Positions 1-43,221 of a stretch of 43,221 nucleotides of DNA are shown here, in pieces (the stretch's first letter is position 1; each line of letters opens with the position of its first letter). The notes beneath the pieces were generated by a model, which ran no database searches, was not told the origin of the DNA, and saw only the letters and a list, made by a program, of their open reading frames with translations. The DNA lies in the NCBI GenBank assembly GCA_014238205.1, contig JABABM010000020.1, positions 1-43,221 on the forward strand. The letters run 5' to 3'. Both the position numbers and the translations under genes were made by a program. Origin of the DNA: Phycisphaerales bacterium. Its GTDB lineage: Bacteria; Planctomycetota; Phycisphaerae; Phycisphaerales; SM1A02.

Positions 1-1627
1 GAAGATGCGCGACCAACGCCTCCCCCGCTTCACGTCGGCCACGCGCCAAGGCATCACCATGGTGCCCCAGCAGTTCAACGGCATTGAACAGGAAGACCGA
101 CAGCCCGTGCTGGTAGGGCCAGTTCGTGTCTGCGATTGGATCAAATGCGACGAAGAGATGCTCCTGGCCCTCCTCGCGGAATGAGTGGACAAGGGGCCCC
201 TTGCTCCCAGCGATGAGTACCTCGACTGCTTCCGAACCCTGCACAAGGATCGCACGATCAACGTACAGCGTGTCCAGGTCGACATACCGGAGTACAGGGT
301 GATCACCCTGCCCGTGCAGGACAACCTGGCCGGATGCTTCGCCATAGGCTCGCAGTTCGCTTGTCGGCGGCACACGCCCAAGGAAGACCGATGGCACAGG
401 TGGCATGACAGATGGGGCGACCGCATCGAACACCAGGACATCCCAGTCACCGGTCCCCCGGTCCGAAAGTGACTCCATGTAGGAGTCCGGCGACATCACC
501 TCCAGGGATTTAAGCGACAGACCTTCGAGAATACGCTGAATCAGAAGACGTCCGGGTGTGACCAGCCCGACTCGCAACTGCCGTGGTGGTGGAACAACCA
601 GTTGGCCACTGTTGTCCGCGTTGAGGGCATCCTCCCGGAGTACCTCCACCTCGATGATGGCATCCTGTTCCTGTTCAAAGGGGGTAAAGATGAGGTTCCG
701 CTTTCCGGGGATTGACTGCTTGGAAACAGGGTCCACCACCGCGGCGGGGACCTGGACCGTTTCGACCCTTCGTCCAAGTCCGTTGACCGACAACTGCACA
801 TCGGTCTCGACGGACGTCGAACCGAAGTTGACCAGTGCGGCAAAGACCTCCACCGAAGTTGGTCGATCAAATGGTCGTTCCGCTGCAACATGTGCCACCG
901 CCAGGTTGTCAAGCTGGGTCGAACCGATCCGTTCAAAGACAAGCGTTTCACCACGAAGCACCTGGTTGGCCAGGTCCTGGAGTCGGCCGTCGCTGTAGAG
1001 CACCAACGAAGCCGGGGCTGCAGCGAGACGCTCTGAATTCTCGATATCCGTATTCGTCGAATAGACCCGTGACAGATCCAGTGCATCCTCGACATGACTT
1101 CGACCATGTGACTGGGTGACTCGATCCAGGGCGGACAGCAACTGCTGCCTTGAGGACGTGAAGGGCTGCACGATCTCCGCCTGGTCTGCAAAGGCGATGA
1201 TCATCGTCTCGTTGTCACTGGATGAGAAGAGACCGCCCGCATGAAGCCGTTCGATCTCATCGGCCGCTGCTTCTCTGGCTCGCTCCAATCGAGTCAGGCC
1301 ACCACCTGCATCGCTTGCAGCCATCGACCCTGAACGATCAATGAGCAGTACCGTGCGTCCACCACCGCGGCCGATGCCCTCGAGTCTCGGCTGCATCAGG
1401 GCCAGGATGAGCATGAAAAGCGCCAGCAGCTGCAACAGCAGCAGCAGGTTCCTTCGCAATCGCTGGAATGGCGCATTGGCGTGCAGATCCTCGGTCGACC
1501 TGATCCAGAGCAGCGTGCTTGAAGTGACAAGCGTCTTACGCCGCAACTTCAGGAAGTAGAGCAGGAGCAGCAAGGGCACGGTGGCCGAAGCAACGATGAA
1601 ACCGGTCCATGGAGTCAGCCAGTTCAC
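1..1627 (-). CDS. BatA-like VWA membrane protein (3' end outside window)
   Basis: The frame is open from a GTG at 1627 to the left edge, giving at least 542 codons; the C-terminus is missing. The N-terminus reads NWLTPW followed by a leucine-rich membrane segment and the motif YFLKLRRK with SSTLLW, the signature of the BatA/aerotolerance N-terminal domain. A second membrane segment lies at about residues 60-80. A VWA domain follows with an intact MIDAS motif DRSGS starting at residue 97. The rest resembles the periplasmic part of planctomycete BatA-type proteins. The GTG overlaps the TGA of the DUF58 gene (GTGA), which decides the start and implies translational coupling. It is the last visible member of the MoxR/DUF58/VWA cluster. 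Family assignment is firm; the substrate is unknown. Confidence 0.85.
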   Translation of the reverse strand, partial: MNWLTPWTGFIVASATVPLLLLLYFLKLRRKTLVTSSTLLWIRSTEDLHANAPFQRLRRNLLLLLQLLALFMLILALMQPRLEGIGRGGGRTVLLIDRSGSMAASDAGGGLTRLERAREAAADEIERLHAGGLFSSSDNETMIIAFADQAEIVQPFTSSRQQLLSALDRVTQSHGRSHVEDALDLSRVYSTNTDIENSERLAAAPASLVLYSDGRLQDLANQVLRGETLVFERIGSTQLDNLAVAHVAAERPFDRPTSVEVFAALVNFGSTSVETDVQLSVNGLGRRVETVQVPAAVVDPVSKQSIPGKRNLIFTPFEQEQDAIIEVEVLREDALNADNSGQLVVPPPRQLRVGLVTPGRLLIQRILEGLSLKSLEVMSPDSYMESLSDRGTGDWDVLVFDAVAPSVMPPVPSVFLGRVPPTSELRAYGEASGQVVLHGQGDHPVLRYVDLDTLYVDRAILVQGSEAVEVLIAGSKGPLVHSFREEGQEHLFVAFDPIADTNWPYQHGLSVFLFNAVELLGHHGDALARGRREAGEALVAHL

Positions 1628-2562
1628 CGGATGTACCCCTGTTGTCGCATCATCTCCACCAGGACGGTCTCGATGTCAGTATCAGTTGGAATCGTCAGGT
1701 GCCCCATCCCCCGCCGGGTGCATCCTGTACGTAATGAACCACACCAGGCATCAAGACGTTGGCGGTAGGACCGGAGGAGGGAAGGCGTGACGGTGACCTC
1801 GACCGTGCCTCCATGCTCGACATCCTCCAGTCGAAGATCCCCAGTCAGGCCGCTCTTGCCAGGGTCCACTTCTTCAGGCGCCAGCAGTTGCAGGCAGATG
1901 ACCTCGTCACCTCGGCCACCGAGAAATCGAAGTCCTTCCTCGACACCGTCTCCCTCCAGGAAATCCGACAGGACAAGGAGAACCCCACGGCCCCGGCGTC
2001 CTGCAGCCAGGCTCTTCATGGAATCGGCGAAGGTACCAGGCACGCGTGCCGCTCCCGGGTCCAGGTCCAGCAGCCAGCGACCAAGTTCACTGGCTCGACG
2101 ACGACCCCGAAGTGTCCGAAGCGACTGGATGCCCTCCCCGTTGAATCCATGCACGCTTACCCGATTGTGATTGCACAATCCGATCCAGCCCAGGGCCATG
2201 GCAAGCCGCCTGGCCGTATCAAGTTTGTTGGGGTTGCCCCAGTCCATCGATGCACTCGTGTCGATCGCAATGCCCAGGGACAGGTCCTCCTCCTCAAGGT
2301 AGAGCTTCAGGAAAAGGGCATCGAGCCGTGCGTAGATGTTCCAGTCGACAAAGCGAAGATCATCACCCGGGGAATAAGGACGGTGATCAGCGAAATCAAC
2401 ACTCTGCCCTCGACGACGACTTCGTCTCTCCCCATGCTGCCTGCCGCTGAAGACCTTGCGAGAGACGATGTCCAGTCGCTCAAGGTGCGCAAGCAGCCCC
2501 GGCGGAAGCAGGTCCTCGACCGTACGGGGCCGTGGAGTCGTGGAAGCTCCGAAACGACTCAT
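1624..2562 (-). CDS. DUF58 domain protein with VWA-type fold
   Basis: This is a 312-residue protein with the DUF58 signature at residues 61-80: YSPGDD, then DWNIYARLD, followed by LKLYLEEED. A VWA-like segment follows with a MIDAS-type motif DTSAS at about 101-105. No membrane segment is visible, so it is probably cytoplasmic. DUF58 proteins are routinely encoded next to MoxR ATPases and are thought to be their adaptors or clients. The ATG at 2562 overlaps the moxR stop (ATGA), and its own stop overlaps the GTG start of the BatA-like gene. Both overlaps suggest stoichiometric co-translation. Confidence 0.92.
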   Translation of the reverse strand: MSRFGASTTPRPRTVEDLLPPGLLAHLERLDIVSRKVFSGRQHGERRSRRRGQSVDFADHRPYSPGDDLRFVDWNIYARLDALFLKLYLEEEDLSLGIAIDTSASMDWGNPNKLDTARRLAMALGWIGLCNHNRVSVHGFNGEGIQSLRTLRGRRRASELGRWLLDLDPGAARVPGTFADSMKSLAAGRRGRGVLLVLSDFLEGDGVEEGLRFLGGRGDEVICLQLLAPEEVDPGKSGLTGDLRLEDVEHGGTVEVTVTPSLLRSYRQRLDAWCGSLRTGCTRRGMGHLTIPTDTDIETVLVEMMRQQGYIR

Positions 2563-3620
2563 GCGCCCACCTCGCTTCCATCGCCGGCAGGGACATGATC
2601 AAGAATCCTGGAGATGATCATGTCCGCCTCCACCCCCTCCGCACGAGCTTCGTACGAGGGGATGATCCGATGCCTGAGGCAGGCATGTGCAACAAGGCGT
2701 GCATCGGCCATTGAAGCGGCATACCGCCCGGCCATGAGTGCGACGACCTTCGATGCAATGATGATCGCCTGCGCTCCACGCGGACTGGCGCCGACCGATA
2801 TCCATCGATCGATTTCAGCCGGTCCTGCACCACGGCCAGGATGCGTCGCAAGGATGATGCGAACCACGTAGTCGCGAACATGGGAGGCGATTGCCAGTTT
2901 CCTCACGAGTTGCTGGGCAGCGAGAATGAAGGCGGCATCCATGGTCGGTCGAGGGGCATCCACGACCGTGCCCGTTGTTCTCTTGAGGATGGTCCCGGTT
3001 TCTTCCCGGGTTGGTGTCGGTACATGGATCTTCAGGAGGAATCGATCCAACTGGGCTTCCGGCAGCGGGTAGGTGCCCTCCTGTTCGATGGGATTCTGGG
3101 TCGCCATCACGAAGAAGGGACGAGGCAGTGGCATGGTCTCTCCACCGGAGGAAACCGTCCCCTCCTGCATGGCTTCAAGGAGCGCCGACTGCGACTTTGG
3201 AGTTGCCCGGTTGATTTCATCTGCCAGGACAAGTTGTGAGAAGATCGGCCCGGGCCTGAAGATGAAATCCCGGTGCCTTCGTGTTTCGTCCTCGGCAAGA
3301 ATGCTCGTTCCCATGATGTCCGCGGGCATGAGATCCGGCGTGAACTGGATTCGCGAGAAGTCCAGGGACAGCGTTTCCGAGAGCGTTCGAACGAGCAGCG
3401 TCTTGCCCAGCCCCGGGACTCCTTCCAGGAGCACATGGCCCCCGGCAAAGAGGGAGACGAGGGTCTCATCAACCACTCGACGCTGGCCGACGATCGTTCG
3501 CCCGATCTCCTCCTGCAGTTGAGTGAAGACCGCCCGGACGGTGGAGCAGGCCGCCATGATCGACTCGGCATCCGGAAGATCCGTATCCAGATGCGGCATC
3601 GAGTTGGGGGAAGTACTCAT
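2559..3620 (-). CDS. moxR: MoxR family AAA+ ATPase
   Basis: The protein has 353 residues. Walker A is GVPGLGKT at 67-74, Walker B is VLADEIN at 131-137, sensor 1 lies in ATQNP at 173-177, and an arginine motif LDRF lies at 191-194, all typical of MoxR ATPases. MoxR proteins act as chaperone-like ATPases that remodel or activate partner proteins, often with VWA-domain proteins. Here it is flanked by a large VWA membrane protein upstream and by DUF58 and BatA-like genes downstream. Its ATG at 3618-3620 overlaps the stop of the upstream gene (ATGA). Length and motifs are normal; the client protein cannot be read from the sequence. Confidence 0.96.
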   Translation of the reverse strand: MSTSPNSMPHLDTDLPDAESIMAACSTVRAVFTQLQEEIGRTIVGQRRVVDETLVSLFAGGHVLLEGVPGLGKTLLVRTLSETLSLDFSRIQFTPDLMPADIMGTSILAEDETRRHRDFIFRPGPIFSQLVLADEINRATPKSQSALLEAMQEGTVSSGGETMPLPRPFFVMATQNPIEQEGTYPLPEAQLDRFLLKIHVPTPTREETGTILKRTTGTVVDAPRPTMDAAFILAAQQLVRKLAIASHVRDYVVRIILATHPGRGAGPAEIDRWISVGASPRGAQAIIIASKVVALMAGRYAASMADARLVAHACLRHRIIPSYEARAEGVEADMIISRILDHVPAGDGSEVGA

Positions 3621-6532
3621 GCGTCATCCCCCCCTTCCCGCTCACGGCGAGCTCGATCCTTGGCCGCCTTCAGGCGTGACACGGTGTCACGAGGCTCTTC
3701 TTCCTCTTCTTCAACTGAAGGGCCTGTGGGGGGAGCCTCCGGACCGGGTTCACTTGCTTCGCGGACAGCAGCATCGAACTCCGACGTAGAGGGGCGGTGT
3801 GCATCGCGAGGCCCTTTCCCCTTGGCCTTTCGACTTCGCTTCCATGCCGCGACGGAAGCACCGCCAGTTGAATCCCGTGTGCCCGACATTCGATCGACCC
3901 ACTCCTGCATTCGCTGGCTGTCGAAGGACAGACGCCGCACGGCCACATCGAGTATGAGCAGCGCAGATGCAAGTATGGCCAGCAGTTCCCATCCGGGCTG
4001 TTCACTGCGAGGTCGCTGAAGGGCCTCGCGATCGAACAAGTCTGGCACGATTGGATCATTCATGTCGAAGATTCGGCCACCCGTGCGCTCAGCAACCATG
4101 CGGAGCAGCGCCGTATTGTGAACCTGGTGCCTGTACTCATCCGAGAATGAACGGCTCGTGGCGGCGTGAAGCGTACCGGTCTTCAATCCCCCGTCCTGGG
4201 TTGGCGTTGCAACTCGTACGCTCACGACGTGCGTACCGGTCGCCTCGGGACTGAAGCGGCCCTGGTACCTGCCGGGCCCGACCTGCTGGAGTTCCAGCGG
4301 TTCGGTCGCTCCTCCAGGACTGATGATCGAGGCACGCGTCTGGAGGAAATTCAGGAAGGATGCATCCGTATCAAGCGCCTCCAGGGCCACGATGACTTCG
4401 CCCTCTTCTTCACGCGTCGCAAGTGTGAACTCGGATGGGGTCGCCGATCGCATGACCCACCTGACGGTCTGTTCCCAGAAGGCATCAAAGGACGACCAGG
4501 CGAGCCAGTCACTTCCCCACCTGCTGGACACATCGCTCGTGAATGCCACGGCACGGCCCAGCCCGTGATTCCACCATGCATAGAGTGGATCCATCCCCTC
4601 ATCGGTGGGAATGCCCAGCGCCGTCTGCGCCAGCCCTTCCCGTGGGGCAGACAGGTCGAAGCCGTGAATCACTGGAACACCGGTAATCCCGGCAACAGGT
4701 CCCGAGAGGTTGTTGACGGAGACCGGCTGATACGTGCCCTCCTGGATCAGGGAACGAACGATCAGTTGCGCTTCCTTGATGAAGATCTGGGGGAGGTCGT
4801 TGGGGTCCGTGACATCGTAGAAGGTGCCACCGGTAATCTGCGCAATCGACTGCATCGTCGTTCGCGCGGTGGGAACGTGTGCAGCAAGCATGACCGTTGA
4901 TATGGATATCCCCGCATCGACGAAGTCGCGGACAAGCTCTGGCGACGGAGGCGATGGGTCTCCATCTGATATGACGATGACGTGTCGATGCCCCGCATCA
5001 ACCTGCAGAAGACCATCAAGTGCCATGCGCATCGAGGGTGCGAACTCGGGCATGTCCCCGAATTTCAACTGCCTTGTCGCAGAGAGGGCCGCGGCCTTGT
5101 CCCCGACCTCCTGCATCGGGAAGACCCACTCGGTCCCCTGCCCGTTGACGAACTCGATGATGCCGACCGCATCAAGACGACTCAGCGCCTCGATGGCCGA
5201 CTCCGCCGTCTTCTGCCCCCAGTAGTTGCCCTCGGGAAATTCACAACTGTGCACGATCAACGCAAGTGCGCCTCGAAGGATCTGCCTGTTTGCGGGGGGA
5301 TCGAGTTTCAATGGAAGCACCTCTGCCAGTGGAGAATCGATCCAACCTCCGGCTCCGAACGATCGGGGGCCACCTGTCATCACCAGGCCCCCAGCCCCAT
5401 CGTGCACATAGGCCCGCAGCGACTGGACCTGCTGATCGGTGAATGACCACCTGGGGACGTTGACCAGCAGGATCGCGTCATGGCCCAGCAGTGACACCAA
5501 CCCCTCCCCCATGAGTGACGGTTCGCGAACATGGACGTCAAGACCCGAGCGGGACAGGCTTTCCACGAGGTGAGAGGATTCTGCCGATCCCTCCGAGACG
5601 ACAAGAACCGATCCTCCACCCGACACGAAGGTGACAGCTGTAGCCGTATTGTTTCTGACCGTGGCGTCCATCGAGGGATCATCCGCCTCGAAGACCAGTT
5701 CAAACTCCTGTGGCCCACTGCGACTGCCGGAAATCGACAGTCGTTCCACGTGGGTGCCTCCCTCCAGAACAAGTGGAAGACCACTTCCAGGTGTTGAACC
5801 ATCGAGGTCCACCTGCTGGCCGTTTCTCTGCAGGTAGAGCATCCCACTGGCCCTGCCCTGACTCTGGATCACGGCGGTCAACTCTATTGACTGCCCTTCC
5901 CGAACCCGGGCCGGGCTTACAAGCCTGTCGATGAGTACTTCCCTGGTGTGTTCATACTGCAGTGGAAGAACATCAATGGGGATGGAACTGTGGCGGGCCA
6001 GATCCGCTGCAGCCAACACCGAGCCGAGTGTTTCATTTCCATCCGTGACCAAGAGAATCCTGTTTGCAGTTTCATTGGGCAGCAGGCCCTTTGCCAACTC
6101 GACGCCCCGTGCAAGGTGTGTCTCCGAGAGATCTGCAGGCTCAGTGGAAAGATCGATGATCGAAGCCGGGTCGGGCATGGCCGAGGGAACCGCATCAGCG
6201 CCGACCTGTACGACGGCAACCTGGTCCTCGGGCCTTCGGCCCGGCCCGCGAGCTGCATCCTCGAGAAACTGCACGGCCTGGTTCTGCAACTGGACGGGAA
6301 CTGAACGACTGCGATCGAGCACGACGGCGACCGTGACCCCTTCCCCCTCCTGTTCCCAGATCGGTTCTGCAAGAGCCAGGGACAGGATCAACAGGAGGAG
6401 CGAACGAAGCGCGAGAATGATGATGGCACGTGTCGGTCCATGGGCGCCACGCCCCCCCCAGCCAAGTGCCCATGTTGGGATGAGCAGCAGGAGCAGGAGC
6501 AGCCAGCCGGGATGTTCAAATGCAATCGACAT
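3617..6532 (-). CDS. Large VWA / GATase1-like membrane protein of the MoxR cluster
   Basis: The protein has 971 residues. Two N-terminal membrane segments lie at about 9-26 and 36-56, followed by a first VWA domain with a MIDAS-type motif DRSRS at 73-77. A CARDB-like beta region and then a class I glutamine-amidotransferase-like domain (about 350-405, with VMTGGPRSFG) follow. A second VWA-like domain (about 420-590) has VHSCE where a MIDAS aspartate is expected, so metal binding there is doubtful. A C-terminal membrane helix lies near residue 875, with a charged tail beyond. This layout matches large VWA proteins encoded beside MoxR in planctomycetes. It is separated from the permease gene upstream by 64 bases and overlaps moxR by 4. 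Confidence 0.85.
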   Translation of the reverse strand: MSIAFEHPGWLLLLLLLIPTWALGWGGRGAHGPTRAIIILALRSLLLLILSLALAEPIWEQEGEGVTVAVVLDRSRSVPVQLQNQAVQFLEDAARGPGRRPEDQVAVVQVGADAVPSAMPDPASIIDLSTEPADLSETHLARGVELAKGLLPNETANRILLVTDGNETLGSVLAAADLARHSSIPIDVLPLQYEHTREVLIDRLVSPARVREGQSIELTAVIQSQGRASGMLYLQRNGQQVDLDGSTPGSGLPLVLEGGTHVERLSISGSRSGPQEFELVFEADDPSMDATVRNNTATAVTFVSGGGSVLVVSEGSAESSHLVESLSRSGLDVHVREPSLMGEGLVSLLGHDAILLVNVPRWSFTDQQVQSLRAYVHDGAGGLVMTGGPRSFGAGGWIDSPLAEVLPLKLDPPANRQILRGALALIVHSCEFPEGNYWGQKTAESAIEALSRLDAVGIIEFVNGQGTEWVFPMQEVGDKAAALSATRQLKFGDMPEFAPSMRMALDGLLQVDAGHRHVIVISDGDPSPPSPELVRDFVDAGISISTVMLAAHVPTARTTMQSIAQITGGTFYDVTDPNDLPQIFIKEAQLIVRSLIQEGTYQPVSVNNLSGPVAGITGVPVIHGFDLSAPREGLAQTALGIPTDEGMDPLYAWWNHGLGRAVAFTSDVSSRWGSDWLAWSSFDAFWEQTVRWVMRSATPSEFTLATREEEGEVIVALEALDTDASFLNFLQTRASIISPGGATEPLELQQVGPGRYQGRFSPEATGTHVVSVRVATPTQDGGLKTGTLHAATSRSFSDEYRHQVHNTALLRMVAERTGGRIFDMNDPIVPDLFDREALQRPRSEQPGWELLAILASALLILDVAVRRLSFDSQRMQEWVDRMSGTRDSTGGASVAAWKRSRKAKGKGPRDAHRPSTSEFDAAVREASEPGPEAPPTGPSVEEEEEEPRDTVSRLKAAKDRARREREGGDDA

Positions 6533-6596
6533 GAAGGCCTCAAGCTGCCAGGTTCAAACCGCAGTCATCATATCCCTGATCCAGCTCTACCCCGCC

Positions 6597-9080
6597 TCAG
6601 GGCAGATCCATCAACTGGATGCGGTTATTTCCCGTATCCAGGATCCAGGCAGATGTTCCATCCACGTCTATGCCCCAGGGAGCGTTCAAATCCACCGGGC
6701 CTGTTCCATGAAGCCCCCATGTTCCAAGTGAAGTTCCATCCGGGGCAAGATGCTGGACACGACTCGATCCAAACTCGCAGACCAGGAGAGAACCATCCCC
6801 AAGCAGTACCAGGTCGTAGGGATAATGCAGGTGGCCCGGACCACGACCAGCCTGCCCGATGACCTGGAGCACCCTGCCCTCGGGATCCAGCACCTGGATA
6901 CGGTGATTGCAGGAGTCGGCGACGTAGATTCTGCTGCCATCCGGAGAGACCGCCACGGCCTGGGGACGATCGAACTGGCCTGGTTCGCTCCCATGAGACC
7001 CCAGGACACGAACCAGTCGACCCTCGCGCGTGAAGACCTGCACCCGATCATTGCCTCCGTACTCCGTTACGTAGATGGAACCATCCGGAGCGAAGGCGAT
7101 ATCCGTTGGATACAGGAACTGGCCCGGTTCCTCACCGAACTCTCCAAAGCGAAGCAGTTCGTTGCCCTCGGGATCGAAGGCAATGACCTGGAACTCGTGC
7201 GTATCTGCAACCCAGACATTGCCACGTGGACCAATACTGACACCGGTAGGTTTTCCATTTTCGTAGGAAGGCATCGACCAACCGTGCAGGAAGGAACCTC
7301 CTCGATCGAACACCTGCACCCGGCCAGTCTTGTCAATGACGTAGGACCATCCATTGGATCTGTCGATGGCGATGGCCCGTGGCGTCATGACCGCCCCGTC
7401 AGAGCGACCCGAACGAGCATAGGTGTCGGTCACTGGAAGAGGCATCGCGCCACCTTCAGGAAGATTCGTTGCATCTCCACACCCCACGATGAAGATGCAG
7501 ATCAACAACATCGAAGCAGCACTGCCCCGGCGGCCAGATTGCAGGAGCAATCCGATACCACAGCATGCAACTGCAAGAAGTCCCCAGCCAAGCAGGACAA
7601 GGAGGGTCAGGATGACAACTTCCGGCCGCTGGTAATGCATTGCATTCAAGAGGCTCGTGGCCAGCGGCATCGACGATGCCGGTGGCGAGAGGAGGCCGAC
7701 GAGCACTATTTCGCCCAGAGAAAGCGATGCCGTGAGACCCATGCATGCGAACAAGGATGGAACGAGGCGACCTTTCATGGCGGCAAGTGCCGGAACCAGC
7801 CCATCTCCCCCTTCCAGCAGGCGTGCGTCTCTCTGTGATCGAGGCTCTGCATGCACGAGCCATGCCGCGAGGAACACCGGGACAATTGCACTCCTTGAGA
7901 CAAGTGCCATGAGCAGGGAAAGACCTGATCCATGCACCAATGACGCCGTTGCCGGGTGATTCCATGCCGCCTCGGTGGCCAGTCCCAGGATCGTGCCTGG
8001 GATGAAGCCTGCCACGAGCCAACCCACACCGAGCACCATCCCGATCCCCCGGACCAGGGGGGAACCATCAAGGAAGAGTCGAATGAGCAGGAGCATGGGG
8101 ATGATCGACAAGCCCCCGACGATGATGGATCGCAGCAGTGCCTGTTCCAGTGAACCACCGTAGAGCGTGGCATACGTCCCCAGATCAAGTGGCCCCGTAT
8201 TCATCCAGAGTGCCCACACGGGAATCGGAAGAGAAACACACCAGAGCAGCCCAAACCACAACCATGTGACGGAACTGGTTCGGGTACGTCCTTCCTGCTC
8301 GATTCGTGGTGCCACGTGAACGCGACGAAGCAGAAGAAATCCACATGCAATCGCCATGAACATGGAAGGCCAGACCAATGGAGATGCAATCGCAAGCCCG
8401 GACTGCAGTGTCACAGTCGCCCGCAATTCATTGGCAACCGTGAAGATGCCTGCAAGATCAAAGCAGGTCGTGTTCGAGAAGACCATGACCCCGGTGAACA
8501 ACGCACCTGCCAGCAGGCCCGGAGCATCATGCCTAAGCAGGTGCCCTGCTCGATGCAATCGCGGCACGGCATCCAGTGAAAGCTGGTCGCTGCGGGTACT
8601 CGACCAGGTTGCCGCAACAGGAGCAACCCAGAGACTTGCCAAGGGCCAGGACCATGCAAGAAGGGCGACCACCAGTGTCATGCTTCGAGCAGCTGCCAGT
8701 CCGTCAACAGAGACCAGCCATTCATGGAATGCCGAGTCGACCGGCCAGGCCTGCCAGAGCGTGTAGAAGACCGTGTACCCGGGCACGAGCACCGGCAGGA
8801 GGAGAAGCAGGAGCAGGAGTCGACCCCGGCCATTTCGAATGCGGGCAGCAAGAAGGCGGCCCGGCCCCCAGCCAAGCAACGCGGAAACGACTCCGATTCC
8901 TCCCGACCAGGCAATGGTCCGAACCCACAACAGGATCGGCGAAGCACTCCCCGTCGAACCGTCCACCTCAGTTGCAACGAGTGTCCCTTCTCCCCAGGCA
9001 AGGAGTGCGAAGGCTGGCCACCCGGTGAACAGCATGAACACGAACAGTGCAATGATCGCCCACAGCCAGCGTGTGATCAT
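6597..9080 (-). CDS. ABC permease (iron(III) type) fused to an NHL-repeat beta-propeller
   Basis: An uninterrupted 827-residue frame. Residues 1 to about 515 contain roughly twelve hydrophobic segments and look like a two-copy binding-protein-dependent permease of the FbpB/ThiP iron(III) type. After the last helix comes a second hydrophobic stretch, MLLICIFIVGC (residues 524-534), a near-perfect signal peptide with lipobox. About 290 residues with successive NHL repeats follow (for example VADTHEFQVIAF, VADSCNHRIQVL, LDTGNNRIQLM). No stop separates the two halves. Either this is a true fusion placing a propeller outside the membrane, or an internal ATG at 7511 yields a separate 304-residue lipoprotein. 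The start ATG at 9080 overlaps the stop of the solute-binding protein gene. No ATPase gene is in the window. Confidence 0.8.
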   Translation of the reverse strand: MITRWLWAIIALFVFMLFTGWPAFALLAWGEGTLVATEVDGSTGSASPILLWVRTIAWSGGIGVVSALLGWGPGRLLAARIRNGRGRLLLLLLLLPVLVPGYTVFYTLWQAWPVDSAFHEWLVSVDGLAAARSMTLVVALLAWSWPLASLWVAPVAATWSSTRSDQLSLDAVPRLHRAGHLLRHDAPGLLAGALFTGVMVFSNTTCFDLAGIFTVANELRATVTLQSGLAIASPLVWPSMFMAIACGFLLLRRVHVAPRIEQEGRTRTSSVTWLWFGLLWCVSLPIPVWALWMNTGPLDLGTYATLYGGSLEQALLRSIIVGGLSIIPMLLLIRLFLDGSPLVRGIGMVLGVGWLVAGFIPGTILGLATEAAWNHPATASLVHGSGLSLLMALVSRSAIVPVFLAAWLVHAEPRSQRDARLLEGGDGLVPALAAMKGRLVPSLFACMGLTASLSLGEIVLVGLLSPPASSMPLATSLLNAMHYQRPEVVILTLLVLLGWGLLAVACCGIGLLLQSGRRGSAASMLLICIFIVGCGDATNLPEGGAMPLPVTDTYARSGRSDGAVMTPRAIAIDRSNGWSYVIDKTGRVQVFDRGGSFLHGWSMPSYENGKPTGVSIGPRGNVWVADTHEFQVIAFDPEGNELLRFGEFGEEPGQFLYPTDIAFAPDGSIYVTEYGGNDRVQVFTREGRLVRVLGSHGSEPGQFDRPQAVAVSPDGSRIYVADSCNHRIQVLDPEGRVLQVIGQAGRGPGHLHYPYDLVLLGDGSLLVCEFGSSRVQHLAPDGTSLGTWGLHGTGPVDLNAPWGIDVDGTSAWILDTGNNRIQLMDLP

Positions 9081-10135
9081 GGTGATCCACTCCCGGACCG
9101 CAGTATTGACATGGCTCGCTCGATTGCCGAGGCACGCCCAGCTGCAGCCTCCGTGAGATCAATCTCCAGGGGTTCTTCGACTCTCAACTCCGGAAACTCG
9201 CTTGCAACCCCCGGCTGCAGGGGAACATTTCCGGAAACCGACGCGGCCAGGGCTCGGGCCGTCTCGTCCGAGAGCAATGCCATGAGTAGTTGCTCCCCGG
9301 CAGCCGGATTCGGCCCCCCGGACACGATTGCCACCGTATTGGGCATCATGAAGGTGCCGCCCCCGGCAACCCCCTGTTCATGCCAGGGATACACCATTGC
9401 CACCGGCAGTCCCCTCCGCTGTGCGGCACGCACGTCATCCGCATCCGTGAACCCGATGCCTGCTTCGCCATGCACGATGGCGTCGACCACGGCGGCATTG
9501 CCTCCAGGAAGCAGGCGGGCTTCATTGGACTGCAAACCCCTGAGAAACTCGCCGTACCGCTCGGGCCACAGAGTGGCCATGACACCCAGGTGGCCACCGG
9601 TGGTCCCGAACCTTGGATCTGCAAGGACGATCTGCTGCTTCCAACGTGGGGCAGTGGCTGCTTCCCAGGTGGCAGGGACGTCACCTGCCGGGGTTCGATC
9701 CGGGTTGTATGCAATGACCCGTGGGCGTGGTGAAAATCCAAACCACCGCCAGTTGGAGTCACGCCACGATTCCGGCCAGTCCACGAGTTCAGGCTGTTCA
9801 CATCGAGCGAGTACCCCGTCCTCGGCCAGGTCGATGGTCTGCATGGCCTCGGATGACCAGAAGACATCCGCCACCGGGTGATCACGCTCTGCACGAAGTC
9901 GCTCGACCAGGCCAGTCGTCTTCTTCGCCTCGGTGTCTCCCACCATCAGCACATCGATGCCGGTTCGATCCTCGAACTCCTGGAGGATTGGTTTTGCAAC
10001 GTGTTCATCCACTGACACGTAAACGACAACCTGCTCCCCTGGAGGAGTATCACCGCAGGAAGCCAGGCAGCAGGCTGCCAGCAACGCAGTGAACAACTCA
10101 GTCCCCGGACCCCTCCTCGGGTTCTTCCGGGGCAC
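9077..10135 (-). CDS. ABC transporter solute-binding lipoprotein, iron(III) type
   Basis: This is an extracellular solute-binding protein of the FutA/FbpA type: VVVYVSVDEHVAKPI, then FEDRTGIDV, a central WPERYGEFL segment and GGNAAVVDAIVHGEAGIGFTD. It should capture ferric iron or a related ligand and hand it to the permease encoded next, whose ATG overlaps this stop. The signal peptide has a lipobox LASC just before GDTPPG. The frame is open up to an ATG at 10198, but that would overlap the upstream gene by 101 bases. I prefer the GTG at 10135, which gives an Arg/Lys-rich n-region and a GGAAG element upstream; a TTG at 10096, just after the upstream stop and behind a GGGGA, is the alternative. 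Substrate assignment is by family resemblance. Confidence 0.87.
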   Translation of the reverse strand: MPRKNPRRGPGTELFTALLAACCLASCGDTPPGEQVVVYVSVDEHVAKPILQEFEDRTGIDVLMVGDTEAKKTTGLVERLRAERDHPVADVFWSSEAMQTIDLAEDGVLARCEQPELVDWPESWRDSNWRWFGFSPRPRVIAYNPDRTPAGDVPATWEAATAPRWKQQIVLADPRFGTTGGHLGVMATLWPERYGEFLRGLQSNEARLLPGGNAAVVDAIVHGEAGIGFTDADDVRAAQRRGLPVAMVYPWHEQGVAGGGTFMMPNTVAIVSGGPNPAAGEQLLMALLSDETARALAASVSGNVPLQPGVASEFPELRVEEPLEIDLTEAAAGRASAIERAMSILRSGSGSP

Positions 10136-11834
10136 TGTCTTCCGACGGAGTCGCTGGTTCCGTATTGGTTGCATCATCATCACCAGCCTTTGCCGCATCG
10201 TATTCGACAGCGTCCGTTACTTCTCCGGCATTGCCAAAGTAGTGCTTGATGAGCTCGTGGTATTTCCGCGGGAGCTGTGCATCGCTGAAAGCCTCGTCAA
10301 AGCCCTCGGCGGACCTGCTCATGACGTCCTGGAATGACTTGGAAGACTGCCCTGTTCGAAGCGGTCCCTCCGTCTCCAACTGCCCGATCACGGGTCCACC
10401 GGTACTTCCATTTGACTCCTGCCGAGCGGTGGTGTTCGTATCGTCCTCTGCCACGTCCATTCCGCCTCCACCGAGGTTGCCCATGCGGCCCATGCTCGAG
10501 GGAAGTCCACGGCCAAGTGACTGGCAACTGCTTCTGCAGGCTGACTGTGCCGCTCGTGCCTGCTTGAGCATCTGCTGTGCCTGCTCCAGTTCAGAAAGCT
10601 GGTTGCCCATCTCCTTTCCGAAACTGCTGCTGCCCGGAGTGCCGTTCTTGCACTGACCGGCCATCTTGCTGCAGGCCTTTCCAAGCTTGTTGCAGGCCTG
10701 CTGAGATGACTGCTGTGACTTCATGAGGTCCATCAACTGCTGTCGCTGCTGCTCATTGAGTTGCTCGGCCTGCTGCAAGGCTTCCTCAAGTGCAGCGGGA
10801 TCACCTGCCAACTGCTCGTCGAGCCCGGCTTGTTTCAACGCCTCCTTGAGCGATGCTTCATCCGCGGCCAGTTCCTTGAGTTGCTCGGCAAGTGCTTCCA
10901 GTTGCTCCGAAAGTGCTTCCCGCTCCTCTTCGGACATTGAACCTGATGCAAGCTGCTCCTGCATGGCTTCAAGTGCCGAAGCAGCCTTGCTGAAATCACC
11001 CTCAGAAAGTGCTTCCGCAATCTCACTGGCTGCCGGGCTGCCAGGCTGGTCCAGTTGTCGAAGTGATTCACGAAGCGATTCCATCGCCTGCCCCTGCTCA
11101 CCCGACACGACCTCGTCAAGCGCTCGCTCGATTTCCGTCATCTGCTTCAACTGTTCGCGGCGAGTTTCCTCAAGTGCCAGTTCCTCCCCCGACTCCCTGG
11201 CCCTGGCCTCTTCCATCTCCTGGAGCAGTTCCGACATGGCCTCTTTCAACTGGGGTTGGGCCTCTATGACGGATGTCACGTCATCCATGGACGTGTCCGT
11301 CTCCATCACGACACTGGTGTCCTTGGCGGGCCGGGGTGAGGAAGCAAACAGGTCCGCCTGGCCCATGAAACCAATCAGCAGAGCTGCGATGATGATGACC
11401 GGCGGTGCCCACCAGTTGCCAGGCGGTACGGGACGCAGTGTTCGCCGAACCCGTTCGGCAGTACGTGGGTCCCCTGCCGTAGCAGACGCATCCTTGACAA
11501 CCGCGAGGGCAACTGGATCTCCTCGCCGAGCCATCTGGAGTGCAGTCCCAAGTCGATCGTCAAGATCAAGCTGGTGATCAACGAGGGCAGCCATGGCCAG
11601 ATCGCTGGGTCGAACCATCAGCCAGGCGAGCATCGTGGTCACTGCAAGAAGGACCAGCAGTCCGTATGCAATGACCGGCCATGGAAGAAAGGACTCGGCA
11701 GGAAGACGATCGAGAATCGACAGAATCAGGACCACGCAGGCCAAGGCACAGGAAGCGTACTGGCAGGCATGCAATGTACGAGATACTCGCACACGAGATC
11801 GTGCCATGTCGATGAGCTTGTGGACTGATTCCAT
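10098..11834 (-). CDS. DUF4175-like membrane protein with long coiled coil
   Basis: The protein has 578 residues from the ATG at 11834, which is followed by MESVHKLIDMARSR. An in-frame ATG at 11957 would overlap the upstream gene and adds an unlikely leader, so I reject it. Membrane segments lie at about 25-42, 52-74 and 145-160. A long Glu/Gln/Ala/Leu-rich coiled coil runs from about 185 to 400, then a segment with scattered cysteines (ACNKLGKACSKMAGQC), a Gly/Met stretch and an acidic tail. The architecture resembles DUF4175-type proteins commonly found beside MoxR/VWA clusters in planctomycetes. It probably works with the VWA module 3.5 kb downstream, although transporter genes intervene. 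Function is unknown. Confidence 0.75.
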   Translation of the reverse strand: MESVHKLIDMARSRVRVSRTLHACQYASCALACVVLILSILDRLPAESFLPWPVIAYGLLVLLAVTTMLAWLMVRPSDLAMAALVDHQLDLDDRLGTALQMARRGDPVALAVVKDASATAGDPRTAERVRRTLRPVPPGNWWAPPVIIIAALLIGFMGQADLFASSPRPAKDTSVVMETDTSMDDVTSVIEAQPQLKEAMSELLQEMEEARARESGEELALEETRREQLKQMTEIERALDEVVSGEQGQAMESLRESLRQLDQPGSPAASEIAEALSEGDFSKAASALEAMQEQLASGSMSEEEREALSEQLEALAEQLKELAADEASLKEALKQAGLDEQLAGDPAALEEALQQAEQLNEQQRQQLMDLMKSQQSSQQACNKLGKACSKMAGQCKNGTPGSSSFGKEMGNQLSELEQAQQMLKQARAAQSACRSSCQSLGRGLPSSMGRMGNLGGGGMDVAEDDTNTTARQESNGSTGGPVIGQLETEGPLRTGQSSKSFQDVMSRSAEGFDEAFSDAQLPRKYHELIKHYFGNAGEVTDAVEYDAAKAGDDDATNTEPATPSEDSAPEEPEEGSGD

Positions 11835-11848
11835 GCCTGCAGTGTACG

Positions 11849-12412
11849 TCAGGCAGTGCCTCGATTCCGCCATCGAAGCAGGAAAACAAGGCACCATGTC
11901 CCCAGGGCAAACGAACAGAGGACCACGGCGATGATTCCACTGATGAGCATGGTCCACATGACGCTGTCAACCGGATCCGGGCCAACGACGTACTCCGTGT
12001 CGACCTCGACCGATGCAGCACCTGCCGCAGGGGTTCCAGTGACAATCCATCTGCCGGTACGTGGAAACGTGACGTCACCAACCGAAGACCCACTCCTGCT
12101 GCCAAGTTTGTAGTTCAATGGAAAGGATCGTTGATGCATTGGCAGGGATTCTCCGGTGGCAGGATCGAGAAACTCGATGTGCATGTCGTAGTTCGCCACT
12201 GGTGGCGAACCGTCGGTGGACTCGATGCACACGAGCCATGTTCCCGGTGTCATGACATTGATGTCGGTCTCACCCGGGATCGTGATTGGCTTGAAGTTGA
12301 TCTGCCGGATCGACTTGAGGAGTGCACCAGCGACAACTGCTGCAGCAACAACCAACAGGATCACGGCCAGCATGTACCAGGCACGTGATGGAGCGAGCCC
12401 TGAGCTTTCCAT
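11849..12412 (-). CDS. Small membrane protein of unknown function
   Basis: This 187-residue protein has a membrane segment at about 13-33 and another near the C-terminus (about 152-178, TMLISGIIAVVLCSFALG), ending in a short basic tail. Between them is a roughly 115-residue segment predicted to lie outside the membrane, rich in beta-type sequence (VTFPRTGRWIVTGTP). I do not recognise a family. Its ATG shares one base with the stop of the NrnA-like gene (TGATG), and 14 bases separate it from the DUF4175-like gene, so it is co-transcribed with both. The sandwich-like domain could bind a ligand or partner, but nothing in the sequence identifies one. Confidence 0.8.
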   Translation of the reverse strand: MESSGLAPSRAWYMLAVILLVVAAAVVAGALLKSIRQINFKPITIPGETDINVMTPGTWLVCIESTDGSPPVANYDMHIEFLDPATGESLPMHQRSFPLNYKLGSRSGSSVGDVTFPRTGRWIVTGTPAAGAASVEVDTEYVVGPDPVDSVMWTMLISGIIAVVLCSFALGTWCLVFLLRWRNRGTA

Positions 12413-13437
12413 CAGGATCCTGCTGCAGCCGACAATGCTTCCATCAACTTGGCGCGGGCCGCGGGAAGATCCTGGGCGATCCTGGCCCCACTGGCGCGAA
12501 CATGGCCACCACCGCCCAATTTCACCGCAACCTCGCTGACATCGATGGTCTTCGCCTCTTCTGCCGGTGGTTTTGAACGAAGGCTGATCTTCGTTGCCCC
12601 GTCATCCTCCGCATAGAGAAGGAAGGATGCTCGGACGGTACCGATCGACAGGGGCTGGTTGACCAGGCCCTCGACCTCGACACGCTCGGCACCGGTTTCA
12701 GAAAAGTCGTCGGCTGTCAACTGCATGACGACGCACGTGCCATCGAAGACAAACTCCATGGAACCCAGAGCCCGTGCAAGGAGGCCCAACTTCCCGGGAG
12801 TTCCTTCTTCTTCGAGCATCCTGTACATCCTGTCACGATCGACCCCGGACTTGATGAGGCGGGAAGCCATTTCGAACGCAGCCGAATCAGCATTGGAATG
12901 ACGGAACCAACCAGTATCCGTAGCAAGGCCTGTAAAGAGGGCCTCGCCAACGCCTTCTCCATCGATGTTGATGCCCATTTCATCAAGGAGGCGAAGCACC
13001 ATCATGGTTGCAGAAGCACACGAGGTGTCGATGATTCGATCAGGTGCAATGTCATTCCCGACAGGATGATGATCCATGCCGATGATGCGATCTCGGCGGG
13101 CCTTCAACCAATCCGAGAGAGGGCCCACCTGGACCCACGCCCCCGTATCGACAAGGATGATCAGGTCGGGCTCACCGGTTGGATCCGTCTCGGAATCGGT
13201 AAAGGGTGTATCCCCAGCCAGCATCCTGAGCGTCGAAGAAATGGGACCGACCAGGTGGATCCCGACATCCTGTGGCAATGCACGAGCAAGGGCCAGACAG
13301 GATCCCATTGCATCCCCGTCAGGCTTGCGATGCGTAACAACCAGGAGAGAGCCTGCGTTTCGCACACGTTCTGCCAGGTCGGGCCAGGTTGTCGTCGTCT
13401 CGTAGGTTTCCATATGCAGACTGTACCTTGGAAGCAT
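12412..13437 (-). CDS. DHH/DHHA1 phosphoesterase, NrnA-like (oligoribonuclease / pAp phosphatase)
   Basis: The DHH family motifs are in order: HRKPDGDAMGS, then DTGAWVQVG, then GMDHHPVGND (the DHH motif), then GLATDTGWFRHSN, and the C-terminal DHHA1 motif GGGGHVRASG. NrnA-type enzymes degrade very short RNA oligomers and, in many bacteria, dephosphorylate 3',5'-pAp. The start is uncertain: the ATG at 13437 comes four bases after the ribF stop and gives about 341 residues; alternatives are 13452 (overlapping ribF) and 13413. It sits directly downstream of ribF. Genes for NrnA and RibF are neighbours in many bacteria, often with rbfA and truB, which are not visible here. Confidence 0.88.
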   Translation of the reverse strand: MLPRYSLHMETYETTTTWPDLAERVRNAGSLLVVTHRKPDGDAMGSCLALARALPQDVGIHLVGPISSTLRMLAGDTPFTDSETDPTGEPDLIILVDTGAWVQVGPLSDWLKARRDRIIGMDHHPVGNDIAPDRIIDTSCASATMMVLRLLDEMGINIDGEGVGEALFTGLATDTGWFRHSNADSAAFEMASRLIKSGVDRDRMYRMLEEEGTPGKLGLLARALGSMEFVFDGTCVVMQLTADDFSETGAERVEVEGLVNQPLSIGTVRASFLLYAEDDGATKISLRSKPPAEEAKTIDVSEVAVKLGGGGHVRASGARIAQDLPAARAKLMEALSAAAGS

Positions 13438-13441
13438 GCTC

Positions 13442-14368
13442 TCATGAGCCATGGGTCGACCCGACGTCACTCCCACACTGCCGGATTGCTTCAACATCAT
13501 GTTCCATCTGTTCCATCAACGCCTCCATCGAGTCGAAGGCGACCTGGTCCCTGATCAGGCGATCGAACTTGACCTTGATCCACCAGCCGTAGTCATCCAG
13601 TGGACCGTCATGATCCAGGAGATGTACTTCGCAGAGTCGATCAACGGTCTCGAACGTCGGTTTTTCGCCGACGCTGATTGCAGCGAGCCGATGTTCCCCA
13701 CCAGGCAGGACCGCCCTTCCCGCATACACGCCATCCCGAGGAAGAATCATGTCGCCATGGTCCAGGTTCGCAGTCGGCATCGACAGGGCTCTGCCTCGCT
13801 TCTCTCCCTCGACGACCCGGCCCTCCAGTGACCAGCACCGTCCGAGCAATGCATTGGCATCCTCGATCCTGCCCTCCTCCAGGAATGTTCGAATCAAGCC
13901 GCTGCGGACAACCACCTCCTCGCCGCCAGGGAGTGTTGCCGTAATCGGTTCGACAACGACCGTTTCAAACCCCGACGTGCCACCAACTGTTGACAGGAGT
14001 CGTACATCACCGGCCCGATCCCTGCCGAAATGAAAATCCGGCCCTTCGACCAGTACGTCGGGGTGAAACTCATCCACGAACCATGCGATGAAGTCCCCGG
14101 GTGATTGGGCAAGTCGCTGGGGTGTCGGTTCCATCTCGACAACTCGATCGCACCCGGTCTCTTCCAGGAGATGAGAACGCCCTGCAGCAGTTGTCAGCCT
14201 TCGTTGTTCCGCTCCAGGATCGAGAACCGTGACCGGGTGAGGTTCAAAGGTCAATGCCACAACCTCGCCGGCAGATCCAGCACGACGGCGGGCTTCCTGC
14301 ACAAGTGACTGGTGAGCAAGATGAACCCCATCGAAATTGCCAATAAGCAGTGCAGTGATGCCTCGCAT
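13442..14368 (-). CDS. ribF: Bifunctional riboflavin kinase / FAD synthetase
   Basis: The protein has 308 residues from the ATG at 14368 (MRGITALLIGNFDGVH). The adenylyltransferase half shows GNFDGVHLAHQ (HLAH replacing the more usual HLGH) and LTFEPHP; the flavokinase half shows MPTANL and PRDGVYAG. It converts riboflavin to FMN and then to FAD. A longer in-frame reading reaches 15433 but lies antisense to the glutamate dehydrogenase gene and carries no RibF similarity, so it is a shadow. ribF heads the ten-gene minus-strand array. Its start lies 90 bases from the divergent gdh start, so both promoters should be in 14369-14458; the AT-rich TATTTTTACAT just upstream of ribF on the minus strand is a plausible -10 region. 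Confidence 0.94.
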   Translation of the reverse strand: MRGITALLIGNFDGVHLAHQSLVQEARRRAGSAGEVVALTFEPHPVTVLDPGAEQRRLTTAAGRSHLLEETGCDRVVEMEPTPQRLAQSPGDFIAWFVDEFHPDVLVEGPDFHFGRDRAGDVRLLSTVGGTSGFETVVVEPITATLPGGEEVVVRSGLIRTFLEEGRIEDANALLGRCWSLEGRVVEGEKRGRALSMPTANLDHGDMILPRDGVYAGRAVLPGGEHRLAAISVGEKPTFETVDRLCEVHLLDHDGPLDDYGWWIKVKFDRLIRDQVAFDSMEALMEQMEHDVEAIRQCGSDVGSTHGS

Positions 14369-14458
14369 TGATGTAAAAATACGCGTTCCAGTCCAAGAAG
14401 CCAAGTTCCACAGCTCAAACCCTTGATTCGCGCGCCTTGCCTCGGTATTCATACCCCG

Positions 14459-17428
<2,970 letters not shown>

Positions 17429-17455
17429 AGCCCACGTGCTTGAAAGCAGTGAACA

Positions 17456-18799
17456 ATGAACGCACGCCGCATCCTGCTGTCTGTTGCCTGCATCATGATG
17501 CCACTCTTCCTTCAAGGACCGGCGGCCGAAGGAAGCGGTATCGAAGAACGACCGAGGGTCATTGTTCATATCACGCGGGCGAAGCAGGTCGCCGGTCATA
17601 TTGAATTCGAGGACGACTCGGTGCTTGTCATTGAATCGCTGACGGGCATCCATGAAAGCTGGCCAAAAAGCCAGTTGCTGGACATCCTTCGGCTCGAGGA
17701 TCTTCCGGTTCCTCAACATGGAACGGTCATCCTTCGATCCGGCAAGAACCGGAAGGGCCTGATTGTCCGGGATGATTTCGACCAGATCGAGATCCTCGTG
17801 TCCGAGATTCCAATTGTCATGGATCGAAGCGAAGTCAGCCACATTGTTCTGGATCCCACCTTCGAAGAGCAGTACGTCGATCGCAAACTGCTCTCGAGAA
17901 ACGGGGGCATCCATGCACAGCTTGCACTCTGCCAGTGGCTGATCAATGAACATGAATACGACCTGGCACGGATTGAGCTTGACGAGGCCGACATGTCCAA
18001 AGCCGACGGCGATGCGGCCCGGAAGCTCCGGTCACTCAATGCACAGTTGAAACTGCATACTGCCGAATCGAACCGGTCAGGACCCGGAACCGGTCAGGAC
18101 AAGAAGAAGAACGACGATACCCCGAGGCTGCTTACGTCCGAGGAAGTCAATCTTGTACGCGTCTACGAGATCGACATGACCAACCCCCCCCGGGTACTGG
18201 TTCCCAGGGACGTGATCGAGAAACTGATCAGCAGGCACGGCACGAGCGACCTGATCCCCGATACGGAAGCCGAACAGGCCGATCTCTTCAGGGCCGACTC
18301 GATTGAAATCGTGAAGATCATGTTCCGCCTGCGGACCCATGACTTGTACAACCGCATCCAGGTGATCAGTGAACCTGTGTCACTCAAGCTCTTCCGCGAA
18401 CGGATTCATGACAGTTGGCTCAACAACAACTGCTCCACGAATCGCTGCCATGGAGGCACCGATTCCGGTCGGCTTCGGCTCAGGCGGGATCCACTGACAA
18501 GCGATCGGACTTGCTATACCAACATGATCGTCCTTGAACGGTTCAGAACATTGGATGGCATGCCGATCATCGACTGGGAACGACCAGCCCGATCGCTGCT
18601 CCTCCAGTATGGGCTTCCACGGAGCGAGACGATGACGCCTCATCCCGACGTACCAGGCTGGACGCCGGTGTTCGATACCAGGCATCGAGAACTTATGAAC
18701 AACAGCATCAGTTGGATGAACTCGATGAAGACGACCCCGAGACCCCAGTACCCGATCCCTGATCTGTCTCCGGGGAAGGCCGTTCCTGAAGGCCCCTGA
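17456..18799 (+). CDS. Secreted protein of unknown function with C-terminal CX4CH motif
   Basis: The protein has 447 residues with a signal peptide (NARRILLSVACIMMPLFLQG, cleavage near AEG). Residues 35-140 contain two beta-rich repeats (VAGHIEFEDDSVLVIESLTG and ILRSGKNRKGLIVRDDF) that could be SH3-like barrels. A helical middle part follows, then a region from about 320 with NNNCSTNRCHGG. That CX4CH spacing resembles a non-standard c-type haem attachment site within a cytochrome-like domain that continues to LLLQYGLPR. The haem assignment is inference. The stop codon sits within a perfect hairpin (GGCCCC-TGAC-GGGGCC, 18791-18806) followed by CCGG-AAGA-CCGG; there is no T-run, so I do not call a terminator. 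The gene follows gdh after 27 bases. Confidence 0.75.
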   Translation: MNARRILLSVACIMMPLFLQGPAAEGSGIEERPRVIVHITRAKQVAGHIEFEDDSVLVIESLTGIHESWPKSQLLDILRLEDLPVPQHGTVILRSGKNRKGLIVRDDFDQIEILVSEIPIVMDRSEVSHIVLDPTFEEQYVDRKLLSRNGGIHAQLALCQWLINEHEYDLARIELDEADMSKADGDAARKLRSLNAQLKLHTAESNRSGPGTGQDKKKNDDTPRLLTSEEVNLVRVYEIDMTNPPRVLVPRDVIEKLISRHGTSDLIPDTEAEQADLFRADSIEIVKIMFRLRTHDLYNRIQVISEPVSLKLFRERIHDSWLNNNCSTNRCHGGTDSGRLRLRRDPLTSDRTCYTNMIVLERFRTLDGMPIIDWERPARSLLLQYGLPRSETMTPHPDVPGWTPVFDTRHRELMNNSISWMNSMKTTPRPQYPIPDLSPGKAVPEGP

Positions 18800-18878
18800 C
18801 GGGGCCGGAAGACCGGCTTCAGCAGTCCCAAGGTGATACACTGTGAGGCCCGGACAAGAAACCAGAAGGAACCTGATC

Positions 18879-20861
18879 ATGCTTTGGAAATGCCTCTCGA
18901 CTGAACGGACATTCGCACTGCTCCTTGCAGGATCCACCCTGCTGATGGGGTGTGAACACGAGGCCTCCCTCGACCAGGCACGAGCCAGCGCCGAAGCCCA
19001 CCAGGCGGAGGGTGTTGTCGCTGCAGCCGGGAAGAACCCCGAGCAGTTGAAGAAGGCAATCAGCCGCATCCGTTCTATCCGGGGTGGAACGAAGATCCAG
19101 CAGGCCAACCGTGATCTGCTCCTGGCCTCGACACAGATCAAGCTCGGCCAGATCGAAGTCGATGCATTCAACACGATCGAATTGTCGCTTCGGAACGAGA
19201 TCAGTCACCTCAACAGCCTCATCGATCTCATGCACTCACTCCAGGTCTTCATCGACAAGCGGGATATTTCGATCGATCAACTTGGAAGTGGTCCTCTCCA
19301 GCAACAACGATCGCAACTTGAAACAACCAAGGCCGCCCTGCACCGACAACTCAACGACATGCAGGCTCCTGTCAGTGCGATGGATGAGGAGAACGCCAGC
19401 CAATCTGCGCGAATCAGTGACCTGCGGCGAGCGGCTGAATCACTTCGGGAAGAACAGGCTTCACTGGGCCTCATTGAAGGATTCGATGCATTCCAACGAT
19501 CAATCGAGGTCGACAACGAAGCCGACAAGTTGGCGATCGAAGTGGCCCGGAGGCAGATCCTCCTGGACCTGGAAACCCAGCCGATCATTGATCACACGCG
19601 GCTTGCTTCGGTCCAGACCCAGGAACACATCGAAGAAGTCACTGCAGCGCATGGAACACTTGAATCCATTGTCGATTCCTACTCGTCTCAATCAAGTTCC
19701 GCTCGAACACTGCTCAATCGGATGAACGACGAGGTCAATGCCGCCATGCAGTCCCTCAATGAGCAGGACACCGGGCCATTGACGCACTCCTATGCGTCTG
19801 CTCGCAGCACCCTTGAGAAAGCCGCTGGTGACGCCCGGTCTGGATCGAGGGGCATCGACAAGACCGGGAAGAATGCCGCCTCGTTCCTCCAGAGCCAGGC
19901 ACACCTGCTTGTGTTCCAGGTTGACGGAAGCCGCCTTCGAGGACTCATGGAACGACAAGGACTCCTTGGTCGACTTTCAAGCAGCCAGATCATTGGCAAT
20001 CGCGACTCGTATGCAATGCAGTTGAAGAAGGTCGAGAACACCATTGCAGAGGTCAATGCCGGTGCAAAATCCGCCGGAGAAGCCGCCGTACAGGCCCTTG
20101 GCAATGTCCGAGGAGGCGAAGTTGACCAGATTCGAAGCGAGATCGAAACGACGATGAACATGATGGGCATCGAGTTCACCGCTGCTCCAACTCCCCCAGC
20201 GATGCCCGGTCATTCAACACCAGCACCAACGACAGCACCCCAAGCAACAGCAGGCCCCCGGTTTGATACTCCCCGGAGACTTCTCGAGTACGTCACATCG
20301 TTGAATAGTTCAGACATGACAAGACGAGACAAGATTCTCGCCTTGATGGATGTGGAGGTTGCAACGACACCGGAAGCAATTATGCAAAAGAATGCACCAC
20401 TCGAAGCTCACGACGTCTTAGCGGATTTCGAACTGGCAGCCCGGGAGTCAGGACATGCCGAGTTGGTCACAAAAGTAAAGGAGATGACAAGCATGCAGGA
20501 TACAATGGGCGTCTCTCCCTTTCCCTTCATGATGGAAACATTGGAGACGACTTCCGACACGACCGCGAAGGTGAACGTCGAGTACGACCTCAGCCACGTC
20601 GGATCGGGGAAGATGCCAGGGCATGTTGTTCACCTCGTGAAGACCAGTGAGGGCTGGAAGGTCGACTTGGACAACCAGGACCAGGAAGGAGCCGGAGGAG
20701 TGTTTGGACTGCCCGGGGAGGATCAGTTCGAGATGGACGGGTTTATGGAAGGCATCCTCGGGACCTTCAAGAAAATCACCAGGCAGATCCGGAATGGCAC
20801 CATCACGACAGGAAGTCAACTGAATAAGGCATTTCTAGAAGCCATGCAGGGCGATAACTGA
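18879..20861 (+). CDS. Coiled-coil lipoprotein of unknown function
   Basis: The protein has 660 residues from the ATG at 18879, preceded eight bases earlier by AGAAGGA; a GTG at 18843 is a weaker start. The signal peptide ends in a lipobox LLMGC, so it is likely a membrane-anchored lipoprotein. Most of the chain (about 30-430) is helical with heptad character. A Pro/Thr/Ala linker follows (near nt 20185-20255), then a C-terminal domain beginning FDTPRRLLEYVTSL and ending GTITTGSQLNKAF. That C-terminal domain is clearly related to the whole mature part of the next gene. No known family is recognised. The pair looks like a duplication in which one copy gained a coiled-coil front. Confidence 0.82.
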   Translation: MLWKCLSTERTFALLLAGSTLLMGCEHEASLDQARASAEAHQAEGVVAAAGKNPEQLKKAISRIRSIRGGTKIQQANRDLLLASTQIKLGQIEVDAFNTIELSLRNEISHLNSLIDLMHSLQVFIDKRDISIDQLGSGPLQQQRSQLETTKAALHRQLNDMQAPVSAMDEENASQSARISDLRRAAESLREEQASLGLIEGFDAFQRSIEVDNEADKLAIEVARRQILLDLETQPIIDHTRLASVQTQEHIEEVTAAHGTLESIVDSYSSQSSSARTLLNRMNDEVNAAMQSLNEQDTGPLTHSYASARSTLEKAAGDARSGSRGIDKTGKNAASFLQSQAHLLVFQVDGSRLRGLMERQGLLGRLSSSQIIGNRDSYAMQLKKVENTIAEVNAGAKSAGEAAVQALGNVRGGEVDQIRSEIETTMNMMGIEFTAAPTPPAMPGHSTPAPTTAPQATAGPRFDTPRRLLEYVTSLNSSDMTRRDKILALMDVEVATTPEAIMQKNAPLEAHDVLADFELAARESGHAELVTKVKEMTSMQDTMGVSPFPFMMETLETTSDTTAKVNVEYDLSHVGSGKMPGHVVHLVKTSEGWKVDLDNQDQEGAGGVFGLPGEDQFEMDGFMEGILGTFKKITRQIRNGTITTGSQLNKAFLEAMQGDN

Positions 20862-20892
20862 TCCGATCGCCTGCAAGACCTGCCTGCCCTTC

Positions 20893-21630
20893 ATGTTGAA
20901 TCCAAAGCGAAGTCTCTCCCGGAGACAGACAACCATGTGTTGCTTGCCAGTGTGCCACACTCGATTCCCCGCCATGGCCATTGCCATCGCAGCGATCCTG
21001 GCTGGATGCGCGCATCACTCGCCGAACATGGCGGATCAACCAACACCGTCGACGAACCTGCGTGATCCCGGATATGCCACGCCCAGAGCCCTCGTTGAGT
21101 ACCTGAACGCACTGGCTGGTTCGAATGAAACCATCAAGCAGAAGCTTCTTGACGTACACGCCGTCTCACGTGCGGTATCCGACGATGCCAGGCAGGGCTT
21201 GGAGCTTCAGATCGACTTTCTCGATGCATTCGAAGGACTCCTCGAAGCCGTAAAGGCGAAATTCGGAAATGAGTCCTCAGCCATGCTCGGGATGTTGGAA
21301 ATACAGATCAACAACAGCATTTCCAAGATGCATATTGACTCACTGAAACTGACCTCTGATACGACCGCTGAGATTCAGGTTGATCAACCCATGGGTCCAC
21401 CGATCACCCAGTACCTGGTCAAGACGGATCACGGCTGGATGATCGATGAAGACGAGAACTATGCCCGAACACCCCAACTGGCAGAGGGCATGAAGCAGCT
21501 TCCGAAGATGATTGCCGCATTCCAGAGTGTCACGAAGCAGGTCCAAGATGGAACGATCTCGAACTCGATGGGGATCGACATGGCTATCGGGCAGGCTCTG
21601 GGCGGCGGCGGAGCATCCGGCGGTCCGTGA
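20893..21630 (+). CDS. Lipoprotein paralogous to the C-terminal domain of the preceding protein
   Basis: The protein has 245 residues from the ATG at 20893; the ATG at 20935 has a better placed GGAG and gives a compact signal peptide, so it may be the real start. The lipobox is ILAGC. The mature part aligns with the C-terminal domain of the upstream lipoprotein: YATPRALVEYLNAL against FDTPRRLLEYVTSL, LTSDTTAEIQVD against TTSDTTAKVNVE, YLVKTDHGWMID against HLVKTSEGWKVD, and VTKQVQDGTIS against ITRQIRNGTIT. The fold resembles a small helix-plus-sheet lipoprotein domain, but no named family is recognised. The genes lie 31 bases apart, consistent with one transcript. It is convergent with queG. 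Confidence 0.82.
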   Translation: MLNPKRSLSRRQTTMCCLPVCHTRFPAMAIAIAAILAGCAHHSPNMADQPTPSTNLRDPGYATPRALVEYLNALAGSNETIKQKLLDVHAVSRAVSDDARQGLELQIDFLDAFEGLLEAVKAKFGNESSAMLGMLEIQINNSISKMHIDSLKLTSDTTAEIQVDQPMGPPITQYLVKTDHGWMIDEDENYARTPQLAEGMKQLPKMIAAFQSVTKQVQDGTISNSMGIDMAIGQALGGGGASGGP

Positions 21631-21631
21631 A

Positions 21632-22747
21632 TCACGATTGTTGACTGGCGAGCACGTCCCGGGCGGTTGATTGAACCAGTTCCCCCTCGGCGTCATCGGA
21701 CGCGATGGATTCCATCTTCATTGCCAGGCTGGTACCCGCATCACATGAAGTGGGAACATTTCCTGCAGTGATGATCGCATTCCTGCGCATCATCTCCAGG
21801 TTCGCCCGCTTCATGGCTGAAGATGTGAAGGCCGCCGAACGCTCGTCACTTCCCCAGTCAAGAACAGTCTCAAGGTTGAATGCAGCTCCATCGATGGTGC
21901 GCCCCTCCACCTCTGGTGTTGGTGGACATCCGTAGGCCTCGTGGACCGGGATCACCTGGTTCCGGGTTGTCATTGCATTGTGCGGGCAGACTTCCTGGCA
22001 GATGTCGCAACCGAACAACCAGTCACCAACATGTGAATGAAGCCTGGGATCGATCATTCCCCGCCGCTCGATCGTCAGTTCGCTGATGCAGCGGCTGGCA
22101 TCGATCGACCATGGTTCGATCGCATCCGTCGGACATGCATCGATGCAGCGGGTACAGGTACCACATGGATCATCCGGAGGCAGGCCGGGTGGGCGGGTGG
22201 GTTGCAATGGAAGGGTCGTCACGATGGCCCCAAGGAGAATCCAGCTTCCAGTACCCGGGGCGATCAGGAGCGTGTGCTTCCCGATGCTGCCAAGCCCGGC
22301 AGACTCCGCCAGTTCACGCTCGTGGATGGGAGCCGAATCCACGCAGGCGCGGAATACATGGTCGGTTTCCCGCGAAGCGAGTGCATCGCATACAGCATGG
22401 AGACGTCGTTTCATGACAACGTGGTAATCCTTTCCACGTGCATACCGGGCGACTCGCCCCCACCCTGCCGAGACATCATCACCCTCGCCCAGCGCATAGC
22501 GGTCGGCGACACAGATGACCGACCGTGCTCCATCGAGAATCCTGCGTACATCCTTTCGGATATCGACATGCTTCTCCATCCAGGCCATGGAACCGTGCCG
22601 ACCCTCTGCAAACCAGGCATCCTGCTCCGCAGCACGAGTACTTGCTTCCGCTGGCGCAACACCTGCCAAAGCAAATCCCTCCGCTCGACACAGGTCAAGT
22701 ACCCAATCCGCCGGTGATGGAGTCATTGAACGATCACAGCGGGACAT
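21632..22747 (-). CDS. queG: Epoxyqueuosine reductase
   Basis: The protein has 371 residues, close to the usual QueG length. The catalytic motif is DSAPIHERELAESAGLGSIGKH, written here in pieces as DSAPIHERE and AGLGSIGKH. Two ferredoxin-type iron-sulfur motifs follow (CGTCTRCIDACP and GCDICQEVCPHN), then a HEAT-like C-terminal stretch (FTSSAMKRANLEMMRRNA). QueG reduces epoxyqueuosine to queuosine in tRNA wobble positions using cobalamin. The ATG at 22747 is chosen because GGGAAGG lies five bases upstream; it overlaps the helicase gene by 14 bases. The ATG at 22726 has no such site. Co-transcription with the helicase is likely. Confidence 0.95.
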   Translation of the reverse strand: MSRCDRSMTPSPADWVLDLCRAEGFALAGVAPAEASTRAAEQDAWFAEGRHGSMAWMEKHVDIRKDVRRILDGARSVICVADRYALGEGDDVSAGWGRVARYARGKDYHVVMKRRLHAVCDALASRETDHVFRACVDSAPIHERELAESAGLGSIGKHTLLIAPGTGSWILLGAIVTTLPLQPTRPPGLPPDDPCGTCTRCIDACPTDAIEPWSIDASRCISELTIERRGMIDPRLHSHVGDWLFGCDICQEVCPHNAMTTRNQVIPVHEAYGCPPTPEVEGRTIDGAAFNLETVLDWGSDERSAAFTSSAMKRANLEMMRRNAIITAGNVPTSCDAGTSLAMKMESIASDDAEGELVQSTARDVLASQQS

Positions 22748-24962
22748 CAATGCCTTCCCACGGTCGCTCCTCTGGATCGACACGCTCAAGTTTCGCGTGG
22801 GCAACAAGCAGTGTTCGTTGCCCGTACTCGAGAAAATCAACGGTCGCGGTCGTACCTCGAGGTCTGTGAATGACACGACGAATAACACCGAGTCCGAAGG
22901 TTGAATGCCGAACAGTCATTCCGACCTTCCAGTTGGTATCGGGAACCGCTGATCGGCCTCCGGACCATGGATCATGGTCGACGGCACGCTCAACTGCATC
23001 ATCGGGAAGTTCACCAAGGAACTGGCTTGGCATGGCCCGCTCGGTGATGCCACGAACGGTTCGGCGATGTGCCCAGGTCAGGGAGAGACGGCTGCGTGCC
23101 CTGGTCATCCCTACGTAGCAGAGGCGACGTTCTTCCTCCAGACCGTTTTCCTCACCCATGGAGCGACCATGTGGAAGGAGTCCCTGTTCCAGTCCTGCGA
23201 TTGCAACCACGTCGAACTCGAGTCCTTTCGCCGCATGAAGCGTCATGAGCGTGACTGCGCCACGCTCGGGATCAACCATGTCGGCATCGCTGACAAGTGC
23301 GATGGATTCAAGCCAGGCCGCCAACTGCTCGAGAATCGTGGCCGACTCGGTGCTTTCATCTCCGGGTGGCGGCGTCCATTCAGCTGCAGCGGTCACGAGT
23401 TCGTCCAGGTTTTCCAGCCTCGCCATGTCTTCATCACCGCGGCCGGTCTTGAATGTCTTCTCAAGTCCCGACTCACGTATGACGCATGTCACAAGGTCGG
23501 GAAGATCCATGATGAGGCTTCCTCCATCGGCAGTGGCCCGCCAGCGATCGATCATCTCGACGAAGGCGGCGATTGATCGTGCAGCCCGTGCAGCCATCGT
23601 GTCGATCTGCCCTGCCTCCCGCAACGCTTCGCCAAGCCGGATGTTGCCGAGCATTGCATGCTGCTCCACCCGGCTCAGTGAAGTCTTGCCGATGCCCCGT
23701 GGCGGCGAGTTGATGACACGGCGAAGTGCCGTGTCATCATTTCGATTAACCACGAGTCGCAGGTAGGCCAGGGCATCCTTGATTTCAGCTCGTTCGTAGA
23801 ACGCTGTCCCGCGGGCAACGACGTATGGCACGCCTCCATCCCGGAACGCCTGCTCAAGAACACGGCTCAAGGCATTGATCCTGTAGAGAACCGCCATCTC
23901 GTTCCACTGGATTCCAGACGATGCATGCTCCTTGAAGGCTGCAAGAATGGAGGCCGCCTCCTCGTGCTCATCACCAGCAGGTTGGAGCAGTACCCGGGCT
24001 CCATCCTCCAGCTGAGTATGCAGTTCCTTCTGCATGTGCGAAGCATTGTGTCCGATGAGTTGTGCCGAAGCCGCCACGACATGGCCCGTACTCCTGAAAT
24101 TCCGGCCAAGAGGTACGACCTTCGCATTCGGGAACTGCTCCTCGAACTCGAGGATGTTCTGAACATCCGCTCCACGCCAGGCATAGATGGACTGGTCCGG
24201 ATCACCGACGACACAGATGTTCCTGCCTGGGCCGACCAGCGAGGTCGCGATCAGGAACTGGGCATGATTCGTATCCTGGTACTCATCGATCATCAGGTGT
24301 CTGTATCGATCCTGGAGCGTATCGCGGACTGCAGCATCATCGCGAAGCATGAGTGCCATGCGCATCAGCAGGTCATCGAAATCCAACGCGTCATTCGCAT
24401 GCATGATCTCCTCGTAGGCCCGGTAGACGCGACCGATGGTTCGTGTATAGAAGTCACCGCCGGCATGTTCTTCATGGGCGTCTGCCGTAACAAGCATGCT
24501 CTTGCAACTGCTGATTGATTCGCCGACTGAAGCAGGTGTCCAGTTCGCCGGATCAAGTTCGGCTTTCCGAACCGCCTGCTTGAGTACGGATCGCCTGTCA
24601 GTCGTGTCGTAGATCGAAAACCCGGGTGGAACACCTGCTGCATCCGCATATTGACGCAGGATACGCGCACAGAAACCGTGATACGTCATGCACGTCACGT
24701 CACGCGCGTCAACATCACCTTGCTGCAGCAGAAGATCGACACGATCCCGCATTGCGCCGGCAGCCTTGTTCGTGAACGTCAATGCAAGAATCCGCCACGG
24801 AGGTACACCATGTGCAATCAACCAGGCAATGCGCCGCGTAACAACCGTTGTCTTTCCAGAACCAGGCCCTGCAAGGACAAGCAATGGACCATCCATGGTC
24901 GTCACTGCATCTCGCTGTGCCTCGGTCAAGCCCTCCAGCAACGTGCCCGCGTCTTCATGCAT
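22734..24962 (-). CDS. pcrA: UvrD/PcrA-family DNA helicase
   Basis: The protein has 742 residues from the ATG at 24962; in-frame upstream ATGs at 25046 and 25067 would add residues without family similarity. All superfamily 1A helicase motifs are present: Q-motif region LTEAQRDAV, Walker A GPGSGKTT, motif II DEYQDTN, motif III GDPDQSIYAWRGA, motif IV GRNFRST, motif V TLHAAKGLEFD and motif VI LCYVGMTRARSRL. The C-terminus has a Tudor-like segment (VGMTVRHSTFGLGVIRRV) found in PcrA. It unwinds DNA in 3'-5' direction in excision and mismatch repair. The gene is divergent from nrdJ across a shared AT-rich region. Confidence 0.96.
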   Translation of the reverse strand: MHEDAGTLLEGLTEAQRDAVTTMDGPLLVLAGPGSGKTTVVTRRIAWLIAHGVPPWRILALTFTNKAAGAMRDRVDLLLQQGDVDARDVTCMTYHGFCARILRQYADAAGVPPGFSIYDTTDRRSVLKQAVRKAELDPANWTPASVGESISSCKSMLVTADAHEEHAGGDFYTRTIGRVYRAYEEIMHANDALDFDDLLMRMALMLRDDAAVRDTLQDRYRHLMIDEYQDTNHAQFLIATSLVGPGRNICVVGDPDQSIYAWRGADVQNILEFEEQFPNAKVVPLGRNFRSTGHVVAASAQLIGHNASHMQKELHTQLEDGARVLLQPAGDEHEEAASILAAFKEHASSGIQWNEMAVLYRINALSRVLEQAFRDGGVPYVVARGTAFYERAEIKDALAYLRLVVNRNDDTALRRVINSPPRGIGKTSLSRVEQHAMLGNIRLGEALREAGQIDTMAARAARSIAAFVEMIDRWRATADGGSLIMDLPDLVTCVIRESGLEKTFKTGRGDEDMARLENLDELVTAAAEWTPPPGDESTESATILEQLAAWLESIALVSDADMVDPERGAVTLMTLHAAKGLEFDVVAIAGLEQGLLPHGRSMGEENGLEEERRLCYVGMTRARSRLSLTWAHRRTVRGITERAMPSQFLGELPDDAVERAVDHDPWSGGRSAVPDTNWKVGMTVRHSTFGLGVIRRVIHRPRGTTATVDFLEYGQRTLLVAHAKLERVDPEERPWEGIDVPL

Positions 24963-25264
24963 TGAGCCAATCCTATTCGTCACGGTCTGTACCAAGGGCC
25001 TGGAACCACTTCCAGAGCCAAGAATCCATGTTCCCTCAACCCCCATTCTCCTTTGTCCACAAGCCATGGACCAACTGACCAGATGCCTTTTTGACGCTTA
25101 AAACCCTGTTTGACAGGATGTTGGGAGTTTGTTCACAATAAATCAAGATGGAGTGTATGGCATTGTTGCAGCCACAACATGTGGTAGTACGATACACCCT
25201 TGTCGGCCCTATTACCCTAAATATCGGGGTACATGAGTCTACGAGACAACAGGAAACGCATCTG
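24963..25264. promoter_or_regulatory. Divergent promoter region between pcrA and nrdJ
   Basis: This stretch contains no gene and is AT-rich around 25080-25215 compared with its surroundings. On the plus strand TTGACA (25110-25115) followed after 18 bases by CACAAT (25134-25139) is a plausible housekeeping-type promoter for nrdJ. TTGCAG (25166-25171) with TACGAT (25187-25192) is another. Two short perfect inverted repeats stand out: CCTGT-TTG-ACAGG (25105-25117) and CCACA-ACA-TGTGG (25172-25184). Either could be an operator, since repair helicase and ribonucleotide reductase genes are often regulated together. No LexA or NrdR consensus site is obvious. A transcript from here would carry a leader of roughly 300 bases or more. 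Confidence 0.45.
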
Positions 25265-25492
25265 GGCTCTTGATTTGAAGAGCCGGTTTCGGGTGCAACA
25301 AGGGGAAAGAGGACCAGGAAGTCCATGGGACGTGCAAATGGACTGGCACGGCCCAACCAAGGCCAGGAGGGACGCACACAAGGCAGGATGGAACATTCCG
25401 GAAACGGGTGATTCCCCTATGCGTGCGTCAGGACAAGAAACCAGGTGGACCTCGGGGTAGGACCCCGCAGGCAGTGAAACTCAGGGAACGAG
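25265..25492 (+). promoter_or_regulatory. Structured leader of nrdJ, cobalamin-riboswitch-like
   Basis: An untranslated stretch with dense secondary structure directly before nrdJ. It begins with a 7-bp hairpin (GGCTCTT, 25265-25271, with AAGAGCC, 25278-25284). GGTTTCGGGTGC and AAGGGGAA follow, like the core of cobalamin riboswitches. AGTCCA pairs with TGGACT around GTGCAAAT (25320-25343). GACGCAC (25371-25377) pairs perfectly with GTGCGTC (25423-25429), enclosing a CCG-GAAA-CGG tetraloop hairpin (25398-25407). The segment GCGTCAGGACAAGAAACC (25425-25442) partly resembles a B12 box but is not a good match. CGGGGT-AGG-ACCCCG (25453-25467) is a final hairpin before the AGGGA ribosome site. A published RNA motif found upstream of nrdJ genes is an alternative identity. 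Confidence 0.5.
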
Positions 25493-28400
25493 ATGCAGAT
25501 AAAACGACGATTTACGACCCCGGGGCAGGACGTATTCAGCACAGTCGAATGGGAACAGCGAAGCAGCCGCATCACGAATGCGGATGGTTCCGTCGTGTTC
25601 GAAATGAAGAATGCGTCAGTACCAAAACAGTGGAGCCAACTTGCCACGGACATCATGGTGAGCAAGTACTTCAGGAAGGCGGGAGTCCCACAACTCGGGG
25701 ATGACGGCGAACCGATCCTCGATGAGAACGGGCAGGCATCGACCGGCCCGGAGCGATCTGCAAAGCAGGTCATTCATCGACTGGCAGGTTGCTGGCGCGC
25801 CTGGGGTGAGAAACACGGGTACTTCGATACCAGTGGCGATGCTGAAACCTTCTACGACGAACTCTGCTGGATGCTTCTGCACCAGGTTGCAGCTCCCAAC
25901 AGCCCGCAGTGGTTCAATACGGGCCTGCACTGGGCATATGGAATCAGCGGCCCTGCACAGGGGCACTGGGTCAACCACCCCACCTCCGGGGAAGCGATGC
26001 CAGCCAATGATGCATACTCGCACCCACAGCCGCATGCATGCTTCATCCAGTCGATCAATGACGACCTGGTTGGCGAAGGCGGCATCATGGACCTCTGGAC
26101 ACGGGAAGCCAGACTCTTCAAGTACGGCTCTGGCACGGGAACGAATTTCTCGAACATCCGTGGTGAAGACGAAGCACTTTCCGGAGGTGGCAAGAGTTCA
26201 GGCCTCATGAGCTTCCTGAAGATCGGTGATCGCGCTGCAGGCGCCATCAAGTCCGGTGGCACGACACGCAGGGCGGCAAAGATGGTCTGTCTTGACGCAG
26301 ACCATCCCGACATCGAGGCATTCATCAACTGGAAGGTCCGGGAGGAACTGAAGGTCGCCTCGCTTGTCGAAGGCATGAAATCCCTTTCTCCAGCCCAGCG
26401 AGCCATGGCGGAACGGTTGGGCCTGGAACTTGATTACGACTTCAATGGCGAGGCATACCAGACCGTCTCCGGCCAGAACTCGAACAACTCGATCCGACTC
26501 GGGAGTGACTTCTTCCGAGCCGTTGATACCGACGCCGAGTGGAAACTCGTTCGTCGTACGGACGGCGAAATCTCAAAGTGCCTTCCCGCCCGTGAACTCT
26601 GGGACCAGATCTGTACCGCGGCCTGGCAATGCGCCGACCCCGGTGTCCAGTTTGATTCAACCATCAACCAGTGGCACACATGCCCCGAATCCGGCCGGAT
26701 CAATGCATCGAACCCATGCAGTGAATACATGTTCCTCGATGACACGGCATGCAACCTCGCCTCGATCAACCTGCTTCGCTTCTACGACGCCGGCTCCCGT
26801 GAGTTCGATGTCGAAGGCTATGGGCACGCGATCGACATCTGGACCATCGTGCTCGAAATATCAGTGTTGATGGCCGCCTTCCCCTCCAAGCAGATCGCCG
26901 AGCAGAGCCACCGATACAGGACACTCGGCCTGGGCTTCGCCAACCTCGGCGCGATGCTGATGCAGGCGGGCATACCCTACGACTCGGATGATGGACGCGC
27001 TGTCTGTGGCGCCATTACCGCCATGTTGACCGGCCGGACCTATGCAATGAGTGCCCGAATGGCCGCGGAGCTGGGTCCGTTCTCGGGCTTCGAGGACAAT
27101 CGTGAATCGATGCTTCGGGTCATCCGAAATCATCGACGAGCCGCTCATGGACTTGAACGTGAGTCCCAGGAGTGGGAAGTTCTCGACATCCCACCGGTTT
27201 CGATCGACCACGCATGTCTCAAGAGCGATGGCTTCGGGATCAAGAATGCACCGTCACTCCTTGCCCGCGCAGTGGAATCATGGGATGAAGCCCTGAGCCT
27301 CGGCGAGGAGAATGGCTATCGAAACGCCCAGACGACCGTCATCGCCCCCACGGGTACGATCGGTCTGCTCATGGACTGCGACACTACCGGTGTCGAACCC
27401 GACTTCGCCTTGACCAAGTTCAAGAAACTTGCGGGCGGCGGGTACTTCAAGATCGCCAATCAATCTCTTCGACCCGCTCTGGCTGCACTGGGCTATGACG
27501 AGGACCAGTCGCGACTGATCATGACCTACGTCATGGGCGCACTCTCCCTCGATGTACCCATGCCCAAGGGCGTAGCAGAAGACGGTGACGATCTGCTCTT
27601 CAGGGATTTCCTCAAGTCCAAGGGCTATTCAAATGAAGATCTCAACAAGGTCATCGACCAGTTGCCGACCATCTTCGAGATCAGCTTCGCCTTCACGGCC
27701 TGGACGATGCCCGAACATGTCCTCGAGGAACTCGGTGTCGATATCGAAGATGCCCGCAACGACTCTTCCTTCAGCGGCCTCATGGTCCTCGGTCTGACGC
27801 GGGAGCAGATAGCAGAGTTGAATACGACCATCTGTGGAACACAGACCATCGAAGGTTCACCTGGCCTGCTTGAGGAACACCTCCCGGTCTTCGATTGCGC
27901 CAACAAGTGTGGCTTGATAGGTCGTCGTTACATCGCCACATCCGGGCACATCCGGATGATGGCTGCTTCACAACCATTCATCTCGGGAGCAATCTCCAAG
28001 ACGATCAACCTGCCCAATGAAGCCTCGATCGATGACATCGCGGAGTCGTACTGGCTCAGCTGGGAACTGGGGCTCAAGGCCAATGCCCTCTACCGGGACG
28101 GCTGCAAGCTCAGCCAGCCACTGAATACCTCGGCCGGCACCCTCGAGGAGGATGAACTCGAAGAGGATGAACTCGAACTCGAAGCCGCAACGGCGGAGAT
28201 CGCGAGCGATGTTGCAGAGACAGCCAGCCACGTTGCGGATGAGGCTGAAGCTAAAGTCGTTGAGCGAGTCGTCGAACGAATCATCGAACGACCGATGCGT
28301 CGGCGTCTCGATGACACACGCCGAAGTCTCACGCATCACTTCAACGTTGCCGGTCACGAGGGCTACCTCACCGTCGGAATGTACAACGATGGTTCACCTG

Positions 28401-29068
28401 GCGAGTTGTTCATCACCATGTCCAAGGAAGGGTCGACCATCGGTGGGCTCATGGACAGCCTTGGCACCGCCATCAGCGTTGCTCTCCAGTACGGGGTGCC
28501 CGTGGAGAGCCTGGTAACCAAGTTCGCACACCAGCGATTCGAGCCGCAGGGAATGACGACCAACCGGGAAATCCCGTTTGCCAAGAGCCTTGTCGACTAC
28601 ATCTTCCGCTGGATGGGCATGGAGTTCGTCGAAGGGTATCGAGAGGCAAATGCCGCCTCACAACCTCGAACGGCGACCACCGCCGTACCAGCAGCACGCG
28701 TGGAACCAAAGGACACGCCAAAGGTCAAGGAGGACCGTTCATGGAAGGACTCGGATCCCGATGTGGAAAAAGCCCCGTTGACAGGGTCGCGAATCACGGC
28801 AAGCGACAAGGGTACATCCGATTCCTCGGACATGATCGACATGGTTGCAAGCGAGCATGCCGATGTCGTCGCCCGGGAGACGGACGCCGCGGTATCCACG
28901 ACCTCCGGCACGGAGCAGACCACCATGGCCGCGACTACCGGATTGAACCAGTCAACGGCAATGCTCATGGGCGATGCTCCGGCCTGCGACGGATGTGGGG
29001 CGATCACCGTTCGAAACGGCACGTGTTACAAGTGCATGAATTGCGGAAACTCGATGGGATGCAGTTGA
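25493..29068 (+). CDS. nrdJ: Adenosylcobalamin-dependent class II ribonucleotide reductase
   Basis: The protein has 1191 residues. N-terminal motifs NSPQWFNTGLHWAYG, HACFIQSINDDL and FKYGSGTGTN, the active-site NPCSEY near residue 406 and APTGTIGLLMDCDTTG identify the long B12-dependent ribonucleotide reductase. It makes deoxyribonucleotides without oxygen. After the catalytic core there is an acidic, then Arg-rich linker (about 885-945) and a TSCPD domain (KEGSTIGGLMDSLGTAISVALQYG). A low-complexity Ser/Thr/Asp stretch follows, then a terminal cysteine cluster CDGCGAITVRNGTCYKCMNC that could bind zinc or act as the redox tail. AGGGA lies upstream of the ATG. The structured leader suggests RNA-level control. 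Confidence 0.96.
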   Translation: MQIKRRFTTPGQDVFSTVEWEQRSSRITNADGSVVFEMKNASVPKQWSQLATDIMVSKYFRKAGVPQLGDDGEPILDENGQASTGPERSAKQVIHRLAGCWRAWGEKHGYFDTSGDAETFYDELCWMLLHQVAAPNSPQWFNTGLHWAYGISGPAQGHWVNHPTSGEAMPANDAYSHPQPHACFIQSINDDLVGEGGIMDLWTREARLFKYGSGTGTNFSNIRGEDEALSGGGKSSGLMSFLKIGDRAAGAIKSGGTTRRAAKMVCLDADHPDIEAFINWKVREELKVASLVEGMKSLSPAQRAMAERLGLELDYDFNGEAYQTVSGQNSNNSIRLGSDFFRAVDTDAEWKLVRRTDGEISKCLPARELWDQICTAAWQCADPGVQFDSTINQWHTCPESGRINASNPCSEYMFLDDTACNLASINLLRFYDAGSREFDVEGYGHAIDIWTIVLEISVLMAAFPSKQIAEQSHRYRTLGLGFANLGAMLMQAGIPYDSDDGRAVCGAITAMLTGRTYAMSARMAAELGPFSGFEDNRESMLRVIRNHRRAAHGLERESQEWEVLDIPPVSIDHACLKSDGFGIKNAPSLLARAVESWDEALSLGEENGYRNAQTTVIAPTGTIGLLMDCDTTGVEPDFALTKFKKLAGGGYFKIANQSLRPALAALGYDEDQSRLIMTYVMGALSLDVPMPKGVAEDGDDLLFRDFLKSKGYSNEDLNKVIDQLPTIFEISFAFTAWTMPEHVLEELGVDIEDARNDSSFSGLMVLGLTREQIAELNTTICGTQTIEGSPGLLEEHLPVFDCANKCGLIGRRYIATSGHIRMMAASQPFISGAISKTINLPNEASIDDIAESYWLSWELGLKANALYRDGCKLSQPLNTSAGTLEEDELEEDELELEAATAEIASDVAETASHVADEAEAKVVERVVERIIERPMRRRLDDTRRSLTHHFNVAGHEGYLTVGMYNDGSPGELFITMSKEGSTIGGLMDSLGTAISVALQYGVPVESLVTKFAHQRFEPQGMTTNREIPFAKSLVDYIFRWMGMEFVEGYREANAASQPRTATTAVPAARVEPKDTPKVKEDRSWKDSDPDVEKAPLTGSRITASDKGTSDSSDMIDMVASEHADVVARETDAAVSTTSGTEQTTMAATTGLNQSTAMLMGDAPACDGCGAITVRNGTCYKCMNCGNSMGCS

Positions 29069-29353
29069 TGCATGCAGAATCCTGAAGCTTGGCTCGAATC
29101 CACCTGTTCGAGCCTGGAAACGTGAACCGGACACTGTTGAAAGGAGGGCATCACTGATTGGGCTTGTCGAAAGGATGTCTGGCAGGCCCAGATGAGGACA
29201 AAGGAACTGTCCTTCGAACCGATCCCTGGATCGACCCTGCTTTCTTCTCCGGTCTCGCGTGTATAGGCGAAGGTTCAAGGATGACCTTGGCACCTGGGGA
29301 AGCCCGTCTCACCCTCCGGGTCAGACACACAAGGGCTTCTTCTCTCTTCCCTC
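29069..29353 (+). other. Non-coding, hairpin-rich stretch after nrdJ
   Basis: No gene is supported between nrdJ and nuoA (29069-29443). Short readings exist but lack ribosome sites and family similarity. Several hairpins can be drawn: AAGGA-ACTG-TCCTT (near 29203-29216), CGATC-CCTG-GATCG (near 29219-29232), AAGGT with ACCTT (near 29271-29289), and a long nested stem from GAAGCCC (near 29302) to GGGCTTC (near 29339) that encloses GTCT/AGAC and ACCC/GGGT. This could be a structured 3' untranslated region or a separate small RNA ending at the terminator. It does not match tmRNA, RNase P RNA or SRP RNA landmarks that I can recognise. Confidence 0.35.
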
Positions 29354-29390
29354 CCCCCGTAACGGTACCCACCCCGTTACGGGGGTTTTT
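29354..29390 (+). terminator. Strong rho-independent terminator
   Basis: A perfect 12-bp stem, CCCCCGTAACGG (29354-29365) with CCGTTACGGGGG (29374-29385), closes an 8-base loop and is followed by five T (29386-29390). It ends transcription from nrdJ or from a small RNA in front of nuoA. Confidence 0.93.
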
Positions 29391-29443
29391 CATGCGCGAT
29401 GGGAATCGGTAATCGAAATACGATCCGGCTATGATGCGCCTTG

Positions 29444-29842
29444 ATGACACACCCCCTTCTTGCTTCCAGCCTGATCGACTACCTGCCCATCGCCATACTC
29501 ATCCTGATGGCGGTGATCTTTGCGGTTGTAAACATCATCGGAGCCGGAATCCTCGGCCCGAAGACACACGGCGAAACCAAGGACCAGACGTACGAGTCGG
29601 GGATGAATCCAGTAGGGACCGCAAGGAAGCGATTCAATATCCGCTTCTACATCGTGGCCATGACCTTCCTGGTTTTCGATATCGAAATCATCTTTCTCTA
29701 TCCGTGGGCTGTGGATTTCACCCAACTTGAGCCAATGAGCAGTGAGTCCATGCTGTTCTTCGGGCGAATCCTCTTCTTCCTGCTTACCTCGATCATCGCC
29801 TACATCTATGCCTGGAAGAAGGGTGTCTTCCGCTGGGACTGA
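29444..29842 (+). CDS. nuoA: NADH-quinone oxidoreductase subunit A
   Basis: The protein has 132 residues from the ATG at 29444 (a TTG directly before it is less likely). Three membrane helices and the family motifs YESGMNPVGTARKRFNIRFYIVAMTFLVFDIE (given in pieces: YESGMNP, RFNIRFY, FLVFDIEIIFLYPW) are those of NuoA, a membrane subunit of complex I. The characteristic Y-E-S-G and F-D-I-E elements are intact and the length is normal. No other nuo gene is present: a small membrane protein and a tRNA follow, and a terminator precedes it. It is therefore an orphan nuoA, and the rest of complex I must be encoded elsewhere. Confidence 0.94.
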   Translation: MTHPLLASSLIDYLPIAILILMAVIFAVVNIIGAGILGPKTHGETKDQTYESGMNPVGTARKRFNIRFYIVAMTFLVFDIEIIFLYPWAVDFTQLEPMSSESMLFFGRILFFLLTSIIAYIYAWKKGVFRWD

Positions 29843-29879
29843 GGAGAATGCCATCTGCTGCCTGATCACACTGATTGGA

Positions 29880-30134
29880 ATGGTCTTTCCCAGGTTCGCC
29901 CTGGCCCTTGTCTGGCTGCTTAATCCCTCCTTCATCAACAATGCCTACCCATCGATCATCGTGCCCATCCTGGGCCTGCTGTTCCTGCCGTTGACCACGC
30001 TGGCCTACGCATTTGCCTGCACCCTTGAAGGTGGCCCCTGGAATGGCGGAGGCATCATCATCATCCTCATCGGCCTGCTGTTCGACCTTGGTTGCCTTGG
30101 TGGCGGTGCCAGCAAGCGATCAAAAGCGAAATAA
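29880..30134 (+). CDS. Small membrane protein of unknown function
   Basis: The protein has 84 residues from the ATG at 29880, 37 bases after nuoA. Two or three hydrophobic segments are visible (FALALVWLLNPSF, SIIVPILGLLFLPLTTLAYA, GGIIIILIGLLFDLGCL), with a basic tail SKRSKAK. It resembles small uncharacterised two-helix proteins found in many bacteria, but I cannot name the family. A GAGGAGA element at 29841-29847 precedes an out-of-frame ATG that stops after five codons; the reading frame may have been intended to start nearer to it, so the start is uncertain. It is probably co-transcribed with nuoA. Confidence 0.6.
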   Translation: MVFPRFALALVWLLNPSFINNAYPSIIVPILGLLFLPLTTLAYAFACTLEGGPWNGGGIIIILIGLLFDLGCLGGGASKRSKAK

Positions 30135-30164
30135 AGACCTTGTTGGGGTAGAATCTCCCGATCG

Positions 30165-30238
30165 CGGGGCGTAGCTCAGCTTGGCAGAGCGCGTGCTTTG
30201 GGAGCACGAGGTCGCAGGTTCAAATCCTGTCGCCCCGA
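30165..30238 (+). tRNA. tRNA-Pro (anticodon UGG)
   Basis: A 74-base cloverleaf. The acceptor stem is CGGGGCG (30165-30171) with CGCCCCG (30231-30237) and discriminator A. The D-arm is AGCTCAGCTTGGCAGAGC. The anticodon stem CGTGC/GCACG encloses the loop TTTGGGA with anticodon TGG at 30199-30201. The T-arm contains GGTTCAAATCC. The CCA end is not encoded. Confidence 0.96.
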
Positions 30239-30382
30239 TTTGGTGCTGCAGGGAATACCAATCCTGGATCCTCCAGACAAAATTGGGGCCCTGCGGCAGT
30301 CCCTCCCACATTTTCCAGATAGTTTTCTTGCATCCACCCTCGCTTCCTACTCCAATTGCCCTGTTCACTTGGGAGAACCTCG

Positions 30383-32482
30383 ATGCATCTTGATTCACGT
30401 ACTGTCGCCTTGTTCACTTCGCTCCTGTGTACGTCAGCCGCCTTGGCCTGGCAGGGATCTGGAAACTGGACATTCGAACCCTCCAGACACCTGGATGTTG
30501 AACACCCCCATGTGATGTCCTTTGGAAAGAGTGCTGCATTGTCATATGACCCGTCGCGGGTTGCAGTACAGATTCATGGTGAACCAGGCGTAGTCATCGA
30601 ACGGGCAGGATTCAATCCAAGCCAACTTGAGCCCATGGGCCTTGGAGGTTGGCACTTGCTGACCCTCCCCCCAGAGGATCGCACGAGACCTGGTCTCTTC
30701 GAGGCAGTTGGAAAGCTCTCACAATCAGGAGGAGTCCGCATCGCGTCTCCGGTGTTCATCGATTCACTCGGCGGTCCATTGGTTCCAACAGAAACAATCC
30801 TCATGCAGTTCGAACAGGATCCAGGGCTTCCAACGGTGAACGAGATACTCATTGAACTCGGTGCCGAGCCTGTGCATGAACAGGCTTGGTCAATCCTGCC
30901 TGGTTCGTACAAGGTGACAAGCCGTTCCCGAAACGGCTTTGATGTGCTTGCCCAGGCGAATGCACTTGCAGCCCGTCCGGATGTTCGCTTTTCCGAACCC
31001 GACATGATTTTCACAGGGCAAGGAGAAGGGGTGCCTGATGACCCTGGTTTCGGCAACTTCTGGGGACTGCACAACACCGGGCAGTTCAAGGGCGGCGTAC
31101 CTGACATGGACATGGATTCGCTCGAGTCCTGGGATATCGAACCAGGTGATCCGAACATACTTGTGCTCGTGATCGACACCGGATCCCAGCAGGACCACCC
31201 GGACATCAATCAGGCTCCAGGCATGGACTTTACCGGTGAAGCCGGAGGTGGTGGGCCAGTGAACGAGTGCGACAATCATGGAACCCCGGTCGCCGGCTGC
31301 GTCTCCGCCATCAGGAACAATACGCTTGGAACCGTCGGAGCGGCGCCGGGAGTCACATCGATCTCGGCACGGTGCTTCGTCTCGAACATCCCCTGCACTG
31401 GCGGCTGGTCCGCGAACTACAGTTGGACTGCCGATGCAATTGACTGGGGATTCGGACTCGGAGCCCGGGTCAGCAACAACAGCAATTACTACGGGGGAAC
31501 GAGTGATGCCATTGAGGCTTCATACGAAGCTTCCCGCAATGGAGGCATGGTGCACTTCGGCTCCGCAGGAAACGATGCCGTGCCATCCCTCTCCTACCCT
31601 TCCAGCCTCGAAACCGTCAACGCCGTGGCCGCGCTTTACATCGATGGAGAACTGGCGAGTTTCAGTAACTGGGGAGATGGCCTCGCCTTCTCAGCACCGG
31701 GCGTCGGGGTCTATTCGACTGACCGAACTGGTGCCGACGGATACACCGGCGAGGATTACGTCTATGTGAATGGGACCTCCTTTGCCTCGCCATATGCAGC
31801 AGGCGTCGCCGCCCAGATCATCTCGGTGGAGTCCACCCTGACTGCATTTGAAGTCGAAACCGTGCTCCAGGAATCTTCCGTTGACCTTGGAGACTCCGGA
31901 TATGACATCTTCTTCGGATGGGGCTTCGTCAATGCCAACAATGCGTTGCTGTCACTCTTCGAAACGGGTGCCTGCTGCGTTGGAGGCGATTGTTCGATCG
32001 AGATGCAGCTGGACTGCGTGGATGCAGGGGGAGACTTTCTCGGGGAGGGAACAGACTGCAGTTCAAATCCATGCAACGCAACAAGTGATTGCCTGGGCGA
32101 TATCAGTGGAGACGATCACGTCGGTGTCGATGATCTGCTTGCCATCATCGCGGCCTGGGGAAGCAGCGACCTTGATACGGACCTGAACGAAGACGGCATC
32201 GTCGGCGTCGATGACCTCCTCATTGTCATCGGCAACTGGGGGCCCTGCCCCGAGGGTTGCGTGGATGGCTTCAACTGTGGAGACGACGGGGACCTCTTCA
32301 CCTGTGGAAGCGACGGTTGCTTCTGCATGGAACTCTCCGACGGCAACTTCGCATGCCTGAGCGTGGTTGAATCGACCTGCGATGCATATGAACCATGTCC
32401 CGACGGCTCCTGTCCACCCGGGTTCGAATGCGTCGTCAACTCATGCTGCCCGGATCCCGTCTGCGTACCCGTCTGCAACTAG
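30383..32482 (+). CDS. Secreted subtilisin-like serine protease with dockerin-like modules
   Basis: The protein has 699 residues from the ATG at 30383, with GGGAG seven bases upstream. A signal peptide (TVALFTSLLCTSAALAW) is followed by a propeptide-like region to about 215. The peptidase S8 domain begins FWGLHNTGQ and has the triad D265 (VIDTG), H299 (NHGTPVAG) and S466 (GTSFASP), with the oxyanion N397 (SAGND). A Cys-rich linker (CCVGGDCSIE) follows, then two dockerin-like repeats (DISGDDHVGVDDLLAIIAAWG; DLNEDGIVGVDDLLIVIGNWG) at about 572-620 and a Cys-rich C-terminal tail. It should be an extracellular protease; the dockerin-like part may anchor it to the cell surface or to a partner. Confidence 0.92.
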   Translation: MHLDSRTVALFTSLLCTSAALAWQGSGNWTFEPSRHLDVEHPHVMSFGKSAALSYDPSRVAVQIHGEPGVVIERAGFNPSQLEPMGLGGWHLLTLPPEDRTRPGLFEAVGKLSQSGGVRIASPVFIDSLGGPLVPTETILMQFEQDPGLPTVNEILIELGAEPVHEQAWSILPGSYKVTSRSRNGFDVLAQANALAARPDVRFSEPDMIFTGQGEGVPDDPGFGNFWGLHNTGQFKGGVPDMDMDSLESWDIEPGDPNILVLVIDTGSQQDHPDINQAPGMDFTGEAGGGGPVNECDNHGTPVAGCVSAIRNNTLGTVGAAPGVTSISARCFVSNIPCTGGWSANYSWTADAIDWGFGLGARVSNNSNYYGGTSDAIEASYEASRNGGMVHFGSAGNDAVPSLSYPSSLETVNAVAALYIDGELASFSNWGDGLAFSAPGVGVYSTDRTGADGYTGEDYVYVNGTSFASPYAAGVAAQIISVESTLTAFEVETVLQESSVDLGDSGYDIFFGWGFVNANNALLSLFETGACCVGGDCSIEMQLDCVDAGGDFLGEGTDCSSNPCNATSDCLGDISGDDHVGVDDLLAIIAAWGSSDLDTDLNEDGIVGVDDLLIVIGNWGPCPEGCVDGFNCGDDGDLFTCGSDGCFCMELSDGNFACLSVVESTCDAYEPCPDGSCPPGFECVVNSCCPDPVCVPVCN

Positions 32483-32496
32483 GAGCCCCGACACCC

Positions 32497-32877
32497 ATGG
32501 AGATCCGTCCCCGGGAAACCGTGATCCTCGCGAGCGACTTCACGTCGCTGGTCGCCTGGTACCAGGATGTCCTCGGGTTCACACCAAGCAGGCTCTTCGA
32601 AGGCGAGTACCACTACTGCAACCTCGAAACTCCCACGGGCATCCTGATCGGCATCGGCGATGCGACGGAGATGGGGGTTGAACCAGTCGACCGCAGCCAG
32701 AACACGGTCATCCTCCAGTTCGAGGTAGAGGATGTCCAGGCGTTCTTCACGCACCTTCAGAAGCATGGTGCCTCCATCACGATGGGTCCCTCCTTCGACA
32801 AGACTGGATTCTGGTACGGGGGTTTCTCGGACCCCGAGGGCAACCCCTGCTGGGTCGTTGACGGCAACTGCCCCTGA
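32497..32877 (+). CDS. VOC (glyoxalase/bleomycin resistance) superfamily protein
   Basis: The protein has 126 residues from the ATG at 32497, with AGGAG eleven bases upstream just after the protease stop. The fold signature of a single VOC domain is present: VILASDFTSLVAWYQDVLGF at the start, then LQFEVEDVQAFFTHLQKHG and the C-terminal FSDPEGNPCWVVD. Family members are small metal-dependent enzymes with varied substrates, so the reaction cannot be inferred. It has no signal peptide and is cytoplasmic. It follows the protease gene after 14 bases and may be read from the same transcript, although the two have no obvious functional link. Confidence 0.88.
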   Translation: MEIRPRETVILASDFTSLVAWYQDVLGFTPSRLFEGEYHYCNLETPTGILIGIGDATEMGVEPVDRSQNTVILQFEVEDVQAFFTHLQKHGASITMGPSFDKTGFWYGGFSDPEGNPCWVVDGNCP

Positions 32878-32958
32878 AACCGCTCCATGAGGCTGGCATC
32901 TCCCTCTTGAAGGAAGAAATACGTCGACGACGCCGTTGCCCACTGCTACGGTGACTTG

Positions 32959-35900
32959 ATGGGAGCAGGAGACCGGAACATCGCCAAAGTACTCATGTTG
33001 GCAGCAGTCATCAGCCTGGTGTTGCCCTCAACCATGGCCCACACTCGTGGTGGAGCCTTCGTCGTGGAACCCTTCCTCGGCAAGGCGACACCGACATCGA
33101 TGCACATCGCCTGGGAAACCGCCCTCAATCTTTCGACGAGCGTTGAGTACGGCACGAGTGAGCAGCTTGGCCTCACGGCAACCGGCACGTCCATCACCGG
33201 CTCGGGCGCCGGGTATATCCACCACGTCGATCTGGAGGAACTCGCCCCGGACACTCCCTACTTCTACAAGTGCGTATCCGGAGCCTACGAGACCCCTATC
33301 TACAGTTTCCGAACCCCGCCACCCGGACCGACCGGAGACCTGTTCACCTTCGTGGCCTATTCCGATTGCCAGACCGGCAATGTCTACAGCAAGCACGAGG
33401 AGGTCGTCAACGACGGCATCCTCGACTACTACGCCGCCACCTATGGTGGCGCCATCGAGGACACGCTCTCCTTCACACTGGTTCCAGGCGACCTGGTCAG
33501 CACGGGGTCCTCGCACAGCCAGTGGGTCAACGAGTTCTTCGGCCAGTCGCAGAACCTCCATCGGCACGTACCCCTGTACCCGGCCCTGGGAAATCACGAG
33601 GCGAATGCCAACCTCTACTACATGTACTTCGACCTCTTCGAGAATGCTCCTGCCGGTCTTGAAGAACACTGCTACTGGTTCGACTACCAGAACGTCCGCG
33701 TGATCACCCTGGACTCCAACAGTCCCTGGGACTCGCAGCAGCAACTGGACTGGTTGGACGGAGTACTGGACGACGCATGCTCAAATGATGACATCGACTT
33801 CGTCTTTGCGCAATTCCACCACCCACACAAGTCCGAATCATGGACACCCGGCGAGTCCGGGTTCTCGACCGCAGCGGTCGAACTGGTCGAGCAGTTCTCC
33901 AGCGACTGCGGCAAGCCCTCGATCCACTTCTACGGACATACACACAGCTACAGCCGCGGCCAGAGTCGAGACCACGATCACCTCATGGTCAACGTCGCAT
34001 CAGGCAGCGGCTCTCTGGACTACTGGTGGCACTATCCCAACAACGACTACGACGAGTTCCAGATCACACTCCAGGAATGGGGATTCGTCCAGATGGAAGT
34101 CGGGACCGGCGACGTTCCCTGGCTGCGACTGCGACGGATCAGTCGTGGCAATGACTACGTTCCACTCGACAACGTGATCACCGACGAAATCGTCATCCGC
34201 GCAGACAACCAGTCGCCCGGAACCCCCCAGGGCGTCTCTCCCACGCTGGCCGATGGGCCTGTCATCGGCGACGGCGTGGTTCTGCAGGGGTCGGCCTACG
34301 GTGATCCCGACGGAGATCCGGGCCTGGAGAGCCACTGGCAGGTCGCAGAATCAACCAACGGATTCGATACGCCCGTCAGCGACTCGTGGAAGAGGCGGGA
34401 AAACTGGTATCGACCACCCAATGGAGATGGGTGGTACAGCGTCAACACCGTGGAGGACCCGGATATCACGCGTACGGTGCTGGATGCACCGGTACCAGGA
34501 TGCACGACGCTCTACTGGCGGGTCCGGTATCGGGACGAGGTCCTCGGCTGGAGCGACTGGTCCAGCCCGGTCGCTTTCGAGGTCGGCGAGTCAAGCGAAG
34601 GAGCGAATGCCCCGGTTCCAACCGACGAGGCAGAGGGAATTTCCACGGAAACACAACTGCAATGGAATCCCTGTGATCCGGCTGATCTCTACGACGTCTA
34701 CCTGGGTACCCAGGAACTCCTGGGTCCAGGCGACTTCCAGGGCACCGTCTCGGGAACCTCATGGGACCCTGACACACTTGAACTCCATACCACCTACTTC
34801 TGGCGAATCGACCGGCATGAAGGAGATGACATCGTCACGGGACCTACCTGGTCCTTCACGACCATGCGACCGCTTCCGACACGCTCGACGACTGAATGGC
34901 GATTCGATGATGAGTTGCCGGGTGACGAGGTGGTGTTGCATGCTGCCCACGGTTCCTCCGACCTTGTACCCACCGGCATGGACTTGGGCAGTGACTGGTT
35001 GATTGGTTTTACAGATGGCTTCTGGGTACCGCACATCGACGGCATGCAGGCAACCTACATCCAACTCGATGATGTCCATGGTGCCAACCGGGGTCTTCGA
35101 ACCGTGCTGGATGCCGAGGGAGACGGACAGGGCAACCTCGACCAGTTCACCTTCGTCTGGGATCTGTACATCAGCCCGACATCCAGCAGCGGAAAGCAGG
35201 CGCTCTGGCAGGGCAACGACTCCAACTCCAACAATGCGGAGTTCTTCCTGGACTTCGAGACAGGTGGATTCTGGCTCAATGGTGGCACTGGAGCCGTCGG
35301 TGAAGATCTCTGGCCGCATGGGGAATGGTTCCGGCTCGTCCACCGCGTTGATTACACCAATGACACCTCCGCCATCTTCGTCAACGGGACCAAGGTGCTC
35401 GGTGATGATGAACTGGGGGCACCGGACTGGCTCTGGTGCGGCAACACGGATGGAGTCTGGCTGCTTTCCGATGACGGTCCAGCCAGCGAAGTGGGTCTCG
35501 TACGCTGCGCACATGTCGCCATCGTGGATCTGCTGGTACCGGACGCCTCGATCGAACAACTGGGTGGTCCGGATGCACGTGGCATCTTCATCGACCGAAG
35601 CGAGTGGCGCTTTGATGACGAAAATCCAGCGGATGGCGCGCCTCTTGCGAGGTCGCATGGCACAAGCGAACTCGTCCCGACCGGCATGCAGCATGGTGTC
35701 GACTGGGGCCTGGGGATGACCAACGGCCTCTCGGTGCCGCACATCAACGGGGCACCTGCCTCGTTCATCTGGATGGACAACGTCCATGGTGCCAACCGTG
35801 GCCTGTCCACCTTGTGGCAGGCCATGGCGAACGGTGGCGGAGACAGCATCGATGTCAATGAATACACCCTCATCCTTGATCTCCATGTCGACACGGCCCA

Positions 35901-36471
35901 GGACCAATTGCAGGCGCTCCTCCAGGGCAACGACTCCAACTCGAATGATGCCGAGTGGTTCCTCGACTGCACGACCGGCGGCTTCTACCTTGCTGGAACC
36001 GGGTACATCGGCGAGAACATGTGGCCCCAGGGTGAGTGGTTCCGGATCGCGCTCCGTGTCGACTACCCGGACAGCGCCGCCCTCTTCGTCAATGGAACCA
36101 AGGTCCTCGATGATGATCAACTTGCTGCACCGGACTGGATGTGGGGTGCTGATTCAGGGCTCAGGATCTGGCTGCTCTCGGACAACGGACCCGACTACGA
36201 CGTCGGGTTCATCCGCTGCGCGAACGCAGCCCTCGTCGATGGGCTCATGCAGGACGTGGAACTCTTCAACCTTGGTGGACCCGATGCCGGCGGCATCTTC
36301 ATCGAGACCGAGGAACATGACCCGGCGGATCTCAACCAGGATGGCCTGGTCAATGTCACGGACCTGCTCATCGTGATCGGAGGCTGGGGTGGCCCCGAGG
36401 GTGATATCAATGGAGACGGGACGACCGATGTCACCGACCTGTTGATGGTTATCGCTTCCTGGTCGACCTGA
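32959..36471 (+). CDS. Secreted metallophosphoesterase with two LamG-like repeats and dockerin
   Basis: The protein has 1170 residues from the ATG at 32959. After a signal peptide comes a fibronectin-like purple-acid-phosphatase N-terminal domain (about 35-115). A calcineurin-like phosphoesterase domain follows with GDLVSTG, GNHEAN, QFHHPHK and GHTHSYSRG. The first metal motif reads YSDCQ, so the third position is not the usual His or Gly. A second fibronectin-like region comes next, then two tandem repeats of about 236 residues that each begin with EWRFDDE and end with LGGPDA-GIFI and resemble LamG/concanavalin-like domains. A C-terminal double dockerin-like module ends the chain (LNQDGLVNVTDLLIVIGGWG and INGDGTTDVTDLLMVIASW). 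It is probably an extracellular phosphatase. Confidence 0.88.
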   Translation: MGAGDRNIAKVLMLAAVISLVLPSTMAHTRGGAFVVEPFLGKATPTSMHIAWETALNLSTSVEYGTSEQLGLTATGTSITGSGAGYIHHVDLEELAPDTPYFYKCVSGAYETPIYSFRTPPPGPTGDLFTFVAYSDCQTGNVYSKHEEVVNDGILDYYAATYGGAIEDTLSFTLVPGDLVSTGSSHSQWVNEFFGQSQNLHRHVPLYPALGNHEANANLYYMYFDLFENAPAGLEEHCYWFDYQNVRVITLDSNSPWDSQQQLDWLDGVLDDACSNDDIDFVFAQFHHPHKSESWTPGESGFSTAAVELVEQFSSDCGKPSIHFYGHTHSYSRGQSRDHDHLMVNVASGSGSLDYWWHYPNNDYDEFQITLQEWGFVQMEVGTGDVPWLRLRRISRGNDYVPLDNVITDEIVIRADNQSPGTPQGVSPTLADGPVIGDGVVLQGSAYGDPDGDPGLESHWQVAESTNGFDTPVSDSWKRRENWYRPPNGDGWYSVNTVEDPDITRTVLDAPVPGCTTLYWRVRYRDEVLGWSDWSSPVAFEVGESSEGANAPVPTDEAEGISTETQLQWNPCDPADLYDVYLGTQELLGPGDFQGTVSGTSWDPDTLELHTTYFWRIDRHEGDDIVTGPTWSFTTMRPLPTRSTTEWRFDDELPGDEVVLHAAHGSSDLVPTGMDLGSDWLIGFTDGFWVPHIDGMQATYIQLDDVHGANRGLRTVLDAEGDGQGNLDQFTFVWDLYISPTSSSGKQALWQGNDSNSNNAEFFLDFETGGFWLNGGTGAVGEDLWPHGEWFRLVHRVDYTNDTSAIFVNGTKVLGDDELGAPDWLWCGNTDGVWLLSDDGPASEVGLVRCAHVAIVDLLVPDASIEQLGGPDARGIFIDRSEWRFDDENPADGAPLARSHGTSELVPTGMQHGVDWGLGMTNGLSVPHINGAPASFIWMDNVHGANRGLSTLWQAMANGGGDSIDVNEYTLILDLHVDTAQDQLQALLQGNDSNSNDAEWFLDCTTGGFYLAGTGYIGENMWPQGEWFRIALRVDYPDSAALFVNGTKVLDDDQLAAPDWMWGADSGLRIWLLSDNGPDYDVGFIRCANAALVDGLMQDVELFNLGGPDAGGIFIETEEHDPADLNQDGLVNVTDLLIVIGGWGGPEGDINGDGTTDVTDLLMVIASWST
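34891..36306 (+). repeat. Internal tandem duplication within the metallophosphoesterase gene
   Basis: Two consecutive units of about 709 bases (from about 34891 and from about 35600) encode related LamG-like domains. Shared landmarks in the same order are EWRFDDE, LVPTGM, VPHI-G, D-VHGANRGL, LQGNDSNSN, GEWFR, FVNGTKVL, WLLSD-GP and LGGPDA. The units are diverged, so this is an old duplication, not a recent or unstable one. Confidence 0.85.
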
Positions 36472-36659
36472 GAAACCCCCGTGATACGACTCCCAGGGAT
36501 ACTCAAACCATCATGCCCCCATACAAAGGCGTGAAGTCCCCGTTTCGGGCTTGATCTGCATGGTCGCATCATCGAAATTGGGTATTCAAAGGGGATATGC
36601 TCCAACACTCCACGTAGAGTCGAGTAAGCCAGGGGATGTCCGAGGGAGAGCACGATCAC

Positions 36660-37715
36660 ATGAATATCAACCAACTGGTCATACCGGCCATCGCATCGAT
36701 GGCACTTGCAACCGGGACGATGGCCGATTCATCGACCGGCCTTGGCTGCGATGGGGATTGCACACGTGATGGCCAGGTGAATGTGGACGACCTGCTGTCC
36801 GTCATCAGTTCCTGGGGCCAGAACGGCTGCGACGTCAATGACGATGGCATCACGAATGTCAATGAACTGCTCCGGGTCCTCAACGAGTGGAATGCAACAT
36901 GTCATCCCTTCATGACGAACCACCCGCTTGGACTCAGTGTCGAGTTCGACTACGACGCCGGATTCGCCATCATCAGCGCAACCGGCCTGGCCGACCACCC
37001 GATGGGTCCCTTCGACGGCTCGACCGGCTGCTCCAACCCGAACACCCCCACGAACCAGAACGATGAGTGGATGATCCCACTCTTTCCCACCCCGACGAGC
37101 AACCCCTCAGTCGATGTACTCGATCAAATGGGTCCAATCGGCATCTGGTACAACGGCGTCGCCTTCTACAACCCCTACGACGGTGGCGGTGTGGAAGCAC
37201 CCGGCAACATCTGCATGGATGATTACAACGGGCACCCCTCGCCTGATGGCCGATACCACTACCACCAGTATTCACCCGTCGCAGCCGACGATGGCGACGG
37301 GCATTCACCTATCCTCGGCTACGCCTTTGATGGCATTCCTGTCTGCGGACCATGGGAAAGCAATGGCATCGTGGCAGCGGCTTCGAAGAACCCGCTCGAT
37401 GACTGCAACGGCCATGAGCATGCCGATGGTTCATACCACTACCACTCCATCTCGTACGAACTTGCCGTCGATCTCGGGCTGCCCGGCGAAGGCTTCCCCT
37501 GGGTCATCGGTTGCTTCCACGCTGAGCCCGAAACTTCCAACTTCGAAGGTGGAGGGGGTCCCCCACCTCCCCCGGGCGGATGCGATGGGTGTGCCCAGAA
37601 CATGATTCCGCCGGCGATCTGCAACTGTGTACACACGGTCCCGGGCTATGAATACTGCTGCGAGAACTGGGATGCAGCCTGCCAGGCCTATGCAGATGCA
37701 AACTGTCTGCCATGA
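36660..37715 (+). CDS. Secreted YHYH-domain protein with N-terminal dockerin-like module
   Basis: The protein has 351 residues from the ATG at 36660, with GAGGGAGAG upstream. A signal peptide (NQLVIPAIASMALATGTMA) is followed at once by a double dockerin-like module (CTRDGQVNVDDLLSVISSWG; VNDDGITNVNELLRVLNEW). The main domain, about residues 90-300, is the YHYH domain: two YHYH motifs (GRYHYHQYSP and GSYHYHSISY) flank GYAFDGIPVCGPW. The clustered histidines suggest metal binding. A Gly/Pro-rich linker and a Cys-rich tail (CDGCAQNM, CENWDAACQAYA) complete it. The role of YHYH proteins is poorly known. The dockerin position at the N-terminus contrasts with the C-terminal placement in its neighbours. 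Confidence 0.9.
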   Translation: MNINQLVIPAIASMALATGTMADSSTGLGCDGDCTRDGQVNVDDLLSVISSWGQNGCDVNDDGITNVNELLRVLNEWNATCHPFMTNHPLGLSVEFDYDAGFAIISATGLADHPMGPFDGSTGCSNPNTPTNQNDEWMIPLFPTPTSNPSVDVLDQMGPIGIWYNGVAFYNPYDGGGVEAPGNICMDDYNGHPSPDGRYHYHQYSPVAADDGDGHSPILGYAFDGIPVCGPWESNGIVAAASKNPLDDCNGHEHADGSYHYHSISYELAVDLGLPGEGFPWVIGCFHAEPETSNFEGGGGPPPPPGGCDGCAQNMIPPAICNCVHTVPGYEYCCENWDAACQAYADANCLP

Positions 37716-37742
37716 GTTGCATTGTCACCCGTTGATACGCCG

Positions 37743-38363
37743 ATGAGACCAGCGATCATGCCGGTTACGTTGACAATTCGACTCCACCTGCCCCTCATGC
37801 TTGCGTTCCTCGTTTTCGGCCTTCTGCAGGCCGGCTGCTCATCGGATCAGGAAGAGCAGTTCGTCGACGTCACAGGTACCCCCCATTCCCCGCTGCATGG
37901 ATCGGAAGGTGACCTGGTCGTCATCATCTTCTCCAGCACCGACTGCCCCATCGCCAACGCCATGGCCCCGGAACTCGAACGTGCTCACCAGGAAGCCGTT
38001 GGACAGGGAGGCCGCTTCTACCTCGTCCATGCTCGAAGGGATCTGCAGGATGCCACGGCGGTCAAACACGCCTCGGAGTACTCACTGAGCATGCCGGTGC
38101 TGATCGACCATGATCATGCACTCGTTGAGCATTTCGATGCAAAGGTCACACCCGAGGCATTCGTACTGCAGTTCACGGGACCAGATGAATATGAAATTGC
38201 CTACACCGGAAGTATCAACAACCTCTACGGTTCAGTTGGCAACCGTCGCACAAAGGCGACCGAGCACTACCTGCGCGAAGCAATCACATCGATATCAACC
38301 GGTAACAACATCGAAGTGAAAGAACGCCAACCCTTCGGCTGCTTCATCGAGCGGGAACAATGA
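37743..38363 (+). CDS. Thioredoxin-fold (redoxin-like) lipoprotein
   Basis: The protein has 206 residues from the ATG at 37743; the ATG at 37758 is an alternative. A signal peptide ends in the lipobox LQAGC. The thioredoxin-like domain reads VVIIFSSTDCPIANAMAPEL, with a single cysteine (C68) in the active-site turn instead of CxxC, then VTPEAFVL, the cis-Pro strand region. This CPIAN type is common in planctomycete redoxin domains, where it often sits in the same polypeptide as cytochrome c and Cu-monooxygenase-like domains. Here its stop overlaps the start of exactly such a gene (ATGA at 38360-38363), so the two products probably work together outside the cytoplasm. Confidence 0.83.
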   Translation: MRPAIMPVTLTIRLHLPLMLAFLVFGLLQAGCSSDQEEQFVDVTGTPHSPLHGSEGDLVVIIFSSTDCPIANAMAPELERAHQEAVGQGGRFYLVHARRDLQDATAVKHASEYSLSMPVLIDHDHALVEHFDAKVTPEAFVLQFTGPDEYEIAYTGSINNLYGSVGNRRTKATEHYLREAITSISTGNNIEVKERQPFGCFIEREQ

Positions 38364-39658
38364 AGCTGGTCCTGCTGCTGCTGCTGGGACAGGCTGCGCC
38401 GGCTGTCGAACCCGGCACGTGGTCGACGTCTGCCCTCCTCATCGAGCAACACTGCAGTGCCTGCCACAGGGACGACGGCGCAGCCCCCTTCACCCTCCTG
38501 ACCTACGACGATGTCAAGCGACGTCGCAGCTTCATCGCGAGCGTGCTCAAGCAGAAACTGATGCCCCCATGGCTGCCCGCCAGCAGCGGCCTTGATCTTC
38601 ACGGCAACCGGACCATGCCGGAGGAGGATCGAACGCAATTGATTTCCTGGTTGGAAGCAGGTGCGCCGGTTGGAACCGGCGATGCACCGCCACCGATCAA
38701 GCCCATGATCCCGATGCCGTTCCCCGAGGAGTCGATCGCGGTCGAGATGACGGAACCATTCATCATCCCGGCCGAAACGGTCGAGACCGAGCACCGCTAT
38801 CACGAGGACACCTGGTCCTTCGTCATGCCCGTCGAAAACAAGGCCCCCCTGCGAATTCGTGGATTCGGCTGGGAAACCACAGCCCCGGAGGCAGTGCACA
38901 CGATCACGCTGCTCTTCGATGGACAGGGCCGGGGCAGGGAACGTGACAAGTACGACCCGAGACCCGGTTACGAGATGACCGGCGACCTGAACCGGGACGT
39001 GTCCGGTACGAATGGAGGTGTCGGCATCGGAATGGACCGGATGATCCTTCCCAAGGGCTTCCACTGGTCACTGCCAGCCAATGCAGACCTGGTTGCCGAC
39101 GTGCGATACCGACCAATCGGTCGAGAAGTCCAACTGAACGACACGATCCACCTGTTCCCCACCGAGGAAGAGGATTCAAGAGAGATCATTGCAGTTCTTA
39201 CAGCGGTCAATCGCCTGAAGGTTCCCGTCGGTGAAACGGACCATGTCGCCGAGGACCGGTTCACGCTGCCTGCAGCCATGGATGTCGTCGCCATCCTGCC
39301 CAAGGCACGCAACGAGTGTCGATCGATGCAGCTCTCGGCCATCCTGCCCGATGGTGACACACGAATCCTGCTCGATATCCCCCAGTGGGATGGACACTTC
39401 CGAAGGCCGTTCGTCCTTGAGGACGTCCTGCACCTGCCAGCCGGCACGACGCTGCACAGCCGGTTCGTCATAGACAACTCGACACAGAACCCACGCAATC
39501 CCTTCGATCCCCCGGAAGATCTTCGCATCGGCAAACGAACCGGCGCCGCCGCCTTCACGCTCCTTGGAGCAGGCACGGATCAAGCGGGCAGTGATGCCCT
39601 TGTTGAACTGAGCCAGTGGACGATGGATCGCAGGGGAAGCCGAACACGCAAGCCCTGA
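38360..39658 (+). CDS. Cytochrome c / Cu(II) ascorbate-dependent monooxygenase-like protein
   Basis: The protein has 432 residues. A short signal peptide (KLVLLLLLGQAAPA) is followed by a monohaem cytochrome c domain with EQHCSACH (C32, C35, H36) and LMPPW as a possible distal ligand region. From about 115 the chain resembles the peptidylglycine alpha-hydroxylating-monooxygenase-like domain of planctomycete fusion proteins, ending in the characteristic LPAGTTLHSRFVIDNSTQNPRNP (in pieces: LPAGTTLHSRF and DNSTQNPRNP). Histidine residues such as AVHTIT could bind copper. The ATG overlaps the stop of the redoxin lipoprotein. Oxidation of an extracytoplasmic substrate is plausible; the substrate is unknown. 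Confidence 0.82.
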   Translation: MKLVLLLLLGQAAPAVEPGTWSTSALLIEQHCSACHRDDGAAPFTLLTYDDVKRRRSFIASVLKQKLMPPWLPASSGLDLHGNRTMPEEDRTQLISWLEAGAPVGTGDAPPPIKPMIPMPFPEESIAVEMTEPFIIPAETVETEHRYHEDTWSFVMPVENKAPLRIRGFGWETTAPEAVHTITLLFDGQGRGRERDKYDPRPGYEMTGDLNRDVSGTNGGVGIGMDRMILPKGFHWSLPANADLVADVRYRPIGREVQLNDTIHLFPTEEEDSREIIAVLTAVNRLKVPVGETDHVAEDRFTLPAAMDVVAILPKARNECRSMQLSAILPDGDTRILLDIPQWDGHFRRPFVLEDVLHLPAGTTLHSRFVIDNSTQNPRNPFDPPEDLRIGKRTGAAAFTLLGAGTDQAGSDALVELSQWTMDRRGSRTRKP

Positions 39659-39667
39659 AGTGCTTCG

Positions 39668-40672
39668 TCAGTGCGCCTCGTCCTGGATGCGCTTTACCAG
39701 ATCAGGATCATCCGGAAGCAGGCCTGACCCTGCAAGCCTCGGGACCACCTCGACCCAGATTGGCTCCACGTGGAAGACACGGTGGAAGATCGGCAAGGCT
39801 TCGTCCACCTTGCCGGCACCGACGAGGGAGACGGCGTACCAGAAGGGAATCTCGATGATCTGTGGCGCCAGTTGTTCAGCCGTCTTGAACTCCTTCGCCG
39901 CCAGTTCGAAATCACCATGGCTGATTGCCACGTCGCCGTCATTCATGTGGTTGTAGGCACGCTGGACCTGGACCAGTCGCTTCAGTTCCTGCACGGGCTG
40001 TGGATGGTCCTCTACGCGCAGGTCGAAGACCCGGTCATTCCATGGCGAACCGGAGGATTCGCCCTTGACGATGAGCATCGCGGCCGACTGTCTTCCGCGA
40101 ATATCACCGCCCTCGTTCTCCGCAGCCTCAAGCGCCGCGACCATGCGCGCCGCCATGTCACCCTTTGTCGAGCGATAGGCCTCGGCCATCGCATCCCAGA
40201 CCGTGTCCTTCTCCATGAGGTTGGCCTGCACGGAGAACTGGTGCTCGGCATCGACGATCTGTCCTGCCATGGGGATGCAGTCGGCTCCCGTAAACGCCAT
40301 GACACGACCCTGTGAATCGATCATGGCGACCTGGCGAAGTTCCCGGCCCTCGTCACTGACCAGCAGGCCCTTGAGCGCATCGGGCGCGCTGATACCGGCC
40401 CGCATCATGTCAAGGCCGAGTGGGCCGTAGTTGGGATTCACGAGTGATTGGGTCGCCACCGCGCCCACGTCAGCCTCGGCCCAGGTGACGATGGAGCCAA
40501 CCGAGAACCAGTGCGACTGCACTGCCACACCAAGTTGACCGCTGGCAGGATCGCGGGCCACGATCGAGTAGGTCGTGACCAGTGGTTCACGGATCCCGGC
40601 CTTCTCAACGGTTGAAGAGGTTGAACACCCTGCCAACAGCAGGCAGGCCAGGATTGCATGAAGTACTCGCAT
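39668..40672 (-). CDS. DUF1028 (Ntn-hydrolase-like) lipoprotein with TPR-like tail
   Basis: The protein has 334 residues with a lipobox LLAGC. The DUF1028 domain occupies about residues 33-220: TTYSIVARDPASGQLGVAVQS, ADVGAVATQSLVNPNYGPLGLD, then TGADCIPMAGQI and GDIRGRQSAAMLI. This fold is related to Ntn hydrolases, but no enzyme activity is established for most members. Residues 235-330 are helical with TPR character (GDFELAAKEFKTAEQLAPQ; GKVDEALPIFHRVFHVEP). It is the only minus-strand gene between 29444 and 42801. It is convergent with the cytochrome gene (9-base gap) and divergent from the Cys-rich repeat gene. Confidence 0.9.
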   Translation of the reverse strand: MRVLHAILACLLLAGCSTSSTVEKAGIREPLVTTYSIVARDPASGQLGVAVQSHWFSVGSIVTWAEADVGAVATQSLVNPNYGPLGLDMMRAGISAPDALKGLLVSDEGRELRQVAMIDSQGRVMAFTGADCIPMAGQIVDAEHQFSVQANLMEKDTVWDAMAEAYRSTKGDMAARMVAALEAAENEGGDIRGRQSAAMLIVKGESSGSPWNDRVFDLRVEDHPQPVQELKRLVQVQRAYNHMNDGDVAISHGDFELAAKEFKTAEQLAPQIIEIPFWYAVSLVGAGKVDEALPIFHRVFHVEPIWVEVVPRLAGSGLLPDDPDLVKRIQDEAH

Positions 40673-40821
40673 GAATGGCTCCTTTGGACGCGTGGATGAT
40701 ACCCAGAGCGGCCCTCAAGACCCTTGGAGGCCAAACATGCATTTCATGCTTGAACCCTTGGCTCCAATCCAGCAGAATGGGCTCGTCGTACGACCGGCCC
40801 TCGGGCCGAGGGGAGAGGAAG

Positions 40822-42801
40822 ATGAAGAGCGATCGATCCAACGCGTGGCGCTCCATGCTTTTCATAGTGTGCTCGTTGTTCCTGGTCACGGGAATGGCCT
40901 TGGGCGATCCATGTGATGACGATCCCTGCTACGACTGGGACTGCCCTGACTTCGATGAGTGCGCGTGCGGCTGGGCCGACCCGTGCGATCCAAGTTGCGG
41001 TGGAGATCCGTGTGATCCATCCTGCGGTGGAGATCCGTGTGATCCGGCATGCGGTGGAGATCCGTGTGATCCGGCATGCGGTGGTGGCGATCCATGCGAC
41101 TGTGGCTGGGAAGATCCATGCAACTGCCCGGGATGGGAATGCATTGATTGGTGCCCAGGCAGCGATCCATGCAGTGAAAACTGCGTGACGGATCCCTGCG
41201 CCGATCCAAATGGTGATTGCTATGACGTCTGTGATTGCACGTACTGTCAGGACCCCGACTGCCCGGACTACGACGAGTGCTACTGCTACGGGGGCACACT
41301 TGAATGCAACCCGCTGTGCGAGTTCTACAACGGCCCCTGCAACCCCGAATGCCCCGAGTACATCCCATGCAACCCGGAATGCGATGATTATGACCACTGC
41401 TCCTGCTACCCCTGCGACTCGGGCTGTGGCGGCGACGATCCATGCAATCCAGAATGCGGTGGTGATCCCTGCGATCCGGACTGCGGCGGTGACCCATACT
41501 GTGATCCAGCCTGCGGCGGTGACCCCTGCAGCGCGAAGTGTGGTGGTGATCCCTGCGTCGTATTCGGCGAATGCTGGGACCCCTGCGACACCTCCTGCCC
41601 GGACTACGACCCCTGCCTCTGTGATCCACCCAGTTGTACTCCTCCAGTCAATGATGATTGTGAAGACTACACCGGCCTCTTCGATGGATTTACAACCTTC
41701 GACACCACCAATGCAACAACCGGTCCCCCACAGGGTGATTTCGATCAGTGCGAGAATTTCGGGAACATCAATGTCTACAACGACATCTGGTACAAGTACG
41801 TCCCGGAATGTTCAGGGACTCTCACTCTCTCAACCTGCGACGAAGCACCATTCGATACCCGGATCGCCTTGTACGACGCACCACCCTGCGACGATGGCGG
41901 CCAGATGCTTGACTGCAATGACGATGGACCCGGGTGCAGCAACTACACCTCCATCCTCCAGTTCGAGGTGACAGGTGATACACCCTACATCGTCAGGCTC
42001 GGCTCCTATGGCGGGGGCGGTGGAGGTGGCGGCCGCATCTTTGTCCAGTGTGTCGCCCCACCCAATGACTGCCAGGACGATCTCCCGGACTGCCCCTCCG
42101 ACATCAATGACGATGGCACCACCGACGTGCTGGATCTTCTCGGGGTTCTTGATGGGTGGGGTCAAACCGGTCCGCCACGCCCCGCAGGCGACTGTGCACC
42201 GGGTGACACGGGCGACTGCGTAGTCGATGTCCTCGACCTGCTGGAAGTCATCAGTGCATGGGGATCCTGCAACTGCACCGATCCCTGCAACCCCGACTGT
42301 GACAACTACGATCCATGCCACCCTGACTGCGGAGGAGATCCCTGCGAGTGTGGATTCGGTGATCCCTGCGAATGCGGCTGGGGCGATCCCTGCGAATGCG
42401 GTTGGAGCGATCCATGCGATCCGGATTGTGGTGGTGACCCCGACTGTGATCCAGCCTGCCCGGACTACGATCCGTGCTACTGCGATCCAGATCCATGCAA
42501 TCCCGACTGCCCGGAATACGACGAGTGCGATTGCGACCCCGATCCGTGCAATCCCGACTGCTACACCTACGACGAGTGCTACTGCAACCCGGATCCATGC
42601 AACGAAATCTGCCCGGACTACGACGAGTGCGAATGCAACCCCGATCCATGCAACTACGACTGTCCGGACTACGACCCGTGCGCATGCGGCGATGGAGATC
42701 CGTGTGAATGCGGCTGGGGCGACCCCTGCGAGTGCGGTTGGGGTGATCCATGCGAATGCGGCTGGGGTGATCCCTGCGAATGCTTTGGTGACTGCCCCTG
42801 A
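40822..42801 (+). CDS. Secreted Asp-Pro-Cys repeat protein with central beta domain and dockerin-like module
   Basis: The protein has 659 residues from the ATG at 40822 (GGGGAGAGGAAG upstream); the longer reading from 40675 lacks a site and adds no signal peptide. After the signal peptide (SMLFIVCSLFLVTGMALG) come about 245 residues built on D-P-C units such as GGDPCDPAC (9 residues) and variants with CPDYDEC. A beta-rich domain of about 140 residues (VNDDCEDYTGLFDG to GGRIFVQC) resembles PPC-like extracellular domains. A double dockerin-like module follows (INDDGTTDVLDLLGVLDGWG; VVDVLDLLEVISAWG), then more D-P-C repeats, ending in four perfect or near-perfect GDPCECGW octads. It is probably an extracellular, disulfide- or metal-stabilised protein. 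No known family covers the repeats. Confidence 0.85.
   Translation: MKSDRSNAWRSMLFIVCSLFLVTGMALGDPCDDDPCYDWDCPDFDECACGWADPCDPSCGGDPCDPSCGGDPCDPACGGDPCDPACGGGDPCDCGWEDPCNCPGWECIDWCPGSDPCSENCVTDPCADPNGDCYDVCDCTYCQDPDCPDYDECYCYGGTLECNPLCEFYNGPCNPECPEYIPCNPECDDYDHCSCYPCDSGCGGDDPCNPECGGDPCDPDCGGDPYCDPACGGDPCSAKCGGDPCVVFGECWDPCDTSCPDYDPCLCDPPSCTPPVNDDCEDYTGLFDGFTTFDTTNATTGPPQGDFDQCENFGNINVYNDIWYKYVPECSGTLTLSTCDEAPFDTRIALYDAPPCDDGGQMLDCNDDGPGCSNYTSILQFEVTGDTPYIVRLGSYGGGGGGGGRIFVQCVAPPNDCQDDLPDCPSDINDDGTTDVLDLLGVLDGWGQTGPPRPAGDCAPGDTGDCVVDVLDLLEVISAWGSCNCTDPCNPDCDNYDPCHPDCGGDPCECGFGDPCECGWGDPCECGWSDPCDPDCGGDPDCDPACPDYDPCYCDPDPCNPDCPEYDECDCDPDPCNPDCYTYDECYCNPDPCNEICPDYDECECNPDPCNYDCPDYDPCACGDGDPCECGWGDPCECGWGDPCECGWGDPCECFGDCP
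40984..41098 (+). repeat. 27-base coding repeat (GGDPCDPAC units)
   Basis: Tandem near-identical units of 27 bases beginning GGTGGAGATCCGTGTGATCC encode GGDPCDPSC or GGDPCDPAC. At least four copies follow each other, the first part of the large repeat protein. The period is a multiple of three, so unit gain or loss keeps the frame. Confidence 0.85.
42692..42788 (+). repeat. 24-base coding repeat (GDPCECGW units)
   Basis: Successive 24-base units encode GDPCECGW near the C-terminus of the repeat protein; third-codon positions vary (gatccatgc, gacccctgc, gatccctgc), so the amino-acid sequence is conserved more than the DNA. A shorter run of the same unit lies at about 42344-42412. Confidence 0.83.
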
Positions 42802-42813
42802 TCACGGGACATG

Positions 42814-43221
42814 TCAGTCTGCATTTCGTAGGAAATTGGCGACATGCGCAAAGCGGGCATCAAGAAATGTCCTGACATCGCCGTCAATACCACACAGGTC
42901 CATTGATTCCTTCATGCATGCAAGCCACTGGTCACGCATCGCCTCGTCGATGGAAAATGGTGCATGCCTCATCCGCAGCCTCGGGTGACCATGCTCGGCC
43001 ACGTAGAGCTGCGGGCCTCCAAGCCAACCCGAGAGGAACATGAAGAACTTCTCCTGCATTGGTTCCAGCTCACTTGCATGCAACGCACGAAGGTCCGCAT
43101 ACGCCGAATTCGTATCCATGCAGGCATAGAAGGCGTTGGCCAGGGCACGCACGGCATTCTCACCCCCCACCGCCTCGTAGGGCGTGTGGTCGGCATGAAA
43201 GGATGGTGCATCCTGGACAGG
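42814..43221 (-). CDS. Group II truncated haemoglobin (5' end outside window)
   Basis: The frame is open to the right edge; at least 135 codons are visible. The visible start reads PVQDAPSFHADHTPYEAVGGENAV, given here as HTPYEAVGGENAV, matching the N-terminus of group II truncated haemoglobins. Other landmarks are FYACMD, FFMFLSGWLGGPQLYVAEHGHPRLRMRHAPF with the proximal histidine in HGHPRLRMRH, and RDQWLACM with the conserved Trp of helix G. An in-frame GTG at 43170 would cut off the PYEAVGG motif, so the true start lies upstream. Such proteins bind oxygen or nitric oxide. It is convergent with the repeat-protein gene, 12 bases apart. Confidence 0.9.
   Translation of the reverse strand, partial: PVQDAPSFHADHTPYEAVGGENAVRALANAFYACMDTNSAYADLRALHASELEPMQEKFFMFLSGWLGGPQLYVAEHGHPRLRMRHAPFSIDEAMRDQWLACMKESMDLCGIDGDVRTFLDARFAHVANFLRNAD

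Follow-up and report, generated by a model that had tools for sequence, protein, structure and literature searches.

Cys-rich exported proteins that are cross-linked by disulfides have been described in a related phylum, the chlamydial OmcA and OmcB being examples; to our knowledge these carry no tandem Asp-Pro-Cys (DPC) arrays. Metallothioneins are also high in Cys and rich in CxC motifs, and they are poor in Tyr and Trp. A third point of comparison is the octapeptide copper-binding repeat PF03991, whose copper ligand is His, present once per repeat. The protein described here resembles OmcA/OmcB in being Cys-rich and, putatively, exported, and no Pfam match links it to them. It shares with metallothioneins the abundance of CxC and of Cys, but it is far larger, putatively exported, and rich in Tyr, Trp, Pro and Asp. 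With PF03991 it has in common a period of eight residues in which Gly and Trp recur in register, whereas Cys, Asp and Glu stand in place of His, so that the likeness is one of composition and homology is putative at most. No description of the DPC repeat family was found in the literature searched. The family is real, selected, narrowly distributed and unnamed.

Gene Layout and Distribution

The window, that is, the whole stretch of 43,221 nucleotides that was analyzed, encodes a DPC protein of 659 aa whose ATG start has a G/A-rich stretch directly 5' of it (Table 1); a promoter and terminator scan gave nothing above chance. Among the 31 ORFs called in the window, the one that holds it stands apart by its Cys content (15.8%, against 7.1% for the next and a median of 1.6%), and the net charge of the whole protein is about -141. 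A hydrophobic helix is predicted at residues 8-19 of the putative signal region in the AlphaFold model of the whole protein.

Table 1. Positions of the DPC gene, its parts and its neighbors in the window
Feature	Position	Strand	Remarks
YHYH protein (PF14240)	36636..37715	+	same block in G004, G074, G050
Redoxin-like protein (PF00578), apparent lipoprotein	37722..38363	+	same block in G004, G074, G050
Cytochrome-c-like protein, 432 aa (weak PF13442)	38360..39658	+	same block in G004, G074, G050
DUF1028 protein	39668..40672	-	between cytochrome-like gene and DPC gene
DPC gene, whole	40822..42801	+	start Met and signal region identical in the G004 orthologue
Putative signal peptide, residues 1-28	40822..40905	+	by-eye reading
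Array A, residues 29-273, 54 Cys	40906..41640	+	9-residue GGDPCDPAC-type and 8-residue GDPCDCGW-type units
Conserved non-repeat Cys core within array A	41224..41421	+	alignment A2
Beta domain, about residues 273-419, PF23759 GBD_T9SS_assoc-like	41638..42078	+	profile score, predicted strands
Dockerin-like module, about residues 420-484	42079..42273	+	two EF-hand-like segments, profile scores below cut-off
Array B, residues 485-659, 42 Cys	42274..42798	+	GDPCECGW units; conserved end DPCEC[FW]G(D/E)
Three 17-residue units of DPCNPDCPEYDECDCDP type, in array B	42490..42642	+	CxxxC plus CxC; lag-17 self-match peak
Bacterial globin (PF01152), truncated by contig end	42814..43221	-	neighbor of DPC gene

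Carriers of the family, searched for with a DNA pattern of three units, amount to 7 of the 181 genomes of the same GTDB family (4 of 45 genera): G000, the genome of the window, and G004, source of the same-genus orthologue (g1); G050 and G074 (g7); G034 and G559 (g34); and G527 (g18). A profile of the conserved core of array A (A2, built from 9 copies in 7 genomes) matched the same seven and, among 397 genomes drawn from the class, none besides that of the window. A tblastn search with array B found matches in 5 of the 121 family genomes compared, that of the window included, and, among 392 drawn from the phylum, in that of the window alone. A recent expansion without conservation in relatives, against which the first-pass annotation had set its reading, is thus not what these carriers show. 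They fall into two clades: in clade I (g1, g7) the beta domain is present, whereas clade II (g34, g18) is without it but retains the core, the EF-hand-like segments and DPCECWG at the C-terminus. The homologue in G050 (L037 and L212) is split over two contigs with N runs, and its unit number is not countable.

Across the collection of genome contigs, the three-unit pattern matched at least 116 stretches. Among the 116 matches listed, plus 14 viral ones, that were translated, at least 20 DPC in one frame together with the core occurred in three (L039, L043 and L059), all Phycisphaerales/Phycisphaerae metagenome assemblies that correspond to G034, G527 and G559. A wide spread was therefore rejected, the remaining listed matches being out of frame, simple repeats or Cys-rich proteins of other kinds. 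A viral origin was discarded as well, since none of the 16 stretches of viral contigs that fitted the pattern was confirmed by the core profile and PHROGs gave nothing, as was a plasmid origin, tblastn having found no match in plasmids.

Repeat Arrays and Cysteine Pairing

The mature protein contains 32 Asp-Pro-Cys motifs; shuffling its residues 2000 times gave a mean of 3.0 and never more than 11. The open reading frame, its coordinates and its two D-P-C arrays are as the first-pass annotation had given them. The periods of 8 and 9 residues that it proposed are recovered as well: self-match is highest at lag 9 for array A (0.27, where shuffles reach 0.21 at most) and at lag 8 for array B (0.37, where they reach 0.27 at most). 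It made no mention of the 17-residue unit of array B, which consists of one CxxxC pair and one CxC pair and gives a second peak of 0.36 at lag 17, likewise above the shuffled maximum of 0.27.

The arrangement of the Cys residues, which the first-pass annotation had outlined loosely, follows a simple grammar. From one Cys to the next, a short gap of 1 or 3 is followed by a long one of 4-6, so that CxC and CxxxC pairs lie 4-6 residues apart. Six proteins were compared in which both arrays are complete, a set without G050, whose sequence is interrupted by N runs and a contig end. Across their 12 arrays, this alternation holds for 0.81-0.95 of steps, against a shuffled mean of 0.51; in 11 arrays no more than one shuffle out of 2000 did as well, and in the shortest 32 did. 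The most regular of the 8-residue arrays is that of G527. After DPC, the next Cys follows at spacing 1 in 92 and at spacing 3 in 61 of 178 units (together 153), and exactly two Cys precede the next DPC in 131 of the 178. Cys numbers are 54, 56, 48, 44, 44 and 54 in arrays A and 42, 44, 34, 14, 38 and 42 in arrays B, hence even in 12 of 12, with array boundaries set by flanking motifs within the counting script and related sequences that are not independent trials. Even numbers are expected if units are gained or lost as closed pairs. In composition, the 12 arrays are 20-26% Cys and 17-22% Asp, with at most 0.4% Lys and 0.6% Arg; Tyr and Trp are common, and His is zero in most arrays, G559 included, and reaches 1.2% at the maximum.

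The Beta Domain and the Dockerin-Like Module

The domain between the arrays had been proposed to be PPC-like. No PPC model was found at E <= 10 with 8 domain sequences, and the domain instead resembles the galactose-binding-like PF23759 (GBD_T9SS_assoc), scoring 25.2 bits in the window, 26.5 in G074 and 27.2 in the G004 orthologue for a cut-off of 27. Strands are predicted at residues 315-411 in the AlphaFold model, with low confidence. The arrays are unrelated to PF23759, clade II is without the domain, and the copy in the window stays 1.8 bits short of the cut-off. Elsewhere in the same genome (G000:C8:40899-42740; L002-L004), an open frame of 1225 aa carries four tandem PF23759-like beta-domain matches.

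The dockerin-like module, for its part, retains two EF-hand-like segments with one helix each, predicted by AlphaFold at 436-445 and 470-479, in the manner of dockerin type I (PF00404) and of the GC-type (NF041540). The module misses both cut-offs (20.5 against 22.9 bits for PF00404; 16.8 against 29 for NF041540) and is internal in the DPC protein. A cohesin-dockerin complex was accordingly rejected: the PF00963 cohesin occurs in 0 of the 7 carrier genomes, in a search whose control gave a match in 1 of 14 well-known genomes. A passage in PMC6461901 reports a 'Planctosome' of cohesin and dockerin in freshwater relatives. In the 2.44 Mb G000 genome, tblastn finds 49 places that match the DPC protein, mostly in its dockerin-like module; these include positions 36636-37715 and 32956-36471 of the window, and the PF00963 cohesin was not found.

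A Possible Structural Role at the Cell Surface

We tentatively favor the reading of the DPC protein as a disulfide-stapled acidic surface or matrix protein, with a confidence that stays slightly on the lower side of an even balance. We infer that the protein would be exported and, strongly acidic as it is, would form a structural or adhesive part of the cell surface or the surrounding matrix. Every DPC unit would supply a single CxC or CxxxC pair that either forms a small closed turn or is linked to the adjoining unit. Strung together, such units would yield a polyanionic rod, stiff and resistant to proteases, whose Asp residues probably serve to bind calcium as well. In clade I this rod may be anchored by the EF-hand pair together with the sugar-binding-like domain, a task that would fall to the EF-hand pair alone in clade II. 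Matrix-type modules adjoining the arrays and a core kept in 7 of 7 genomes argue for a stapled surface protein, and so do the alternating Cys gaps, the even Cys numbers of the arrays, their near-lack of Lys and Arg, the net negative charge, the purifying selection on array A and a VKOR homologue in some of the carriers. The models of low pLDDT and the missing Foldseek match speak against it. Against it also count the odd Cys totals of the whole clade I proteins (109, 113 and 109, excluding Cys in the signal peptide; the totals are even in clade II), and a presence in only 7 of 181 genomes is odd for a basic part of the envelope. A passage in PMC3072084, moreover, describes the cell walls of Isosphaera as being without Cys and Pro.

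Similarity to Known Families and Possible Metal Binding

In Pfam, the whole window protein matches PF03991 alone, at 15.7 bits for a cut-off of 32; NCBIfam and PHROGs gave nothing for it, and the PDB nothing credible. With the arrays taken singly, PF03991 scores 23.2 in array B of the window and 37.6 in array A of G559, the only one to pass; one array also has a Cornifin match below cut-off (19.3 against 34.8 bits). When the profile of array A was compared with the PDB, prion-protein chains appeared at E 0.0014 and weaker, and the core profile had no match there at E <= 10. The prion and PF03991 matches are read as a common eight-residue period of Gly and Trp, a reading suggested for PF03991 by the near-absence of His from the arrays (0-1.2%), which thus do not carry the one His per repeat of that family. 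No RTX calcium-binding nonapeptide profile was found for the window protein at E <= 1 or for array A, with 6 members, at E <= 10. The first-pass annotation could match the repeats to no named family, and these searches (Pfam, NCBIfam, PHROGs, PDB) likewise found no characterized Cys-rich family.

Structure prediction adds little. The AlphaFold model of the whole protein has a mean pLDDT of 38.6 and was not used for the fold; that of array A, computed with six sequences, reaches 58.7 and shows short helical turns at the repeat units and no strands, and Foldseek returned 0 matches to it in the PDB at E <= 10. Stacking of the beta-solenoid or antifreeze type was rejected on the strandless model and the lack of a Foldseek match, which at a pLDDT of 58.7 is mild evidence, and the models bear out no structural statement beyond the absence of a predicted beta-solenoid. 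The stacked disulfides or metal scaffold suggested by the first-pass annotation are candidate readings.

The alternative that survives best, rather unlikely as we judge it, is that of an extracytoplasmic metal binder, in which CxC and CxxxC together with flanking Asp and Glu would provide thiolate and carboxylate sites for Cu, Zn or Cd, and the protein would store or detoxify soft metals in the way of a secreted, repeat-built metallothionein. CxC and CxxxC are common metal-thiolate spacings, the eight-residue arrays do match PF03991 (array A of G559 above the cut-off, those of the window and the others below it), and the neighbors in clade I include redoxin, cytochrome-like and globin genes. 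However, that match rests on period and Gly/Trp in arrays nearly devoid of His, Tyr and Trp are frequent in them, unlike in metallothioneins, and exported thiols would tend to pair in an oxidizing space. Neither a metal family above cut-off nor a metallothionein profile at E <= 1 was found for the window protein in Pfam or NCBIfam.

Genomic Context and Possible Redox Partners

The gene order YHYH, redoxin, cytochrome-like, DPC and globin is kept in 4 of 4 clade I genomes, from two genera, with the globin of G050 located on the second contig piece. Of the seven loci compared, those of the window and G004 (g1) are the only ones with DUF1028 in this block; in g7 the block is without it. The DPC gene of clade II adjoins, in 3 of 3 genomes, a DUF1573 gene that carries a GCGC (CxC) motif. 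Its close form (at least 50% identity) occurs only in these three carriers among 22 genomes searched and is missing from 7 of 7 non-carriers of g34, where weak matches reach a best E of 5e-8 to 1e-4. Six of the 7 carriers have a distant full-length DUF1573 (E < 1e-30), but so do 6 of 15 non-carriers, and overall it therefore co-occurs only weakly; in clade I it is not adjacent to the DPC gene. A homologue of the VKOR thiol oxidase, found in four of the seven carriers, does not discriminate either, because the other three, the genome of the window among them, lack it and each of the 3 tested non-carriers has it.

This context is redox-like and not structural, which counts against the disulfide-stapled surface protein, and the redox-type neighbors in both clades are the main reason why confidence in a purely structural role is held down. 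A reading that we consider unlikely makes the protein an exported polyelectrolyte of a class of its own, assembled from interchangeable CxC and CxxxC modules, in which Asp/Cys octarepeats would stand where His octarepeats do elsewhere and would bind metal or shuttle disulfides with adjacent redox proteins (the DUF1573 CxC protein in one clade; the redoxin, the cytochrome-like protein and the globin in the other).

It is quite improbable, in our estimate, that the protein is a thiol-redox polymer, a secreted store or substrate of disulfides and dithiols working with the DUF1573 CxC protein, redoxin, globin and cytochrome-like protein encoded next to it. Redox-type neighbors do accompany the gene in 4 of 4 clade I and 3 of 3 clade II genomes, and the restriction of the close DUF1573 form to clade II carriers points the same way. 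Selenoprotein forms of PF07610 (DUF1573) with a UxC motif (OS_HP2), mentioned in a passage of PMC2398784, suggest by analogy a possible redox role for the CxC of DUF1573. Adjacency is not function, though, and the distant form occurs in non-carriers too.

Core Conservation, Selection and Repeat Turnover

Besides its repeat units, array A holds a non-repeat core of about 66 residues (PDYDECYC..GG.L.CNPLC), present in 7 of 7 homologues, which the first-pass annotation had overlooked. Selection on the protein sequence, which the first-pass annotation deduced from codon drift with kept amino acids, is borne out by the seven 8-residue units of the window, which when pooled give pS 0.80, with synonymous sites saturated, and pN 0.04. 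Between G000 and G004, dN/dS is 0.063 in array A (residues 29-165), 0.171 in the array A tail, 0.157 in the beta domain, 0.052 in the dockerin-like module, 0.029 at the start of array B and 0.146 at its end; the middle of array B (523-628), where G004 carries another block, was excluded. By these values, array A and the dockerin-like module are under purifying selection of about equal strength, and the beta domain is under a weaker one.

Array content nevertheless varies between species. In G004 and G074, array B contains a further copy of the core and its flank, and the dS between the two core copies (66 codons) is 0.45 in G004 and 0 in G074, whose duplicate is a recent copy or conversion. 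Together with the low dN/dS, these copies indicate that array units are reshuffled and copied while their residues are conserved. A neutral or slippage-driven expansion of repeats with no selected function would fit the variable content and the core copies in array B, but the value of 0.06 in array A, a range of 0.03-0.17 across the alignable segments, saturated synonymous sites among the 8-residue units, a core conserved in seven genomes and a locus shared by two genera make it most improbable.

The arrays are clearly selected, yet they have neither a family assignment that holds up (Pfam, NCBIfam, PHROGs, solved structures) nor a confident AlphaFold fold. With so simple a pair grammar, they lend themselves well to testing how bacteria make exported materials stapled by disulfides or metals, and the DPC repeat could serve as a modular biomaterial or a metal sorbent.

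DPC Arrays in Other Proteins

Asp-Pro-Cys octarepeats of the DPCAAK type also occur in small cyanobacterial proteins (L087 and L088) that begin with an apparent lipoprotein signal; in L087 the octarepeats are followed, by eye, by a thioredoxin-like CPAC motif, apparently a case of convergent DPC arrays on a redox protein. In L060 and L139, N-terminal CDPCAP arrays accompany a CxxCH heme motif near the end, again by eye, so that here too DPC arrays would sit on a redox protein. Finally, a protein of Desulfobacteraceae (L090:2415-3851, minus strand) bears a 9-residue DPCAESCAT array of CxxxC pairs followed by what by eye is a CAP/SCP-like domain, and this array looks convergent as well.
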